Positions 1-64,000 of a stretch of DNA of 64,000 bases are shown here, in pieces. Source of the DNA: Gongronella butleri (taxonomy: Eukaryota; Mucoromycota; Mucoromycetes; Mucorales; Cunninghamellaceae); assembly GCA_025201375.1 (NCBI GenBank), contig JAIWZP010000017.1:372001-436000 (forward strand), read 5' to 3'. The translations under genes were made by a program, and so were the position numbers. The notes under the pieces are model-generated. The model did not search any database, was not told where the DNA came from, and saw only the letters and a program-made list of their open reading frames with translations. Within the stretch, counting starts at the first letter, position 1, and each line of letters opens with the position of its first letter.

Positions 1-1
1 G

Positions 2-70
2 TCATCAATTGAGGCCATGTCAGAGGAGGAAAAAGTCATGCTTGTGCCTCAATTGCGAGAAATCTGGTAA
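2..70 (+). CDS. 3' end of an unidentified gene (partial)
   Basis: An open frame enters from the left edge and ends at a TAA at 68-70, giving 22 residues that finish in LVPQLREIW. The segment is acidic then hydrophobic, as expected of a real C-terminus. It is too short to assign a family. It is inferred to be the last part of a plus-strand gene whose body lies outside the window; a chance open frame of this length is also possible. Confidence 0.35.
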   Translation, partial: SSIEAMSEEEKVMLVPQLREIW

Positions 71-1223
71 AATTCTCTAGGCATTTTGCTTGCCGATTCG
101 CCTATGGCAAGTTTTCGCCTCTGCGACGAATTGAACGCGAGGAGGGGGAGAGATGCGCTGGGCAGAGGCGTACAACATCCGTGCTGAAAAACAATGCAAT
201 TAGGAAACGCCTCAACCAGCGTCTCCACGGGGTTTTTGCAACATTTGCGACCCAGTTGGCTGACGTGACACGGACTCATTCACTTTTTCGGACATTGCAT
301 GCCATCGCCTGAGCTGAGTGGAACCCCAAGATGACCCGAAACAAGAAAAAACAAAAATGGGAATTGAAGCAAGCAGCGGCCAGCCCGCGCCGGCTCCGAT
401 ACGCTAGAGACTCATTGGACCTCATGTGCGGACAAGAAAGCGACACAATGCCGGAGTGATGACTGTTCCACATAAAAAGAAGCCATTGGCCAAAGCGCGT
501 GGCATTGCCCCGCGAAAACATGTCCAAAATGCTTTATTCTTAGTGCACGTCTCCTTTTCGCGTCGGCGAGGCTAACGGCAGAAGCCTGTATACATCCATG
601 CCCTTGCGCGTGTCACGTGCCGCGGTCAACACGGCTGCAATGGCGATCTTGCCCTGAAACAATGAAATTTGCTATTGGAAACAAGGAGGCCCGCGGGTGA
701 CACGAGTTTTCTTTACACTCTTTTTGATGACGCGTCTCGGCCAAGTCGAGCAAGCCATGGTTCGAGTCCAGGGCCGAGAGAAATGAGTAAAAAAAAAGAC
801 AAAAAAAAAAAAGCACGGCCAATGTACCATTTGCGCCCATAATGCGGGCGGAAAACATGATTTGCTTGCCAGAATGGGCGGTGCACCAATGTTTGGAGGG
901 AAAATTCGTCGGGCGGCGGCTCCGTGGCTCTTGCACACTGGTTCATTTGGATTCATTGTCCGAGCAAAATATGCGAACAAAGTTGAAAAAGAGGGAAGAT
1001 AAGCAAAAAAAAAAACCCCATCTCCAATCATACAGGCCCCAATTCAGACTTCCAAATTAATTCATTGTGCTTTTTTTTATGTACATTTCAGTAGAAAGCT
1101 TTCTATGTGGCTACAAGCATACAAAATTGGTGGGGGGTGGGTAAGAAAGAGAGGTTTAAGAAAAAAAGAGAGAGAAAAAGAGAGAAAGAGGAGGAGGTTT
1201 GTGCACCAGGCGGACAAGCGCTT
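71..1223. other. Intergenic stretch, no gene recognised
   Basis: About 1.15 kb between the partial frame at the left edge and the 3' end of PHO88. Open frames of 70-120 codons occur on both strands but are rich in Phe/Lys from T and A runs and show no family signature. A T-loop-like string near 770 lies in a short hairpin (CTCGGCC against GGCCGAG) that is too small to be a tRNA. The right part is A/G-rich and probably PHO88 3' UTR. Confidence 0.5.
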
Positions 1224-1886
1224 CTATTCCTTCTTCTCGTGGTTCTCGTCGGCGACGGCGGGGGCAGAGGCACCACCACCGAGGAGCGAGGCAAGAGGGT
1301 TCTCGGCGACAAAGGGACGCTGGAGGCTGCCAGTGGCGGGATCCTTCCAAATGTACAGGAGAGCGACCTTGCTGGCAAGCAAATTCTTGAAGGGCATGAT
1401 CGATTGCATCAACAGGGGCTGCGTGAACTTGAATTGCCAGTGCATCACCGAGATCATCACCACAGACGTCAAAGTCGATTGGATCAATTGCTTCACTTGC
1501 GCAACGTCATACTCGACGTGCGTCGTCTCAATCTCCTTGCCCTGGTTGGCGCCAGGCTTGGTGTCCACGTACTTGAGCTTGGTGGTGTCTGAGTGACAAA
1601 AAAAAAAAAAAAAAAAGGACAAAATGAACAAAATGGCCCTCTTTTTTCCATTCATCCACGCAACGCCATGCCCCAATGACCTCGTTTACTTACCATTCTT
1701 GCCTTGGACCAGCTTCATAAGACCAAAGGTACACAGCAAGACAAGGACTTGGGCGCTGTAGTAGCCAATGCGAGCATAATTGAGCACAACGGGATCTTCC
1801 CAATCAATGCGCTTGCCCAATTGCATGGCAATGATCATAAAGGCCACATTGAACATAGGCGACGTCAGGAAGCTAGGAGAACCCAT
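1224..1886 (-). CDS. PHO88: PHO88/SND3 family ER membrane protein
   Basis: Two exons, 1886-1694 and 1588-1224, give 185 aa, close to the 188 aa of yeast Pho88. The family is known as an ER membrane protein first linked to phosphate transport and later to SRP-independent targeting (SND3). The sequence shows the conserved N-terminal block MQLGKRIDWEDP after a hydrophobic start, then LKYVD, HVEYDV, FTQPLLMQSI and KDPATGSLQRPF, matching the family order. The intron begins GTAAGT, ends CAG and splits a GAC codon. The ATG at 1886 is chosen because the first conserved helix follows directly. It converges with nothing nearby; striatin starts divergently about 430 bp away. The C-terminus is a low-complexity acidic/basic tail (DENHEKKE). 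Confidence 0.9.
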
Positions 1887-2316
1887 TGTAGATCTTGTAG
1901 ATGAAGAGGGAGAAAGAAAGGAAACAAAGAGAAAGAGAAAGAACAAACTTTTTCCTCGCAAAAAAATGGCCACCAAAAGCGTTTTGATTGGCTTTTCCGC
2001 ATGAATTGGCCATACCTGGATCCGCTCCGCTTTTTTTGCCTTTTCAGTGTGTACACGTGACCGGGCCACAACACGGGGGGCACGCCCTCCCCTCGCTTTG
2101 TCTCCTCTCTTCCTTTGCCGTTTCCCCTCCTCCTCGCTGGAACGTAAGTCCTGTCACCTCAAAACAAGTAAAAAAAAAGGAGAAAGACCCTCTCCCCAGT
2201 GTGAACAAAAGTCAAAAAAAGGAGTGCCTTTTTTTTTGGGCTGACTTTCTTTGTCTTTTTTTCTTTTTTTTGTTTTTTTGTTTCCCCTCCAAATTTTTAT
2301 AGTCTTTGCACCCCGA

Positions 2317-5300
2317 ATGTTGACTGAATCAACGAGTCCTGAATACCATCTGCCCGGCGTGCTGCACTATTTGCAAGTGGAGTGGCGCCGGTTCGAAAGA
2401 GAACGCAACGAGTGGACAATTGAGCGCGCCGAGCTAAAAGTAAACAAACGTGTTGCTTTTGCCGCCTTTGGCTGGCTTCTTATCCCCTCTTTTTTCCTCT
2501 TTTCTTTATCGTCGCTTTCAAAAAGGCACGGATAGCTCTGCTGGAAGGCGAGCGACGTGGAATTGACAATTTAAAGAATGATTTGCTGAAGCGCGTCAAG
2601 ATGCTCGAGTATGCGCTGCATCAGGAGAGGTATAATTAAAAAATGAAGACACGATCTGCCTGCACAAAGATTCTGACGCGCGCTCGTCGGTCGTTTTTCT
2701 TTTTTTTCTTTTTGTGCCAGAAAACGTCATTTGGCCACGAAAATGCCGGCCAATGTCTTGGATGACAAGGTCGAGATCGACGATGCTGATGTGTGTAAGT
2801 CCAGTGAGCTCGTTTTTATACCCTCGTTTTGTGCGATCGTCTCAATTTTCTATTTTTTTTTGTTTTCAGCGGCCGCGATTCAGCAGCAAGCGCGCCACGC
2901 GTCATCGCCGTCTCAACCTGTGGCCGATTCGCATGATCTCGCTACCGCCGATACACGCATTCGAGAAAAGAGCCGACAGAGCCTTAAAACGTAAGAAATA
3001 GGGATAAAAACGCGTGATGGAAAGCGCGACACGCGTCACTCAATCCCATTTTTCTCGTTTTTTTTTCAGATGTTTGCAAGAGATCAATTACTTGACGTCG
3101 ATGCCCAGCAAATTGCCCATGACCTATACCCTCGCACACGCTTCGCGCTCGTCGGTGTCGGCGTCGCCGCAGCAGGCGTCGCCTCCCACGCCGTCGTCGG
3201 CGCCAGGTACGCCCAACGCCAAGTTTTCGCGGTCGCAGCGCGCGCCCAATCGCTTTGGCAATGCCCACGGATCGCGCAGCGGCACGGGCGCCGTCATCGC
3301 GTCCTCACAGGGAGCGTCTTTAGCGTCGTCATCGTCGTCGCCATCGTCACCACCTATGCAAAGCACCAGCTCGCTTGTCGCACACCAGCCGCAGCCACAT
3401 CCATTGCTGCAAGCCACGAGCCCCACGGCCTCTGGCTTTGCCGACACGACCGCCAAGTCGTCGCCGCCACTTCCAGACCAGCCTACCACCTCGTCCGCCG
3501 CCAATCCCAGCCCGCCCGTCGTCGAAAATGTCGACGAGATCGAAATGCTCGACAATGTCATTGATACCGCCACAAACAGACCTGCTGCCGATGGAACAAG
3601 CGACTTGGTCGATGAAGACCCAGAGACAATGGTAAAAAGAAGAAAAAAGGAAAAAAAAAAGCAAGAAAATGGGTAAAATCGAATTGAGCTCACAAAATGG
3701 GCGCCTCGTGTCCATCGTAGTCCAAGACAATGCAAGCCAAATACAACCTGTCGGATGATCGCATGCAAAAAATGATGAAACAGGCCAACAAGGCCCTGAA
3801 ATCAAGTACGATATTGGCAGATGATGCGGATTTTCGATCCAAATGACTGATTTTGCTTCTTTTCCAAATGGTTAGACAAGCGCGACACGTCGCCCGAGTC
3901 ACTCAGTTTTGACAAAAACGACCTGACAGACATGGTATGCGTTCAATGCTTCCATGGCCGCGCAAATTGACGCGTTTTTTCTTTGTTCTTTTTCGGCAGG
4001 GGACCAAGGCCGACTCGTCGACCAACAAGGTGTGGAAGACGAAAATGACATTCAAGGGGCACCTGGACTCGGTGCGCACGGTGGCATTCCATCCGCGCGA
4101 GATGCTCTTTGCCACGGGGTCCGACGATGGCACCATCAAGATTGTCAATATGCAGCGTTCAGTTGGACGCGATGGCCACCCCTTGAAAAAGTAAATACCA
4201 ACCCCTCCAATTTTGGCTCAATTGGTTGACTCGAACCTTTTTTTTTCTTGGTTTAGGTCACATGAGGACTTGGATGCCATGGCAACTTACCGTGGGCACA
4301 CGCAACTCGTCACGAAATTAGCCATTGATGGCGACCAGGGGCGCATGTACTCGTCCAGCTTGGATTCGACGATCCGCGTGTGGCGTCTGCCGCCTGACAC
4401 GCATACGGCGTTTTCGCCCGTCGACCCGTCGCTGTACATCACTACATTCATCGGCCACACAGATGCCATTTGGGACTTTTGCCTTTCGCCATCCAGCCCC
4501 CTGCTTGCTTCTGCCGCTGCTGATGGCAAAGTCAAAGTGTGGAACACAGCAGGAACAGGTGACTTGCTGAAGCAATCATGGCATGTGGGTGATCACCATG
4601 GTAAAAAAAAAAAAAAAAGAGAGAGAAAAAAAAGCAAGCCCCATGCACGCCATCAAGTCACACGCTTCTCACTTGCTTGTTTTTGTTTTATTTTATTTTC
4701 CTCTCACTCAGCGACGCCCACCAGCCTCGATTTTTGCCGCACCGACAGCCGCAAACTCATGGTTGCCAAGACCGACGCGTCCATCCAATTGTACGACGTG
4801 GAAACTGGCCAAATCATCACCACATGGCACACAAGCGACCTGCCTGGTAAAGCAAGAGACAAAAAAAAAAAAAAAAAGGGAGACAATTAAAATTCATGCG
4901 TGCACGGCGCTTGATCTGTGACGCATGATCTCTCACTTTTTGCATTTTTTGCATTTTTTTTTCTTTTTTTTTTTTTTTAGACGGGCAAGCAAGTGGGCGG
5001 ATCAACACGATGGTGGCGCACCCGACGATGAATGTGGTGCTTGCCGGGTACGAGGACCGATATATCCGTTGCTTTGACATCAACAGTGGCAAGGCAACGT
5101 TTGAAATGTCGAGCCATCTGGACGCGGTATCTGCGCTGGACATTGAGCCGAGTGGCCTGTCGTTCGTGTCAGGAGGTCACGACTCGTCGCTACGCTTCTG
5201 GGACATGACCAAGACCAAGTCATGCACGCAGGAAATCTCGGCGCACAGAAAAAAGGGCGACGAGGGCGTCCTCGCGGTCCAATTTCATCCACGCTTCCCC

Positions 5301-5357
5301 TGGCTCATTAGCAGCGGTGCAGACGCCATCGTCAAGGTCTATCACCCGGGCCATTGA
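2317..5357 (+). CDS. Striatin-family WD40 scaffold (STRIPAK subunit)
   Basis: Eleven exons: 2317-2439, 2526-2629, 2721-2794, 2870-2990, 3070-3631, 3721-3805, 3876-3934, 4000-4190, 4257-4600, 4712-4846, 4981-5357; predicted 724 aa. Striatin (PRO11/FAR8-type) is the regulatory PP2A scaffold of the STRIPAK complex. The N-terminus has the signature block YHLPGVLHYLQVEWRRFE followed by a coiled coil ending LLKRVKMLEYALHQER, the caveolin-binding/coiled-coil region of the family. A Ser/Ala/Pro-rich linker (about residues 170-340) precedes a basic segment and then about seven WD40 repeats (for example FKGHLDSVRTVAFHP, FIGHTDAIWDFCLSP, SSHLDAVSALDIEPS), ending KVYHPGH. Phases agree at every junction. 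Several introns begin GTAAAA and end in T-rich AG. Family assignment is firm; exact exon edges in the low-complexity linker are less so. Confidence 0.93.
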
Positions 5358-5776
5358 CACCAATTCTCCCCCAATTAGAATCGCCACGGCTTTCTTTTAC
5401 TTGTACACACCCATCTTTTTTTATTTTACACACTCTTTTTTTTTTTTTTTTACTTTTTTCCCGCGATTTGAAAGGCGGGGTGAGGATGCTCTCCCTTTTT
5501 CCCCCTGTCCCACAGACTCTATTCTATCCTGTCATAAAAAAAAATTAATTTAAGGAAGAGGGAGTGCTGCTCGTATGCGTGAATTTGGGCTCTTTTTTTT
5601 TTTTTTTTGCTTTTATTTTCGTTTGCATGGTTCCTGCCCTCTTTTTTTTTTTTTTTTTTAATCTTTTTGGGTGTGACACATGCTTTTGCAGACCATGTGA
5701 CTTGAGGAATCACATGTTCAGCCCACGGAGTTTTGCGACCTCCTTTTTTTTCTCTTTCTTTCTTGCCCCTCCACCC

Positions 5777-5803
5777 TTTTTTTTTTTTTTTTTTTTTTTT
5801 TTT
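5777..5803. repeat. Poly-T run of about 27
   Basis: An uninterrupted T tract lies in the pyrimidine-rich leader upstream of the bHLH gene. Similar tracts occur at 5651-5669, 29071-29097 (A), 54926-54957 (A) and 48556-48581. They are probably slippage-prone and their lengths in the assembly should be treated as approximate. Confidence 0.8.
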
Positions 5804-5915
5804 GTTCTTTTTGCTTTTTCCTGTCGATTTTTTTCCCTTGCTCTCCCTCTCTCTTTTTCTCTTTTGTGTCCGTTTTATCCGCTGTCGACCTCTCGCTTTT
5901 ACCCTTTTCGCCTTC

Positions 5916-6613
5916 ATGACCGACGAAACTATGCAAGTCAAACCCGAGCACGTTGACGCGTCCAACCAAAGGAGCCGCACCTCTTCTGAACGTCGAGCCG
6001 AGTCCTATCCAGCAGCGTAAGTTCCAAAACAGAGATGCACTTTTCGCGTCCACCCTTTTATCTCCTTCGTATGCGCGCCCCTTTTGCCCCTCTCTCGTAT
6101 TTTTCTTCTCCTCTCTTGCCAATTGGAAGCACACTCGCTATCTTTTTGGCGTCTTGCTTGGGCCCTTTTTATTCTTGCCATTGGGGGGGGGCGCCAGCAC
6201 GCGCAGCCCTTGATCAATTCACTCTTTTTCAACGTCTGTTTCTCTGTTTTTCTGATTTTTGAATTTTTCTTGCGTGCAGATCCGCACCACCGGTGAACGG
6301 TCGACCGGTGCCTGGGTCGTCTGAATGGACAGCGATGCGAAAAGAGAACCACAAGAACGTCGAGCGTCGGCGGCGCGAGATGATCAATGTTTCGCTGAAG
6401 CACCTGATGGACGTGATCCCGGGCAATGAAAAGAACAAGTCGCGCGTCATTGGCCGCGCCGTCGAGCACATCGAGTCGCTAACCAAGGAACGAAACCAGC
6501 TGCGCAAGGATCTCGACCATTATCAGGCCATGTGCGCGCGCTACGAGCGCGAAATCACAGAACTCAAGAGCAATGGGCCCGCTACACCAACACCCACATC
6601 ACGCTCGTCATGA
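5916..6613 (+). CDS. bHLH transcription factor (E-box, class B type)
   Basis: Two exons, 5916-6016 and 6280-6613, predict 144 aa. The second exon carries a complete basic helix-loop-helix: the basic region NHKNVERRRREMIN, helix 1 LKHLMDVIP, loop GNEKNKSR and helix 2 VIGRAVEHIESLTKER. The basic region shows His, Glu and Arg spaced four apart, the known pattern for binding CACGTG E-boxes (USF/Cbf1/MITF-like). A short coiled extension (LTKERNQLRKDLDHYQ) follows, so it may be a bHLH-zip-like dimeriser. The N-terminal 45 residues are disordered and acidic. The nearest functional analogue could be Cbf1 or a USF/Myc-type regulator; the sequence does not decide. Acts in the nucleus. The 5' leader is extremely T-rich. 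Confidence 0.88.
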
Positions 6614-6946
6614 TCGCACTCGAAAAAAAAAATCGACGCGTTCACAAAAAAAAAAAAAAAATCAAAACTCCCAAATCCAGACTCAATGGAAAAGCGCACC
6701 TTTTGCCCTTTTTTTATATTCTTCCACCTCAATTGTCATCTCGCTCTCTCTTGAATTTATCTCTTGCGCCATCTTTGTCCCACGCTCTCAGACTCGCTCT
6801 TTCGCTCCCTGTCTCCTCCTCCCCGCCCCCCTTGCTGCTGATCCCCTGTTTTTTTTTTCTTTCTTTGATGATGGTGATGTGATCGATCGCCTCGTCTCCT
6901 CCGCCCTTTCTCACTTTGTATAGTCCTTTTTTTACTTATTATTTCA

Positions 6947-6952
6947 AATAAA
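6947..6952 (+). terminator. Poly(A) signal AATAAA after the bHLH gene
   Basis: AATAAA lies about 335 bp past the bHLH stop in T-rich DNA, the expected arrangement for fungal 3' end formation. Cleavage site not determined. Confidence 0.5.
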
Positions 6953-7636
6953 CCTGCCTGCCCACCATTGGATCTTGGATGCATCCCGCCACTGGCCGTG
7001 TGCTATGGCCCCCTTTTTTTCTGCACTTGAGAGCAAGGATTATGAGCTTGCTCGCAACGATGAGCGACCATTGGCTGGCACAGGTGGCTCAGACATGCTC
7101 ATGGGCAAAGCACGTGAGTGGTGCGTCGTTAATTTGGGTACCGGGAAAACGATGACTAGGAAAAAAAAAAAAGCATCAGCGGCCGTCAGGCTCTTGATCT
7201 GATTACGCTCTCGTGTGGATGGGCCAGTTTGACATTCATGCTCATTTTGTTGCCAATGGAATGCGCAAAAAAAAAAAAGGTTTTTTCCCTAATTCAGGCG
7301 CCAGGCCATGCTTTCTTGCGTGATTGGCCGTGTCCCTGAATTTCAAATTGGTCATTTTGCCGCGCCGACCCAACACATTGACAAATCAGGGTCATCTTTT
7401 TCCGAGCGGCTCCTCAGTTGCGACCCAATCACGCGCAAAACACACCTTTTCATCGCCTCGCCTACAAATCAGATTGCTCAGCGCTGTTCCGACGCGGAGA
7501 TCGGAATAGGTTGCTCTTTGGTTTTGAGACTCAGGGCCCGTAAGAACAGTGGAAAAAGAGGTGTCAAAGTAACAAGCAGCCCCCCCTTTTCCGATGGGCC
7601 ACCTTGCTCCAATCTGCCCCCCCCCACCCTAGCCGC
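6953..7636. other. Intergenic stretch upstream of NDUFA4-like gene
   Basis: About 680 bp with no recognisable gene. Open frames here are short and show no family signature. The right half becomes C/T-rich toward the promoter of the next gene. Confidence 0.5.
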
Positions 7637-7644
7637 TATAAAAG
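7637..7644 (+). promoter_or_regulatory. TATA box of the NDUFA4-like gene
   Basis: TATAAAAG stands 75 bp upstream of the ATG at 7712 and is followed by a pyrimidine-rich stretch typical of transcription starts in this window. Inferred from position and motif only. Confidence 0.6.
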
Positions 7645-7711
7645 ATTTTTTTTGGAGAGCCGTCATCCGTTCTTTTCTTTTTCTTGTTTACTTTTTTCTT
7701 CATCCTCAAAA

Positions 7712-8261
7712 ATGGTTGCCGCTCACGCCGCTAAGAAGTCTTTCTGGTCCATCTGGTACAAGCACGAAATTATCCCCATCTACGTCACCATCGGTGGTGC
7801 CGTTGGCTTGGCCTCTTGGTACCTGACCCGATTGGCTCGGTAAGTGTCATGTCATGAAAAAAAGAAGAAAAAAAAAGTGGGATGATTTTTTTTCTTGGTC
7901 TGCCCTGACAATGGGCATGCAATGTGCCACTGGGCCCTGAAGATCCCATCAAACCCCCATTGTCTTGCATGAATCATGCTACTCCACATGGCGAGTCATC
8001 CGTCATTGTGGGTTCATGATGACAAGACAGGGTGATCAGGGCGGCCAGGGCTGCACTGAGAGAAATTGGGGCAAGCCCCCACCCCGGACCCAAGGATGGA
8101 AAACTCATTTTGTATTTTTTTTTTAATCCAGTCACCCCGAGACCGTCTGGGACCGCAAGAACAACCCCTTCCCCTGGCAACACGTCCAGCAGAACGAGAA
8201 CACCAAGCTCTTCGCTGTCAACGCCAAGTTCGACAAGTCGTACTCTCGTGACCGCTTGTAA
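7712..8261 (+). CDS. NDUFA4/MLRQ-family respiratory chain small subunit
   Basis: Two exons, 7712-7839 and 8132-8261, predict 85 aa, the normal size for the family (human NDUFA4 is 81 aa). The protein has a short N-terminal region, one membrane helix (IIPIYVTIGGAVGLASWYL) and the conserved matrix or intermembrane tail, with WDRKNNPFPW matching the family block WDRNNPEPW and then KLFAVNAKFDKS matching KFYSVNVDYSK. NDUFA4 was first described in complex I and later placed with complex IV; this sequence cannot decide which applies here. Codon use is C-ending as in the EF-1alpha gene, suggesting strong expression, and a TATA box is present. The intron begins GTAAGT and splits an Arg codon. Confidence 0.9.
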
Positions 8262-10645
8262 ATTGGGTAAAAAGGACTCGGCTCGATGCCTCCGCTTCCC
8301 AATTGCCCCCTTTTCTCTTTCTCTCCTCCCCCAATCCTTGCGTCAATCTATACCGTGATCCATCCCAACCATCCTAGACTCTTAGAATGACTTAGATCAA
8401 AAATAAAAAGACTCTTGCGCTTTTGTGAGCCAACCTCATTTTTTCGCTTGTCTCTCACCTGCTTGGTATCCTCATCCATCGACCTAACGGCGGCTTTTGC
8501 ACAAACAGGGGCCATCGATAAGGCCTCGGATGCAGCGTAAAAAAATCGAGATAAGGGACATTTGCTCATTTGATTTTTTACTCCTTGTCCTCGAGCAACG
8601 ACCGACGCCAACAAACCCCCCTGACACGTTTTGTCATTCTATATCATCTTCAATCGCATCGACTCGCTCTGGCAAGATGTCAATCGCGCGTGTAGGACAT
8701 ATCACCATCTCTCGTTTTTTGCCACTTTTTGTAATAATGCATGACCATCCACGGTGGCCGGTACAATTTATGGGTATCCAACGGCTCTCGATGCGGCCAA
8801 CGGCGCAATCGCCACATTGTCGTTGCTGCTGACCAGGGCAACGCGCGCTCGATGGAGTGCGTGACGCCAAAACACACTATCATATCTGCCCCTTGATCGT
8901 CGATGTTTGGCGTAAAAACAGGGTTCCCCACACCCTCACCCCCTAGCTGCAGTTCGTAAAGCGCCTTATCAGACATTCTCAATCCAGCGTTTGCCAACCA
9001 ATGGCCGCAACATGCGCCCATGAATTACGACGCGCTGCGTTGAACCAGATCATCATTGCTCTCCTTTCAATTTTCCGTGCTTTTCTCGCCCCCCTGAACA
9101 GCTGTCGAGGACCGCCACAAATGTCTCAAAAAAATTGGAGATGGTGTTCATAATGTCAATTCATCTCCACGGGCCATTGTATGCGCTTGGGTACGCGTCG
9201 CGTCGCGTGACGCGTCTCACTCATTCTTTTTAACATAGGTATGCCCCTCCTTTGTCTATCCATTTCATATTTTTATAGCTTTTATTTTACTTGTATATCA
9301 TTGTCTCCACCAAGTTTCATGATGCTAACATCATTATTGATCAATACACAACAGATTAAAGTAAATAGAAAAGTCAATTAAAGCAGGCGCAAGCGGGTGT
9401 TGTTGCGTTTTTTTTTTTTGGAGGGTACGGTACTGTAAAAGCGCCATGACTCGTCATCATGTCCGATTGTCCGTTGTCGAGAGAATCGAGTTGAAAATTG
9501 ACGAAATGTTTGATTGGATTTTGCGTACTGTACAACATTACAAGCATAAAAAAATGCTTCTTGCTGCGCATCGGACCACCATCATCGGTCTTCTTGTTGT
9601 TGTTGTTGCTTGCTTGGCTGTTGCCTGTTCAAAATGAGGAGGTGCGAGCGAGCACATCGTGTTTTTCTTCCTCCAGCAGGTGCGCATGTTGTTGTTTTTG
9701 ACCGACTGAAGAATCATCAGCTCTGATTTTACATAGGTACCGTACGTACCGTAGTTTTTTTTTTGACTTGGCGGCTCGTCGCCATGACGGTCAATTATTA
9801 TTTTACTGTATTATCATAATATGATGATATTGGATTGCGTCGCGTGTGATGCATCACAAAGCACAAAGATTTCTGGTGGCAGTCGCAACTCGCAAGTCGT
9901 CGAGCGGGTCAGGTCGACCTTCATTCTGGCTTGCGGCGTTGCGCGCTTGCCTTTCACTGCTTCAGAGCAATGATGATGAGCGTTTCTATGATATGAATAT
10001 TATTATACTGTATTACTGTACTTACTGTTGTACGTATGAAATATGATGGTACTGTATGGCTGCTGTGCTCGATTGGCCCGCCAGCCAATAATACAGTAAC
10101 AATCTAACAAATTGCGGCCCATCTTTTTTTTTTTGCATGAATTTGCCGAGTTTTCAACAATTTTGCATCGACTTGTCATGAACGCCAACTTGCCACTCAC
10201 GCAGACGTGAATTGCGGGCATTACGCATCTTTTGTTATGATACGCCAAGGCATCGCCGCGCATTGACATGTCCGCTGCCGAGCAAATGGGGATTTGGAGC
10301 GATTTTCAATTTTCTTCATCGATCGCGCTCGGCAACGGCGGAGATTCATTGCCTTTTTTTTTTCTTTTGGTGCATGAATGATTGAGTCATGCAGCGTGTA
10401 AGACTCCTCTGGCGAGGACCAGGGCTCCAGGATAAAATGGAAGCGCGCGCTCCGGCAAAACTCCCTTTTTGGTGTCATGCAGCGCATGATCATTTTTCCA
10501 TGGTGGGGCCATCTCCTTCCGAATTGGCGGTGACACAAAGGAACAACAATGCGTCACCTGTTTATTTTCGTCGAGCATTCTGCAAGAAAAAGCATGGACG
10601 CATTGGCCAACGCGCCAAAGAAATGACGCCACTTTTTATTTACGA
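8262..10645. other. Gene-poor stretch with TACWGTA motifs
   Basis: About 2.4 kb without a supported gene. 8262-9240 contains open frames of up to 113 codons on the minus strand (8680-9021) that match no family I know. From about 9420 to 10110 the DNA becomes AT-rich with many TACTGTA/TACAGTA and GTACGTACC-type strings, for example at 9429, 9518, 9738, 9803, 10007 and 10051. The right end holds the 3' UTR of the universal stress protein gene. Confidence 0.5.
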
Positions 10646-11456
10646 CTATTTGACGATCAGAACCGGGCAGTCCACATGAGACTGCACATAGTCACTGAAG
10701 CTACCCATGAAATATCTAGGATAAAACATCGCGTCATTGTGAAATCAAAAAAAAGTGAGCGACACGCCACGCGTCGACAAACAGCACTACATATTCACAC
10801 ACCAAGCAATGTCATTCCTTTTTTTTTTTTTGCCTTACCTTTTCCATCCTTTGAGATTGCGGCTCCCCATCACAAGACAGTTTGCATCGGCCTCTCCTTT
10901 TAAGAATTGCACGAGGCGGGCACATGTATTGTTATTATGCGACTCCAAAAGATGTGTTTTGATGGTTGTGTATCCTGCGGCCGTCAATTGCTCCACAAGG
11001 TGCTTGAGCGCGGCCTCAATTTTGCTGTGCATCTATTTGGCAAAGGCGTCAACGAGCGAAAAAAAAAAGCGAAACAAAAAGATTAGAGTTTTATGGCAAA
11101 CGTGATCCCTTGTCACGCCATTGTTTGCAACGCGCTCCTGTTTTACCTCGTGCTCCAAGCATTCCATATTCTCACTCACGATACAGCCTATGATAACAAA
11201 AGATGACCGAGGGGCGAGAGAGAGTGAGAGAGAGACAAACACGACGTGAGTTTAAAGCAAAGAGCGCGCTCCACTCATTTGCCCAGGTAGATTGATTTTC
11301 CATTTTTTTACCAGCGTCGGCATCCTCGGAATCTTTTAGTGCGACGACGACCAAGTGCACCGTGTCATCGACGCGTAAAAAATTAGCACTTGTCCATTCA
11401 ATGACGTTTGCCGCCTCTGTAGAGAATGGATCCACGGCAAAGACGATATTTCTCAT
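10646..11456 (-). CDS. Universal stress protein (UspA family)
   Basis: Four exons on the minus strand, 11456-11312, 11187-11147, 11032-10839 and 10715-10646, predict 149 aa, the length of a single Usp domain. UspA-family proteins are small alpha/beta nucleotide-binding proteins involved in stress responses. The start MRNIVFAVDPFSTEAANVIEW fits the first beta strand and the Asp that contacts nucleotide; residues near the end show the phosphate/ribose-binding pattern G-x2-x-x-G...GS, here GSRNLKGWKRYFMGSFSDYV, then HVDCPVLIVK, the usual last strand. The third intron splits an Arg codon and the other junctions also keep frame. No membrane or signal segments. A divergent unknown gene begins 400 bp away. 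Confidence 0.88.
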
Positions 11457-11716
11457 GCTTGGTATTCAAAATGTGCAAAAAAGGAGCATGCGAGAATCAT
11501 GGAAAGAAAGAAAAAAAAAAAAAAAGTGGCGACCTTGGCTCTAAATGCGGTGTTTGCGCAGCCCCGGTCGGCCCACACATGGGGGAAGGGAGGGGGGCCG
11601 GAATTCTCGGCATCTGTTTTCGCATGTTGTACCAAATTCGGCAAGGTCTCACTTTTTTCTACTGTAGTTTTCTCAACAATGGGCGCGATGAAAAAAAACC
11701 TGGGGGGGGGTTACCG

Positions 11717-11724
11717 TATAAAAC
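11717..11724 (+). promoter_or_regulatory. TATA box of the 137-aa unknown gene
   Basis: TATAAAAC is 132 bp upstream of the ATG at 11856, followed by a long pyrimidine-rich leader. Assignment is by position. Confidence 0.5.
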
Positions 11725-11855
11725 TTGCCATTTAGCCCTTGACGTCTTTTTTTTTGCTTTCTTTTCATTGTTTTCATTTCTTTTTTTGATTCCTTTTTCT
11801 TCTTTTTCTTCTATTTCTTATTCACCCTCCCATTTGCATCACATAAAGCCCAATC

Positions 11856-12269
11856 ATGATCAGACCATCTAAGCTTTGGAAGAGCAACAAGACAGCGCCA
11901 GCAGAAACCCCTGATGTCAAAGAGGCGCCAAGCATGGTGCCGACGGTGACGGCAATTGAGCCGTCGCCATTGAAGCATACCAAGACGCTGATGGCGTTCC
12001 CATCGATGAAGATGAAGCCTAAGATGACGGTGCCATTGCTTTCGCCGCGACATCACAAGGAGGTGTATGAGCTATCCACGGTCAATGACTCGGGTGTCTA
12101 CCTTGCGCCGCCGGCCGCCGCCGAGGTAGCCAAGGATCACCCTCTGTGGGCCGATGACGCCATGGACGACGCCGTGGTCTTTGATCTGCCCGCCTTAGAT
12201 TGCCTGACCACCACCCATGGGCCTCATTCATTCTACACACCCTCCTCCACATTGCTCATTCATGCCTAA
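11856..12269 (+). CDS. Unrecognised 137-aa protein
   Basis: A single uninterrupted frame with a TATA box upstream and AATAAA at about 12438 downstream. I do not recognise a family. The N-terminus is basic and Pro/Thr-rich with several Ser/Thr-Pro sites (PSPLKHTK, LLSPRHH); a short conserved-looking segment reads KEVYELSTVNDSGVYLAPP; the C-terminal third is acidic (WADDAMDDAVVFDLP). No membrane segment or signal peptide. It is probably a disordered regulatory protein. It lies divergently from the stress protein gene and convergently with XLF, whose 3' end is about 310 bp away. That the frame is a real gene rests on promoter and context, not on homology. Confidence 0.6.
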   Translation: MIRPSKLWKSNKTAPAETPDVKEAPSMVPTVTAIEPSPLKHTKTLMAFPSMKMKPKMTVPLLSPRHHKEVYELSTVNDSGVYLAPPAAAEVAKDHPLWADDAMDDAVVFDLPALDCLTTTHGPHSFYTPSSTLLIHA

Positions 12270-12577
12270 TTCCAAATGAGCCACGCCCAATTGGGCCATC
12301 TCCATGCCTCTTACCATATACATACATACCATTTTTCCCACCTTGCCGCCCACAATTATCGTACTTGACGCCAAGGCTGCACTAATGTCTCGTTTCCCCC
12401 TCTCCCCTATTTTGATTTGTACAAAAGATTTTTTTTTGAATAAATGCAAGGATTCATCCCCTCCACCACCCACCCATAGGTCCGTTCCGATTTCCAAGAG
12501 CATGGGTAATAAGTTTAACCCGTGTTGCCGTGTCGCGGAGGCTAGAAAACGTGTGTCTTTTTTTTTTTTTTTTTTCT

Positions 12578-13932
12578 CTATTTCTTTTTAAAATGAAAGA
12601 GACTCATGCCCGGGCGCTTTTTTGCACGATTTTTGTCGAGCTTTTCTTGGTGATCCTTCAATGCCTTGTCTGCATCACGCTTGCGCGGCACCTAGTCATT
12701 GATAAAAAAAAAAAAGAGACAAAAAGAGAGAGCAAATTGGCTTGAGAAATCTGCACACGCCTCCGCGCAAAGCGCGCGCTACCTCAGCAAAGCAACCAAT
12801 TGGTTCCTTTTGCTTCCCCTCCCCCGCCGCGCCCACGCTTTTTTTTTTTTATTCATCCTTGGCCCATGCCAAGTTACGTCATTTTTGCCTGTTTTTACCT
12901 GGACGTCCTCCGGAGTTGGTTCTAATTTGATCGTGGGCTCGGACGACAATGGCGCCGATGACATCGACAATGTGTCATTCTGCAATGATTGCTGCCATGA
13001 CATGGCCTCTGCGTCCTTTTCGGCCTGCTGTTGGGCTCGCTGCTCTTCCACTAAGCAAGTAAAGGATGAGTCAGCAAGGGGTCACGCGCCAATTTGGGGT
13101 AAAGCTTGGCTATTTTACCCAAACCCGCCGCCAGCGGCAATTGCTCAAGCATGGCGACCGTGGGCGCGGTCGTGATAGATGCAGCTTCATCAACATTGGT
13201 CAGGTCCTTGTCCTTGCAAAGCGAAAAAAAGAGAGTTTTAGCCCGTTACGCAAGGATGTCAAGTGGGGTCCGTCTTTTTTCATGTGGTTTTGCTCCACTA
13301 TTTTTCTCTCCATCACTTTTATACCTTGTTTTGTGCAACGACCAGCAATGGCAATGTGAATTGCTCGTAAAGCACTTCCGACGCGTCCAGGCGCCGCGGA
13401 TCAGCCTTCCGTGCGCGTTTCACTTGCGTGTCCAGCAGCAAGCAGTCAAATGTCCATACAAACAGGCCAATGCTTCCTTCTGCACCCGTGTATTTAATCA
13501 CCAGCTGGGAAGATGGGGGCGAAATGGGGCGAAATGGGGCGAAATGTGGTGATATGGGGGTTCAATTGGTCTCATTCTTATAAAATTGATCGCATGCGCG
13601 ACATTTTTTTTTTTTTTTACCTTGGTATCGTGGCCTTTGACGCGGCATTGCGGCAGCTGGTTCGGTGCGAGGCACTCGTTTATCTTTTTAAACAGGGTGC
13701 GCGCCTGTTCGTCCGTCTCGATATAGCTTTTGAGTTCCTTGGCGCGCAGCAGGATAGCCTCGCGATCCATAGCTTCGTACCAGACGTGCCGCAGATCAGT
13801 GACGAGCAATTTGTACTCGAACGTGTCGTCGTCAAACAGCGCCTTAAAGTAGAATTGCGTGTCGAGCGCCTGAAAAGGGACCTGTTGAAGCGCACGGTGC
13901 GCCGACTCGTCCATCAACCGAGACGCGCTCAT
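12578..13932 (-). CDS. XLF/Cernunnos (NHEJ1/Nej1-like) end-joining factor
   Basis: Five exons on the minus strand, 13932-13621, 13504-13325, 13212-13119, 13050-12899 and 12691-12578, predict 283 aa; human XLF is 299 aa. XLF stimulates DNA ligase IV-XRCC4 in non-homologous end joining in the nucleus. The N-terminal head contains YKLLVTDLRHVWYEAMDR and RAKELKSYIE, matching the family pattern of a strand pair followed by VW and then RAKELN. A glutamine/glutamate-rich helix (VEEQRAQQQAEKDAEAM) corresponds to the coiled-coil stalk. The last exon is highly basic and ends GMSLFHFKKK, resembling the Ku-binding motif at the XLF C-terminus (basic patch plus Leu-Phe). All junction phases agree. The last intron (12898-12692) is the least certain. 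Confidence 0.82.
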
Positions 13933-14084
13933 TAAGAGACAACCAAAAAAATGACAAAAAGGAAGAAAAAAGACGTGGTGTGATCAAAATGGCGGGGAAT
14001 GGCGGGGATTCTTTTTATTTTTATTTTTTTCTTTCTTGCATTGACGACAATTGACTGTCTAAATATTTAATATTACAATGTGCT

Positions 14085-15264
14085 CTAGTTCTTCTTGACA
14101 ATCTTGAGAGAGAAATCCACGTGGGGCACGCCTTGGGTGAGGGTGCTCATGCTGAGGACGTCAATGTCTACAAAAAAACGGAAAAAAAAGAAAAAAAATA
14201 AGCAAATTGCCATCTTTGTGGGGACCGATTGGTGCTTTTTTTTTCATTGCTCGTTTTTTTTTTTTTTTTTTACCAGGGCAAAAGTAAGTGGCGCAGGTGT
14301 CGATGGTGATGCCGCCGCTGCACTCGAGCAAAAAGTGCTTTACGCCCTTTGCGGCCCAGCGTTCCTTGATGTTCTTTGCGGCGGCCTTCAAGCCGTCGCC
14401 GGAAAAGTTGTCGAGCATGATGATGTCTGCGCCGGCGGCAATGGCCTCGTCGGCCTCCTCCTCGGACTGGCATTCGACCTCGATCTTGAGGGCAAAGCCG
14501 CCCACGCTGCGCGCCTGCTGCACGGCCTTCGTAATTGACCCGGAGCTCCAGATGTGGTTGTCCTTTAACATGATCATCGACGACAAATCCATGCGGTGCG
14601 TGTCCAGACCACCCACAAGCACGCCATACTTTTCCACAAGGCGAAAACCAGGCGTCGTCTTGCGCGTCGCCGCAATCACACCCTTGAAACCGTTCGCCTG
14701 TTGGATCTCGTGCACCTTGTGGCATCTGTCGAACCAAAAAAAAAAAAAAAGGAAGGGGTTGGCCTTGTCAGTGTCCCTGTTTTTGCAATTTTTGCAATTT
14801 TTTCTTCTTTTTTTTCTTCTCTTTCTCGTTTTACCGCAACGCAATGCCACTGCAGCGGCAAAGGATGTTGAGCGCGGTGCGCTCACCAAGCAGAATCTTG
14901 CGGGCAGGACCCGTCACCTTGGCGCAAGCCTCCTTGTCCGTGGGGTTCAAGTAATCGCCTTCCTTGTGAATCCATTCCACCCTAAAAAAAAAAAATGATG
15001 TAATGAATAAAAATATTCTCCTCTCCTTTCTTTTATGTCCGAGCGTCGCCCAAGCCATGGCACTTACTTGCAGCCCAGCTGCTCGAAGACTTCGTTGAAA
15101 AAAGGCACGCCGGCAAGGACACCCTCGGCCTTGCAATACAGGGTGGCTTGCTGGGGCTCGTCGGTGACGACAAAGCCACCATAGTCGAACGAGGGCACGT
15201 CCTCCTCAAGATATTCAGCGACAAGACGCTTGTAGTTGGTGGCCAAAAGGTGAGAACAGTCCAT
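14085..15264 (-). CDS. BNA6: Quinolinate phosphoribosyltransferase (nicotinate-nucleotide pyrophosphorylase)
   Basis: Four exons on the minus strand, 15264-15068, 14981-14835, 14725-14274 and 14167-14085, predict 292 aa, the usual length (human QPRT 297). The enzyme converts quinolinate and PRPP to nicotinate mononucleotide, the last step of de novo NAD synthesis. Visible family blocks in order: [67 protein letters not shown] with the substrate-binding Arg/Lys/His, [36 protein letters not shown] and [20 protein letters not shown]. All catalytic-site residues I know are present. Introns have A-rich 5' parts and T-rich 3' ends. Cytosolic; no targeting signal seen. Confidence 0.95.
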
Positions 15265-16483
15265 TTCAAGTGAAATATTAAAAAAGAGGTGTTGTTTGAA
15301 AGGAAAAAGAAAAAAAAAGTAACACAGTTCGGCCCCACAAATACAGAAACGTGCCCACACCCCCCGGCCCCGGCCCTGATTTGCTCCGAGTCTGCGGCAC
15401 AGGAATTGACGGACCGCAGCTTCATTTTCCATCCATCATCATGCGTCACCCGTTCCTCGGATCCACATTTTGCAGTTAACGCAGCCTCTTCTCGGTCTAA
15501 AGTTCCCCCTTTTAGAGGACCATTGATACCCCCAACACGGATGAACATGCAGAAATGTAAAAAATTGTAAAAAGAAGAAGAAGCAGAAATGCATGAAACA
15601 AAAAAAAAGACGATATAATAGGATGATGACATTGAAACTGTACGACTAGCAAGAGAACACTCCCCTGCATGTCTGATTGGCCCGAGCTCAAGAACCCAGC
15701 ATGCATTGAAAAAGCACGCAAATTCGGCCGTGATCCACATTTTGATATGTTTTGTATATGCTCACTAGCAAAAGCGTGTCGATCGGCAATTACTCGGGGC
15801 AGTGACAAGAATCGGACGCGTTGCGTCCATTGGGACCATTGGACACGAAAAAAACGCGTCGGCGTGCGAATGGTGACGCGCCGAATATTGCAAAAATGCT
15901 TATTTTACTTTTGACACGTCGTTGTGCGTTGTGACGGGCATCACCTCGCGTCTCCATGCTACTGAAAAGAGTTGACGCCGCTGTGCAAGCACATGTCATC
16001 GACTGTGGCTCGTATTGCTAGCGTTCTTTACGAGAAAAAGCACAAATTTTAAAAAAAAGACATTTTGCGCAAATCGAATGCCTCTTTTTTCTCGTACCAA
16101 CCAGCAACACATTTGAAGATGGGCACTCGCTCCCAAAGACTCGATTGGCATCATGTTTGACAAGGCGCCCGAGGCACCCTGTTTGACAAGACGGCGTCCG
16201 AGGCACCCTGTGCCCCCCTCAATTGCCATTGTCAATGACTTTTGGCAGTCAATTGGCTGAAAATGCCACTCCGTCGGCGGAGTTCCTATTTTGATCAAAT
16301 TACTTTTGGCGCGGCCAGGGCTCTGTTCACGCCTCTTCCCCTTTTTTTTCTCTTTCTTCCTCGTTTCTCTTTGTTGTACCAAGGCTACACCCGGGTCATC
16401 TTGCTTTTTATCTGTCACTTGGACAATTTGTCGCTTGATCTCTCTCGCTTCCTTTCCCCCTCCCTCTCCTTTTTCTTTTTGGT
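15265..16483. other. Intergenic stretch between divergent genes
   Basis: About 1.2 kb between the starts of BNA6 (minus) and the coiled-coil gene (plus). No frame here shows a family signature. 16140-16220 contains a short imperfect direct repeat (GAGGCACCCTGT at about 16169 and 16201). 16320-16480 is pyrimidine-rich leader of the plus gene. Confidence 0.5.
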
Positions 16484-18643
16484 ATGGCAACGACGGCGGC
16501 GGATATTGAACACGTGCTGAAATTACTGCACGACAAGCTGGAAGAGGCTCAAAACGACAATTTGACGGTAAGGAAGGGGTGCCTGTGGCTAGAGGCAAAA
16601 GTGTCAAGCTTGTTCTCATCCTTTTAAAAAAATTTAGCTGCAAGGTCGCTTGGAAGAAGTCAAAGAGCAATGCAAAGCACAGAGTCGCGACAATGATTAT
16701 CTTCGCAGCGTAAGAGGCCCCTGGATGGAGATTTGCATAAGATTGGCAACAGCATGCGACGGGCTGGTTACCCCAATGGGTCCATGAGAAAGAGAAAATG
16801 AGAAAAAAGAGAAAAAAAAAAAAAGAGAGAGTGAGCGAGAAAAAGGGCTAATTGACAGATTGAAGGGGGCTGTTGTAAGGGAGAAAAGGAGGCGGGCAAA
16901 AAGCTTTTTTTTTTTTTTTTGTACCAGATAAATGGGCAGGGTCGAAATATGGCAATTGATCACGTTTTCTTTTTTTTCTTTTTCTTATTTATGATAGAAA
17001 TTGGCGAGCGTGCAACAGGATAATGCGAACTACAGCAAGACGCAGACACGATTGGAGACGCAATTGTATGCGCAAGAGCAGGATGGGCACGATTTGCGCA
17101 AGCAGATCCAACAGCTTGTCAAGGCGCGACGCGACATGGAGAGCAAGTTGGAAGCGGAATTGAACGTGTTTGAGTCTGATCGCGTCGCTTGGCAACAAAA
17201 GGAGGTGGAGATGTACAATCAGATCCGCACGCTGAGCATGGGCGAGCCTCGCACACCACGCACGCCGCGCCGCCCGCAGTCCGCGCTTTATTTGGCTCCC
17301 GTCGACGAACACACCGATGATCAGACGACTACTGCCGCCGCCGATCATGCTGGAGGCGCACTCAATGTCACGCCGTCGGTATCGTCGCCACTTGCGCTGC
17401 GTGCAGCACCTAAGCTCGCATCCGCCGACTCGGCCCGCGAACACAAGATTGCGCAGCGCACCATCAAGGCCCAGGATCGCATGATCATCGACCTGCGCGC
17501 CGAGCTCGACAAGCAGCAGAGCCAGGCACTCGACCGTGAGCGCCAATCGGGCCAGCAGGATCTCCGCATCCAGCAATTGGAGCACGAACTCGCAAGCATC
17601 AAGCAAGTCAATCGCTCCTTGCAGGAAGACAATGAAAGCTATCAGATTCTACTGCACGAAAAGACCATCAGTGGCGAGTTTATGATGAACCCCATCATGC
17701 AGGTAAAAAAAAAAAAAAAAAAAGTAAAAGAAAGATAGAAAAAATGAATTAATTCGTCTTTTTTTTTATTGAATCCAGGTGTCGTCCGATCAAGACAAAC
17801 CAGAGACACCGTCCAATGGCGCGCTCAACCTTGCTGCCGAGCTTAACATGGCCAATGACGTCGAGGCGAGTCAAAAGGAGGCACAAATCAACCATTCGAT
17901 CCAGAGTAAAGAAAAAGTCCAAATTGGCCAAATCAAAAGACGACTGACGCGCTCTTTTTTTTCTTCTAGAATTAACGGACGAGGTCAAGACGCTACAGGA
18001 CACGAATCGCGCATTGCAGCTGTACATGAACAAGATTTTGATGAAAATCATTGACAACAAGCAATTGGAAGACGTGCTCAGCATTGATCAGCCCAAGAAA
18101 AAGGCGCCGTCGCCGGAACCTGTTTCGGCGGAGCCCATGCCGACGACGCCGACGCCCACAAAGACATTCTCATCGTCGTTGCTTGCGAAAACTACATCGC
18201 GGCAGCAGCGTCGCCGCACGATTTCGTACTGGGGCAGCAAGAATGGCACGCCACCGTTGCCCGAGGCCGCCAATGGCGCAGCAGTTCCCGAGCCCACGCC
18301 GGTGGCTCTTGATGAGGCGCCGTCGCACGAGGAAATCAAGGCGCGGCGGCACACCGTCCTTTCTGCTGCGGAAACAACATCGACGGCACGTGCCAACGAC
18401 AGCGGATGGACCAAGGCGTTGCGCCGCATGAGCTTTGGGTGGGCGGCGACACCGACGATTGACGTGAAAGAGGAATTGACGCTGCCCAGCAGTACCACGC
18501 CACCCGCACACGCCGCCGCTATCCTCCAACAGAGCACGGCGTCGCCATTGTCCTCTGATATGCAGCTCAGCCAGTCCGGCAGCTCCACGACGGCCTCCTC
18601 CCTACGTGCAAGTAATGAACTCGGCACACTTCAAGAAGAATGA
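16484..18643 (+). CDS. Coiled-coil protein with Rab11-FIP-like C-terminal motif
   Basis: Five exons, 16484-16567, 16638-16709, 16998-17702, 17779-17905 and 17970-18643, predict 553 aa; all phases agree. The first 120 residues and residues 180-270 are heptad-rich coiled coil (for example KLLHDKLEEAQNDNLT, RKQIQQLVKARRDMES, QQDLRIQQLEHELASI). A linker has TPRTPRRPQ phosphosite-like repeats. At about residue 330 the sequence DTNRALQLYMNKILMKIID then LEDVL resembles the Rab11-FIP Rab-binding helix (LEDYIDNLLVRIME pattern). The C-terminal 210 residues are disordered, Ser/Thr/Ala/Pro-rich, with one basic box RQQRRRTISYW. Seen: coiled coil and motif. Inferred: effector or tether in membrane traffic. 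It could instead be a cytoskeletal scaffold. Confidence 0.75.
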
Positions 18644-18913
18644 ACCGGAAAATCCCTTGTTTTTTTGCAAAATTTGCGTCATTGATGTGGTTTCTCCCAT
18701 GACACGCCCGTCAGGACACATGATCTTATCATACCCCCCTTTTTTTTACACGAGTCTTATTTATTTCAAATCATAAACGACGATTTTCAAAAAATAACAT
18801 AGTTGAACAATGGCAAAGAAAGAAAAAAAGGTGGTATCATGCAAAAAGAAGAATAAAAAAAAGTGGGGTTGCTTGCGTAGAGGACAAAAAGTGCGACCAA
18901 GAGGTGGGGGGTA

Positions 18914-19621
18914 TCAGCAGATGATGCATTGCTTTTTTGATCTTGGCTGGTATGCCTCGATGAATTTCAATTGTTGCTTGTTGATGGCGCCCCGTCGACG
19001 TTCACGGATAAATGTGACGGCATCCAGAGGCGCCATTCCCTGCTCAATCAATGCAATGGCAACAAGAACAGGCGCACTGCATAAAAGAAAAAAAGAAAAA
19101 GACGCGTTCAATGCCATTTTTTCTTTTTTTTTCGCTTTTTGCCCCTTACCGTCCCATTCCGGCGACACAATGGATGGCAATGCAGCTATTCTCATGCTCC
19201 TTGTTGTCGAAGCGGTCGTCAATCAATTGCAGCCATGTGTGGATGATGGCGTCCGGCGGCGACGCGCCGTCGCTAAAGACAAAATCGTGCGTTTCGATGC
19301 CGCGGTCCTTTAGAATTTCTTTGGAGTATGTCGGCTCACAGCATCGCACCACATCTGTCACTTGCCACCGCTCGAATTCCTAATTTCAGGGGTCGCAATG
19401 GGGGAGGGGGGCCAACAACAAACAAAAAACAAAAAAAAAAAAAAAGGGGAGAATTCAGTCTCATGGGGGTCGAGGGGAGCGTCGTTTTTCAACCCGCTTA
19501 CCTTGATGTAATAGGGCAGGTTGTTGCTGCTAGGCGTGTCGACAATTAAAAATCGAGCTTTCGGTGACTCAATTAGCGTGGGTGCATGAATGTGGAAGCC
19601 TAGCGAGTGCATGACGATCAC
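18914..19621 (-). CDS. PRL-type protein tyrosine phosphatase with CAAX box
   Basis: Three exons on the minus strand, 19621-19502, 19379-19150 and 19076-18914, predict 170 aa; human PTP4A (PRL) proteins are 167-173 aa. The catalytic P-loop is HCVAGMGR (C111, R117), including the family-typical Ala after the signature Cys-Val, then [20 protein letters not shown] and [15 protein letters not shown], matching the PRL blocks. The general-acid loop reads FSDGASPP. The C-terminus RSKKQCIIC is a basic stretch followed by a CaaX box, so prenylation and membrane attachment are expected, as known for PRLs. The second splice junction splits the P-loop Arg codon. A TATA-like TATAAAG lies upstream near 19706-19712 on the minus strand. 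Convergent with the coiled-coil gene and divergent from EF-1alpha. Confidence 0.93.
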
Positions 19622-20247
19622 GACCGAGTTTAAACGAGAAGAGAGCGCAAATTGAGAGAGAGAGAAAAGAGAGACGATAAAAAAAAGAGGGACGTGGTGG
19701 CAAGGTCTTTATAAAAAGAATTGTCAGTTAGAGTTTCACCCTTTGTGTACCCTCATATCCCACAAAAAAACACACACAGCCCAAAATCCGCCGCATCCAG
19801 CAAGAACGACGCACAGAAACGATCGTTGGCACCTCGGAAGACCTTCAGGGCCGCCGCGGCCCGCTCACAGTCGCGTACAACGTTCCCTCCAAACACAAAA
19901 AACGCGGATTTGTTACCTTTTTCTTTTACAAAGGGCGGAGGGACGGAAAATGGCTGGTTCGGCACATGAAAGCACACAACAAGCTCGTGGAAAATAAAAA
20001 GGAAAGCAAGAAAGAAAAGCAGAAAAGATAAGCAAAAGGGGACGAAGGTGGTGAAAATGGGCCCCTCTCCTTTTTTGTACTGTGCGAAACCGGAGTTTGA
20101 AGCGGGGCCAATCAATTCAAAAGTGGCTTTGGTCATTCGGCAACCCAGATGGCGGCACCAAAAAAAAAAAAATCATAAAAAAAATCACATCCCAAAAAAA
20201 ATTTTCTTCTTTTTCTTCCCTCCAAACTTCTCGTTTCTAATTTACAG
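19622..20247. promoter_or_regulatory. Divergent promoter region of PRL and EF-1alpha
   Basis: About 630 bp separate the start of the PRL gene (minus) from the EF-1alpha transcript leader (plus). It holds a TATA-like box for the minus strand near 19710 and A/T-rich runs (20159-20210) just before the presumed EF-1alpha leader. An open frame on the minus strand (19753-20136) is Phe-rich and judged non-coding. Confidence 0.45.
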
Positions 20248-20305
20248 GTAAAAAATCGCTATTCAAAGAAAGCTAAAAAATGCTCACCTTGTTTTTTTAT
20301 TAGCC

Positions 20306-21881
20306 ATGGGTAAAGAAAAGACTCACGTCAACGTCGTTGTTATCGGTCACGTCGATTCCGTAAGTGAAAAAAGGGAGAAAAGTAGGGCTCGCGTCTCGTG
20401 TTTTATAGTTTCTTATCTTTTTTTTTTTGTTTTTTGTCGTTGCGAAATATAGGGCAAGTCCACCACCACGGGTCACTTGATCTACAAGTGCGGTGGTATT
20501 GACAAGCGTACCATTGAAAAGTTCGAGAAGGAAGCTGCTGAGCTCGGCAAGGGTTCCTTCAAGTACGCCTGGGTTTTGGACAAGCTCAAGGCTGAGCGTG
20601 AGCGTGGTATCACCATTGACATTGCTCTCTGGAAGTTCGAGACCCCCAAGTACCACGTCACCGTCATTGATGCCCCCGGCCATCGTGATTTCATCAAGAA
20701 CATGATCACTGGTACTTCCCAGGCTGACTGCGGTATCCTCATCATTGCCGCCGGTACTGGTGAATTCGAGGTAAGTGGAAAAGCCCATGGGCGGCGCCCG
20801 AGCTCGGCCAATCGCCGTGCAATTCAGCATTTTTCGCATTTTTATTCATTTTTTTTTCCTTTTTGTCCCTTTTTAGGCTGGTATCTCCAAGGATGGCCAG
20901 ACCCGTGAGCACGCTCTCTTGGCCTTCACCCTCGGTGTGCGCCAGTTGATCGTTGCCATCAACAAGATGGACACCACCAAGTGGTCCGAGGCCCGTTTCA
21001 ACGAAATCGTCAAGGAAGTTTCCTCCTTCATCAAGAAGATCGGTTTCAACCCCAAGTCCGTTCCCTTCGTCCCCATCTCTGGCTGGCACGGCGACAACAT
21101 GTTGGAGGAGTCCGTCAACATGGGCTGGTACAAGGGCTGGAACAAGGAGACCAAGGCCGGCGCCAAGTCTGGCAAGACCCTCCTCGATGCCATTGATGCC
21201 ATTGACCCCCCTACCCGTCCCTCCGACAAGCCCCTCCGTCTTCCCCTCCAGGATGTGTACAAGATCGGTGGTATTGGCACAGTCCCCGTCGGCCGTGTCG
21301 AGACCGGTGTCATCAAGGCTGGTATGGTCGTGACTTTCGCCCCCGCCAACGTCACCACTGAAGTCAAGTCCGTCGAAATGCACCACGAGCAATTGGTCGA
21401 GGGTCTCCCCGGTGACAACGTCGGTTTCAACGTCAAGAACGTTTCCGTCAAGGACATCCGTCGTGGTAACGTCTGCTCTGACTCCAAGAACGACCCCGCC
21501 AAGGAGGCCGGCTCTTTCACCGCCCAGGTCATTGTCTTGAACCACCCCGGTCAGATTGGTGCTGGCTATGCCCCCGTCTTGGATTGCCACACCGCTCACA
21601 TTGCGTGCAAGTTCGCCGAGCTCCTCGAGAAGATCGATCGTCGTTCCGGCAAGAAGCTTGAGGATGCCCCCAAGTTCGTCAAGTCTGGTGACTCCGCCAT
21701 CGTCAAGATGGTCCCCTCCAAGCCCATGTGCGTTGAGGCCTACACTGACTACCCCCCTCTTGGCCGTTTCGCCGTCCGTGACATGCGTCAGACCGTCGCT
21801 GTCGGTGTCATCAAGGCCGTCGAGAAGGTCGACAAGACCGGCAAGGTCACCAAGGCCGCTGCCAAGGCCGGCAAGAAATAA
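20306..21881 (+). CDS. TEF1: Translation elongation factor 1-alpha
   Basis: Three coding exons, 20306-20359, 20453-20770 and 20877-21881, give 458 aa, identical in length to yeast eEF1A. The protein delivers aminoacyl-tRNA to the ribosome as a GTPase. G1 is GHVDSGKST, split by the first intron between Ser and Gly; G3 is DAPGH and G4 is NKMD; domains II and III follow ([41 protein letters not shown]). A further intron is likely in the 5' UTR (20248-20303, GT to TAG, two bases before the ATG). Codons strongly favour C-ending forms and AAG, indicating very high expression. AATAAA follows at 21979. It is a standard species marker and could place the organism. Confidence 0.98.
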
Positions 21882-21978
21882 GCGTGTCTCATTTCACAGC
21901 CTTTTTCTTCCTCAAACCCAAACCCAAACCCATTGCATCATCCCCTTTTTCAAAACATGAGTTGTCCCAAAATATTTC

Positions 21979-21984
21979 AATAAA
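21979..21984 (+). terminator. Poly(A) signal AATAAA of EF-1alpha
   Basis: AATAAA lies about 100 bp past the EF-1alpha stop, after a C/A-rich 3' UTR with three CAAACC units. Confidence 0.6.
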
Positions 21985-23454
21985 AATATTCTTTGATCAT
22001 CAAATGCACCCAGGAAAAAAAAAAAAAAGGAATTGCGCCTTGAAAAGAGAGAAAATGCGATTGTGCACCAGACAATGATCATGATGCCCTGTCAATGATC
22101 TCGCTCGGTGCGTCTCAATTGGAAGCAGCAAAGCGTGGTCGGCTTTTGGATCTGGTTGCTCAATAGAAATGAGGGTAAAAGCAAATGTGCGATCGAAAAT
22201 TCGATTTTTCGCTCATTTCTGCTTTTCAAGCAAAGCTTTTCCAGCTCAAACTTTTCATGATGCTTTAACGATCCACGAGGAACAAGCTGCCCAAGCTTGA
22301 CATGCATCGCATCCCTGTAAGCCCAGCAATCTCGAATTGCTTGTATTTTGACATTTTCATGCATGACATTATGCTGTCAGAGCCAAAGGACTCCATTATG
22401 TCGCAGATACTTTCGACTGTTGTCAAAGCATGGCTGCGTGCAACGCGTATAAAACTAAAGATTGGATGCGCAGCCACCGCGAGAATCGCAATTCATGCGT
22501 TTTTCTTGTCTTTTCGATGTTTGTCGATGAAATAACTATCAGCAAGGAAAAAATTCATTGAGTCTGCTCTTCCAGCGCTTCTCGTTTAAATGAGCCCACT
22601 CACAAGTCTCTATGGCCACTAGATGGCGCGCAAGGACCATTTTCAAAAATCACGGATTTTCCAAGGGGTAGAGCTGGGGAGCTGAAAATGGTGAACTTTA
22701 GGTCCTCAGATCGCCACGCCCTCCAGATATAGGGTGAACACGCAACGTTCACCGGCGAAAGCACAAAAAAAAGTAGCAGTCCATTGAGCGGCTTTTGCGT
22801 AAAATGCAATTTGCTTCTTTTTTTCGCGTCAAGGTCAAGTCGACGAAAATTGATCCCAGAGCTGCGAAACAAAGACCAACAGAAAGAGCATAGTCTGCTG
22901 CGTATGTGAATATCGATGATCACTTCAAAAAACGAGCTCCAAGCAGAATTGACGCGAACAGGTCTTTTGCGGGGCAACTTGGGCGCGTGAAAAAGCGCGT
23001 CAGTCGTCGAGTGACACGCGTCTGTCCTTAATCAAATCCATGCATCTGGAGCACCTTTACTTGATGGACGTTTAAAAAGTGGCTTTATAATGTGGTTTGC
23101 CGGCGCGATTCGCCCGCAAAGTTTTTTTACTAAAATTGCTCATTGCTCATCAACCAACAGATGGATCACTCTCATTTTTGGCTTTTTACGCGTTTCTCCA
23201 TGCGCTTCATCCTGTGTGTGAGTTTGGCGCAATTCTGGCGACCTGATTTTTCGATTTTGGTTTTGGCGGCTCGCCACGACAAAATCTTGATTTGCGGCTG
23301 ATGCGCTCCCATTGCTCTTTGGCGGCCACCAAATGCACTCATTTGGTATTTTCGGCCTCGGACTTGTATTGAGACGCGCTTCCGAATCTTCAAGATGAAT
23401 TCCGACAAAATTGAATATGATCATCATAGATTTATAGTGGTGCATGGAGCTAAT
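21985..23454. other. Non-coding stretch before the tandem repeat block
   Basis: About 1.5 kb with no supported gene. Frames of 70-125 codons on the minus strand show no family match. Base composition is mixed, with several ACGCGT-containing strings. Confidence 0.5.
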
Positions 23455-24860
23455 GGCCCAATGTGTCTACGGCTGTCGACGCGCGAGTCACCTCAAATGG
23501 ATCAGCAGCCAAACGTGGTAATGGTGCTTGTGGTTTAGGGACATCGAATCGAATTCTCGGTGAGTTAGCCTTCAGGGGTCGTTTTGGTCCTGGTTTGGCC
23601 CTGCATTTATGAAAAATGCATTTACTCGTGGCTGAGTGATTCGATTTCTGGAAAACCTTGGAACCATCGACGTTCTGAGTCGAGTATCTACTGGTATAAA
23701 TTTGGAGCCAGATGGTCAGGCTTGTCGGGAGGAACGCGTAAAATATTATTTGGCCCTGCGTTTTCACTAGCAAACATGAATCTCGCGATTCCTCGGGACT
23801 GAGTGATCCGATCCGCGAAATAAATTAACACCATTGGAGACTTAGATCTACCATCAACTGGTCCAAATTTGGGACCAGATGAGCAAGTATCTCAGGAAGT
23901 GCCAGTTTCATATGTGCAAAGGGGGTAAGACCAACAGCATTTGGTCTCGTACTGCGGCAACGGCTGAGCGCCCCGACGCGAGAGTCACCTCAAACGAATC
24001 AGCGGGCAAACGCGGTAAAAGCGCTTGTGATTTGGGAATATCGCGTCACGCTTTCGGTGAGTTAGCCTTTGGGAGTCGTTTTGACCCTGATTTGGCTTTG
24101 AATTTATAAAAAATGCATTTTCTCAGGATTGAGCAATCCGATTTGGAAAAAAAACTTGGAATCATTGGAGTCTCGAGTCGATTGTCCACTAGTCTAAATT
24201 TGGTGCCGTATGGTGAGGCTCATCGAGAGGAACGCGTAAAATATTGTTTTGGCTCTGGGGTTTCACTAGCAAACACGAATCTCGCGATTTCTCGAGACTG
24301 AGTGATCCGATTCGCGAAAACGATTAACATCGCTGAATAATTGGGTCTACCATCAACTGATCCAAATTTGGAATCAAACAAGTAAGTCCCTGAGGACGCG
24401 CCAATTTCGTAGGCGTAAAGGGGGTAAGATCAACACCATTTGGTCTCGTACTGCGGCAACGGCTGAGCGCCCCCATGCGAGAGTCAACTCAGAAGAATCA
24501 GCGGGCAAACGCGGTAAAAGCGCTTGTGATTTGGAGGTATCGCGTCAAGTTTTCGGCGAGGTAGCCTTCAGGGAACGTTTTTATTAAAAATGCTTGTTCT
24601 CAGGACTGAATGACCCGATCTCTGAGAAAAATTGACACCGTCGGATTTTTATGTTCAGCATCCTCCTGCTCAAATATAGAATCCGATGGCCAAGATCCGG
24701 AAGACGCGCCCTGCAAAAGGTGGTAAGATTTTTCCATTTTCGTAGCGTACGCAACTAAGGCCCACCGTACTATACTGGCCTGCGAGTCACAAACGAATCC
24801 GTGATCAAAGATGGTGAAAGCGCTTGTGTTTTGGAGACATCGAGCTGAGATCTCAGCGAG
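23455..24860. repeat. Imperfect tandem repeat, unit about 498 bp
   Basis: The same landmarks recur about 498 bp apart. GGAACGCGTAAAATATT occurs at 23731 and 24229; TTGGTCTCGTACTGCGGC at 23941 and 24440; GTCACCTCAAA at 23487 and 23984 with GTCAACTCAG at 24485; CATCAACTG then CCAAATTTGG near 23851 and 24351. A shortened fourth copy (GCGAGTCACAAACGAATC then GGTGAAAGCGCTTGTG) begins near 24783. Copies differ by scattered substitutions, so the array is old. No coding frame is conserved between copies. Confidence 0.85.
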
Positions 24861-24879
24861 TTGGGGTGCAATGACTGAC

Positions 24880-24972
24880 GCCTGAATATGCCTGAATACA
24901 GTACGCGTTGAATACGCCTGAATACGCGTTGAATACGCCTGAACACGGACTGAACACGCCTGAACACAGGCT
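24880..24972. repeat. Left block of TGAATACGC/TGAACACGC array
   Basis: Short degenerate repeats such as GCCTGAATACGCGTTGAATAC and GCCTGAACACGG alternate at about 10 or 20 bp. The same family continues at 25600-26110 on the other side of the 50-bp minisatellite. Confidence 0.75.
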
Positions 24973-25600
24973 TTCGCAAAGTCTTTCACAACGTTTGTTC
25001 GATTTTTTTTTACGAACGTTGATGTTCGCGAAGTCTTCATAAGCCAAAGCGTTAGTTTGATATTTTTACGAACGTTGTTGTTGTTGTTTGCGAAGTTTTC
25101 ACAACGAACGTTTGATTTTTTTTACAAACGTTGTTCGCGAAGTCTTCACAAGTCAAAACGTTTGTTTGATATATTTACGAACGTCGTTGTGTTCGCAAAG
25201 CCTTTACAAAATTTATTCGATTTTTTTTACGAACGTTGTTCGCAAAATCTTTACAACAATATTTGTTTGAATTTTTCACGAAGAAGAAGGTTGTTGTTCG
25301 CGAAGTCTTCGCAACGTTCGTTTGATTTTTCACAAACAACGTTGTTCGCTAAGTCTTCACAAGTCACAACGTTCGTTTAGTTTTTTTTTTTTTTTACAAA
25401 CGATGCTCGCGAAGTCTTCACTACAGTATCATAGCCTACGAACGTTGTTGCTTGTGAAGTCTTCACAATAACGTTCGTTTGATATTTTACGAACAGCATT
25501 TTTCCTTTGCGAAGACTTCACAACGTTCATTTGATTTACTTTACGAACGTTCGCAAATTCTTCACAGCAACGTTCATTCGATTTTTTACGAATACGACTG
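24973..25600. repeat. Minisatellite, unit about 50 bp, about eleven copies
   Basis: Each unit contains ACGAACGTTGTTCG, then GCGAAGTCTTCACAA, then ACGTTCGTTTGATTTTTT. Starts can be seen near 25016, 25068, 25124, 25178, 25228, 25278, 25333, 25397, 25439, 25490 and 25543. Units vary from about 42 to 60 bp. AACGTTCGT and ACGAACGTT within a unit are inverted, so single units could fold as hairpins. No coding potential beyond simple chance frames. Confidence 0.85.
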
Positions 25601-26110
25601 AAGCACTGAACATACAACCACGGCCTGAATACAGTACTACCCATTGAATACGTTCTAAGACGCATGTAGAGTGAAGGTACAGTACATGGCCCGCCTACGC
25701 TTACAATACGCTCAAACACGCCTGATGAGCACGGCCTGAGTACGCGTTGAACGCGCCCAAGCACACCCGAACGCGGCCTGAATACAATAGTACATACTAC
25801 ATACGCGTTTATTACGCCCGAACGCGCCTGATTACGCCCGAACACGTCCGAACACGTCCGAACACGGTCTGAATACGTATTGAATACGTCCGAACCTCCG
25901 AAGAATACGCCTGAATACGCCAGAACACACCTGAATACGCGTTGAACACGCCTGAACACGCGTTGAACACGCCTGAATACGCGTTGAACACGCCAGAACA
26001 CGCCCAATCAAACATGCATGGCCTGAATACGCGTTGAAAACTGTAGGTACATTCGAGTGCGGATGAACACACCTGCCTGAATACGGTATGATACACGGCC
26101 TGAATACAGT
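25600..26110. repeat. Right block of TGAATACGC/TGAACACGC array
   Basis: The unit is 10-11 bp and often paired as CCTGAATACGCGTTGAACACG (about 20 bp). The densest part is 25905-25990. The left half (25630-25800) is more diverged and contains several TACAGTA strings. Minus-strand open frames rich in VFR/RIQ are translations of the repeat and not genes. Confidence 0.8.
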
Positions 26111-26562
26111 ACTCATTGAATACATACAGTAGGTACAGTATGATAGAACGCGCTCGCATATCATATCATATGATACGCCGAATTTTTTACTGTAGCCTTC
26201 ATTTTAAAAAGGCCTATCATATGAAGAGTACAGCCTAATTTTGAGCAATTTCGGATTTCTCGCAGAACCAATTGCTTACCTTTGATTTTTTTTACTTTAC
26301 TCTGAAAAGAGAGGGGCCAAATCCACAACACGAGAAAGTTTTGTGGAGCTGCATGAGCGGGTTTTTTTTTTACTGTAATTTAAAAAAAAAAATGAATGAA
26401 AACAGAATTTGCTTTTTATTTGGAATTTGAGAATGAGAACTACAAGAAGAGCAAACTACAGAACAAGTGGGGAATATGAAAAGATTTCAAGGTATGATGC
26501 ATAATGACAAGCGAAAGAGAAAGAGAAAAAAAAAAAAAGATGGAAAAAGGGCATGCTGGCTG
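26111..26562. other. AT-rich spacer and SCAP 3' flank
   Basis: Contains CATATCATATCATATGATAC at 26156, TACTGTA strings and A/T runs. The right end (26400-26560) is probably the 3' UTR of the SCAP gene. Confidence 0.5.
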
Positions 26563-29500
26563 TTAGATTTGGCACTCTGCGGCGCGCGAGCAAGTGGAGC
26601 GGATGCTGCATTCGGTGGCGGGTCTGTGGTGATACTCCTTTTTAGCGGGCGGGCATGAGCAACATTGCGATGCATCCTCACAAGCGGCAGGGTCGCAGGT
26701 TTGAGGTCTTTTGCCGGTTGCGGCTGCAGCGGCATGGACGGCTGAGGGCACGGATGACATGGCGGCCGACGTGGTGGACGAGGCAGTCGATGGTGAGAGC
26801 GCCGGCAGCTTGAATGAGGACGAGGACGACAGCAGAGCCTGCTGCTGGCGGCGGCGAGCGGCGAATTTGGTGTCATCGAGGCACAGCACCTTGATAAAGT
26901 TGCCGAAATCGCACGCAAGGCCGAGCCCGTCCATAGGGACGACGCGGTGGATGTCGGAGAACGGCAGAAGGGTGCGCTGGTCGTCGTCGTCATCACCATC
27001 GTCGTCGTCGTCACCTTCCTGTTGATGGGTGCGTACCATTTCGTTGTCGTGGTCGCCATGCTGTGTCACGGATGGCATCTTGGACTTTGCCTTTGCGGTG
27101 GCGGGGCGCGCAAACGGCATAAGGCGCGACAAGAACGAAGATTTGGGCGCATCGACAGCGTTGTTTGTGTTTTGATGGTGTTCGATGGTGGTGGCCTTGT
27201 CGCTGGTGTCGTCGAGATCAAAGACATCGACGGGGATGATGACGGCGGCGCCATCCACGGACGGTTTTTGGTACTGGAGCGAGGCGAACCAAGCCTGCCA
27301 TTGAGGCCGTTGTTGTTGCGCATTGGCATGCATTGGATGGCGGCTCTGGGTTTTTTGCACAACGTGACTGGAACGGACACTGGCGAGGATCATGTTGTCG
27401 CAAAAGACGAGGCGGCTGTGGCGGCTGTGTGGGATGACACCCAAAAAGACCGAGGTCAGGTCAATGTCGTCGTTGCCGGCAAGTTGTTCGATATCGAGCA
27501 GGCCATTGTCTTCGAACCGCGACGCGTCGTTGTTGTTGCTGTTGTTATTATTATGGCCGTGACCACGGTGATGGCGACGGATGCGGCGGTGACCCTGGGA
27601 TGACGACGACGACGCGTCATTTTGCTGATTTTGCTGATTTTGTTGGTTTTGTTGATTTTGCTGGCCTGAATTGACTGCTGCGGACGAGGATGCCATGGAT
27701 GAGCGCTTGCCGGCGGTGCTGCTGCTGCTGCTGATGCTGACCACATCCTCGTCGTTCATGTTGTCGGGGGACGGATCTGTCGCTTTGACGGGGGAATTGG
27801 CGGAATTGGCAGCGGCCGCGGCAGCAGCAGCAGCGGCCGCGGCCTTTCTTGCGGCACGGCGCGTGTACTGGGACGGCCTGTAGTCGTTTGCGCACAATTT
27901 GCAATTGTGGTCGTGTCCGCCTCCACCGGATCGCTCGAGTCGCCAGACATGGACTTGATCTTTTGATTTTGCAATGGAGGCGATGAAGAAGCCGTTGCCA
28001 AAGCATGTGTCGCAGCCTCGGCACAATCCTGGGCCCGTATCAGCGTCGCAGTAGCGTGTGACCGCGAGGTGGGCAATGGCGGCATCATGGTCGCTAGGGC
28101 GTTGTCTTTGCAATCCATAGGAAAGCGTGGTGACGGCCTGGCCATTTTCGAAATTGTAAACGTGGACGGCGCCCTGTGAAGTGCCGACGACGAGGACGCC
28201 CATGCCACCCACAGGCAAGGCGGTGGTCAATGCCGTGATGGCGGCCACTTTGCTAACGGCAATGGTGTACAAGCATGTCCAAGTTGTCGACATGTTGCTC
28301 ATGGGGCATGGCGCCGACGAGGACGACGCGCCACATCCGTTTTCACCACATGCCTTTTTCGAGCCGTCCGATGACGACGACGCGCAGCAGCAATTGGCGG
28401 CATTGGACGCATTGGGGGGTCCATTGGCGATGGATGATGAAGAAGAAGAAGATGCACAGCGACAGGGCGCATTCACAGGCATATTTGCGGCGGAGGCAGT
28501 TGCTGAAGTAGATGGACTGGGCGCGAGTGGCGTGACGGTGGTCGTATGTCCTGCGGCATCTTCGCGCACAAGTCTGCGTTCCCAGCACTTGACGACACCG
28601 TCCTTACCAGCCGTAAACACCCATGTCACGCCCAATTTGCGGTGTGGCGCCTTGCATTCGACAACGTGCAGCACCGAAATGTCCTTGGCGTGCTGCGTCC
28701 ACAGCGTGTTGATCAGCTCGCCCGTAAACAGGTTCCATTCGTGCATCGCGCCGTTTTTGTGCACGGAAATCATGAAATTCTGCGACGTGTTTGGGTCCTG
28801 CGTGAGCCCTGCCGCCGAGTGTTGCTGCGCCGCCAACTCCGCTACGAGCGGGTGGCAATACTCGGCAACGGCACCAATGAATTGCACAAACAGTGGGCGA
28901 AACACGGCGCGATTGCTGCTGTTGGACGATGACGACGATGGCGACACCAAGTTGGACCCCGGCTGGCTGGCCGACGACGAGGACGACGACGTGCTCGTCG
29001 ACAAGGATGGCAATTCCGTCGGTTGACGCGTCGATGATGGCGTGAAACCCGTAGTTCTTCCATTTCTGACAAAAAAAAAAAAAAAAAAAAAAAAAAAGAA
29101 AAGAAGTGACAGTCAGACACAATGCAACAACCATGGAAAAAAAAACCCCCCATTTTCAATCTCCCCGTTTTCTCTGATCGGTCCCGCATTTCACCCTGAT
29201 TTTTTTCTCCTCGTTTCTCCCACGGATCAACTTACCCCATGACGTTCCGTGGCTGCAAGACGGGTTTTCGTTGGCGCAGGTACTGTTGCTGCTGGTGCTG
29301 ATGCTGGTCAAGTGGCGAGGACGTGCGGCGTGTAGGGAAGATGGCGACATTATGATCGGGTGCATTGGCGTCCTTTTGTGCAGCCGACGATGAGGCTGTG
29401 GGCCAGACGACGGTGACGGCTGGGTCGAGTTTTGGGGCGAGCAGGGTAAATGTGTCGAGTTCCCAAGCAAGGATGCCTGCTTGGATATCCCAGACGCGGA

Positions 29501-32500
29501 AGATGCCATTGTCATAGGGAGCCACGGCCCATCTGCTGCCCTGATCCATGGTGATGCCCGTCGGAACGAGACGCGAGCCTGCAATGGACGCAGGGGCCAT
29601 CAATCGCTTCTTGTTATTATTGTTGCTTGAGCTGTTGTTGCTACTGATATTGTTGCTGCTGCTGCTGCTGGTTGTCAAGGCACAGCCTGCGTGTGTGCGG
29701 CCAATGGGCAGATTGGATGACGCATTGGAGAGAACGGACGATTGTGGATAATAATCGCGGTTGAGATCACCCCAAATGGCGCCGCCGTTGGCGCGTGTGC
29801 ATTCGAGTCGGTCGACACGGGCCATCCAAACAGCACGCACGGCATCCCACAGCACGAGTCGGCCATCTTGATCGCATGAGATCACTGTGCCGTGCTTGCC
29901 GTTGCCACACAATCTTCTTAAATCCGATGCATGCTGGCCACGGAGTGTTTTGATGAGGACGGTCCGCAGACTGCTCTTGTGTTGTCTGTCAAATTGCTCT
30001 TGAGCCGAGATGGCGCCCTTGTGCACGCCGTGTGCATCGTATTCCTGGACAGCAGTTCTTAGACGTGCAGAAGACGCGCCCGACGATGTGGACACGTGTG
30101 CCGGGGACGTGGATGCGGCGGATGACGAGGACGAAGATGCCGACGATGAAGATGATGAAGCCGTCGCGTAATCGAGCCAATTGAACAACGTGTCAAGGGC
30201 GCGCATTAGCGGATCGAACCATTTGCGGCGCAGACTGGGCAAAAACCAAGAAAAATAGAGAACAGACACGATGCAAAGGAGCACATACGGCACATTGACC
30301 GATTGCACGCTTGCCCACACCATGGCGCCCGTCTTTAGCACCGCGCAACGAAACATGGACGGCGGCTGGATCCGCCGACGGGTGCTCATGATCCGCGCAA
30401 CATGCTTTTTGTAATTGCTCACGACGTGTTCCATCACCTTATCTACTTGCTCGCTCACACGTGCAGCAGGCAACATCGTCATTTCCGGCTGGTGCGTCAC
30501 CACAAGCAGTGCAGGGTCCATGGTCAGCTTCAAAACGTGTGGCGATGTGCGTGAAGGATAAGGCAGCGGCGAACGTGTCAGACTGTCATGCTCCAGTACA
30601 CGATAAAGATCCATGGCCGTCTCCATGGCGTTCAATTGCCTTGTGGGTGCCGTCGATGGAAGCACAGGCAACATCCCCAAGATTAGCAAGATGAAACAAA
30701 GCTGAAAAAATCGTGAAAATGAAAAAAAAAGTGAATAACATGAGTTTTTTTTTTGACCACCGTTGTTCCTTACCAGCACCACCAAATACGCGCGATGTGT
30801 CTTGAATTCCTTGCAGTCGCCGCAAGTCTTGGTAGGCAGACCGTCCACTTGCTGGTCGTGAATCGGGCAAAAGTCCGGCGACACCTGTTGGATGTCGGCA
30901 TCGCAATTCGACAGGGCATGCAGTCGCTTGGACATTTGCCGGTCGCCGAGGTCCATCAGCTGCAAACAAACAAAAAAAAAAATTGGTCGTGTCAATGGCG
31001 TGCGCTCTGGTCCATATTGGGTTCACTCATTTTCTTCTTTTTTTTCTTTTTCTTTTCCTTTTTTCTTCTTGTCCTACCTCGATGCGCTTGATGTCGATGG
31101 AGAGCACGGCGGTGAAAAAGGTGAATTGGAGCACATAATCGACGATGAGGACACACGCTGTGTACATGCAGAATTGCTGGATCAAGGGCGACTCCATGAC
31201 GCTGCCAATGGCCAAGATGAACAATTCCACAAGTAACGTGGTTGTCATGGGCACGCCCACGCTCTGCAGGCCGCGCGAGATCTTTTGTTTCACTTGCATG
31301 TCACACCCAGCGCCCAGCACCGCATTGGTGATGAGAAACACATTCTCGAGAGAGGCAACGCCCGACACGACAATGGGCAAGTACCACGGCATCGCGTCCA
31401 ATGTGTAACCCAACCATTGGAGCACCGTCCATGGGATCGTGCACGACGCCGTCGTCACACAAAGCGCAGCCAGCGCAACAAGATAATGCGATTTCACCTG
31501 GCTTGACTTGGCAAACAATGCTGACAGCAAATAAAATGCCACCGTGTAAACCAAGAGCACAATGTGCACAGACGAGGAGGACGCCAGCGGCCACCACGAT
31601 GCCTAAAATGATTCAAATGATTAATTGGGGGGTGGAGGCAAAAATGGGCAACAATGCCTCCTTTTTTTCTTAAAAAAAAAAACAGGTAGGTGTTTTCCTT
31701 ACCTTGTAGTACCAAGATTGCGCTTGATTTGGAAGTAGCCGCCACCAGGCTTGAGGGTTGGTGCTTTGGACATTTCGGTCAGGTGTCTGCCACTGGGCAA
31801 CGACTTTATCCCAGAGAGTTGTCCACACGGCGTCGGCGCCTGGGTGCTTACCATCCAAAAAATAAGTCAACAGCACCGAGTCGGCGTGTTGCTGCTGCTG
31901 CTGCGATCTGACCTTGGACATCGTCACATTGCCAAACACGGCGGCCGCTTGCATGGTCCAGGGCGGCACGTTATCGTCAATGTCGTTTTTTTCATCCTCG
32001 TGTTGGATCATGGTGCGCGCCCAGTGTGTGTCCTCGACCAATGCTTGCCTGGACGGCCAGTACATGTGCGGCGAGTACGCCAAGCACGTGTCCGCGCTGC
32101 GGTGCAAGCAAATGCCATCCATAGCCGGTGCTTTCTCGTCATTGACCGCCAACGTCGTCAGTTGTGCGTGCAGATCGTGTGCAAACAGCAACAGGTCTCT
32201 GTCAACCGTCAATTGAAGGTTCGTCAGCCGAATTTGCTTCACCAGGGCGTGCGTGGCCGGATCGGGCGGCGACAGGGTCGTGGCCGAAGGCAAGTCCAGC
32301 TGTACATAAGGCGACGCCAGCCAGAAATGGCCCTCCAAAAGCGCATCCGTCGGTATCGCCTGCTCGTACAGGTACCCAAGGCCCCGTTGTACAAACGGCA
32401 ACGTCAGCGTCGCCATGCCAACCAGCGACACAAACAACACCGGAAACACAAATGACGAAAAGACAAGCCCGTACTTGTAAAAGCTATGAGACACAAGCGC

Positions 32501-32530
32501 TATCTTTCTTTTCGTCCCTTGTATTGGCAT
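26563..32530 (-). CDS. SCAP: sterol-sensing SREBP cleavage-activating protein, unusually large
   Basis: Five exons on the minus strand, 32530-31703, 31602-31078, 30959-30774, 30701-29236 and 29065-26563, predict 1,835 aa; human SCAP is 1,279 aa and fission yeast Scp1 about 1,086. SCAP is an ER membrane escort that senses sterol and carries SREBP for cleavage. The N-terminus SHSFYKYGLVFSS with a first membrane helix matches SCAP. A lumenal loop follows, then the sterol-sensing domain in exon 2 (YLVALAALCVTTASC, VVSGVASLENVFLITNAV) ending FFTAVLSIDIKRIE, nearly the same as the human FFTTVLSIDIRRME. Further membrane helices (LCFILLILGMLPVL, VPYVLLCIVSVLYFSWFLP) precede a cytosolic WD40-type region (GNGKHGTVISCDQDGRLVLWD, GIFRVWDIQAG, TWVFTAGKDGVVKCWERR). 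Extra length comes from poly-Ser, poly-Asn, poly-Gln and poly-Ala insertions among the WD repeats. Identification is strong; whether a partner SREBP exists is not visible here. Confidence 0.9.
29071..29097. repeat. Poly-A run of about 27 inside a SCAP intron
   Basis: On the minus strand this is the poly-T tract directly before the acceptor GTCAG of the last SCAP exon. Confidence 0.75.
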
Positions 32531-32794
32531 AGCTGTCGTTTGTTTGCGGTTAAAAAAAAAAAGGCACAAAAAAAAAAAAAAGTGAAAGAAACGAAGAAAA
32601 AGAAAAAGAGAAACACAGAAGCAGTAAGTTCCTGGTTTCACTGCGAAATTCATTCCCCGGACCGGAGATTCAATCCCTACAAAGGGGGGTGTTTGACGAA
32701 AAAAAAAAAAAAAAAAAAGGATCGCCCTGCCCCTCCTTCGGATTTTTGTGATCTTTCTTTCTTTTGATTTTTTTTTTTTTGTTACTTTCTTCCA
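32531..32794. promoter_or_regulatory. Short divergent promoter between SCAP and 5-phosphatase
   Basis: Only 264 bp separate the two start codons. The centre contains GGTTTCACTGCGAAATTCAT then CCCCGGACCGG and A/T runs on both sides (T-rich toward each gene). No clear TATA box is seen for either gene. Confidence 0.6.
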
Positions 32795-35058
32795 ATGAGT
32801 GGCAGCACGCAAGTGGTGCATCCCCCCGCCGCCGCGGCAACTGCGGAACCACCCATTGGTGCTTCCACGCCGGCTGCTTCCACGGAAAAGATGCCCTGGC
32901 TCAAGGTCAAGGCCCTGACCCACATGCTGGGGAGTAAAAAGACAACGGCGGCGCCGCCAAGCACTGAAACACCGGTCGTGCACCCCCAGCAAATCCACCA
33001 ACATCAGCGACTCAAGATCTTTGTCGGCACGTGGAACATGTATGGCCGCCTCTTGCCCATTGACCTGGAGCCCTTTTTGACCTCCAGGGACGCCATGATC
33101 GACGGCGACCATGCAAAGGGCCCCTTTTTGGACAATCAAGTTGAACATCCGTACCACCTGCTGGCCATTGGCACCCAGGAGTGTGAGCGCGACATCTCGG
33201 AAGCCCTGTTTTATCCATCAAAGGAAGTGTGGGAGGCCAGACTCGCAGAGTTCCTGGGCCCGAGTTACGAGCCCCTCGCCTGCGAAACACTTGCCGCCCT
33301 GCATCTGGCCGTCTTTGTATGGAAACCCATCGCTTCCTATGTCAAGCACGTACACTCCGAGTCCATCAAAACAGGCTGGGCAAACATGATCGGGTAAGTC
33401 TCTCTGTCTCTTTCTTTCTCGAGAAAAAAAAAAAAAAAAAGAATGGCCATTTTGCTTCCCCTCCCCAGCTCCCGCACCCCTCCATCGGCTCAATGCCAAT
33501 GAAAGGAAAGAAAAAGGCACAATGTTTTATTGTTTGTCCCTAATTCGGCTTGGCCGTCATCATGGCATGGCTCCAAAAATAGGAACAAGGGCGCGGTTGC
33601 CATCTCGGTCGAAATTGGCTCGCAAGCACTCCTGTTCATCAATTGCCACCTTCGAGGTAAAATCCCCCCCCCCTTTTTTTTTGTCATTTATGCGTGCCAC
33701 GGATTGGCTAATTTTGCACTTTTTTTTGCGTTTTTGCAGCGCATCAGACCAAGCTCAGTGAGCGCAATGCCAACGTCCAGCGGATCTTGTCGGAATTGCC
33801 CATTCGAAGGCACGCGCAGATGCACCATCACCATCACCACGACGACAGCGCCAACAACAACAACAAAACAGAGCTGCACGAGCATGCATCCTTGTGGAAG
33901 CAGGTGGTGAAAAAGGTTAGCAGCAAGGAATTCGGCAAAAAGAAAAAGCAACCCCAGCGAAACTCGACAACGTCCATTGCCACCCTCGAATCCAGGGCCA
34001 CCGACGACGACAACACGACGGTCCTCGACCACTTTGACCACGTCTTTCTATTCGGTGACACCAATTATCGCATCGGCGCCGATCGTGACTTTGTGCTGCA
34101 GTGCCTGCAGAAGCGCGACATTGCTACGCTGCTCAAATTCGACCAATTGTCCGTCGAGCGCCAGCAGGGCGGCCCGCTCGCCGTTTTCAAGGAACATCCC
34201 ATCTATTTTATGCCAACCTACAAGTTTGACACGAGCGACCAAGCCAGCGCCAGCTCCACCTCCACCACCACGCCCACACCCACAAGCACCACCGCACCAA
34301 CGCCCACGCCAACTAGCACAAAGCCCGCCACCGCCCCCGCAAGCGTCAACACTACAGCAGCGACCGCCGCCGCGTCACCCAAATCCGCAGGCTCGTCATC
34401 CTCCTCCTTCTGGATCTCGTCGCCAAACGACGTGTCCATCAACGCGTCCATCACCTACGACACCAGCCCCAAGCAGCGTGTCCCGAGTAAGTAGCCACCT
34501 TTCCTCTTGCTCTGAAAATGATGATGCTGAACCTATTTTTTTTTAAAAAAAAAAATCTTTTTAGGCTGGACCGATCGTATTTTGTGGTATGATCGCGCGC
34601 GCCCCACAGGCAAGGTGCGTCGCGTGAAATCCGCAGCCGTCACACGCACGGTCCCCAATGCTGCTGCCGCGACAAATCAACAGCAGCAGCAGCAAAATGG
34701 CGCCGGCAAACCTGTGCAAAAGAAGATAATCACTCCCTGGCTCTCCATGAAGAAAAAGTCACCGTCCCTCCCCGCACGCCTCGTCAACAAGGACACTATC
34801 TGTTACCATTATGATGCTGTCATGGACCATCGTCTCGTAAGATTTACTTTTTGGAAAATGTCAAAAAAAATGGGCGACTGACCTCCTGATTTGCAAATTT
34901 AGGTTGGCGCAAGCGACCATTTCCCCGTCGTCGGCGTCTTTGGCGTCTGGTTCGATGACTGGCAGGCCGCGGCCCCACCCATGCCCAAGGCTAATTCCAA
35001 AAAGGCATGGCAAAAGTTGATGTCTTACTCATTCATACCCGTCAAAACGGCTGCTTAA
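32795..35058 (+). CDS. Phosphoinositide/inositol polyphosphate 5-phosphatase
   Basis: Five exons, 32795-33393, 33583-33656, 33740-34486, 34565-34836 and 34903-35058, predict 615 aa. The IPPc domain starts at about residue 73 and contains KIFVGTWNM, LAIGTQECE, TGWANMIGNKGAVAIS, INCHLRAHQTKLSERNAN, LFGDTNYRI, IYFMPTYKFD and SDHFPVVGVFG, which are the family's catalytic blocks (Mg2+-binding Glu in QE, Asp/Asn in GDxNYR, Asp-His in SDHxPV). It removes the 5-phosphate from phosphoinositides or soluble inositol phosphates. GDTNYR replaces the more usual GDLNYR. Insertions with poly-His, poly-Asn and Thr/Pro repeats occur inside the domain (residues 252-320 and about 375-440). No SAC1, RhoGAP or membrane domain is present, so it is closer to stand-alone 5-phosphatases than to OCRL or synaptojanin. 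Confidence 0.93.
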
Positions 35059-35066
35059 CGCAATTA

Positions 35067-35072
35067 AATAAA
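35067..35072 (+). terminator. Poly(A) signal AATAAA of 5-phosphatase gene
   Basis: AATAAA begins 8 bp past the stop codon, giving a very short predicted 3' UTR. Confidence 0.5.
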
Positions 35073-37016
35073 CCAAAGAAGATACCATGGTCCTTGAGCG
35101 TCCACAGGTGACACCTTTGCGGCTTTTTACTGTATTAATAATGTAAAAAGAAACTGACCGCAGCTGTCGCAACAGGCAAAAGAAAACTCCATTCGCTTCT
35201 CATTCTCGATCCACAATTCATTCGCCTTGAAAGCAGGCTCTGCTATGATAGCTCATTCCTCATTGGCAAGGGCAATGCCTCGATGTGGTGCCCTGGTGCG
35301 GCGTGCGCGTGGTCTTTTCTTCGATTCTTCCTTTACGTAAACCTCTGCAAATGAATCAATCACAAGCGTCTGAGAAAAAATTGCACAAATGCCGCACAAT
35401 TTTCATTTTTATTGTTGGGATTTTGCGCACACGCGCTTGATGATTCATCCATTGTTTTTTAAGTTTACGTACTGTACAGTACAGTATTTGTTCGCAAAGA
35501 CGCAAACCATGATTGACATGTGCTGTTACGTACAGTATGATACTGTACAGTATTCGGTGAGTACAGTATCTGAAGGCTGAGGAGGCTGCGTGCTACAGTA
35601 TGATACGTCGTACTGTACACTGCTGCACAAAAACTTGCACATTTGCCTTTTATTTATCATACTGTAAACACCAACAAAGAGGGTGTTTTTCAAAATTTGG
35701 CGGCCTGTTGTGCCTCCAGAAATTTTTTTACAGGCTGCTCGCCCGCCAATGAAACCTGCTTCACGGCGTAAACTGTAGCCCAGTGCTCAAGACGGACCCG
35801 CCCGATTTTTTTTCGACTCGAAAATGTCAAAAATCCCCTATTTTTACTATTTTGCGTTCATCTTGCCATCTGCATGGTTGACCCCGCTTAAAAAGAGCTG
35901 CATCGAATTCATCGCAACATTTGCAACAAAAAAGCTTAAACCCTCAAGGCGCTACAACCACTTTTGAAAAATTCAGGGGTCACTCAGGGGTCACTCATTT
36001 CAATCTCAGAAAATGCCAAATTTGGGAAATTTCGAACTCCGAGTGATCAATGCATCCCAAACAAGTAACTCCGACAATTTGTTATTGGCTGACAAAATGA
36101 CAAGTTTCCCCAACTTTAGGAAAAATCCAAAGAGTGACGCATGAACGGCGATCGACTGAGAAAATTATCTACTTTGGGCAAGATTTTTTTGCAAAAATTT
36201 AAGGTTTGACACTTCCAAATTAAGGTGCGTACAGTAAATTGCCTGGAATTTTTTTTTGCACCGTATTTTTTTACATATTTTTTTATTTTGCACATTTTAT
36301 GTACTGAGTGGTGGTGGTGGGCTGCAGCAGGCTGGTGGAATGACCGATGCAGAAAGTTAGAACCCAAGCTAGCGCGCCGCAAGTCATGCCATTAGGTGCT
36401 TTGCACCCCTTTTGTTAGTAAAACTGCAATAAAAATCGGGGATCGATTAGCCCGTTGACGAGTAAATTGCAATCAAAAATTTTGATGAAAAAATGAATTT
36501 TCTCTGCGATTTTTTTTAGCCATCCATCGATGAAACTGGTCTCATTCGACGGAGATGCAAGGGGGGCTTTCGACACTTTAAAAGCGCCGTGTGTTGTCTA
36601 TTATATCATACTGTAATCCGTTGCAGTACGTAGAGAACATCGACGATGAAAAAAAAATGTAATGTTTGAACGGCTTTTTTCACAAGCGTACAGCACAAAC
36701 TGCGAAGATCACACATCGGGCAAACAATCATTCCAGAAATGACGTCCGAGTTAGTCTGATTCGAATAGTGCAAATTTCATGGCGATCGAAGAAGAATTTT
36801 TTGACCAAGACATTGTTATATCATATCATAATTGTGGAAATGTCGACATTTTGGATTCATTTGCACAAGAGCACAACGACTCAACGGAGGACCTCAGCTC
36901 CTCAGGTATTCACCGCCATGTTACTGTACTACTGTAAAAAAAGACGCGACGAAATAATGGTCTATGATATCATATGATATGATATCATACGTACTGTTGT
37001 ACTTTGCATAGAACTG
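35073..37016. other. Gene-poor DNA with TACWGTA and GATATCATATGATAT strings
   Basis: About 1.9 kb without a supported gene. Strings such as GTACTGTACAGTACAGTA (35469), TACAGTATGATACTGTACAG (35531) and TATCATATGATATGATATCA (36967) recur. It forms the left flank of the outer mobile element. Confidence 0.6.
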
Positions 37017-37268
37017 TGCTGTAGGGCGATCGGGCAAGTCTTTTTGTTCAAAATTTGTCTAATTGTTTAAAACGCGTCTAGATAATCATTTGCAAACCAA
37101 TTGATTACGTAATCGGGACCGAAGCAAAGACACGGGTATAAGGCCACAGTGTCTTCCCGGGAGACAATGTTCAGTGCAATTAAAAAGACTTTAAAGGCAT
37201 AGATGTCCTATAAAATAAATGTTGATCTATCATACTAAGCACAGGCAACCAATTATGACCGACCTCCT
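37017..37268. repeat. Left direct terminal repeat of outer element
   Basis: 252 bp beginning TGCTGTAGGGCGATCGGG and ending GACCGACCTCCT. Differs from the right copy by one extra G near the start and one T/C change (TGTTTAAAAC against TGCTTAAAAC). Contains the 12-bp palindrome GATTACGTAATC at 37103-37114 and a potential stem AAGACAC/GTGTCTT around the sequence GGGTATAAGGCCACA. Confidence 0.9.
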
Positions 37269-37279
37269 TGTTTTAAATA

Positions 37280-37840
37280 TTAACCCTCAGTAATGGTAAG
37301 CATATATTCTTGTACCATGTTCCCATCGTCGTTAAATTCGTCCATTGATAGCCACCTATTATGTCTGTTGTCATATCCAATCCATTTTACTCTGTATTGG
37401 ATGCCATTAGGGGTATGACGATGATTAATAATCCTCTCAACCTCGTAATTACCGGTACTCTGATCGGCATCTTGCATTACCATCTCTTCTTCAACATTAG
37501 TGCTAACAATACAATTCCTCCCTTGTGCAAAAGCATCTTCAATAGTAAGATTAAAAAGCTCTTGTTGTATTGTCTCTATTTTCTCTTTATGCGCACGTCT
37601 GTCAGATATGCTCAAAATGTCGACGACATCATAAATAGAACTAGTAGAAGCAGTACCACCGTAATAATCAAAGTCTTTATGCATCCAAAATGTATGATGA
37701 TCTGTTTGTTGAAGTTGTCCCATGGCAACAAACTTTTTCATGTTGCTTAAAACGCATGCCAACTTGAATTGTGCCGTAAAGACAGCAGTTTCAGATACGC
37801 GGATCACAGATTTGCCATTAAATCGATGAAAAAGGTGACC
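37280..37840 (-). pseudogene. C-terminal part of DDE transposase-chromodomain gene (interrupted)
   Basis: This minus-strand segment is the downstream part of the transposase gene that starts at 46347; removing the Gypsy element and one copy of its AAGCT duplication keeps the frame exactly. It adds 186 residues. It begins GHLFHRFNGKSVIRVSE, the helix that follows the catalytic Glu in DDE_Tnp_4 proteins, then a linker, and ends with a chromodomain at about residues 425-474 of the joined 479-aa protein (YEVERIINHRHTPNG, then YRVKWIGYDNRHNRWL with the aromatic/Trp pattern of the fold). The stop TAA is at 37282-37280. Expression as a separate protein is unlikely because the start is missing. Confidence 0.85.
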
Positions 37841-37845
37841 AAGCT
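37841..37845. repeat. Target-site duplication AAGCT, left copy
   Basis: AAGCT directly precedes the left LTR and is repeated directly after the right LTR at 45469-45473. A 5-bp duplication is usual for Ty3/Gypsy integrases. Confidence 0.95.
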
Positions 37846-38284
37846 TGTGAATCTAGTGAACAAGACAGAAAGACGGGACTAAAAGTACGGCTTTAATGGG
37901 GAAAAGAAAGATGAGAGGGAAGAGAAAGAGAGACTAAGGGAAGGCGAGCTTAAATAGAGGGGAATGGATGATTCAGGGTCAGACATTCAGCTGTGTGGCG
38001 ATCTGACCGGAGTCTCGGGCTGTGCAAAGGGTCCGATTATGGGAATCAATGCATTGCATTAGGCACCCTTTGCATCCAGCGCGTCATGCTACACTAAGGG
38101 GCAATGTGAGTGCTAATGAGCATCACGCGTAGCCACAGCACATGCTGCTGATGCTGTGCTTTATGCACTAATATGGAGCGTGTGCTAGGAAAAGCAAGAT
38201 GTCAGGCCCTGTGTGCGACCGAGAATGAATCTTGGCTGTGATCCGCTGCCTTGCATGCTCTAATGATCCATGTCAAGATTGACA
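37846..38284. repeat. LTR (3' LTR in element orientation)
   Basis: Starts TGTGAATC and ends GATTGACA, giving 5'-TG...CA-3' and an imperfect 8-bp terminal inversion. Length 439 bp, the same as the other LTR, with no difference noticed on reading. Confidence 0.95.
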
Positions 38285-38296
38285 TTGCCCCCCACC
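38285..38296 (-). other. Polypurine tract
   Basis: On the minus strand GGTGGGGGGCAA lies immediately upstream of the 3' LTR, the position of the plus-strand priming site in LTR retrotransposons. Confidence 0.7.
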
Positions 38297-38702
38297 AGGT
38301 CGGACATAGGTCTGACAACGAGCGAGGAAAAGAGGGGATCATGCTATGCGGGTATGATGTCCGAAGATGTGCGATCGGATTGGCAAGAATTGCATCAGCT
38401 ACAGATGGAGCTGGAGATGCCCGCGCATAGGAGCAAGTCAAAAAATAGAATGAATTGGGTCTCTTGGGTATATCATACTGTATATGTTCCCTTTCAAAGA
38501 ATGATAATGAGATGGTGAAATAGCCGATGTTCTTGTTCGTGCGTACTAGTGATTCTACACTCTGCAAGTATGTACAAAAAATAATAAAAGTAGTGGCAGG
38601 CATCTGCTGCATGGTTGTTGCAAGGATGGACCGAGTGGATGGATGTCCAAACTCGAAAAAGTGGCAGCGGACTTTTTTTTTTTTTTTTTATGGGAACGGG
38701 CC

Positions 38703-40208
38703 TTAGCGCTGGGCGCCGGGTTGCCCCCGCCAATAATTGTTGATTAGAGTCTTGCCATCAAAATTCTCTGCAGGAATCCACAGATTGTGCTTGCGTGAAT
38801 AGCCTTTCCATTTGACATAATATTCGTATTGCCCTTTTTTCATTTCACGATGCGCGAGAATTTTTTCCACATGATAAGATTGGCCTCGCAATGGTGCAGG
38901 ATCATCATTGTCGCTGTCCTCTTCCATAAGCGGGTCATGGGAAATGGGTTTCAATTGGTGTGGTGCGAAACGCTCCGGTAGGCGCTCATTGATGTGATAA
39001 TTTTCAAGTCTATAGGAACCACCTCGTGTGCGTTCGACAACGCGGAAAGGACCATGATATTTGGGCTCCAATTTACGTGTGTAGAGGGGATCAGCAATTG
39101 CGACAAGGGAGCCTATTTGGAATTCCACCAATTTATGCTTCTTGTTGAAGCGCGCTTGGGCTGCCTCGCGCAGTTTGCGTTGACGACTGGCAATGGCCGG
39201 ACGGATGACTTCTTGGATCTCACGGTAATGACGTTCGATGTCTTTGGGATCATATGTGTAAACCGGAATGTGTTTTTCAATCGTGTCCTTTAGGTCGGCA
39301 TTGTGGTCAATGAAGCCATTGGCTCGACGTGCAAAAAACAGATCAAAAGGAGCACTGCCTGTGAGAGAATGAGGCTGCAAGTTGTAAAAATAGCTCACAG
39401 TGTCTACATATTCATCCCAATCTTGTAGGCGACTGTCGACCAGCTTGGCCAGCATGCGGGTGGTGGTCTGTACACTGCGCTCCGCAGCACCATTGCTGCG
39501 CGGCGAATAAGGCGTGATGAGGCGTGCATCAATCGAGCCGCATTGATGTATGAGCTTAACAAGCTGATTGACAAACTCTTGCCCATTATCTGAGCTGATG
39601 ACACGTGGAAACCCAATACGTGTGAATATTTTAAGCAAAGTGCGAGCGACAGTGGGACCGGTTTTATCAGCAATGGGTTCCAGAACGACAAATTTGCTGA
39701 AAATGTCAATGACAAGAAGCATGTAATGATTGCCCGAGTGAGAAGTGGGAAATGCCCCCGCCAAATCTATCGCAATGTGCGCCAAAGGCTCGTGGGCCTC
39801 GATGCTTTTTAAGGGATGATATCCATGACGTGGAACAGAGAATTGTAAGCATTGTGGGCAGCCTTGGACATGATATACAGCGTCGGCTCGGAGAGTTGGC
39901 CAATCATAGCCCAGAAGGTGAATTGATTTGATCATGGCGTCTGCGCCAAAATGACCCTTCAGGTGCTGGTCGCGTATGAGCTGCTTTTTGAGTGCCTCAT
40001 CTGTGGGCAAATGCTTTTTTTCTGTGTCTAGAACACGCGCAGCCCGAATGAGCGGAGGCTGAGAAGGTTTGTGGTACCATTCAGAGAAAAAAATATCTTC
40101 ATCAACATTGACAGGGATCATGTCCGGGCAAAAAATGGGGGGTGCGGGAGGAAGATCTGTTTTTGATGAAACGCCGGCCAAGCGGGCATTTAAACCCGTC
40201 ATGTCCAT
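38703..40208 (-). CDS. Gypsy integrase with C-terminal chromodomain
   Basis: The 501-codon minus-strand frame begins shortly after the RNase H frame ends. It has the HHCC zinc-binding region (HLKGHFG, then GCPQC), a DDE core (AIDLAGAF, SSDNGQEF, and Glu in SNGAAERSVQ), the GPY-like segment KYHGPFRVVERTRGGSYRL, and a chromodomain near the end (YHVEKILAHREM, YYVKWKGYSRKHNLWIP). Chromodomain integrases are known to steer insertion toward histone-marked chromatin. It is in the -1 frame relative to the RNase H segment; joining would need a shift at an A-rich site near 40235. The first ATG (40208) need not be a true start. Confidence 0.93.
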   Translation of the reverse strand: MDMTGLNARLAGVSSKTDLPPAPPIFCPDMIPVNVDEDIFFSEWYHKPSQPPLIRAARVLDTEKKHLPTDEALKKQLIRDQHLKGHFGADAMIKSIHLLGYDWPTLRADAVYHVQGCPQCLQFSVPRHGYHPLKSIEAHEPLAHIAIDLAGAFPTSHSGNHYMLLVIDIFSKFVVLEPIADKTGPTVARTLLKIFTRIGFPRVISSDNGQEFVNQLVKLIHQCGSIDARLITPYSPRSNGAAERSVQTTTRMLAKLVDSRLQDWDEYVDTVSYFYNLQPHSLTGSAPFDLFFARRANGFIDHNADLKDTIEKHIPVYTYDPKDIERHYREIQEVIRPAIASRQRKLREAAQARFNKKHKLVEFQIGSLVAIADPLYTRKLEPKYHGPFRVVERTRGGSYRLENYHINERLPERFAPHQLKPISHDPLMEEDSDNDDPAPLRGQSYHVEKILAHREMKKGQYEYYVKWKGYSRKHNLWIPAENFDGKTLINNYWRGQPGAQR

Positions 40209-40811
40209 GTGGGGCGTAGGCTTATCGCCTTTTTTTCCCTTTTTTTTTCTTTTGGCACACCGGATGGGGGCTCTAGCTCAGAAAACGGCCTTCTTTGACT
40301 CACAAGCTCGTCCTGTTGGTCCTCAAACATACGAGATAAACTGTCAGCAATGAGGTTCAGCTTGCCCGGCAGGTGAACAACTTGAAAGTTATAGTCAAGC
40401 AGCGTTTCAAGCCAATTCGCCATGACAGCGTTGATTTCGGCTTGCGAATGCATGTATTGCAGAGCACGGTGATCTGAGAAGACGGTGAACGTGGCGCTCT
40501 GACCCCAGAGATACACACGGAATTTTTTCAGGGCAAAAACGAGGGCTAAGAGCTCACGACGCGTGCACGAGTAATTTTTTTCAGCTTTAGAGAGAGAACG
40601 CGAGACAAACGATATGTACAGTCGGCGGTCCGCCTGGTCAGGGTGCTCTTGGAACAAACAAGCACCAATGCCCGTGTTGGAAGCATCACACGCCACGAAA
40701 AATGGGCGATTGAAGTCTGGTTGGGACAACAAAGGCGCTGAAACCAGCATTTGCTTCAATTTGGTAAATGCGCGTGTATGCTCATCAGTCCAAAGATGAG
40801 TAATTTTTTTT
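40199..40811 (-). CDS. Gypsy RNase H segment of pol
   Basis: Minus-strand frame continuing pol after the break at the A10 run. It contains the RT thumb/connection end (HLWTDEHTRAFTKLKQMLVS, PDFNRPFFVACDASNTGIG) and RNase H with the DAS, ELL (TRRELLALVFAL) and SDH (VFSDHRALQYM) motifs, then VVHLPGKLNLIADSLSR. Frame ends at 40199 in GVPKEKKREKKA. The frame is open back to 41020, but the part between 40811 and 41020 is the shadow of the RT frame. Confidence 0.9.
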
Positions 40812-43300
40812 TTCGTTGCGTAGGCGGTCCAGGCAATGTGTGACGGAAGACATTTGGGGCATGAATTCACGGAAATAGCCAGCAAAACCAAGCCAGCGCA
40901 TGATATCTTTGCCGGAGCGTGGAATTTGCCATTGATCAAGGTTGACAAGTTTTGCAGGGTCAATGCGCTTCCCTTCACGCGAGACACAGAAGCCCAGGAG
41001 ACGTACAGATGCGTGTGCAATGCGGCATTTGGATGGATTCAAGACGAGATTGGCATTTGTCAAGATTTGGATGACCTCGCAGACATGGCGCGTGTGCTCT
41101 TCGAGCGTGTTGCTGAAAATGATCAAATCATCAATAAAATTCAAGACGAAGGGTTTGTCACGAAGGAGGTATCCCATTGTCCGCTGGTATTGGCTCGAAA
41201 TTTTTTTTAGGCCAAACGGACAAGCCAAAAATGCATATTGGCTGTTGCCAAAGGTGAAGGTGGTCTTGACGACGTCCTCGTCGGCGACCTTGAAGGCATG
41301 AAATGCGGACTTTAAATCCAGGCACGTGAAAATGCCATGATTGGCAATGCGATTAAAAATGGTGGAGACAACAAGAGGGATTTCAAAGTGATCATCTGGG
41401 ATGAGGGCATTGAGAGCACGCGGATCCAAGCATACACGATACGCTATCGTTTGACCCAACATGTTGCGTTTAGGCACTATGGTCAGCGGTGAATTCCACG
41501 GATTGTCCGGCTCAGTGACACGGCGAATGAGACCGTCGTTTAGCCATGATTTGACTGTTTTTTCCACTTCCGGGTAGAGAGCAATTGGGATCGGATATTG
41601 CCGTCTATAGGCATGCTGGCCCGGGGGCGTCGGCAAAGTAACCAAAGCGCCAGGTGCATTGCAAAAAGAACCCGGTGGAATGGCCTGATTGGCGTCTAAA
41701 AAGGGCTGAATGCAAGCCATCATGCGTGCACGCTCTTGTTCGGTGCCCACGGGTGAATTGTCAACAGTGGGGAGCGCGTCGTCATTGGCCTCAGGGTCTG
41801 TTAAGCCTGTAACATTATGGCTTTTTTTATGAATGGGCTCTAAGCCATATAGACCAAGGCCTAGCTTGTGCCAGATGTCTGTACCAATGGAAACGTGGAC
41901 CCCTTGGTGGGGCATGTCAAGGAGCTCTAGTGCATGAGTGAGCGTATTTTTCCCATGAATGATCTCGATGGGTTCTGTTGTGCCTAATCTGGGTTTGAAA
42001 ACACCTGCAATGGCCGTATGGATGACACCATCTGTGGCAGGATAGACTTTTATTTTTCTTTGAGCTGCATATGAGGGAGAGATGAGTGTGCGATTGGCAC
42101 CGCAGTCCACCAAAGCGAAAATGTCTTCACCCTGTAAAGTGATGGCAGTAAAAAATGAGTCTCCTAGAGAAAATTGGCGGATTCCCTTATCCACACACGC
42201 TTGCATGGTATACAGCAAGAGACGAGTGTGCGTGGATTGATCTTTGAGGTTACCCGATGTGTCCATGTCGCCGGTCATGCCAAGGTAAGCCTTGGTGGGC
42301 GCACTGGAGAGGTCATTGGCATGCAAAGCATCGCTAGCTGCGGCCGCGTTCATAGGGCGATTGTCCAAAACATGATTGGAGTGTTGCTTGGGACGTGCAT
42401 TGGGGCAATGGCGGTAATGATTGCGACGATCAAAGGTGGGGTCGTCCGGAAACTGCACCATGCATTTAAAGCAATAATGATGCTGGCGAGGTGGGGAGGA
42501 ATGTGGCTGGTCTTGATCAAATTGTGCCTGACGCACCGCGATGTGGCCCTGTTGGCCATTGTTGTAAGCCTGGCGAGGCTGCTGTGCGCCCTCGGCGTAT
42601 CGTTGGTCTTGACGCGTGGGGATGTCGCCATTGTTGGCGCTCCCTTGGTTCTGCTGACGGCCTTGTTGCGGGTACGGACCCGTGTAGGACCTGCCACGAT
42701 GGCCACGACCTCGACGATTGCGGTCATTGTTGTTTCTGTGGTCGTTGCTGCCCGAGAAACCGCCATTGGCATGGCCCTGGCCATTGTCATTGTTGTTGTT
42801 GTAACGTGGAGCGGGCTGGGAGCGGCCATTGTGAAGGTAGTAAGCCTCGTAATGGGCGCCTTTCTGGAAGAGACGGCCAAATCCTTGAATTTCCGCGAGC
42901 TTAGGATCCTCGGCGATGTTGAATCGCTGCAGGAACATTTCATGCGTCTTGCTGCTGCCAGCCAGGGTGGTGATGCATCGGTGTCCTTGTTGAGGAAGCT
43001 CGTCCACACCGGCCTTGCGCGCATATCGCGCATATCGGTCCAAATATTCGTCGATGAACATGCCCGGCTTGAGCTTCATGTTGTCCAGCAGCTGCTGGTA
43101 GTGGAGCGTGCGGGTGGAGCTGTCGAATAGGCGGGTGAGCGTGGGCTCAACATTGCCCAGCCATGTCCAATTCGCGGTGTCACGGCCCTTGACCTCCTCA
43201 CGCCATTGAGAAAGATGAGCCTTTGTGAGCGCGGCGTCTGTCACGATCCAATTCGTGAGCATTGTCCACAACTCTTTTTTTTTTTCTTGCTCCCTTTCGC
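40785..43300 (-). CDS. Gypsy capsid end, C2H2-like finger, protease and reverse transcriptase
   Basis: One long minus-strand frame, open to 43532, with element-like sequence from about 43280. Order: gag/capsid part (LSQWREEV, WTWLGNVEPTLTRLFD, KPGMFIDEYLDRYARYA), an Arg/Gly/Asn/Gln-rich stretch, a zinc finger CFKC...HYRH with C-x2-C-x14-H-x2-H spacing instead of a CCHC knuckle, protease FALVDCGANRTLIS (DCGA in place of DSGA or DTGA), and reverse transcriptase (LDLKSAFHAF, CPFGLKK, FIDDLIIFS in place of YxDD). The frame stops after EKKNYSSLD because of the A10 run at 40802-40811; one base less would continue into RNase H. Confidence 0.9.
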
Positions 43301-43885
43301 TCCTTTTTGTTTCCATTCCTTCTCTTTTCCTTTGGCAGCCGCCCAATTCCAACACCATCATCTGGCCATGGCTCGTGGCTTTCAAACGCACCCTCTCACA
43401 AGTTTGTAGCTGCTCTCCCCATCGAGCAATGGCCGATCTTCTCCTTTGCCCCGCTTTTTCTCCTTTTGCTGCGCCGCTGGAATCTCGATCTGTCTGTGCG
43501 CCAAGGCTGCAGACCAATTGGCCTTGTCGCACATAAAAGACCCGCCACTCTCCTTTTCCCCTTTTTTTTCTTTTCTTTTTTTCTTTACCCTTTCAACACC
43601 GTTTCTCCTCCTCTGAACCCCCCTCTTGCTATTACAATAAAACTCCTTGCTTGTTTGTCACCAATATCAAGATGCGTCCTACCAATAGAGTCCACGAGCG
43701 CCCCGCTCGCCATATCCGTGGCGCTGCTTCACGCCACGCACAACAACAACCACGTCGCGAACGTCTCGTTGTTAAACGGGCCGTCGACGTGGCCCGTCGC
43801 CGCCCCACTTTGCGTTCCGTGCTTGCGCCCGAGACGCTGGTCCGTTGGGCCCCAACGCCGCAGCAAGAGGACGGTCCAGCAGAGG
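43285..43885. other. Insert-like segment interrupting gag, with plus-strand promoter features
   Basis: Minus-strand gag similarity fades at about 43890 (after SWQQIIDAV) and resumes at about 43280. Between them the plus strand looks like host gene leader: a T-rich run ending CTTTGGCAG (43338), CATAAAAGA at 43532, long C/T tracts, AATAAAACTCC and an ATG at 43672. The plus frame from 43672 to 44160 encodes 162 residues, Arg-rich at the start (RPTNRVHERPARHIRG), which match no known family. No splice sites on the minus strand explain the gap. Confidence 0.45.
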
Positions 43886-44721
43886 ATCGTCACAGCGTCG
43901 ATGATTTGCTGCCAGGAATCGTCCAGGGCAATGCCGGCGCGAGCCATGACCGGCTTCAAATCGTCCAGAAATTCTTCCACGTCTTCGTAGAATTTGGTAA
44001 TGGCCTTGCCCTTACGGTCTTGCTTTGCATCCTTGGACGCATTGTCATCCGACATGTCCTTGTGGTAGTCAAAGCGGAGGAGAGGGAGATCGTCGGGCAG
44101 GGCGCGCTTGCGCTTGTCTTGGCCCACCAGCGGGGCAGAGGCTGGTGCAGCAGGGAGTGACGCTTGGAGTGACGCTTGGACCTTGCACAGACTGTCTGAA
44201 TAGGCAGCCGCCTCGGTCATACGCGCACAAAGGCGGTCGACTTCCTGCTGAGACGCGTGTGTTGCCTTGGCAAATGCAAAAGCCATTGAACAGGAATGGA
44301 GCTCGCGTTGAGCTTGCGCGACATGGGCAGCAATGGCATTGATTGCCTCTAAAGGCGAAGGAACGGAGGCACTAGGAGCCACAACAACAGATGGGGCAGG
44401 CACTGACGAGGCAGCACCCTCATGATGAGGGGCCTCAGTCACGGCCGCAATGGAAGAATTCAATGTGGAGGCAGCACCCAACATAGCCGGGGCCTCAGAC
44501 ATCTCAACATCCGCGTCCTGCACCAACGTGGACACGGAAACAGACCCATCATCAGAAGCAGGGTCTCGCAGTGAGAGCGCGAACAGACGGTCTTGCTGCT
44601 GTGACACAGCCGATGACGCAGAGGATGACGGGCTTGAACCCAGAGAGAGATCATTGGGTTGAGGCGCGCTATCGGTGGAAGCCGCCGATTGGTGCTCGAG
44701 AGGTTGCAGGTTGGTCATCAA
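43729..44721 (-). CDS. Gypsy gag N-terminal region
   Basis: A 330-codon minus-strand frame just inside the 5' LTR. The start MMTNLQPLEHQSAAS is followed by a long Ser/Ala/Pro/Val-rich, low-complexity region (about 190 residues) and then a more ordered capsid-like part (LLRFDYHKDMSDDNASKDAKQDRK, ITKFYEDVEEFLDDLKP, DDSWQQIIDAV). The last 45 codons read through the insert-like segment and are probably not native. Position and composition fit gag; sequence similarity alone would not prove it. Confidence 0.75.
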   Translation of the reverse strand: MMTNLQPLEHQSAASTDSAPQPNDLSLGSSPSSSASSAVSQQQDRLFALSLRDPASDDGSVSVSTLVQDADVEMSEAPAMLGAASTLNSSIAAVTEAPHHEGAASSVPAPSVVVAPSASVPSPLEAINAIAAHVAQAQRELHSCSMAFAFAKATHASQQEVDRLCARMTEAAAYSDSLCKVQASLQASLPAAPASAPLVGQDKRKRALPDDLPLLRFDYHKDMSDDNASKDAKQDRKGKAITKFYEDVEEFLDDLKPVMARAGIALDDSWQQIIDAVTILCWTVLLLRRWGPTDQRLGRKHGTQSGAATGHVDGPFNNETFATWLLLCVA

Positions 44722-45029
44722 GATCGAAAAAAAAAGAGTGTGCCGAATTGAGGACCAAAAAAAAAATATGTGCGTCGACTAGATGTAATAATCGGTGTCA
44801 GAAAAGAAGGTTGGTGCCACGTGAATAAGGTTCTGTCACGGGTGTCGTGGAAGGTGATAGGAGCGAGTGAGGGTGTTGAGAGGGGGATTGCAAAAAAAAA
44901 ATGTGGTGTAGAATGATGGGTGGCAAACGTTGCAATCGAGGGAGAGAAGGAATACAAAAAAAATCACTGGGATGTAATGTATAAATAGGGATGAGAGAGT
45001 GTGTGAATCGAAGAACTCGTCAAAAAAAA
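44722..45029 (-). other. Leader between 5' LTR and gag; primer-binding site not canonical
   Basis: On the minus strand the LTR end TTCACA is followed by TTTTTTTGACGAGTTCTTCG. A tRNA-primed element would normally have TGG within a few bases, and none is present. The leader includes several runs of A or T and a TATAAATAGGG-like string on the plus strand at about 44980. Confidence 0.6.
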
Positions 45030-45468
45030 TGTGAATCTAGTGAACAAGACAGAAAGACGGGACTAAAAGTACGGCTTTAATGGGGAAAAGAAAGATGAGA
45101 GGGAAGAGAAAGAGAGACTAAGGGAAGGCGAGCTTAAATAGAGGGGAATGGATGATTCAGGGTCAGACATTCAGCTGTGTGGCGATCTGACCGGAGTCTC
45201 GGGCTGTGCAAAGGGTCCGATTATGGGAATCAATGCATTGCATTAGGCACCCTTTGCATCCAGCGCGTCATGCTACACTAAGGGGCAATGTGAGTGCTAA
45301 TGAGCATCACGCGTAGCCACAGCACATGCTGCTGATGCTGTGCTTTATGCACTAATATGGAGCGTGTGCTAGGAAAAGCAAGATGTCAGGCCCTGTGTGC
45401 GACCGAGAATGAATCTTGGCTGTGATCCGCTGCCTTGCATGCTCTAATGATCCATGTCAAGATTGACA
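45030..45468. repeat. LTR (5' LTR in element orientation)
   Basis: 439 bp, same ends and apparently identical to 37846-38284. Contains AGCTTAAATAGAGGGG and a cluster CAGCACATGCTGCTGATGCTG. In element orientation transcription would begin inside this copy. Confidence 0.95.
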
Positions 45469-45473
45469 AAGCT
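45469..45473. repeat. Target-site duplication AAGCT, right copy
   Basis: Matches 37841-37845 and confirms a single integration event into the transposase gene. Confidence 0.95.
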
Positions 45474-46347
45474 CTCCAAAACGAGATTCTATAGATGACC
45501 TAAACCCGCCAAGCAGCTGGTTATAAGCTATCTCTTCTGCACTAAGATTTACACCTCTTGATCTTCTCACAGGAGTTACAAAGCTCTCAATCTGAAGATG
45601 GGGGTTCATGTGCAATATACGATTTATAAATAGGGTATATCCTCCATCCACACAAACGACATCAAAGCGACTTATTTTATCAGATAAATCCATCGAAACA
45701 AGCATCGAACCATCATTATTTGCAGCACATGGTGCAGCCTCTGAAACAAACAAAATCATGCTATTGATATCCATGCCTACCTGGGTGCGAAAGCCAGATT
45801 TCTTTAATTTGTAAGAATAATAATCAGCTCTCGATGATGCATTTATATAGGTTGCTCGTGAATCGTGACCATCAATCATCTTCGTTACATGTTTAAACTC
45901 GTTAGGATTCATTTCTCTTGCATACATTACTCTAATCTTTACATTCGAAAACATCACAGCTAGGCATTCATCTAATTTTTTATTTAGCCAGTCCACTTGC
46001 TTTGAATAAAAGACTTTGTAAATGGTATTGAAGGTGCTTTTGGGTATAAATTGCCCCATTTGATCCATGGACGCACCGGTCAATAGATGATACAATATCA
46101 AAAGGCCTTTCTCCACTCCACGATATGGTCCAGGATAATCTCTATTGCTAAATAATACTGTCAAAAAGAAATATACAGGTATATAGCCCAAACGTTCAAG
46201 CACGTAATTTTTTACCATCTCTATACCAAGTATTCCCTTTATTTCAGATCGATGGTTCTCTCTTTCAACAATGGGCCAGTCATCATTCAGAAATGACCAA
46301 TATATTCTAACCAAATATTGAAATAACTGTCTAAGATCATCGTTCAT
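45469..46347 (-). pseudogene. N-terminal part of DDE transposase-chromodomain gene (interrupted)
   Basis: 293 codons on the minus strand from ATG 46347 up to the insertion. The catalytic core resembles DDE_Tnp_4 (PIF/Harbinger and IS5-like): a helical N-terminal region (EKGLLILYHLLTGASMDQM, FIPKSTFNTIYKVFY), first Asp in MIDGHDS (D159), the block YSYKLKKSGFRTQVGMD, second Asp in VVCVDGGYT (D234) and Glu in GFRSSIESRFGEL (E287). The frame continues beyond the retrotransposon at 37840. No N-terminal DNA-binding domain is recognisable; a C-terminal chromodomain replaces it. Start codon chosen because the divergent gene begins 135 bp away. Confidence 0.85.
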
Positions 46348-46482
46348 CTTGCCTTTGATCTCATGTATAGTGCATTCAAATAAAGCCCCGTTTTAAAATG
46401 GTCACATGATTAATCATTTATGTGAAGAGCTATTTATAATCAAACGCCGACGACCAAGCAAGATTTGTAAAGTCTGTGCAAT
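46348..46482. promoter_or_regulatory. Divergent promoter of the outer element
   Basis: 135 bp between the transposase ATG and the ATG of the 560-aa partner. AT-rich, with TATTTATAATC at about 46431-46441 and GTTTTAAAATGG at about 46391. Probably drives both genes. Confidence 0.55.
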
Positions 46483-48165
46483 ATGATGACCAACACTATT
46501 GTAAACTCTTTCCTTTATGAACATTCCCAATACCTAAACGACCTTTATGGTATTGACTACACAGAAAATTATGACAAACTTTATGGATGGACAGATTTTA
46601 CGAGCATTTTCGTTGACAGCATTATGCTATGGTGCGCCTTTGACACGAATTGTGACGTTACCCAAAAGATCAAGTTCTTCATGGGTATCATCAAGAGCTG
46701 CTTGTTATCTGCCTTTGAAAATCATCAGTTTCGCATAAAATATATCAGAAAAGGCATATGGCAGAGCTTTGATCTCGCATCTGAGGAAATGGAAATGCGT
46801 CAATCATGGAATGAAGTAGGTTACCTTGGTATTAATGTCACGTTTCATAATATTAGCTTGAATGACGTACTTCATTCCTTGCAACAAGAGGCTCTCGCGA
46901 GATTGCATGAAAATAGGGTCTTAATTCGAAGTATCGATGTGACAGTTGATTGCGCACGCATTTCGACGCGTAAAATCATCGAAAAATACCTCCTGTCACG
47001 CAATCTTGCCACCATATTTGATATTGTGAATGACCGACGAAAAACTGGTGATAACTGCATCTCTTACCTAGGCAAGTGTCCCCAATTGAACAACGCAAAT
47101 ACTCGTACGAAAATCTATAACAAGTTCATTCAGGCCTTGGAAAGCACGCAAGTTCTTCAGCTCCTAGGATCACGTCTCAGCCATCTTGTTGCCAGTCCAG
47201 ATACCTCATCCATGGAAAGACTAAAGCGTTTTCTAGGTGCTGGATATACTCGTATCGAATTAACCATCTACGGCAGCACGCTCTTTGCTCCCACCTCATA
47301 CGAACATGCAATGAACAACTTGCTGGATGATCTTGCAGAATGCCCCACTTTCAATGTTCCCTTGTACGAGCAATGGCACAAGATTGTCAATAAGCTTTCC
47401 CAAGTTACTGCAGTGTACATCGAGAGTACAGGTACTTTTGCTTACTGTCATTGGTGGAACTCACTTACAAGGCGAATGCAGGGTATTTGTAAAGATAAAA
47501 TTAGCAGAGATAAACTTGAGTGCTTGTTAGCCAACTTCAGCTTCAACGACAGAATTATCCACTGCTTCTTTATTGAGCAAATCACTGCTGACACCACCGG
47601 TAACAATCACTCGTATGACGTTATTAAACACGAGCGTTACCAAAGAGCTGAAGGATGTAACGCCATGACGTTGGTACCTGGTCTGTCCAATTCCTTGTTT
47701 CCTTCCCGTAGTCGTCTTCAAATAGAAAATATCAGCATGTTTGCCGACGTTGGCCTTGATATCTATAAGAACATCTACATCGAGTGGCCTAACCATCGCC
47801 TGGAAAATTCTATCAATCGCAGTTTGGCGCCGTTGGTCAAGATAGAAGATTCCTTTAGCATGTTATCCTTGACCAATGCGCTCCCAGAGTCATTGATCGT
47901 CATAAACAGCCCTCAGGTATCATCATACAGAGCTGATTATTCATGTCTTGCCATTGGTGAAACTTACACTGTAAATAAGTATGGATACGCGTCGTTCAGA
48001 AATAAAACGTATCTACATCTGGTCCTCAATAATGGCATTGTGAAAGCACGCTGCAGCAGTGATGAATTGCAAGGAGTAATCGAAGAAAATATCGCTGGAA
48101 ATGTAGTCTTTAGCTTTATTGTTACTCGCAAGGTAAAAAGAACCGTTTACGTTAATATCATCTGA
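46483..48165 (+). CDS. Unrecognised 560-aa protein of the outer element, initiator-like motifs
   Basis: A single long intronless frame; TGA at 48163-48165 abuts the right terminal repeat. I do not recognise the family with certainty. Blocks that look conserved are RSIDVTVDC (residues 149-157), NCISYLGK (191-198), TRTKIYNKFIQ (207-217) and GYTRIELTIYG (254-264). Their order, an Asp-containing strand, a YLG segment, a K-x-YNK motif and an R-x-E-L strand, resembles plasmid and phage replication initiator proteins of the Rep_trans type, but that similarity is by eye only. The C-terminal 150 residues are beta-rich without known motifs. Codon use is AT-richer than host genes and no introns are present, both unlike neighbours. 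Inferred role: DNA-processing partner of the transposase. Confidence 0.7.
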   Translation: MMTNTIVNSFLYEHSQYLNDLYGIDYTENYDKLYGWTDFTSIFVDSIMLWCAFDTNCDVTQKIKFFMGIIKSCLLSAFENHQFRIKYIRKGIWQSFDLASEEMEMRQSWNEVGYLGINVTFHNISLNDVLHSLQQEALARLHENRVLIRSIDVTVDCARISTRKIIEKYLLSRNLATIFDIVNDRRKTGDNCISYLGKCPQLNNANTRTKIYNKFIQALESTQVLQLLGSRLSHLVASPDTSSMERLKRFLGAGYTRIELTIYGSTLFAPTSYEHAMNNLLDDLAECPTFNVPLYEQWHKIVNKLSQVTAVYIESTGTFAYCHWWNSLTRRMQGICKDKISRDKLECLLANFSFNDRIIHCFFIEQITADTTGNNHSYDVIKHERYQRAEGCNAMTLVPGLSNSLFPSRSRLQIENISMFADVGLDIYKNIYIEWPNHRLENSINRSLAPLVKIEDSFSMLSLTNALPESLIVINSPQVSSYRADYSCLAIGETYTVNKYGYASFRNKTYLHLVLNNGIVKARCSSDELQGVIEENIAGNVVFSFIVTRKVKRTVYVNII

Positions 48166-48416
48166 TGCTGTAGGCGATCGGGCAAGTCTTTTTGTTCAAA
48201 ATTTGTCTAATTGCTTAAAACGCGTCTAGATAATCATTTGCAAACCAATTGATTACGTAATCGGGACCGAAGCAAAGACACGGGTATAAGGCCACAGTGT
48301 CTTCCCGGGAGACAATGTTCAGTGCAATTAAAAAGACTTTAAAGGCATAGATGTCCTATAAAATAAATGTTGATCTATCATACTAAGCACAGGCAACCAA
48401 TTATGACCGACCTCCT
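48166..48416. repeat. Right direct terminal repeat of outer element
   Basis: 251 bp matching 37017-37268 in the same orientation. The palindrome GATTACGTAATC is at 48251-48262 and the AAGACAC/GTGTCTT stem at 48275-48303. Confidence 0.9.
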
Positions 48417-48555
48417 AGGTGGCATGCATCATGATACTGTAGCAAAGGGTTCTTCGTTACTTCGTTTGGTGACAAGAAGCAATCGAACTTCGAACCAGGC
48501 ATACTGTACGATAAACGATATCATAGTTTTTTTTTGCCGCTACAGTAAATGACTC

Positions 48556-48586
<31 letters not shown>

Positions 48587-49469
48587 ACTCGTTCATCGTT
48601 GCAGCCAGCTTTTGGGCAATGTCACACTCCACGCTAAATCGCCTGATCGCATGAAGTATCATATTTCAAGCTTCTGATGAGTGCATCAGCGCAGCTTTTT
48701 ATGGTATTTGGTATATAGTATCATGAAATGACAACTTTCGTTGCCGATGGCCCAAGCAAGCAAGTATGATAATACTCGTGTATGATGGTCCAGTTTTTTT
48801 TTCTGAGACGAGCAAAACCAAACTTGCCAGTTGCCATGGATTTTTCAACTTGGATTTTTGATCGCTTGCAGCGCTGCCATTTTATGTTTTGCAGTTCAAA
48901 GCCCTGATTTTGAGCAGCTCAGGGGTCGATCCAGCGGAAATGATCCACTTTTTTAAGAGTTGTTCCTTTTCTCTGGTCCATGCTTGGTCCTTGCTTAGTC
49001 CTTGCCTGGTGCATGCATGCAACATTCTCGCTTACCCATCAGATGATATGATATGATAAAAAGCGTTGCACACAAGCCCCTTTTGTGCACCCACGCTGTC
49101 AATCGCCGCATGAAGCTCACGATTATTTGCAAAATGGTCGTGACACGACAGGGAAAAAAAAAAAAGTAATTTTATTTTGGAACGAGAAGACCACACGGTG
49201 GGCGGATCACGTAAAGGGCGATGATCTCCGGTGTCTTTTTTCCTGATCGGATACATGATTTTGAAATGGCGATGATGAGAGGCCTGTGCGCCCTGGACTG
49301 ACGACCGGGAAGCAACGGGGGGAGCATATATTTATTATTAGCCATTTAAAATACAAGGAAGGTAGTGTACAAAGATATAGACAGATGAAAAAAGGAGGGA
49401 ATCAACATAAGATATATATATAATAACAAAGGGAGCAATTGGGCGCGTGTTTTAGCGTCTTGGAGCTTT
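48417..49469. other. Gene-poor flank with TACWGTA strings
   Basis: About 1 kb without a supported gene, including a poly-T run of about 26 at 48556-48581, TACTGTA strings at 48436 and 48502 and GATGATATGATATGATA near 49042. The right end is the arrestin gene's 3' UTR. Confidence 0.5.
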
Positions 49470-50956
49470 CTAAACTTGAGCGGTGGGGGGCATGATGGAG
49501 GTGCTTGTGGTGGCGGAATTGGCGGCGGCCAAGAGCGCGTCGTAGCTGGGCAGCGAATTACCGCTGTAGCTATAGAGTCTGCCTGTCCTGAGTGCCGTTG
49601 TGTATGAAGGGACACGTGTCAAATCGGCGCACATCCAGGGCAGCGTGTCATCGTCGGACGCGCTTGCCGAAGAGGCCGAGGACGACGCAATGCTGCTTGG
49701 TGATGACCTATCGGCGTCTTGGCTGTAAGGCAACGTGCGCCACGCGTCTTCATAGGCAGGCAGCGCATTGCCGTCTTCCTCGGGAATGGTCTCGACTAGG
49801 TGGATGGGCATGGACACGCGCAGCTCTATTGGTGAAAAAGTAAAAAAAAAAAAAAGAGTGAGCCATTGGACATGCTGAATCAGCAAAAACAAGGACAAGC
49901 GCATTTATAATTTGTGCGACGCTCTTTTTTTTTTTTTTTTTTTTTTTCTTACCAGAAATGTGGCCATCGGGATTCAGGAGGGCGACGGTGATTTTAAGTT
50001 TGTGGTACGCATGGATCAAGTCATTTTGGGTATCGACGTGCAGGTCGGCATTGGCATTGTCCTTGTTGGGGATGGGCACTTTGCACAGGAACGAGTTTCC
50101 CGAGGCAAAGACGGCAGACGGTTCTGCAGCAAGCGCGGTGTCCTTGACGGTGATCAATGTCTTGCTTTCGACGCTGGTGTGCGAGCCTGCCTTGAATTGG
50201 ATATGTTGCTTGAGAGAGAGCTCAGCGTGCGCCACGGACACGTCCGGTGACAAGGGCAGGAGATCCAGGCGCACAGGGATGCATGACCCTGGCACGTACA
50301 TTTGATGAGGGACTTGCACGCTATACAAGAGCTTGTTGGCCCATTCGTTCTGTACCTGCTGCGGCGCATCGACCACGGCATCATTGGCCAGCGGCACGCG
50401 GCTCACTTGAAACGGGCGTGACACTGAGATGGACGACGATAAAAAGGCAGGGCGCTCCGCATGCGCGCGGAGTTGGTACACGAGCGACGCAATCTCATGC
50501 TGAAACGATGCAGGCAGCTTCCCAGAAAGTGGCATTTCAAACGGAAAGCGGGTTTCGCCCTTTTCGAGGTATTGTGGTGTGGTCAGCAATTCCCATTCAT
50601 GGTCTAGAATATGACGCTTGTCCTTAAAGTGGCGCTGCGTAGGCACTACCAAAAAAAATCATAGCAAGATCATGTCAGTAAAAGGGGGGGGCCAAATTTG
50701 CCACATGTCAGCCGGTTCATGTGATTTTTTTTGTTTGTTTCTTACCCTCCAGCCAATGCACATGGAGTTTGCCATTGAGCCTCATACGGATCGTCTTGAT
50801 GCGCGTGGGTTCATGGCAGTCGACAATCAGCGTGCCGCGCAGCATGACGCCCGCAGCCTCCTCCTCTGAGCCATGGAACACAATATGATCTGTCTCCAAT
50901 TCAATCTTCATGTCCACATCCTTGTTCGATGAGGATGAATGTGTGTTGAGAAACAT
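49470..50956 (-). CDS. Arrestin-like (alpha-arrestin) adaptor with LPxY motifs
   Basis: Three exons on the minus strand, 50956-50746, 50645-49953 and 49825-49470, predict 419 aa. Arrestin N-domain features: IELETDHIVFHG, GVMLRGTLIVDCHEPTRIKTIRMRLNGKLHVHW; a central linker with Trp and Phe-Pro-Phe (RFPFEMPLSGKLPASFQ); C-domain with VQVPHQMYVPGSCIPVRLDLLP and LSLKQHIQF. The C-terminal tail contains LPAYEDAW, VPSYTTAL and LPSYDALL, three (L/V)PxY motifs of the type that bind WW domains of Rsp5/Nedd4 ubiquitin ligases. Inferred role: adaptor for ubiquitination and endocytosis of plasma membrane transporters. Both introns keep frame. The start at 50956 is the first ATG after a Phe-rich leader. Confidence 0.85.
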
Positions 50957-51455
50957 GATAAAAAATACAAAAAAAAAAAAATGCAATTGAAGCGAGCGAT
51001 GTAAAAAAAAAAAAAAAAAAAAAGTGAAAAAGAAAGAAGCAGATTTGAAAGCGATAGAAAAAGAAGGGGTAAAATGAATAAAAAGGGGGCTTATTGATTG
51101 CTGATCCTCTTTTTTTTTATCATGCGACAAGATGTCGGTGTTGAAATTAGGCAATGGCTCTAACAATTCGGCTGGGTGATCCCGGGGAATCTTTTTTTAT
51201 GTTGCCTGTCAGCGGAAATCAGGTCAGCGAAAGGCAAATCATCCACCCGAAGGGCAAAAGGCATGTCCAAATTAGGCTGGCCCGTGCTACTTTTTCGCTT
51301 CACGTTGCCGATGGCATCCAATCATCCATGCAACAATAATCAGAAATGCTTAAACTTTATTTTTTCAAAAGAGCACGCGCATGCGCGACCAAAAAAAGGA
51401 GGCAAAAAGCACCAAAGGAGTCCATCTTTGGGCTCTAATCGTCCTGTTTTTTATT

Positions 51456-52401
51456 TTATTCTGTGCAATCCATGGCAGCGTGGTCGGACAAGAAGAGCCG
51501 ATTCTGCTGCTCCATCAAGGGTCTATCGGCATCCTTATCGAGCGCGTCCGTGTTGGCCCACAGATGCTCAAACGCGTCGTCGTTGGATTCATCGACAGGC
51601 CTCTGCCACCGACCCTCGCGTAATAGCTTGTGGCGCTCTCGATCCTGCTCCATGCGGTGCAAAATGTCCGTCCGAGAGAAGCCTGGGGTATCGTCTTGCT
51701 GTGTGTCGCCGGATGATCTATACAAGCGGGTAAACATTATTGGAAACACGGTTTTTTTTTTGTTCTCTTTTGTGCTCTGACGTGCCACAATGGATCGGCC
51801 CACCATCTTTTTATTGTTTTTTAAGAAAATCTTACGTGTGTGTTCGTGCGTCCAAGACCTGCTCCGCCGCAGCAATGGTATCATGATCAAAATACTCTGT
51901 CCAGCCTTGCAAAAGCTGCAAAACAAAGACATTTGCATGAGCCCCTCATTTTTCTTTGCATTGTCACACATTCTCACCTTGCGCGTGCTTGCCACGTTGA
52001 CAATGCCCTTGGCGGTGTCTGGTGCGACCGCACGAATGATGCGAGACACGTCGGGCTGCGTGAGCTTGACGTATTCGTGGTATTGAGCCTTGCGGCTGGC
52101 GGAAAGGATACTATCTAGAACGTACAGGATATTCAGGCGTGTGTTGATAGACGCCTGCGACCCCCAAAAAAGAAAGATATGCGACGTGAGCCTCCAATTC
52201 CGTTTTTTCTTGATTTTTCATTTCTTTTCTGCTTTTTTTTCGTACCGTGTCAAGCTCCTCCAGGAAGCAGCTGTATAGATCTTCGGACAGCTGGCGATAT
52301 TTTAGAGCATAGCGTGTAGCTTTTTGAATAGACGTTTGCGACGCGTTGAGCTTTTTCAGCAACGCAATAAACTGGAGGCGACATTCGAACGGATCGCCCA
52401 T
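51456..52401 (-). CDS. CTK3: CTD kinase gamma subunit (Ctk3-like, CID domain)
   Basis: Four exons on the minus strand, 52401-52246, 52154-51978, 51915-51836 and 51717-51456, predict 224 aa. Ctk3 is a subunit of CTDK-I, which phosphorylates the RNA polymerase II C-terminal domain. The start MGDPFECRLQFIALLKKLNA followed by SIQKATRYALKY and EDLYSCFLEELD is the family's signature; exon 2 (INTRLNILYVLDSIL, YVKLTQPDVSRIIRAVAP, IVNVASTRK) and exon 3 (LLQGWTEYFDHDTI) complete the CID-like helical domain. The C-terminal 85 residues are acidic, with the segment RTDILHRMEQDRERHKLLRE. All phases agree. Nuclear; no Ctk1 or Ctk2 gene is nearby. Confidence 0.9.
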
Positions 52402-52957
52402 GGTAAGAACAAAAAAATAAAAAACAGAGAAAACAAAAGGCGCAATTGGAAAAGTGCCCACAAAGGGAAATCCGCTTCGCGGACCTTTTTTATTGTGCAA
52501 AAAAGCATCTTTCACTTTGTTTCTGCATCTTTTTACCTTGTTTCTGCTCATCCCATGCATCGTACAAATATGGGCGTGGCCTTATTTGAAGAATTGACAT
52601 GGTGACAAACGTCTAAAATCATTTCGTCGCGTTCAAAAGCCAATTGGGGCGAATTGAAGCGCGGAAATTCACCATCAACGCCATCTTGGCCTTTTTTCCG
52701 CGCGCTCCGTTTGTCCCTGTCTATTTTTCAGAGCAACGAGACCCACATGCCCATTGGCGAATTGAAAAGACTCTTAAGGAGCCTTTTAAGGCTTCCATGG
52801 GGGTAAGGTCAAGGGGGAAATGCGCCAAAATGCCCCCTTTCAAGTCTCGCGCGAGCATCCGCGGAGATTGAATTCCAGAATACAAAATGGCCTGATCGTG
52901 CAGTCCGATTTGCAGGTTTGCAGCTTGTTTCTTTGTCTTTCTCTTTTTTTTTTTCCC

Positions 52958-54020
52958 ATGGACGTGTTCCATTGTCTATCGCATATCAAGGAGACGACGA
53001 CGCAAGAGGATTTTGCCGTTGTTTTGCGTGTATTGAGCGCGCCTCGGTACATGGTGTCTTTGGGGCAAGTCGCGCAGCAGCTCAAGCCTATTTTGTCGCA
53101 GCCTGGGTGTGCTGCGCTGCAACCCGAGGTGGACGCCCTGCTTGCGCAGGCGGGGCGCGATAGTGTGTACGACAGCAAGGTGACGCGTGTCGCCGATACG
53201 TTTTCCTTGCTGCGACTGGTGTGGCAACAGCTTCCACGCGCGGAATTCGCCGCGTTTGTCGATTGCTTTGTGTTTGACGATCCGGAAGTCGCGCACGACG
53301 TGATTGTGCAGCGGCTCGAGACGTTTAAGCAGCGACTCGCGCCACCCTTTCGCGAAAAGCTGCAGGCGATTCTCGACCAGCAGGCGCACGGCCAATTGGA
53401 CGATGACAATGGATTGGAGATGCTGGACATGGATGATGATCTTTTGGACGACGACATGGACGACTTGGACAACCATGGTACGAGACCGCAGCCGGGATTG
53501 CGCATCCACGAACAGATCAACAATCCATACGCGCCCAGTGCCTCTTTGGACGCGACGCGCGCCTCGGCCAGCGGCACAAGTGCATTAGCCCCTGAAATGC
53601 GCGCTCTCATCGACCAGGCGTGTCAACTCATGCACAACGAAACTGCTCTGTGCCAGCCATTCACGCAAATCATCGAATCTGACCAACTCAATGGTCTGCC
53701 CTTCTCAGACACCCTGATCCATATCTACCAATGGGTCCAGACCACACGCCCGTCGCTCTGGGACCCATTGAGCCCCATCCTCGAACAGATGCACAGCCTT
53801 CAAGGTAAAACAATTGAAAATGAAGAAAAAAAGACAAATGATCTCATGCCAAATGACTCTTTTTTTTTTCTTTTCGCAAATAGATACCTCCTCGGATCAA
53901 TTCACGAGCTACGAAGAGTTTGTGCAAAGAACTTTCTTGGACGGCGAGGGTCAGGCTTATTTGGATGGCGAGATTGCTCAGGCGCAAATGAATGATATGC
54001 TCAACCACATGTCCATGTGA
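52958..54020 (+). CDS. Unrecognised 327-aa protein
   Basis: Two exons, 52958-53804 and 53884-54020, predict 327 aa. No family recognised. Residues 1-150 look like an all-helical domain (FAVVLRVLSAPRYMVSLGQV, LLRLVWQQLPRAEFAAFVDC). A strongly acidic stretch MDDDLLDDDMDDLDNHG follows, then a second helical region (ALIDQACQLMHNETALCQPF) and a Tyr/Phe-containing tail (SYEEFVQRTFLDGEG). No membrane or signal segments. The intron begins GTAAAA and ends TAG after a T-run. The 5' leader has a pyrimidine run and an in-frame open stretch upstream; the ATG at 52958 is chosen because the region before it is T-rich. It converges with the VIT1-type gene. Confidence 0.75.
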
Positions 54021-54177
54021 GAAACAGCAAGGCCAAAAAAAAGAGTCGTTGCCCCTTTTTGCAAATAATAAAGAACAAAGAATAAGATCGTTTTAATTGG
54101 ATTGTAAGCAAGAAAAGATGGCGATTAGAATACAGGGGAGTAGGGAAAAAAGAGAGTTGGGAGCAAAATGGGCGTGT

Positions 54178-54923
54178 TTACACGATGGACTGGACGTATT
54201 GCACAAAACTGTTGGATTCTAGGTAGGGCAAGAGAATGGACAACAGGTAGGATGCGGCGGCGGCGAGCGCGCCAATGAGCAACGTCTGGAATGCGCCGGA
54301 CATGGCATTCTTTGGGTTGATTAAGCGCGATTTCACATAGCCAAAGACAAGCAGGGTGATGGAGGTGACGATGATGGACACGAGCAGCGCCGTGTTGACG
54401 TCTTCCAGGAACACATATGGCGCGAGCGGGATGATGCCGCCCACAAAGTACGAAAACCCAATGGTCAGCGCCGACACCCAGCTGCGGCGCGGATCTGGCT
54501 TTTCCAACCCCAATTCAAACTTCATCATGAAATTCACGAATTGCTCGGGGTCTGCCTTGAGCTTGTCAATCAGCGGCTGAATCGTCACGCGATCCAATCC
54601 ATACGGCTCCAAAATCTCAACAATCTCCTCCTCCTCGGCCATTGGACACTCAATCACCTCGCGCTCCTCGCGCTGACGCTCGGTCCGATAATGCTCGACT
54701 TCGCTGCGTCCAGCAAGGAACCCGCCCAACGCCATGCTGATACTCCCACTGAAAAAAACGTAAAAAAAAAAAAAACGTCAGGGCGGTGACATTTTTTTTC
54801 CATTTTTTACGCCTTATTTTTTTACCTGACGATTTCGGCAGCACCGCCATAGACCACAATCTTGGTGTTGCCCAGACTCGAGAGACCCGCTGCCAAGGCA
54901 AAGGGCACGGTCAAACCGTCTGC

Positions 54924-54962
<39 letters not shown>

Positions 54963-55179
54963 AAATTTGAGTTGACCTGTCTGACCATAAGCCTAATTTG
55001 GATCCCTCCCCCGAAATGAAGCACAGAAGCAGAGCAACGATTTTTTTTTTTGTACCAGAGAGGCCAATAATGGTATCGCGCACGATTTCCGCAGAGTCAA
55101 AATGCTCTTCGCGGTGTTCGCCGGGGATAGCACCATAATCGCCCGTGCGGCCACGCAGTCTTGACAAGATCGACGACAT
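54178..55179 (-). CDS. VIT1/CCC1-family vacuolar Fe2+/Mn2+ transporter
   Basis: Three exons on the minus strand, 55179-55056, 54919-54826 and 54748-54178, predict 262 aa. Family blocks: IVRDTIIGLSDGLTVPFALAAGLSSLG (helix 1), VYGGAAEIVSGSISMALGGFLA (helix 2 with the Gly-rich turn), a cytosolic acidic/charged loop (EVEHYRTERQREEREV, EEEEIVEILEPYGL), then three further helices (WVSALTIGFSYFVGG, TALLVSIIVTSITLLVFGY, FQTLLIGALAAAASYLL). Five helices and the metal-binding cytosolic region are as known for VIT1. It moves Fe2+ or Mn2+ into the vacuole. Both introns split codons that join correctly. The N-terminus includes a Tyr/Gly-Ala segment (GDYGAIPGEH). Confidence 0.94.
54926..54957. repeat. Poly-A run of about 32 inside VIT1-type gene intron
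   Basis: On the minus strand this is a T tract directly before the acceptor GCGCAG of exon 2; the longest homopolymer I saw in the window. Confidence 0.8.
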
Positions 55180-55777
55180 GGCTTTTTGAAAAAGGAAGGA
55201 AAATGGGATATTTGAAAGAAGAGCGAGTTTTAGGGTGGGTGAAACCGTGATTTTTGTCTTTTTCCAAAAGCCGCAGGGCGAATCTCCCCGCCTCTGCTCG
55301 CGCGCACAGCCTTCGACCTGCAGCCCCAAACATGCCAAAAGAACGGAAAATCGCCTGAAAAGGGAAACCTGCCTTTCAATTCGTGTAAAAAGACCTCATT
55401 CCCATGATTTGGAGGCAAAAAGACGTAAAAGAGTCGCCCTGGTTGATTTTTTTTCTTTTTTTTTTTTGTCGTCAGTTTTTCTTGAAGCAATTGGCAACCA
55501 ACGTGATCGATCCGCAGGTCATTGTGCCCCGCCCAGCGATCCTATTAAATTACGGTTTCACACCCTCGTCCTCTTTTTTTTTTTTACTTGTTTTCTCTCT
55601 CTTTCTTCATTTTCTTTGTTTTTTTTTTCTTTCCATTCGGACGCTGCTGCTCTTTCTATATACCAATCTTTTTTTTTAATCTCTAATTGGAAAACGTAAG
55701 GATATTTCTTGCATTTAACATGGCTGGGTCTTTTGGCTGACGGTCTCCTTTTTTATTTTCTTTCGCGGCCAGCCACA

Positions 55778-55975
55778 ATGGATGCCCAAAGCGAACGCAC
55801 CCCCTTGCTAACGCGCGTCACCTCCAATGACGACGTTTCAACTTCAAGGACATTGGCCACCAAGGAATCAGCGCTGACAAGGGGCCTTTTTTGGGTCTTG
55901 TGCATGTTTCTGTGGTGGCTAGATATCTCGGTCAACATGGTGGGCGGCTACATTGTTGAAAAACTCTACTACTAG
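55778..55975 (+). CDS. 65-aa single-TM protein with ERTPLL motif
   Basis: The frame starts MDAQSERTPLLTRVTS and ends VGGYIVEKLYY at TAG 55973-55975. A pair of splice-like sites upstream (GTAAGG at 55696, CCAG at 55772) suggests a 5' UTR intron ending 5 bp before the ATG. One membrane segment is clear (GLFWVLCMFLWWLDISVNMV). ERTPLL fits the acidic di-leucine pattern used for vacuolar sorting. A TATA-like CTATATACC is near 55657. No family recognised. Divergent from the VIT1-type transporter (about 600 bp apart), and both could act at the vacuole, but this is inference. Confidence 0.6.
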   Translation: MDAQSERTPLLTRVTSNDDVSTSRTLATKESALTRGLFWVLCMFLWWLDISVNMVGGYIVEKLYY

Positions 55976-57195
55976 CAGGCAGAGCATCATAAAAAAAATT
56001 GGGGTTACACAGAGCCCCAAACGTGCGCCAATGACCGCAGGCAAAAGGGCGAACATGGTCGGCATGCTGCATCAGGCGCTCATTGTTGGCCAGGTCGACA
56101 CAATGAGACGCATGACTCGCATCTTGAGATCATCATTCTCTTGGAATTGCTTGAAACAGGGGACGACTTGAGGATGGCGCCAGCAAAAAAATCAGAAATT
56201 CATTAAAAGGATGCGTTGGCTCTTCTTTGGTCGCGCCATTGGGGGGGTGTTTGGTGACCGCGCGTTCCCTGCGCGTACAAAATCAGGAACCATTGGGATC
56301 AAAGGTGGGGTGTCAGTGCTGTGCGAGGCGGTGTGCGAGCGCAAAAGTGAGAATTTGCAAAAATCGTGAAATTGGTGAATCAAAAGAGCGGCATAGTCCT
56401 TGACGCCAAATGTATTTGATGAGTCAGATATTGTAGCTCAGGCAGCCAGGAGCGTGTGGCGCGTTTCATGCCGTCGTCACGATGCAATGACCAAAAAGTC
56501 AATAAAAATGCTTTCATCGCCAACGTTTCTGCTCCCCGCCCAATCGATCGCGCTTTTTTTTGTGTGGATGAACATGACAAGCGCATGCCAAAGCACACAC
56601 AATACAGTTTCGGCGCTCTTCACCTCACTCAACGTTGAGCACTCGTAGTAAAATGGTTTTAAAAAAAGAGACATCAATTCGCGATTGCTAAAGTCACAAC
56701 GATCAGATCTCTGTAAATCTTGACATGAATGCATCTTTGTCTTGCTCATCTAGGGGGGCTTGATTGTGGGATTTTTTGACAAAGCTCATCTGATAAAATT
56801 CACAAAACGGGTCATTTTTGACAATGAATTATTGGGACTCGCCAACTTCATGCTGCATGTTCCCCGAAACGGGCTCTCGGCAAAGCTCATTCCAAGCTCC
56901 GAAATCACGCCCCTGTAGGCCCCTTTTTGATTATTTTACGCGTTTCAATCCTAGACCGCTGCTCAAGGCCATGAGCGAGTATAGAAAACTTGGTCAAAGA
57001 ATCGTAAATGCGGCGGGTGAGGTCTCAAGTGCGTTGACTCTTTTTAATTATGTTTTGCGCGTATCCATCGGCTCGGTTCCTAGTACGGACGTTACTCAAT
57101 CACATGACAGATGCGCTATGCAAGCTTCGTTGGTCGCAGCAGATTTCTGGATCTTTTCTTCCTGTTTGCCATGTTTTGTTAAAAGACCGCCCTTT
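55976..57195. other. Stretch without a supported gene
   Basis: About 1.2 kb upstream of the paralogue array. Minus-strand frames at 56380-56598 and 56477-56749 are short and unlike any family. The frame of the downstream gene stays open back to 56818, but residues before 57196 show no similarity to the other paralogues. Confidence 0.5.
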
Positions 57196-58503
57196 ATGAG
57201 CAGTGACCGTCAAAACTCGGCCAGTAGCACCAAACATCGCGGTCTCATTGACCCAACCTGTATCTTTGATCCCGACATCATCCTTTTGCCTTCGCAGCAG
57301 GAAGGCTTCCGCCTGTTGTTCCCGGATTGGGGCGAAAAAAGCATCCTCGACCGCCCCACCATTATTGAAATGCAGAGGATGCTCAAGGGGGTCGATTTGA
57401 CAAAGATCACGAAGCGCTCGGTTATCCTGGCGGACTATGCACTGACACCTTCGCCCTATTCGCCCTCGACACAAAAGGACTCAACACGTTTCCGAAAATA
57501 CTCGCGTGTTCCACTCGATACACAAACAAACCACCTCACGCCGTCCATTGACAACGCTGACATAACAAGAAATGGGCGAGCTTTTGCATCGCGACAAGGT
57601 CGGGCCACGGCCAAAGACATTGCCGGTGCGATACATTACCTGAAAGGTTTCATAGCCGCTGGCACACCTCCCTCTTCTTTCTACATCTTTTCAGAAGGAC
57701 TCATGGCTACGCGGCTGGCGGACGTTCATTTCGCCCCAAAGTCCAGCGAGCGTGAAACGCTTATAAAGGAGAGCGAAGACTGGCTCTCTAGTACCAATTT
57801 ACCCTACCTAATCCTATGCGAGGCCATCGCCGTGGATCTCTTTGGCATCTCCTATTCTGACTTCCACACCGAGGCAGAAATCCCGCTAGAAATCCCGTTG
57901 GATCACACCATCAAAGACGCCGTGGCCCTCTTTGTCTTTGGCAAATCCGAGACACGCAACATCACGTTTCCCAAGCGCACCGTCACGCTCGAGGAACTCG
58001 TTGAAAAAGGCTACACCGTCGACCTATTTGAACGACATCCAATGTTTTCCGTCAACAATCACAAGATCACGATTGGCAAGTTCAGTTACAGGCACATGCT
58101 CATTGCTCTCTGCCTTTGTCCCGTCAAAAAGTCGGACGAGAGCTTCACCATTCCTCAAACCCCCGTGTACCAGTTGCTGTGCATCTATGCCTGTCTCTGT
58201 AGTACACCCGTCTCTTTCAAATTAGCCGTTGACATGGGCATTATCGACTATGACAACTTCACGGCCGTAAAACGCGTCTTGACGACCCATGACGGCTGGT
58301 GCTGCTCGGACGCGGTGACCAGCCAGCATGGCTATGAATACGCCAAACTGTGCCGCACGTTTTATGGCTGGCGACAGCGGATTAAGCGCGATTTCAGTAA
58401 CAGCCTCACGCGCGACGCATTTGCCTTGCTGGTGACGATGACCGCACTAATTGTGTCTTTCACAGGCATCATCTCGGTAGCCCAAGCCTTTGCCAGTAAT
58501 TGA
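57196..58503 (+). CDS. Paralogue 1 of unknown tail-anchored family
   Basis: A 435-aa intronless frame from ATG 57196. No family recognised. The N-terminal block HRGLIDPTCIFDPDIILLPS and LLFPDWGEKSILDRP is shared with paralogue 2. The C-terminal half has VTLEELVEKGY, FKLAVDMGIIDYDNFTAVKR and SQHGYEYAKLC, also present in the other copies. The end is a membrane anchor (FALLVTMTALIVSFTGIISV) followed by a short tail, so the protein is predicted to be tail-anchored. It is the only copy with an intact anchor in frame. Confidence 0.75.
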   Translation: MSSDRQNSASSTKHRGLIDPTCIFDPDIILLPSQQEGFRLLFPDWGEKSILDRPTIIEMQRMLKGVDLTKITKRSVILADYALTPSPYSPSTQKDSTRFRKYSRVPLDTQTNHLTPSIDNADITRNGRAFASRQGRATAKDIAGAIHYLKGFIAAGTPPSSFYIFSEGLMATRLADVHFAPKSSERETLIKESEDWLSSTNLPYLILCEAIAVDLFGISYSDFHTEAEIPLEIPLDHTIKDAVALFVFGKSETRNITFPKRTVTLEELVEKGYTVDLFERHPMFSVNNHKITIGKFSYRHMLIALCLCPVKKSDESFTIPQTPVYQLLCIYACLCSTPVSFKLAVDMGIIDYDNFTAVKRVLTTHDGWCCSDAVTSQHGYEYAKLCRTFYGWRQRIKRDFSNSLTRDAFALLVTMTALIVSFTGIISVAQAFASN

Positions 58504-58861
58504 TGACACGTCAAATATCGTGTTTTGCCGCTGAAATAGTCCATCGACGTCATTTTTAATAAAATGTTGGTCGTGGATGCACAGTCTGGCTATTTTATTT
58601 TTTTTATTTTTATTTTATTTTTTTGGCTACAATTGGTTGATCAGGGCGCAATGCGAATTGCATGCTTCAGGAATTGTTTGTGTGAGAAAGGAAGCGGAAA
58701 GAGCCAAGCACGTATTTTGAACGCCAGTTTGTACAACAGCCACCGGTGTGACATCTTGTGCACACGATACTCAAAACCGCAATGCACTCTTCTTTCGCTT
58801 CAACCAAGTTTGCGTTTTTTCTTCCTTCGTCGTTTTTTTTTTTGCTTTTTTTTCGCCATCC

Positions 58862-60265
58862 ATGGCTATTGACTCCCAGAACACCATGGACCACCAGAGC
58901 CCCGTGGATCGCACCAAGCACCGCGGCCTAATTGACCCAACCTGCATCTTTGATCCCGACATCATCCTTTTGCCTTCGCAGCAGGAAGGCTTCCGCCTGT
59001 TGTTCCCGGATTGGGGCGAAAAAAGCATCCTCGACCGCCCCACCATTATTGAAATGCAGAGGATGCTCAAGGGGGTCGATTTGACAAAGATCACGAAGCG
59101 CTCGGTTATCCTGGCGGATTATGCACTAACACCCTCACCAAATGCGCCCTCAACACAAAAGGACTCAACACGCTACCGAGAATATTCACGTATCCCACTC
59201 GACGCGCAGCCGGGTCCAACATCCTGGGGCACCATGGATACAAAAACGAATGGGCGAGCTTTTGAAGCACGACAAGGTCAAAAGGTCACTGTCAACGACA
59301 TCATCGGCGTGGCACAATACCTGAAAGGCTGCATTGCGACCAGCAAAGGCAACTTTTATGGCGACAACGCAACTGGGTTGCTGGCGACGCGGCTCACAGA
59401 CATTCAATTTGCTTTTGTGCCAAATGAGCGTGAAACGCTCAAAGAGAGCCTTTGCAAGGCGCAATCTGGAGGCGTGCAGGACAACATGGACGCGGCCGAA
59501 GCCATTCTGGTGGCCGTCGACTTCCAGCATTACGATGATGGTGATGACAGTGGTGGTTTTGTCTCACGTGCCGGGTTTTATAATATTGACTTTGCAAGAA
59601 ACTACATCATGTTCGAAGACTACAAACTGGAAGATGCGGATATAAAGACAGTCGAGAATTGGCTCTCTGGTAGCATTCAGAGCTGTGTTCTATGTGAAAT
59701 CATCGCCAGACATCTCTTTGGATACAGTGGATACGAGCGTGATCAAATAGCGCTGGATGGCACCATCAAGGACGCCGTGGTTCTCTCTCTCTTTGGTAGA
59801 TCCAAGCCGCGCAAGCTCACGTTCCCCAAGCGCAAAGTCACGCTGGAAGAGCTCATTGCCAAGGGCTACAATATCGATATTTATGATATTCCAATGTTTT
59901 CAGTCAACGATGATCACAAGGTCTCGATAGGCAAGTTTAGCTACACGCAGATGTGTATTACCCTCTGCCTTTGGCCGGACAGGGACCTTGGCGACACATA
60001 CGTGCCGTGCCCCATGCAGGACTTGCTGCGCATTTATGCTGGTCTCTTCAGCACACCCAGCTCTTTTAAATTGGCCGTCGACATGGGCATTATCGACTAC
60101 GACAACTTCACGGCGGTGAAGCGCGCCTTAACGGACTATAGCATTCGGTGTGCATCGGACGCTGTGACTAGCCAGCATGGCTATGAATACGCCAAGTTAT
60201 GCTATGATTTCCACAGTTGGCGGAAGAAAATCATGCGCGCTGCCTCACACGCAACCTGCTGGTGA
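58862..60265 (+). CDS. Paralogue 2, anchor lost by frameshift
   Basis: A 467-aa frame from ATG 58862, with a T-rich leader. It carries the same N-terminal and C-terminal blocks as paralogue 1 and a longer middle (FQHYDDGDDSGGFVSRAGFYN). It stops early after SHATCW. In the next frame the DNA continues with LTRNLLVITTAWIGFNGFIQ and a stop at 60328-60330, matching the anchor of paralogue 1. Compared with paralogue 1, about 11 bp are missing near 60237, which explains the shift. The shortened protein would be soluble. Confidence 0.72.
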   Translation: MAIDSQNTMDHQSPVDRTKHRGLIDPTCIFDPDIILLPSQQEGFRLLFPDWGEKSILDRPTIIEMQRMLKGVDLTKITKRSVILADYALTPSPNAPSTQKDSTRYREYSRIPLDAQPGPTSWGTMDTKTNGRAFEARQGQKVTVNDIIGVAQYLKGCIATSKGNFYGDNATGLLATRLTDIQFAFVPNERETLKESLCKAQSGGVQDNMDAAEAILVAVDFQHYDDGDDSGGFVSRAGFYNIDFARNYIMFEDYKLEDADIKTVENWLSGSIQSCVLCEIIARHLFGYSGYERDQIALDGTIKDAVVLSLFGRSKPRKLTFPKRKVTLEELIAKGYNIDIYDIPMFSVNDDHKVSIGKFSYTQMCITLCLWPDRDLGDTYVPCPMQDLLRIYAGLFSTPSSFKLAVDMGIIDYDNFTAVKRALTDYSIRCASDAVTSQHGYEYAKLCYDFHSWRKKIMRAASHATCW

Positions 60266-60659
60266 TTACGACGGCCTGGATTGGTTTCAATGGCTTTATT
60301 CAGGTGGCGCAAGGCTTTCTCAATCGTTGACACGCCATTTCTCGCAATACGTGAGAACATCCATCCTTTATCACCATTCCAGACACGACCATATTGAAAT
60401 AGAGCATGTGTTACTTTTGTAAAAAAAAAAATCGAAGATGTAAATGCGTGTTCATGCGTATCTATGCGTCAAAATCGTTTGTTGCGCCAGGTTTTTTTTT
60501 TTTTTTGTTATAATAAAAGGTCACAAATCTATGGTTAAAAAGTGACACTTTTGGCCTGAAAGAATTTTCGATTTGTCGAAAAAAAAAGCATAAAACGCAA
60601 GGGATTAAGCCGTCCATTGTATTAAAGTTCAAGATTTTTGCAGATTTGAACGTTGTTTG

Positions 60660-61206
60660 CCAGATTGCTGCCCGACTCGACTAATTATTACGTCACTCTT
60701 GAAGAGCTTATTGAAAAGGGCTACAATGTCAACGTGAATTTTGTTGCACAATTTTCCGTTGACGACTGCAATATCTCTATTGGCAAGTTAAGTTATACGC
60801 AGATGTGCATTGCTTCTTCACTTTGCAACCAAAATATTAAGAATTTTACTGAAAATTCACCCGTGAAAGAGCTGCTGTGCATATATGGTAATCTCTGTAG
60901 CACACCCGGTTCTTTTAAATTGGCCATCGATATGGGGATCTTCGACTATGACAACTTCACGGATGTGACATCCATCATTTTCAACTACAGCCGTTGTATT
61001 TATCGTACGAACAACATGGCCAGTCATCACGGCTATGAATACGCCAAGCTGTGCATGACTTCTATAGCTGGCGCCAGCGGATTAAGCGTGATTTTAGCGA
61101 CAGCCTCACGCGCAACGCGTTTGCCCTGCTTGTGACTATGACTGCCTTGATTGTCTCTTTCACAGGCATTACAGTATTCAAGTGGCCCAAGGTTCGTCAA
61201 TCATTG
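60660..61206 (+). pseudogene. Paralogue 3, truncated and frameshifted
   Basis: Similarity begins near 60690 (VTLEELIEKGYNVNV) and continues through FKLAIDMGIFDYDNFTDV and HGYEYAKLC. One base is missing at about 61055, after which the other frame carries the SWRQRIKRDFSDSLTRNAF and FALLVTMTALIVSFTGIT homologues. The N-terminal half is absent. The sequence is AT-richer than the other copies. Confidence 0.8.
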
Positions 61207-63831
61207 ACACATCAAATGCCATAGTTACATCATTGAAAGTAAAATCCATCAATACTGTATGACCTTGCCTTGTCAACTATGATTAAAATCAAGTGCCTAC
61301 AGTATTTCTATACGCAAGATAAAATCGACGCTGGAAATCCAGGTACATATCATACGAGTCTGTGAGGCACAATCGATTCTGTGTCATATTTTTTATTTCA
61401 CAAAACAAAAGGCTATACTGTTGTTGTTGGAAAGCAGTGCCTTCATACTAGCATCCAAAAAATCATTGGCGACTTTTCCTGAGAAAAAAAAAGTACAATA
61501 AAAACCATGAGTCAAGCTATCTATTTTGGAATGATTCAACAACTACGCCAATTTGATCAATTCTTGCCAGGTCGTTGCCAAAATCAAATGAATCCTACAT
61601 CAATAGATAGCGACACGCTCAAGTATTTTTTTTTGTCCGCTAGACTTTCTCGATAGATGGATATTGTACTCGTGACAACATTTCAAATTAGATTTGATCG
61701 GCAACGGACAAGATAACACACAGCGTACTGACATGAGAAAAGATGCAGAATTTAATTCTCTGTCAAATAGTGAAAGCAGTTTCATTAGTACCCGATACAA
61801 ACTGACAGAGCAATCAAAGTTTTAGCAAAAATCATCAAACTGTACGTGATTCGTCCCGCCATCAGACTATGTTATCTTCTTCAGCGAGAAAAAAAAACGA
61901 AAAGTGATTCAATTCGCTTACGATGTATGATAGACTTTGCTTATCATTATGTAATATTAGGTACATTTTTGCCGAATTTTGAATAATTCACTGGATATTC
62001 AGCGTGTGATGAGGATGATTCGGTCGAAAGCACGTTTACGTATCATACTTTGCTTAAAGGCGTGATAGAAATTTATCAGCACTCGTTTTGGAGCTTTCCG
62101 AGAAAAAAAACCCCACTCTTCACGTTTTTGGGGGTTACAAAAGGTGCTTTCAGTGCAAGAGCGGTGTCAAGAAGTGTCGAGAGAACCATTGGATGAGTTA
62201 TGGGCCACATGGACACAAATGCAGTGCTGTCGAGGAATGAAAATAAATAGAACCGTGCTCAATCATCAATTGAGCCATTATCGAATACGATATCATAGTA
62301 AATGTGTGCTAAGATTAAGGCTTCCGTAGCATATTAGTACGCGGGCGAGGTCAAGGCGCCAGTGGCTAAGTAGTGTAGGGCAGTGCCTGACGTGCAGAGG
62401 CGCGTCTAGCGATGTGATTTTTTTTTATTTTTATTTTTTTCTGGCCAGCGCGTGCCCATATCCTGATCAAGTCAGCCCTGATTACACATGCCAACGGCTG
62501 CATCTTATCAAACACGCGTATGGGATAGCAAATGGCAGAACATGAAAAAAGCGGCTAGAAATCCCTAGTAAGGCTCAATTTGCAAGCTGTCAAAAGTCAG
62601 TGGAGCGCGTCTCGCGCACATCAAAATTTGGACGAGAGCGAGCTCCAAAACAGAAATCGAAAAAAATGTCTCCAATTTGGTCTCAAACTCACACTAAAGG
62701 AAGCCTGCATGGAGAAACGATGGGAAATGCCAAAAAAAAGAGCGCGGTCCATTGGCTCAGTGTCGAGCAATAAGCAATTTCAGCTTAAATTTCAACAGCG
62801 AATTGCTCGGGAAGCACCCGTCTAACAAGCTGCACCGACGCGTCCGTTAGCAAGAGAGGCGCCAGGTACATGGATTTGACTATAAACAGGTGCCTGGAAC
62901 TCGACACCTGACGCGGTTTCTCACGCGTCGAAAATTATATATGATTTTGGCACCGCATCAAAAATGCCAAAGAGTCACTTTTTTCATTGATCACCTATAC
63001 CCACGTACGCAGCGAGCCAGGCTCTTTCTAATGATGCTTGTTTTACAGAGATACATGCGTTTTTCGTTGAGATGGCCTTGTGTCGAAAATAAAACGTTAA
63101 ACGCGAATTACGCCGAAATCTGCCAATGGACCCCCTGGTTTTTAATCGATTTTCGCCGGTGAATGTGACCTGTGTACTATGTGGTTGTATGGCGTGGCGA
63201 TCTGGGGACCTAAATTTCGTCAATTTCAAATGGTCGACTGCACCCCTAGGAAAATCCGTGATTTTTACTGATTTTCGAAAATGGCCATTGCGCAGCGTCT
63301 AATGATCGCAATGGCGCAAGAGTGGGCTCAATCGAACGCGAAAGCGTCGTTTTATCGGTTCCAGCAGCTTAGGTGTCCTTGGAAATAGTGAACACACTGA
63401 CAAGCAACCAGAAAACAGCTAAAATGGCACACTTGTGATTTACTCGACCGTCCCTTGATCAATCTGCATTTTTCAACGGACAACATGCGAAGACAGTAAG
63501 AGGAGACCAAAAAATAAGCAGCAAGCCGGATGGGTTTATCAGCCCCGTAGCATCAAAAAAGACAAAAAAGCCAAAAAACATCAACGTTAAAGAGGGCCCT
63601 GATCTCTATCAAATTTGGACCCGTTGTCCTTTGAACATCTGGCGTTCATTTTTCCCCTACAAGCTAAAGGGTAAGCCGCTGACCTTTTCCGTAATCATTC
63701 GCCATACGACGCCAAAAAAAAAAGGCGCTTTGACGCGCGGCGCGACGGGGACGCCGCGCGAAAGAGGCTCTTTTTGTTTTGGACACAACCAGATTATTTT
63801 ATACAAATGAGAATATACAGTAGGAAGGGAT
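61207..63831. other. Stretch without a supported gene
   Basis: About 2.6 kb. 61200-62340 is AT-rich with a few TACTGTA strings (61254, 61298) and ATCATA motifs. Frames such as 62580-62825 (+) and 62890-63162 (+) have no recognisable content. 63700-63830 contains GCGCGGCGCGACGGG and a TACAGTA string and is the 3' flank of the gene at the right edge. Confidence 0.5.
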
Positions 63832-64000
63832 TCAAGCTGAGGCGGTGTTTTTGGCGTCGATTTGCGCGGTCAGGTGCTTTGTGATGCCTTGGAATATGGA
63901 AAAGAGTTCGGAGTTTCTGAACGAGTGGACGTAGGCGTCTGGCCCGTCCGCGTCGACGGCCATGGTGAAGGCAGGGTCGATGGGGACACGGCCGAGGAAA
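63832..64000 (-). CDS. C-terminus of an Mrp/NBP35-type P-loop ATPase (partial)
   Basis: The minus-strand frame runs in from the right edge and stops at 63834-63832, giving 55 residues. It begins FLGRVPIDPAFTMAVDADG, which matches the conserved (F)LGxVPxDP block near the end of Nbp35/Cfd1 (NUBP1/NUBP2) and Mrp/ApbC proteins, followed by the usual final helix region (SELFSIFQGITKHL). These proteins are scaffolds for cytosolic or mitochondrial Fe-S cluster assembly. The P-loop and CxxC cysteines lie outside the window, so the subfamily cannot be chosen. Confidence 0.75.
   Translation of the reverse strand, partial: FLGRVPIDPAFTMAVDADGPDAYVHSFRNSELFSIFQGITKHLTAQIDAKNTASA

Follow-up and report, generated by a model that had tools for sequence, protein, structure and literature searches.

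The question raised by this locus of Gongronella butleri is how a transposon with a DDE transposase came to lie between two long direct repeats. The locus is part of a 64,000-nucleotide stretch of contig JAIWZP010000017.1 (positions 372,001 to 436,000 of the forward strand; hereafter the window), and its features are given in Table 1. The two direct repeats (R) are 242/243 identical, and their borders (GGCGATCGGG...GACCGACCTCC) were fixed through the comparison of many copies. The first-pass annotation had recognized the repeats as near-identical, which holds, and had made them slightly too long (252 bp, the actual length being 243 bp). It had also placed the genes 12 and 0 bp from the repeats; the transposase stop (37280) does lie 12 bp from R, and the partner stop (48165) is 7 bp away rather than adjoining it.

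Table 1. Features of the element, in window coordinates
Feature	Position	Strand	Comment
Left target site duplication, TAG	37022..37024	.	Equals 48416-48418
Left terminal direct repeat R, 243 bp	37025..37267	+	Own short inverted ends, GGCGATCGG... / ...CGACCTCC
Core within R, GAAGC...GGGTATAA	37121..37142	+	
DDE_Tnp_4 + chromodomain transposase gene, 3' part	37280..37845	-	Chromodomain near end; split off by nested LTR element
Nested Ty3/gypsy-like chromodomain LTR retrotransposon	37846..45468	-	RVT_1, RNase H, rve, Chromo
DDE_Tnp_4 transposase gene, 5' part	45469..46347	-	
Noncoding motif ATTTATGTGAAGAG	46416..46429	.	Intergenic
Partner gene, 560 aa	46483..48165	+	560 codons
Right terminal direct repeat R, 243 bp	48173..48415	+	
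Right target site duplication, TAG	48416..48418	.	

The same annotation described a compact transposon of 11.4 kb. That description fails for the window copy because a nested LTR retrotransposon interrupts its transposase gene. This Ty3/gypsy element is foreign to the transposon proper and makes up most of the 11.4 kb; its LTRs (37846-38284 and 45030-45468) are identical at 439/439 positions and AAGCT is present on both flanks, with one copy of the duplication contained in the 3' part of the transposase gene. In an intact sister copy (L010), the uninterrupted unit is 3.78 kb and has two ORFs of at least 150 aa only, i.e. a transposase of 483 aa (L010:2784-4235) and a partner of 560 aa. An LTR retrotransposon is rejected as an explanation for R, as the only reverse transcriptase between the repeats belongs to the nested element and L010 has none, and a chance repeat is rejected given the further full copies and many solo R in the same genome.

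We propose, with a probability of about 0.5, that the element is a DNA transposon of fungi organized as R-INT-R (INT being the part between the repeats), in which a Rep_trans-like nicking partner would replicate a circle with one R, and a DDE_Tnp_4-chromodomain transposase would insert it. The observations behind this reading are the architecture, the shared ends, the 3-bp duplications, the inverted ends of R, the near-identity of R pairs, purifying selection, and residue conservation.

Besides the window, the 33-Mb assembly contains three full copies of subfamily A and eight belonging to the related subfamilies B, C, and D, as well as many solo R. The R of subfamily A is present in at least 15 places at ≥90% identity, including seven solos and four pairs that frame gene-bearing copies. 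Minimum counts are five pairs and seven solos for B; two pairs, six solos, and one fragment for C; one pair and five solos for D; two broken gene copies, with one R apiece, and six solos for F; and four R copies, two of them degenerate and with no genes found nearby, for G. Long direct repeats are found at all six diverged gene loci (L029-L034) and are absent from L022 and L026, the broken loci of F, both of which are truncated inside the partner gene. The genes are divergent in A and B and on the same strand in C, D, and E. Across elements R measures 221-244 bp; those of A, F, and G are mutually ~70-80% identical, and the R of B, C, D, and E match them over short stretches only. The system is compact, present in many copies, and apparently young.

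Of the 12 complete copies, 11 end at the same bases and have perfect 3-bp duplications on their outer sides (the exception, C50, has ATT/AAT instead), and such duplications are found in 27 of 31 independent full-length solo R tested. When the comparison is offset by 1-11 bases, matches fall to 0-1 of 12 full copies and 0-3 of 33 solos (33 being the number before duplicate removal). The target duplication is 3 bp, since the next base matches in 10 of 45 cases, i.e. at chance level. The solo set included R of ≥85% identity matched end to end, a criterion that excluded the two degenerate G copies in L018 and L023 as well as L032's right R, which is truncated. Two entries were then removed, namely the L033 element's right R, present in duplicate, and one R of the inverted duplication in C102, so that the set went from 33 to 31 and the matches from 28 to 27. 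The set covers part of the listed solo places and, for subfamily E, those within stretches fetched otherwise. INT also has fixed ends (...ctgta-R and R-ttgtttta in subfamilies A and B), and the two are not repeats of each other; one copy (C61) has three extra bases at its left INT border.

Each R also carries inverted ends of its own. When the first 12 nt are compared in seven R types, 61/84 positions match, compared with a mean of 21.9 for random internal windows, and the comparison of copies gives R the form GG...CC with short inverted ends. The first-pass annotation had contrasted the direct repeats with the inverted ends normal for DDE_Tnp_4 elements; the direct repeats are real and the inverted ends sit inside each of them. 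The same annotation had also proposed a search for many copies with the same ends and for solo repeats, and the genome provides both. It had named copies ending elsewhere, or a repeat unrelated to the genes, as contrary outcomes. The results do not contradict it in this way, as 11 of 12 complete copies have identical end points with a 3-bp duplication, and the solo R, which do lack genes, show the same ends and, in 27 of 31 tested, a duplication.

How the solos arose bears on whether R can move by itself. One explanation is that all of them arose by recombination between two R, as solo LTRs do, and that R is never mobile alone; we lean slightly against it. In A-C, solos match the query R at 96-100% identity (bar one 91% copy), and most solos have kept their 3-bp duplications, as expected from recombination. 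In subfamily E, however, R occupies at least 36 places, including fragments, and differs by up to 14% from the query, with one pair around genes (its right R truncated) and 34 others, one of which adjoins a fragment of the partner gene. This pattern favours a separate movement of R, without proving it.

The transposase of L010 matches PF13359 (DDE_Tnp_4) at 36.2 bits (cut-off 24.8), and D159, D234, and E287 are invariant in an alignment of 29 rows (L010 plus 28 of 120 listed matches). In the L010 protein, the one row inspected, the C/DxxH motif of Kolobok is absent between D234 and E287. The claim that the element encodes a DDE_Tnp_4-chromodomain protein and an unfamiliar partner is upheld, the partner having no Pfam match up to E = 1. 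Values of dN/dS indicate purifying selection on both genes, most dS values being saturated and the subfamily D transposase (no frame >350 aa) being absent from the table. Named relatives among the matches listed include Cunninghamella, Apophysomyces, Lobosporangium, Mortierella, and others for the transposase, and Rhizomucor, Actinomortierella, and Linnemannia for the partner, all of which we take to be Mucoromycota.

Within an element, the two R tend to be more alike than R from different elements. In subfamily A, pairs differ by 0, 1, 0, and 1 positions, against a mean of 2.0 between elements (24 comparisons). For example, a 3-bp insertion is found in both R of L011 and in none of 12 other copies compared, and in subfamily B a single position separates the two R of L029 from the two R of L030. 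A counter-example is L031 (C), whose own R differ by a 3-nt indel and whose left R is nearer to the R of L034. The comparison covered 9 of 12 full copies, with the 91% copy in L018 dropped. Given that the two R are near-identical in each element, they must have been made or kept identical, either by a single template at insertion or by later conversion.

The second option is part of an explanation modelled on KolobokP that needs no rolling circle, and that we regard as rather unlikely. It holds that a composite is cut and pasted by its outermost ends, that R moves alone like a MITE, and that the two R are homogenized by gene conversion, by unequal crossover, or by a recombination-born circle re-inserting into a solo R, the partner merely cutting DNA and so stimulating recombination. 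Replication is not required, and the available text on KolobokP describes the same architecture, solo repeats, and models of this kind (PMC9587614). Against this, (R-INT)n-R multimers, numerous in KolobokP according to that text, are not seen among the listed R places of A, B, C, and D (lists that are lower bounds). Furthermore, the one-R gene copies L022 and L026 are broken within a gene rather than being clean losses of R, and the private insertion shared by both R of L011 demands either recent conversion or one template.

What sets the proposed transposon apart is the partner, whose residues ~37-290 are predicted to form a Rep_trans-like catalytic domain. Specifically, D45, D152, D156, K210, Y212, K214, Q217, R257, and E259 lie on Rep_trans catalytic positions, and the partner's invariant residues coincide with these positions, including Y-x-K-xx-Q. 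The catalytic set (metal-binding acids, Y-x-K, and R-x-E) is present in order and spacing; the spacing windows were picked after seeing the partner, and 12 of 48 homologues, several being short proteins, do not match the pattern. A stricter first pattern, derived from plasmid Reps, was found in 44 of 48 partner homologues and in only 6 of 120 phage Rep_trans proteins. The low second count led to a looser pattern made of residues that both kinds share. The alignments compared comprise 37 of 48 homologues plus the window protein, and 23 of 120 listed Rep_trans matches. Relative to Rep_trans, the partner has ~30 extra residues before R-x-E and a further C-terminal part of 260 residues with an invariant HWWNS.

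Nine partner homologues have no Pfam matches or weak, unrelated ones only, PF02486 was found neither in the partner nor anywhere in the genome, and searches of PHROGs, NCBIfam, and PDB sequences with the partner returned nothing informative. Profile-profile comparison with the phage Rep_trans alignment (hhalign) gives a nonsignificant probability of 0.2, with the transposase, as negative control, doing no worse (0.4), and the single weak aligned stretch is the R-x-E motif. In Foldseek, the partner aligns weakly to 4cij (TM-score 0.28-0.32, rmsd >10) and a TBP chain ranks first, while VIA places 4cij level (within 1 Z) with half-domain matches, e.g. ribosomal protein S6; two ferredoxin-like halves are a common arrangement. 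Searching BFVD folds with a model of the entire protein produced weak matches, headed by an inovirus G2P Rep (E 3.2e-4).

The partner could instead be a DNA-binding accessory and not an enzyme, like the Myb/SANT protein of PIF/Harbinger, with a TBP-like double ferredoxin fold on R. The TBP match agrees with this, and so does the available PHIS text, where the second ORF of most elements is DNA-binding (PMC4482050). We nevertheless consider it very unlikely, as the invariant residues fall on catalytic positions. To our knowledge, TBP has no conserved Tyr-metal site. The partner is predicted to be a Rep-like DNA-nicking protein, as in the rolling-circle copying of bacterial plasmids.

A candidate recognition or nick site for such a partner is the core of R. 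GAAGC or a near form is located at nt 93-97 in 6 of 7 R types (not D) despite diverged surroundings, a conservation that such a role would explain, and a CTAA/TATAA-like string follows ~17 nt 3' of it. A second noncoding motif, ATTTATGTGAAGAG, is exact in the INT of A, D, E, and F, has two mismatches in C, and is absent from B (counts made without a chance control); it might act as a promoter or an origin. No structured RNA reaches Rfam gathering scores.

Under the proposed mechanism, the mobile form would be a circle of one R and INT, with the junction ctgta-R-ttgtttta. The partner would nick this circle, perhaps at the core within R, and rolling-circle copying would begin; the transposase would then join the outer ends of R to a 3-bp staggered cut in the target. 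Two R could result in either of two ways: a concatemer unit could be excised so that it starts at the left end of one R and stops at the right end of the following R, or the ends of a single R could be nicked on opposite strands, with gap repair doubling it. Since the units of a circle or concatemer have a single R template in common, each new insertion would start with two identical R. A lone R with both ends might move likewise, or remain after recombination between two R; either route would yield the solo copies. The circular form is the best fit to the architecture, and no circle was seen. Contigs of partner homologues cluster near 3.2-4.0 kb (17 of 48), seven contig sizes are seen more than once in the first 28 of the 120 transposase matches listed, and metagenome contigs of unit length (3.3-3.7 kb) carry both genes; such contigs may be free circles and also arise from assembler breaks at two identical R, which the sizes do not tell apart.

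A variant that we judge distinctly unlikely takes the second route further and makes the element a hybrid of transposon and plasmid. Here a rolling-circle episome of one R and INT would be copied by the Rep_trans-like protein and the DDE transposase would nick the ends of its single R on opposite strands, leaving two long 3' overhangs whose gap repair doubles R. In that case the direct repeats would be the trace of a donor cut staggered by 221-244 bp, i.e. 'LTRs' made without reverse transcription. An origin from a virus, phage, or bacterial plasmid found no support: IMG/VR scans with the partner and transposase alignments confirmed no viral relative, tblastn of the partner against plasmids gave none, and neither did prokaryote contigs searched with the partner.

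Among known systems, the one-repeat circle has a counterpart in IS6/IS26 translocatable units, where the circle consists of one repeat and a passenger, the inserted form has two direct repeats, and the transposase gene lies within the repeat. By contrast, R is noncoding here. The available text on KolobokP cites these IS6/IS26 forms, and describes long terminal direct repeats with their own inverted ends, solo repeats, and models that include a one-repeat circle, the published account of the architecture being recombination-based (Kojima and Bao 2022, PMC9587614). According to this text, KolobokP shares with our element direct repeats with inverted ends, a DDD/E transposase with a second, nuclease-type gene, and solos with target duplications. 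It belongs, however, to the animal Kolobok superfamily, its repeats are close to 450 or 660 bp long, its second gene encodes a His-Me finger homing nuclease, and multimers are common, whereas the present element is fungal and combines a DDE_Tnp_4 transposase and chromodomain with 3-bp duplications, R of 221-244 bp, and a partner that resembles Rep_trans and has no Pfam match to that nuclease up to E = 1.

The DDE_Tnp_4 transposase, the 3-bp duplication, the short inverted ends, the two genes, and a size of ~3.5-4 kb are shared with PHIS elements (PIF/Harbinger-ISL2EU-Spy), as described in the available text of PMC4482050. There the second gene, where known, is Myb/SANT (or YqaJ in ISL2EU), for which the partner has no Pfam match, and the phrase 'direct repeat' is absent from that text. 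With Rep_trans initiators and MOBT relaxases (RepSTK1, RepD, and RelSt3), as covered by the available text of PMC4797284 and PMC6499999, the partner shares the acidic residues, catalytic tyrosine, lysine, and glutamine in order and with near-identical spacing; its predicted fold may also be similar, the fold matches being weak. Those proteins are shorter, come from bacterial plasmids, phages, and conjugative elements, and have no detectable profile similarity to the partner.

The first-pass annotation knew of no described family of this kind. KolobokP has the architecture, and in the open-access literature searched, long terminal direct repeats on a DDE transposon are reported from this one animal lineage only; the full combination with a DDE_Tnp_4 transposase and a Rep_trans-like protein was not found there, nor was any eukaryotic transposon with a Rep_trans protein. 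Within that literature, the architecture and the PHIS-type transposase are both known; their pairing with each other and with a Rep_trans-like protein would be new. The same architecture in fungi, with a transposase of a different superfamily, suggests a convergent solution and therefore a shared mechanism. If a eukaryote does pair a Rep_trans-like initiator with a DDE transposase, two strategies of mobile DNA that are usually separate would meet in one element, and the system lets the origin of two identical repeats be tested directly.

The transposase genes of subfamilies A and B, compared between an intact sister copy of the window element (L010) and a subfamily-B copy (L030), are closely similar (dS 0.59), but silent sites of their partner genes are saturated and their terminal direct repeats (R) are unlike each other. 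On this comparison of sequences, modules seem to have been exchanged between subfamilies.

Within R, types A, B, C, E, F, and G have a short core whose spacing from the repeat's left end is almost constant, and a small palindrome lies inside or adjoins this core in types F and E. In the internal region, the second part of the intergenic motif, ATTTATGTGAAGAG, is found again in subfamilies D, E, and F, and a form of it with two mismatches occurs in C; it was not found in the internal region of B. The first part, GTCACATGA, adjoins the second in C and F, and the position of the motif varies, being upstream of the transposase in some cases and of the partner in others. The C-terminal motif of the partner protein is invariant or nearly so and matches no known family.

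Coordinates of the features discussed (positions without a contig prefix are in the window)
Feature	Position	Details
R core, GAAGC (or near form)...CTAA/TATAA	37121-37142; 48269-48290	
Ty3/gypsy-like chromodomain LTR retrotransposon	37846-45468	nested in transposase gene; LTRs 439 bp, identical
Two-part motif, GTCACATGA-N6-ATTTATGTGAAGAG	46401-46429	intergenic, transposase/partner
Y-[CS]-HWWNS motif	47443-47463	partner residues 321-327, C-terminal part
Solo R, subfamily C (L049)	C102:78540-78840	
Solo R, subfamily C (L050)	C102:70095-70395	
Broken subfamily-F copy (L057)	C78:929400-931400	

Among copies elsewhere in the genome, the two solo R share the same flanks in opposite orientation, ~8 kb apart and near a contig end, and are perhaps part of a large inverted duplication. 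The broken subfamily-F copy ends within the partner gene and is followed by low-complexity TCTCGA-like repeats. The retrotransposon nested in the window copy is very young; a chromodomain is present in both elements of this nest, i.e. the DDE_Tnp_4 transposon and the Ty3/gypsy-like retrotransposon.
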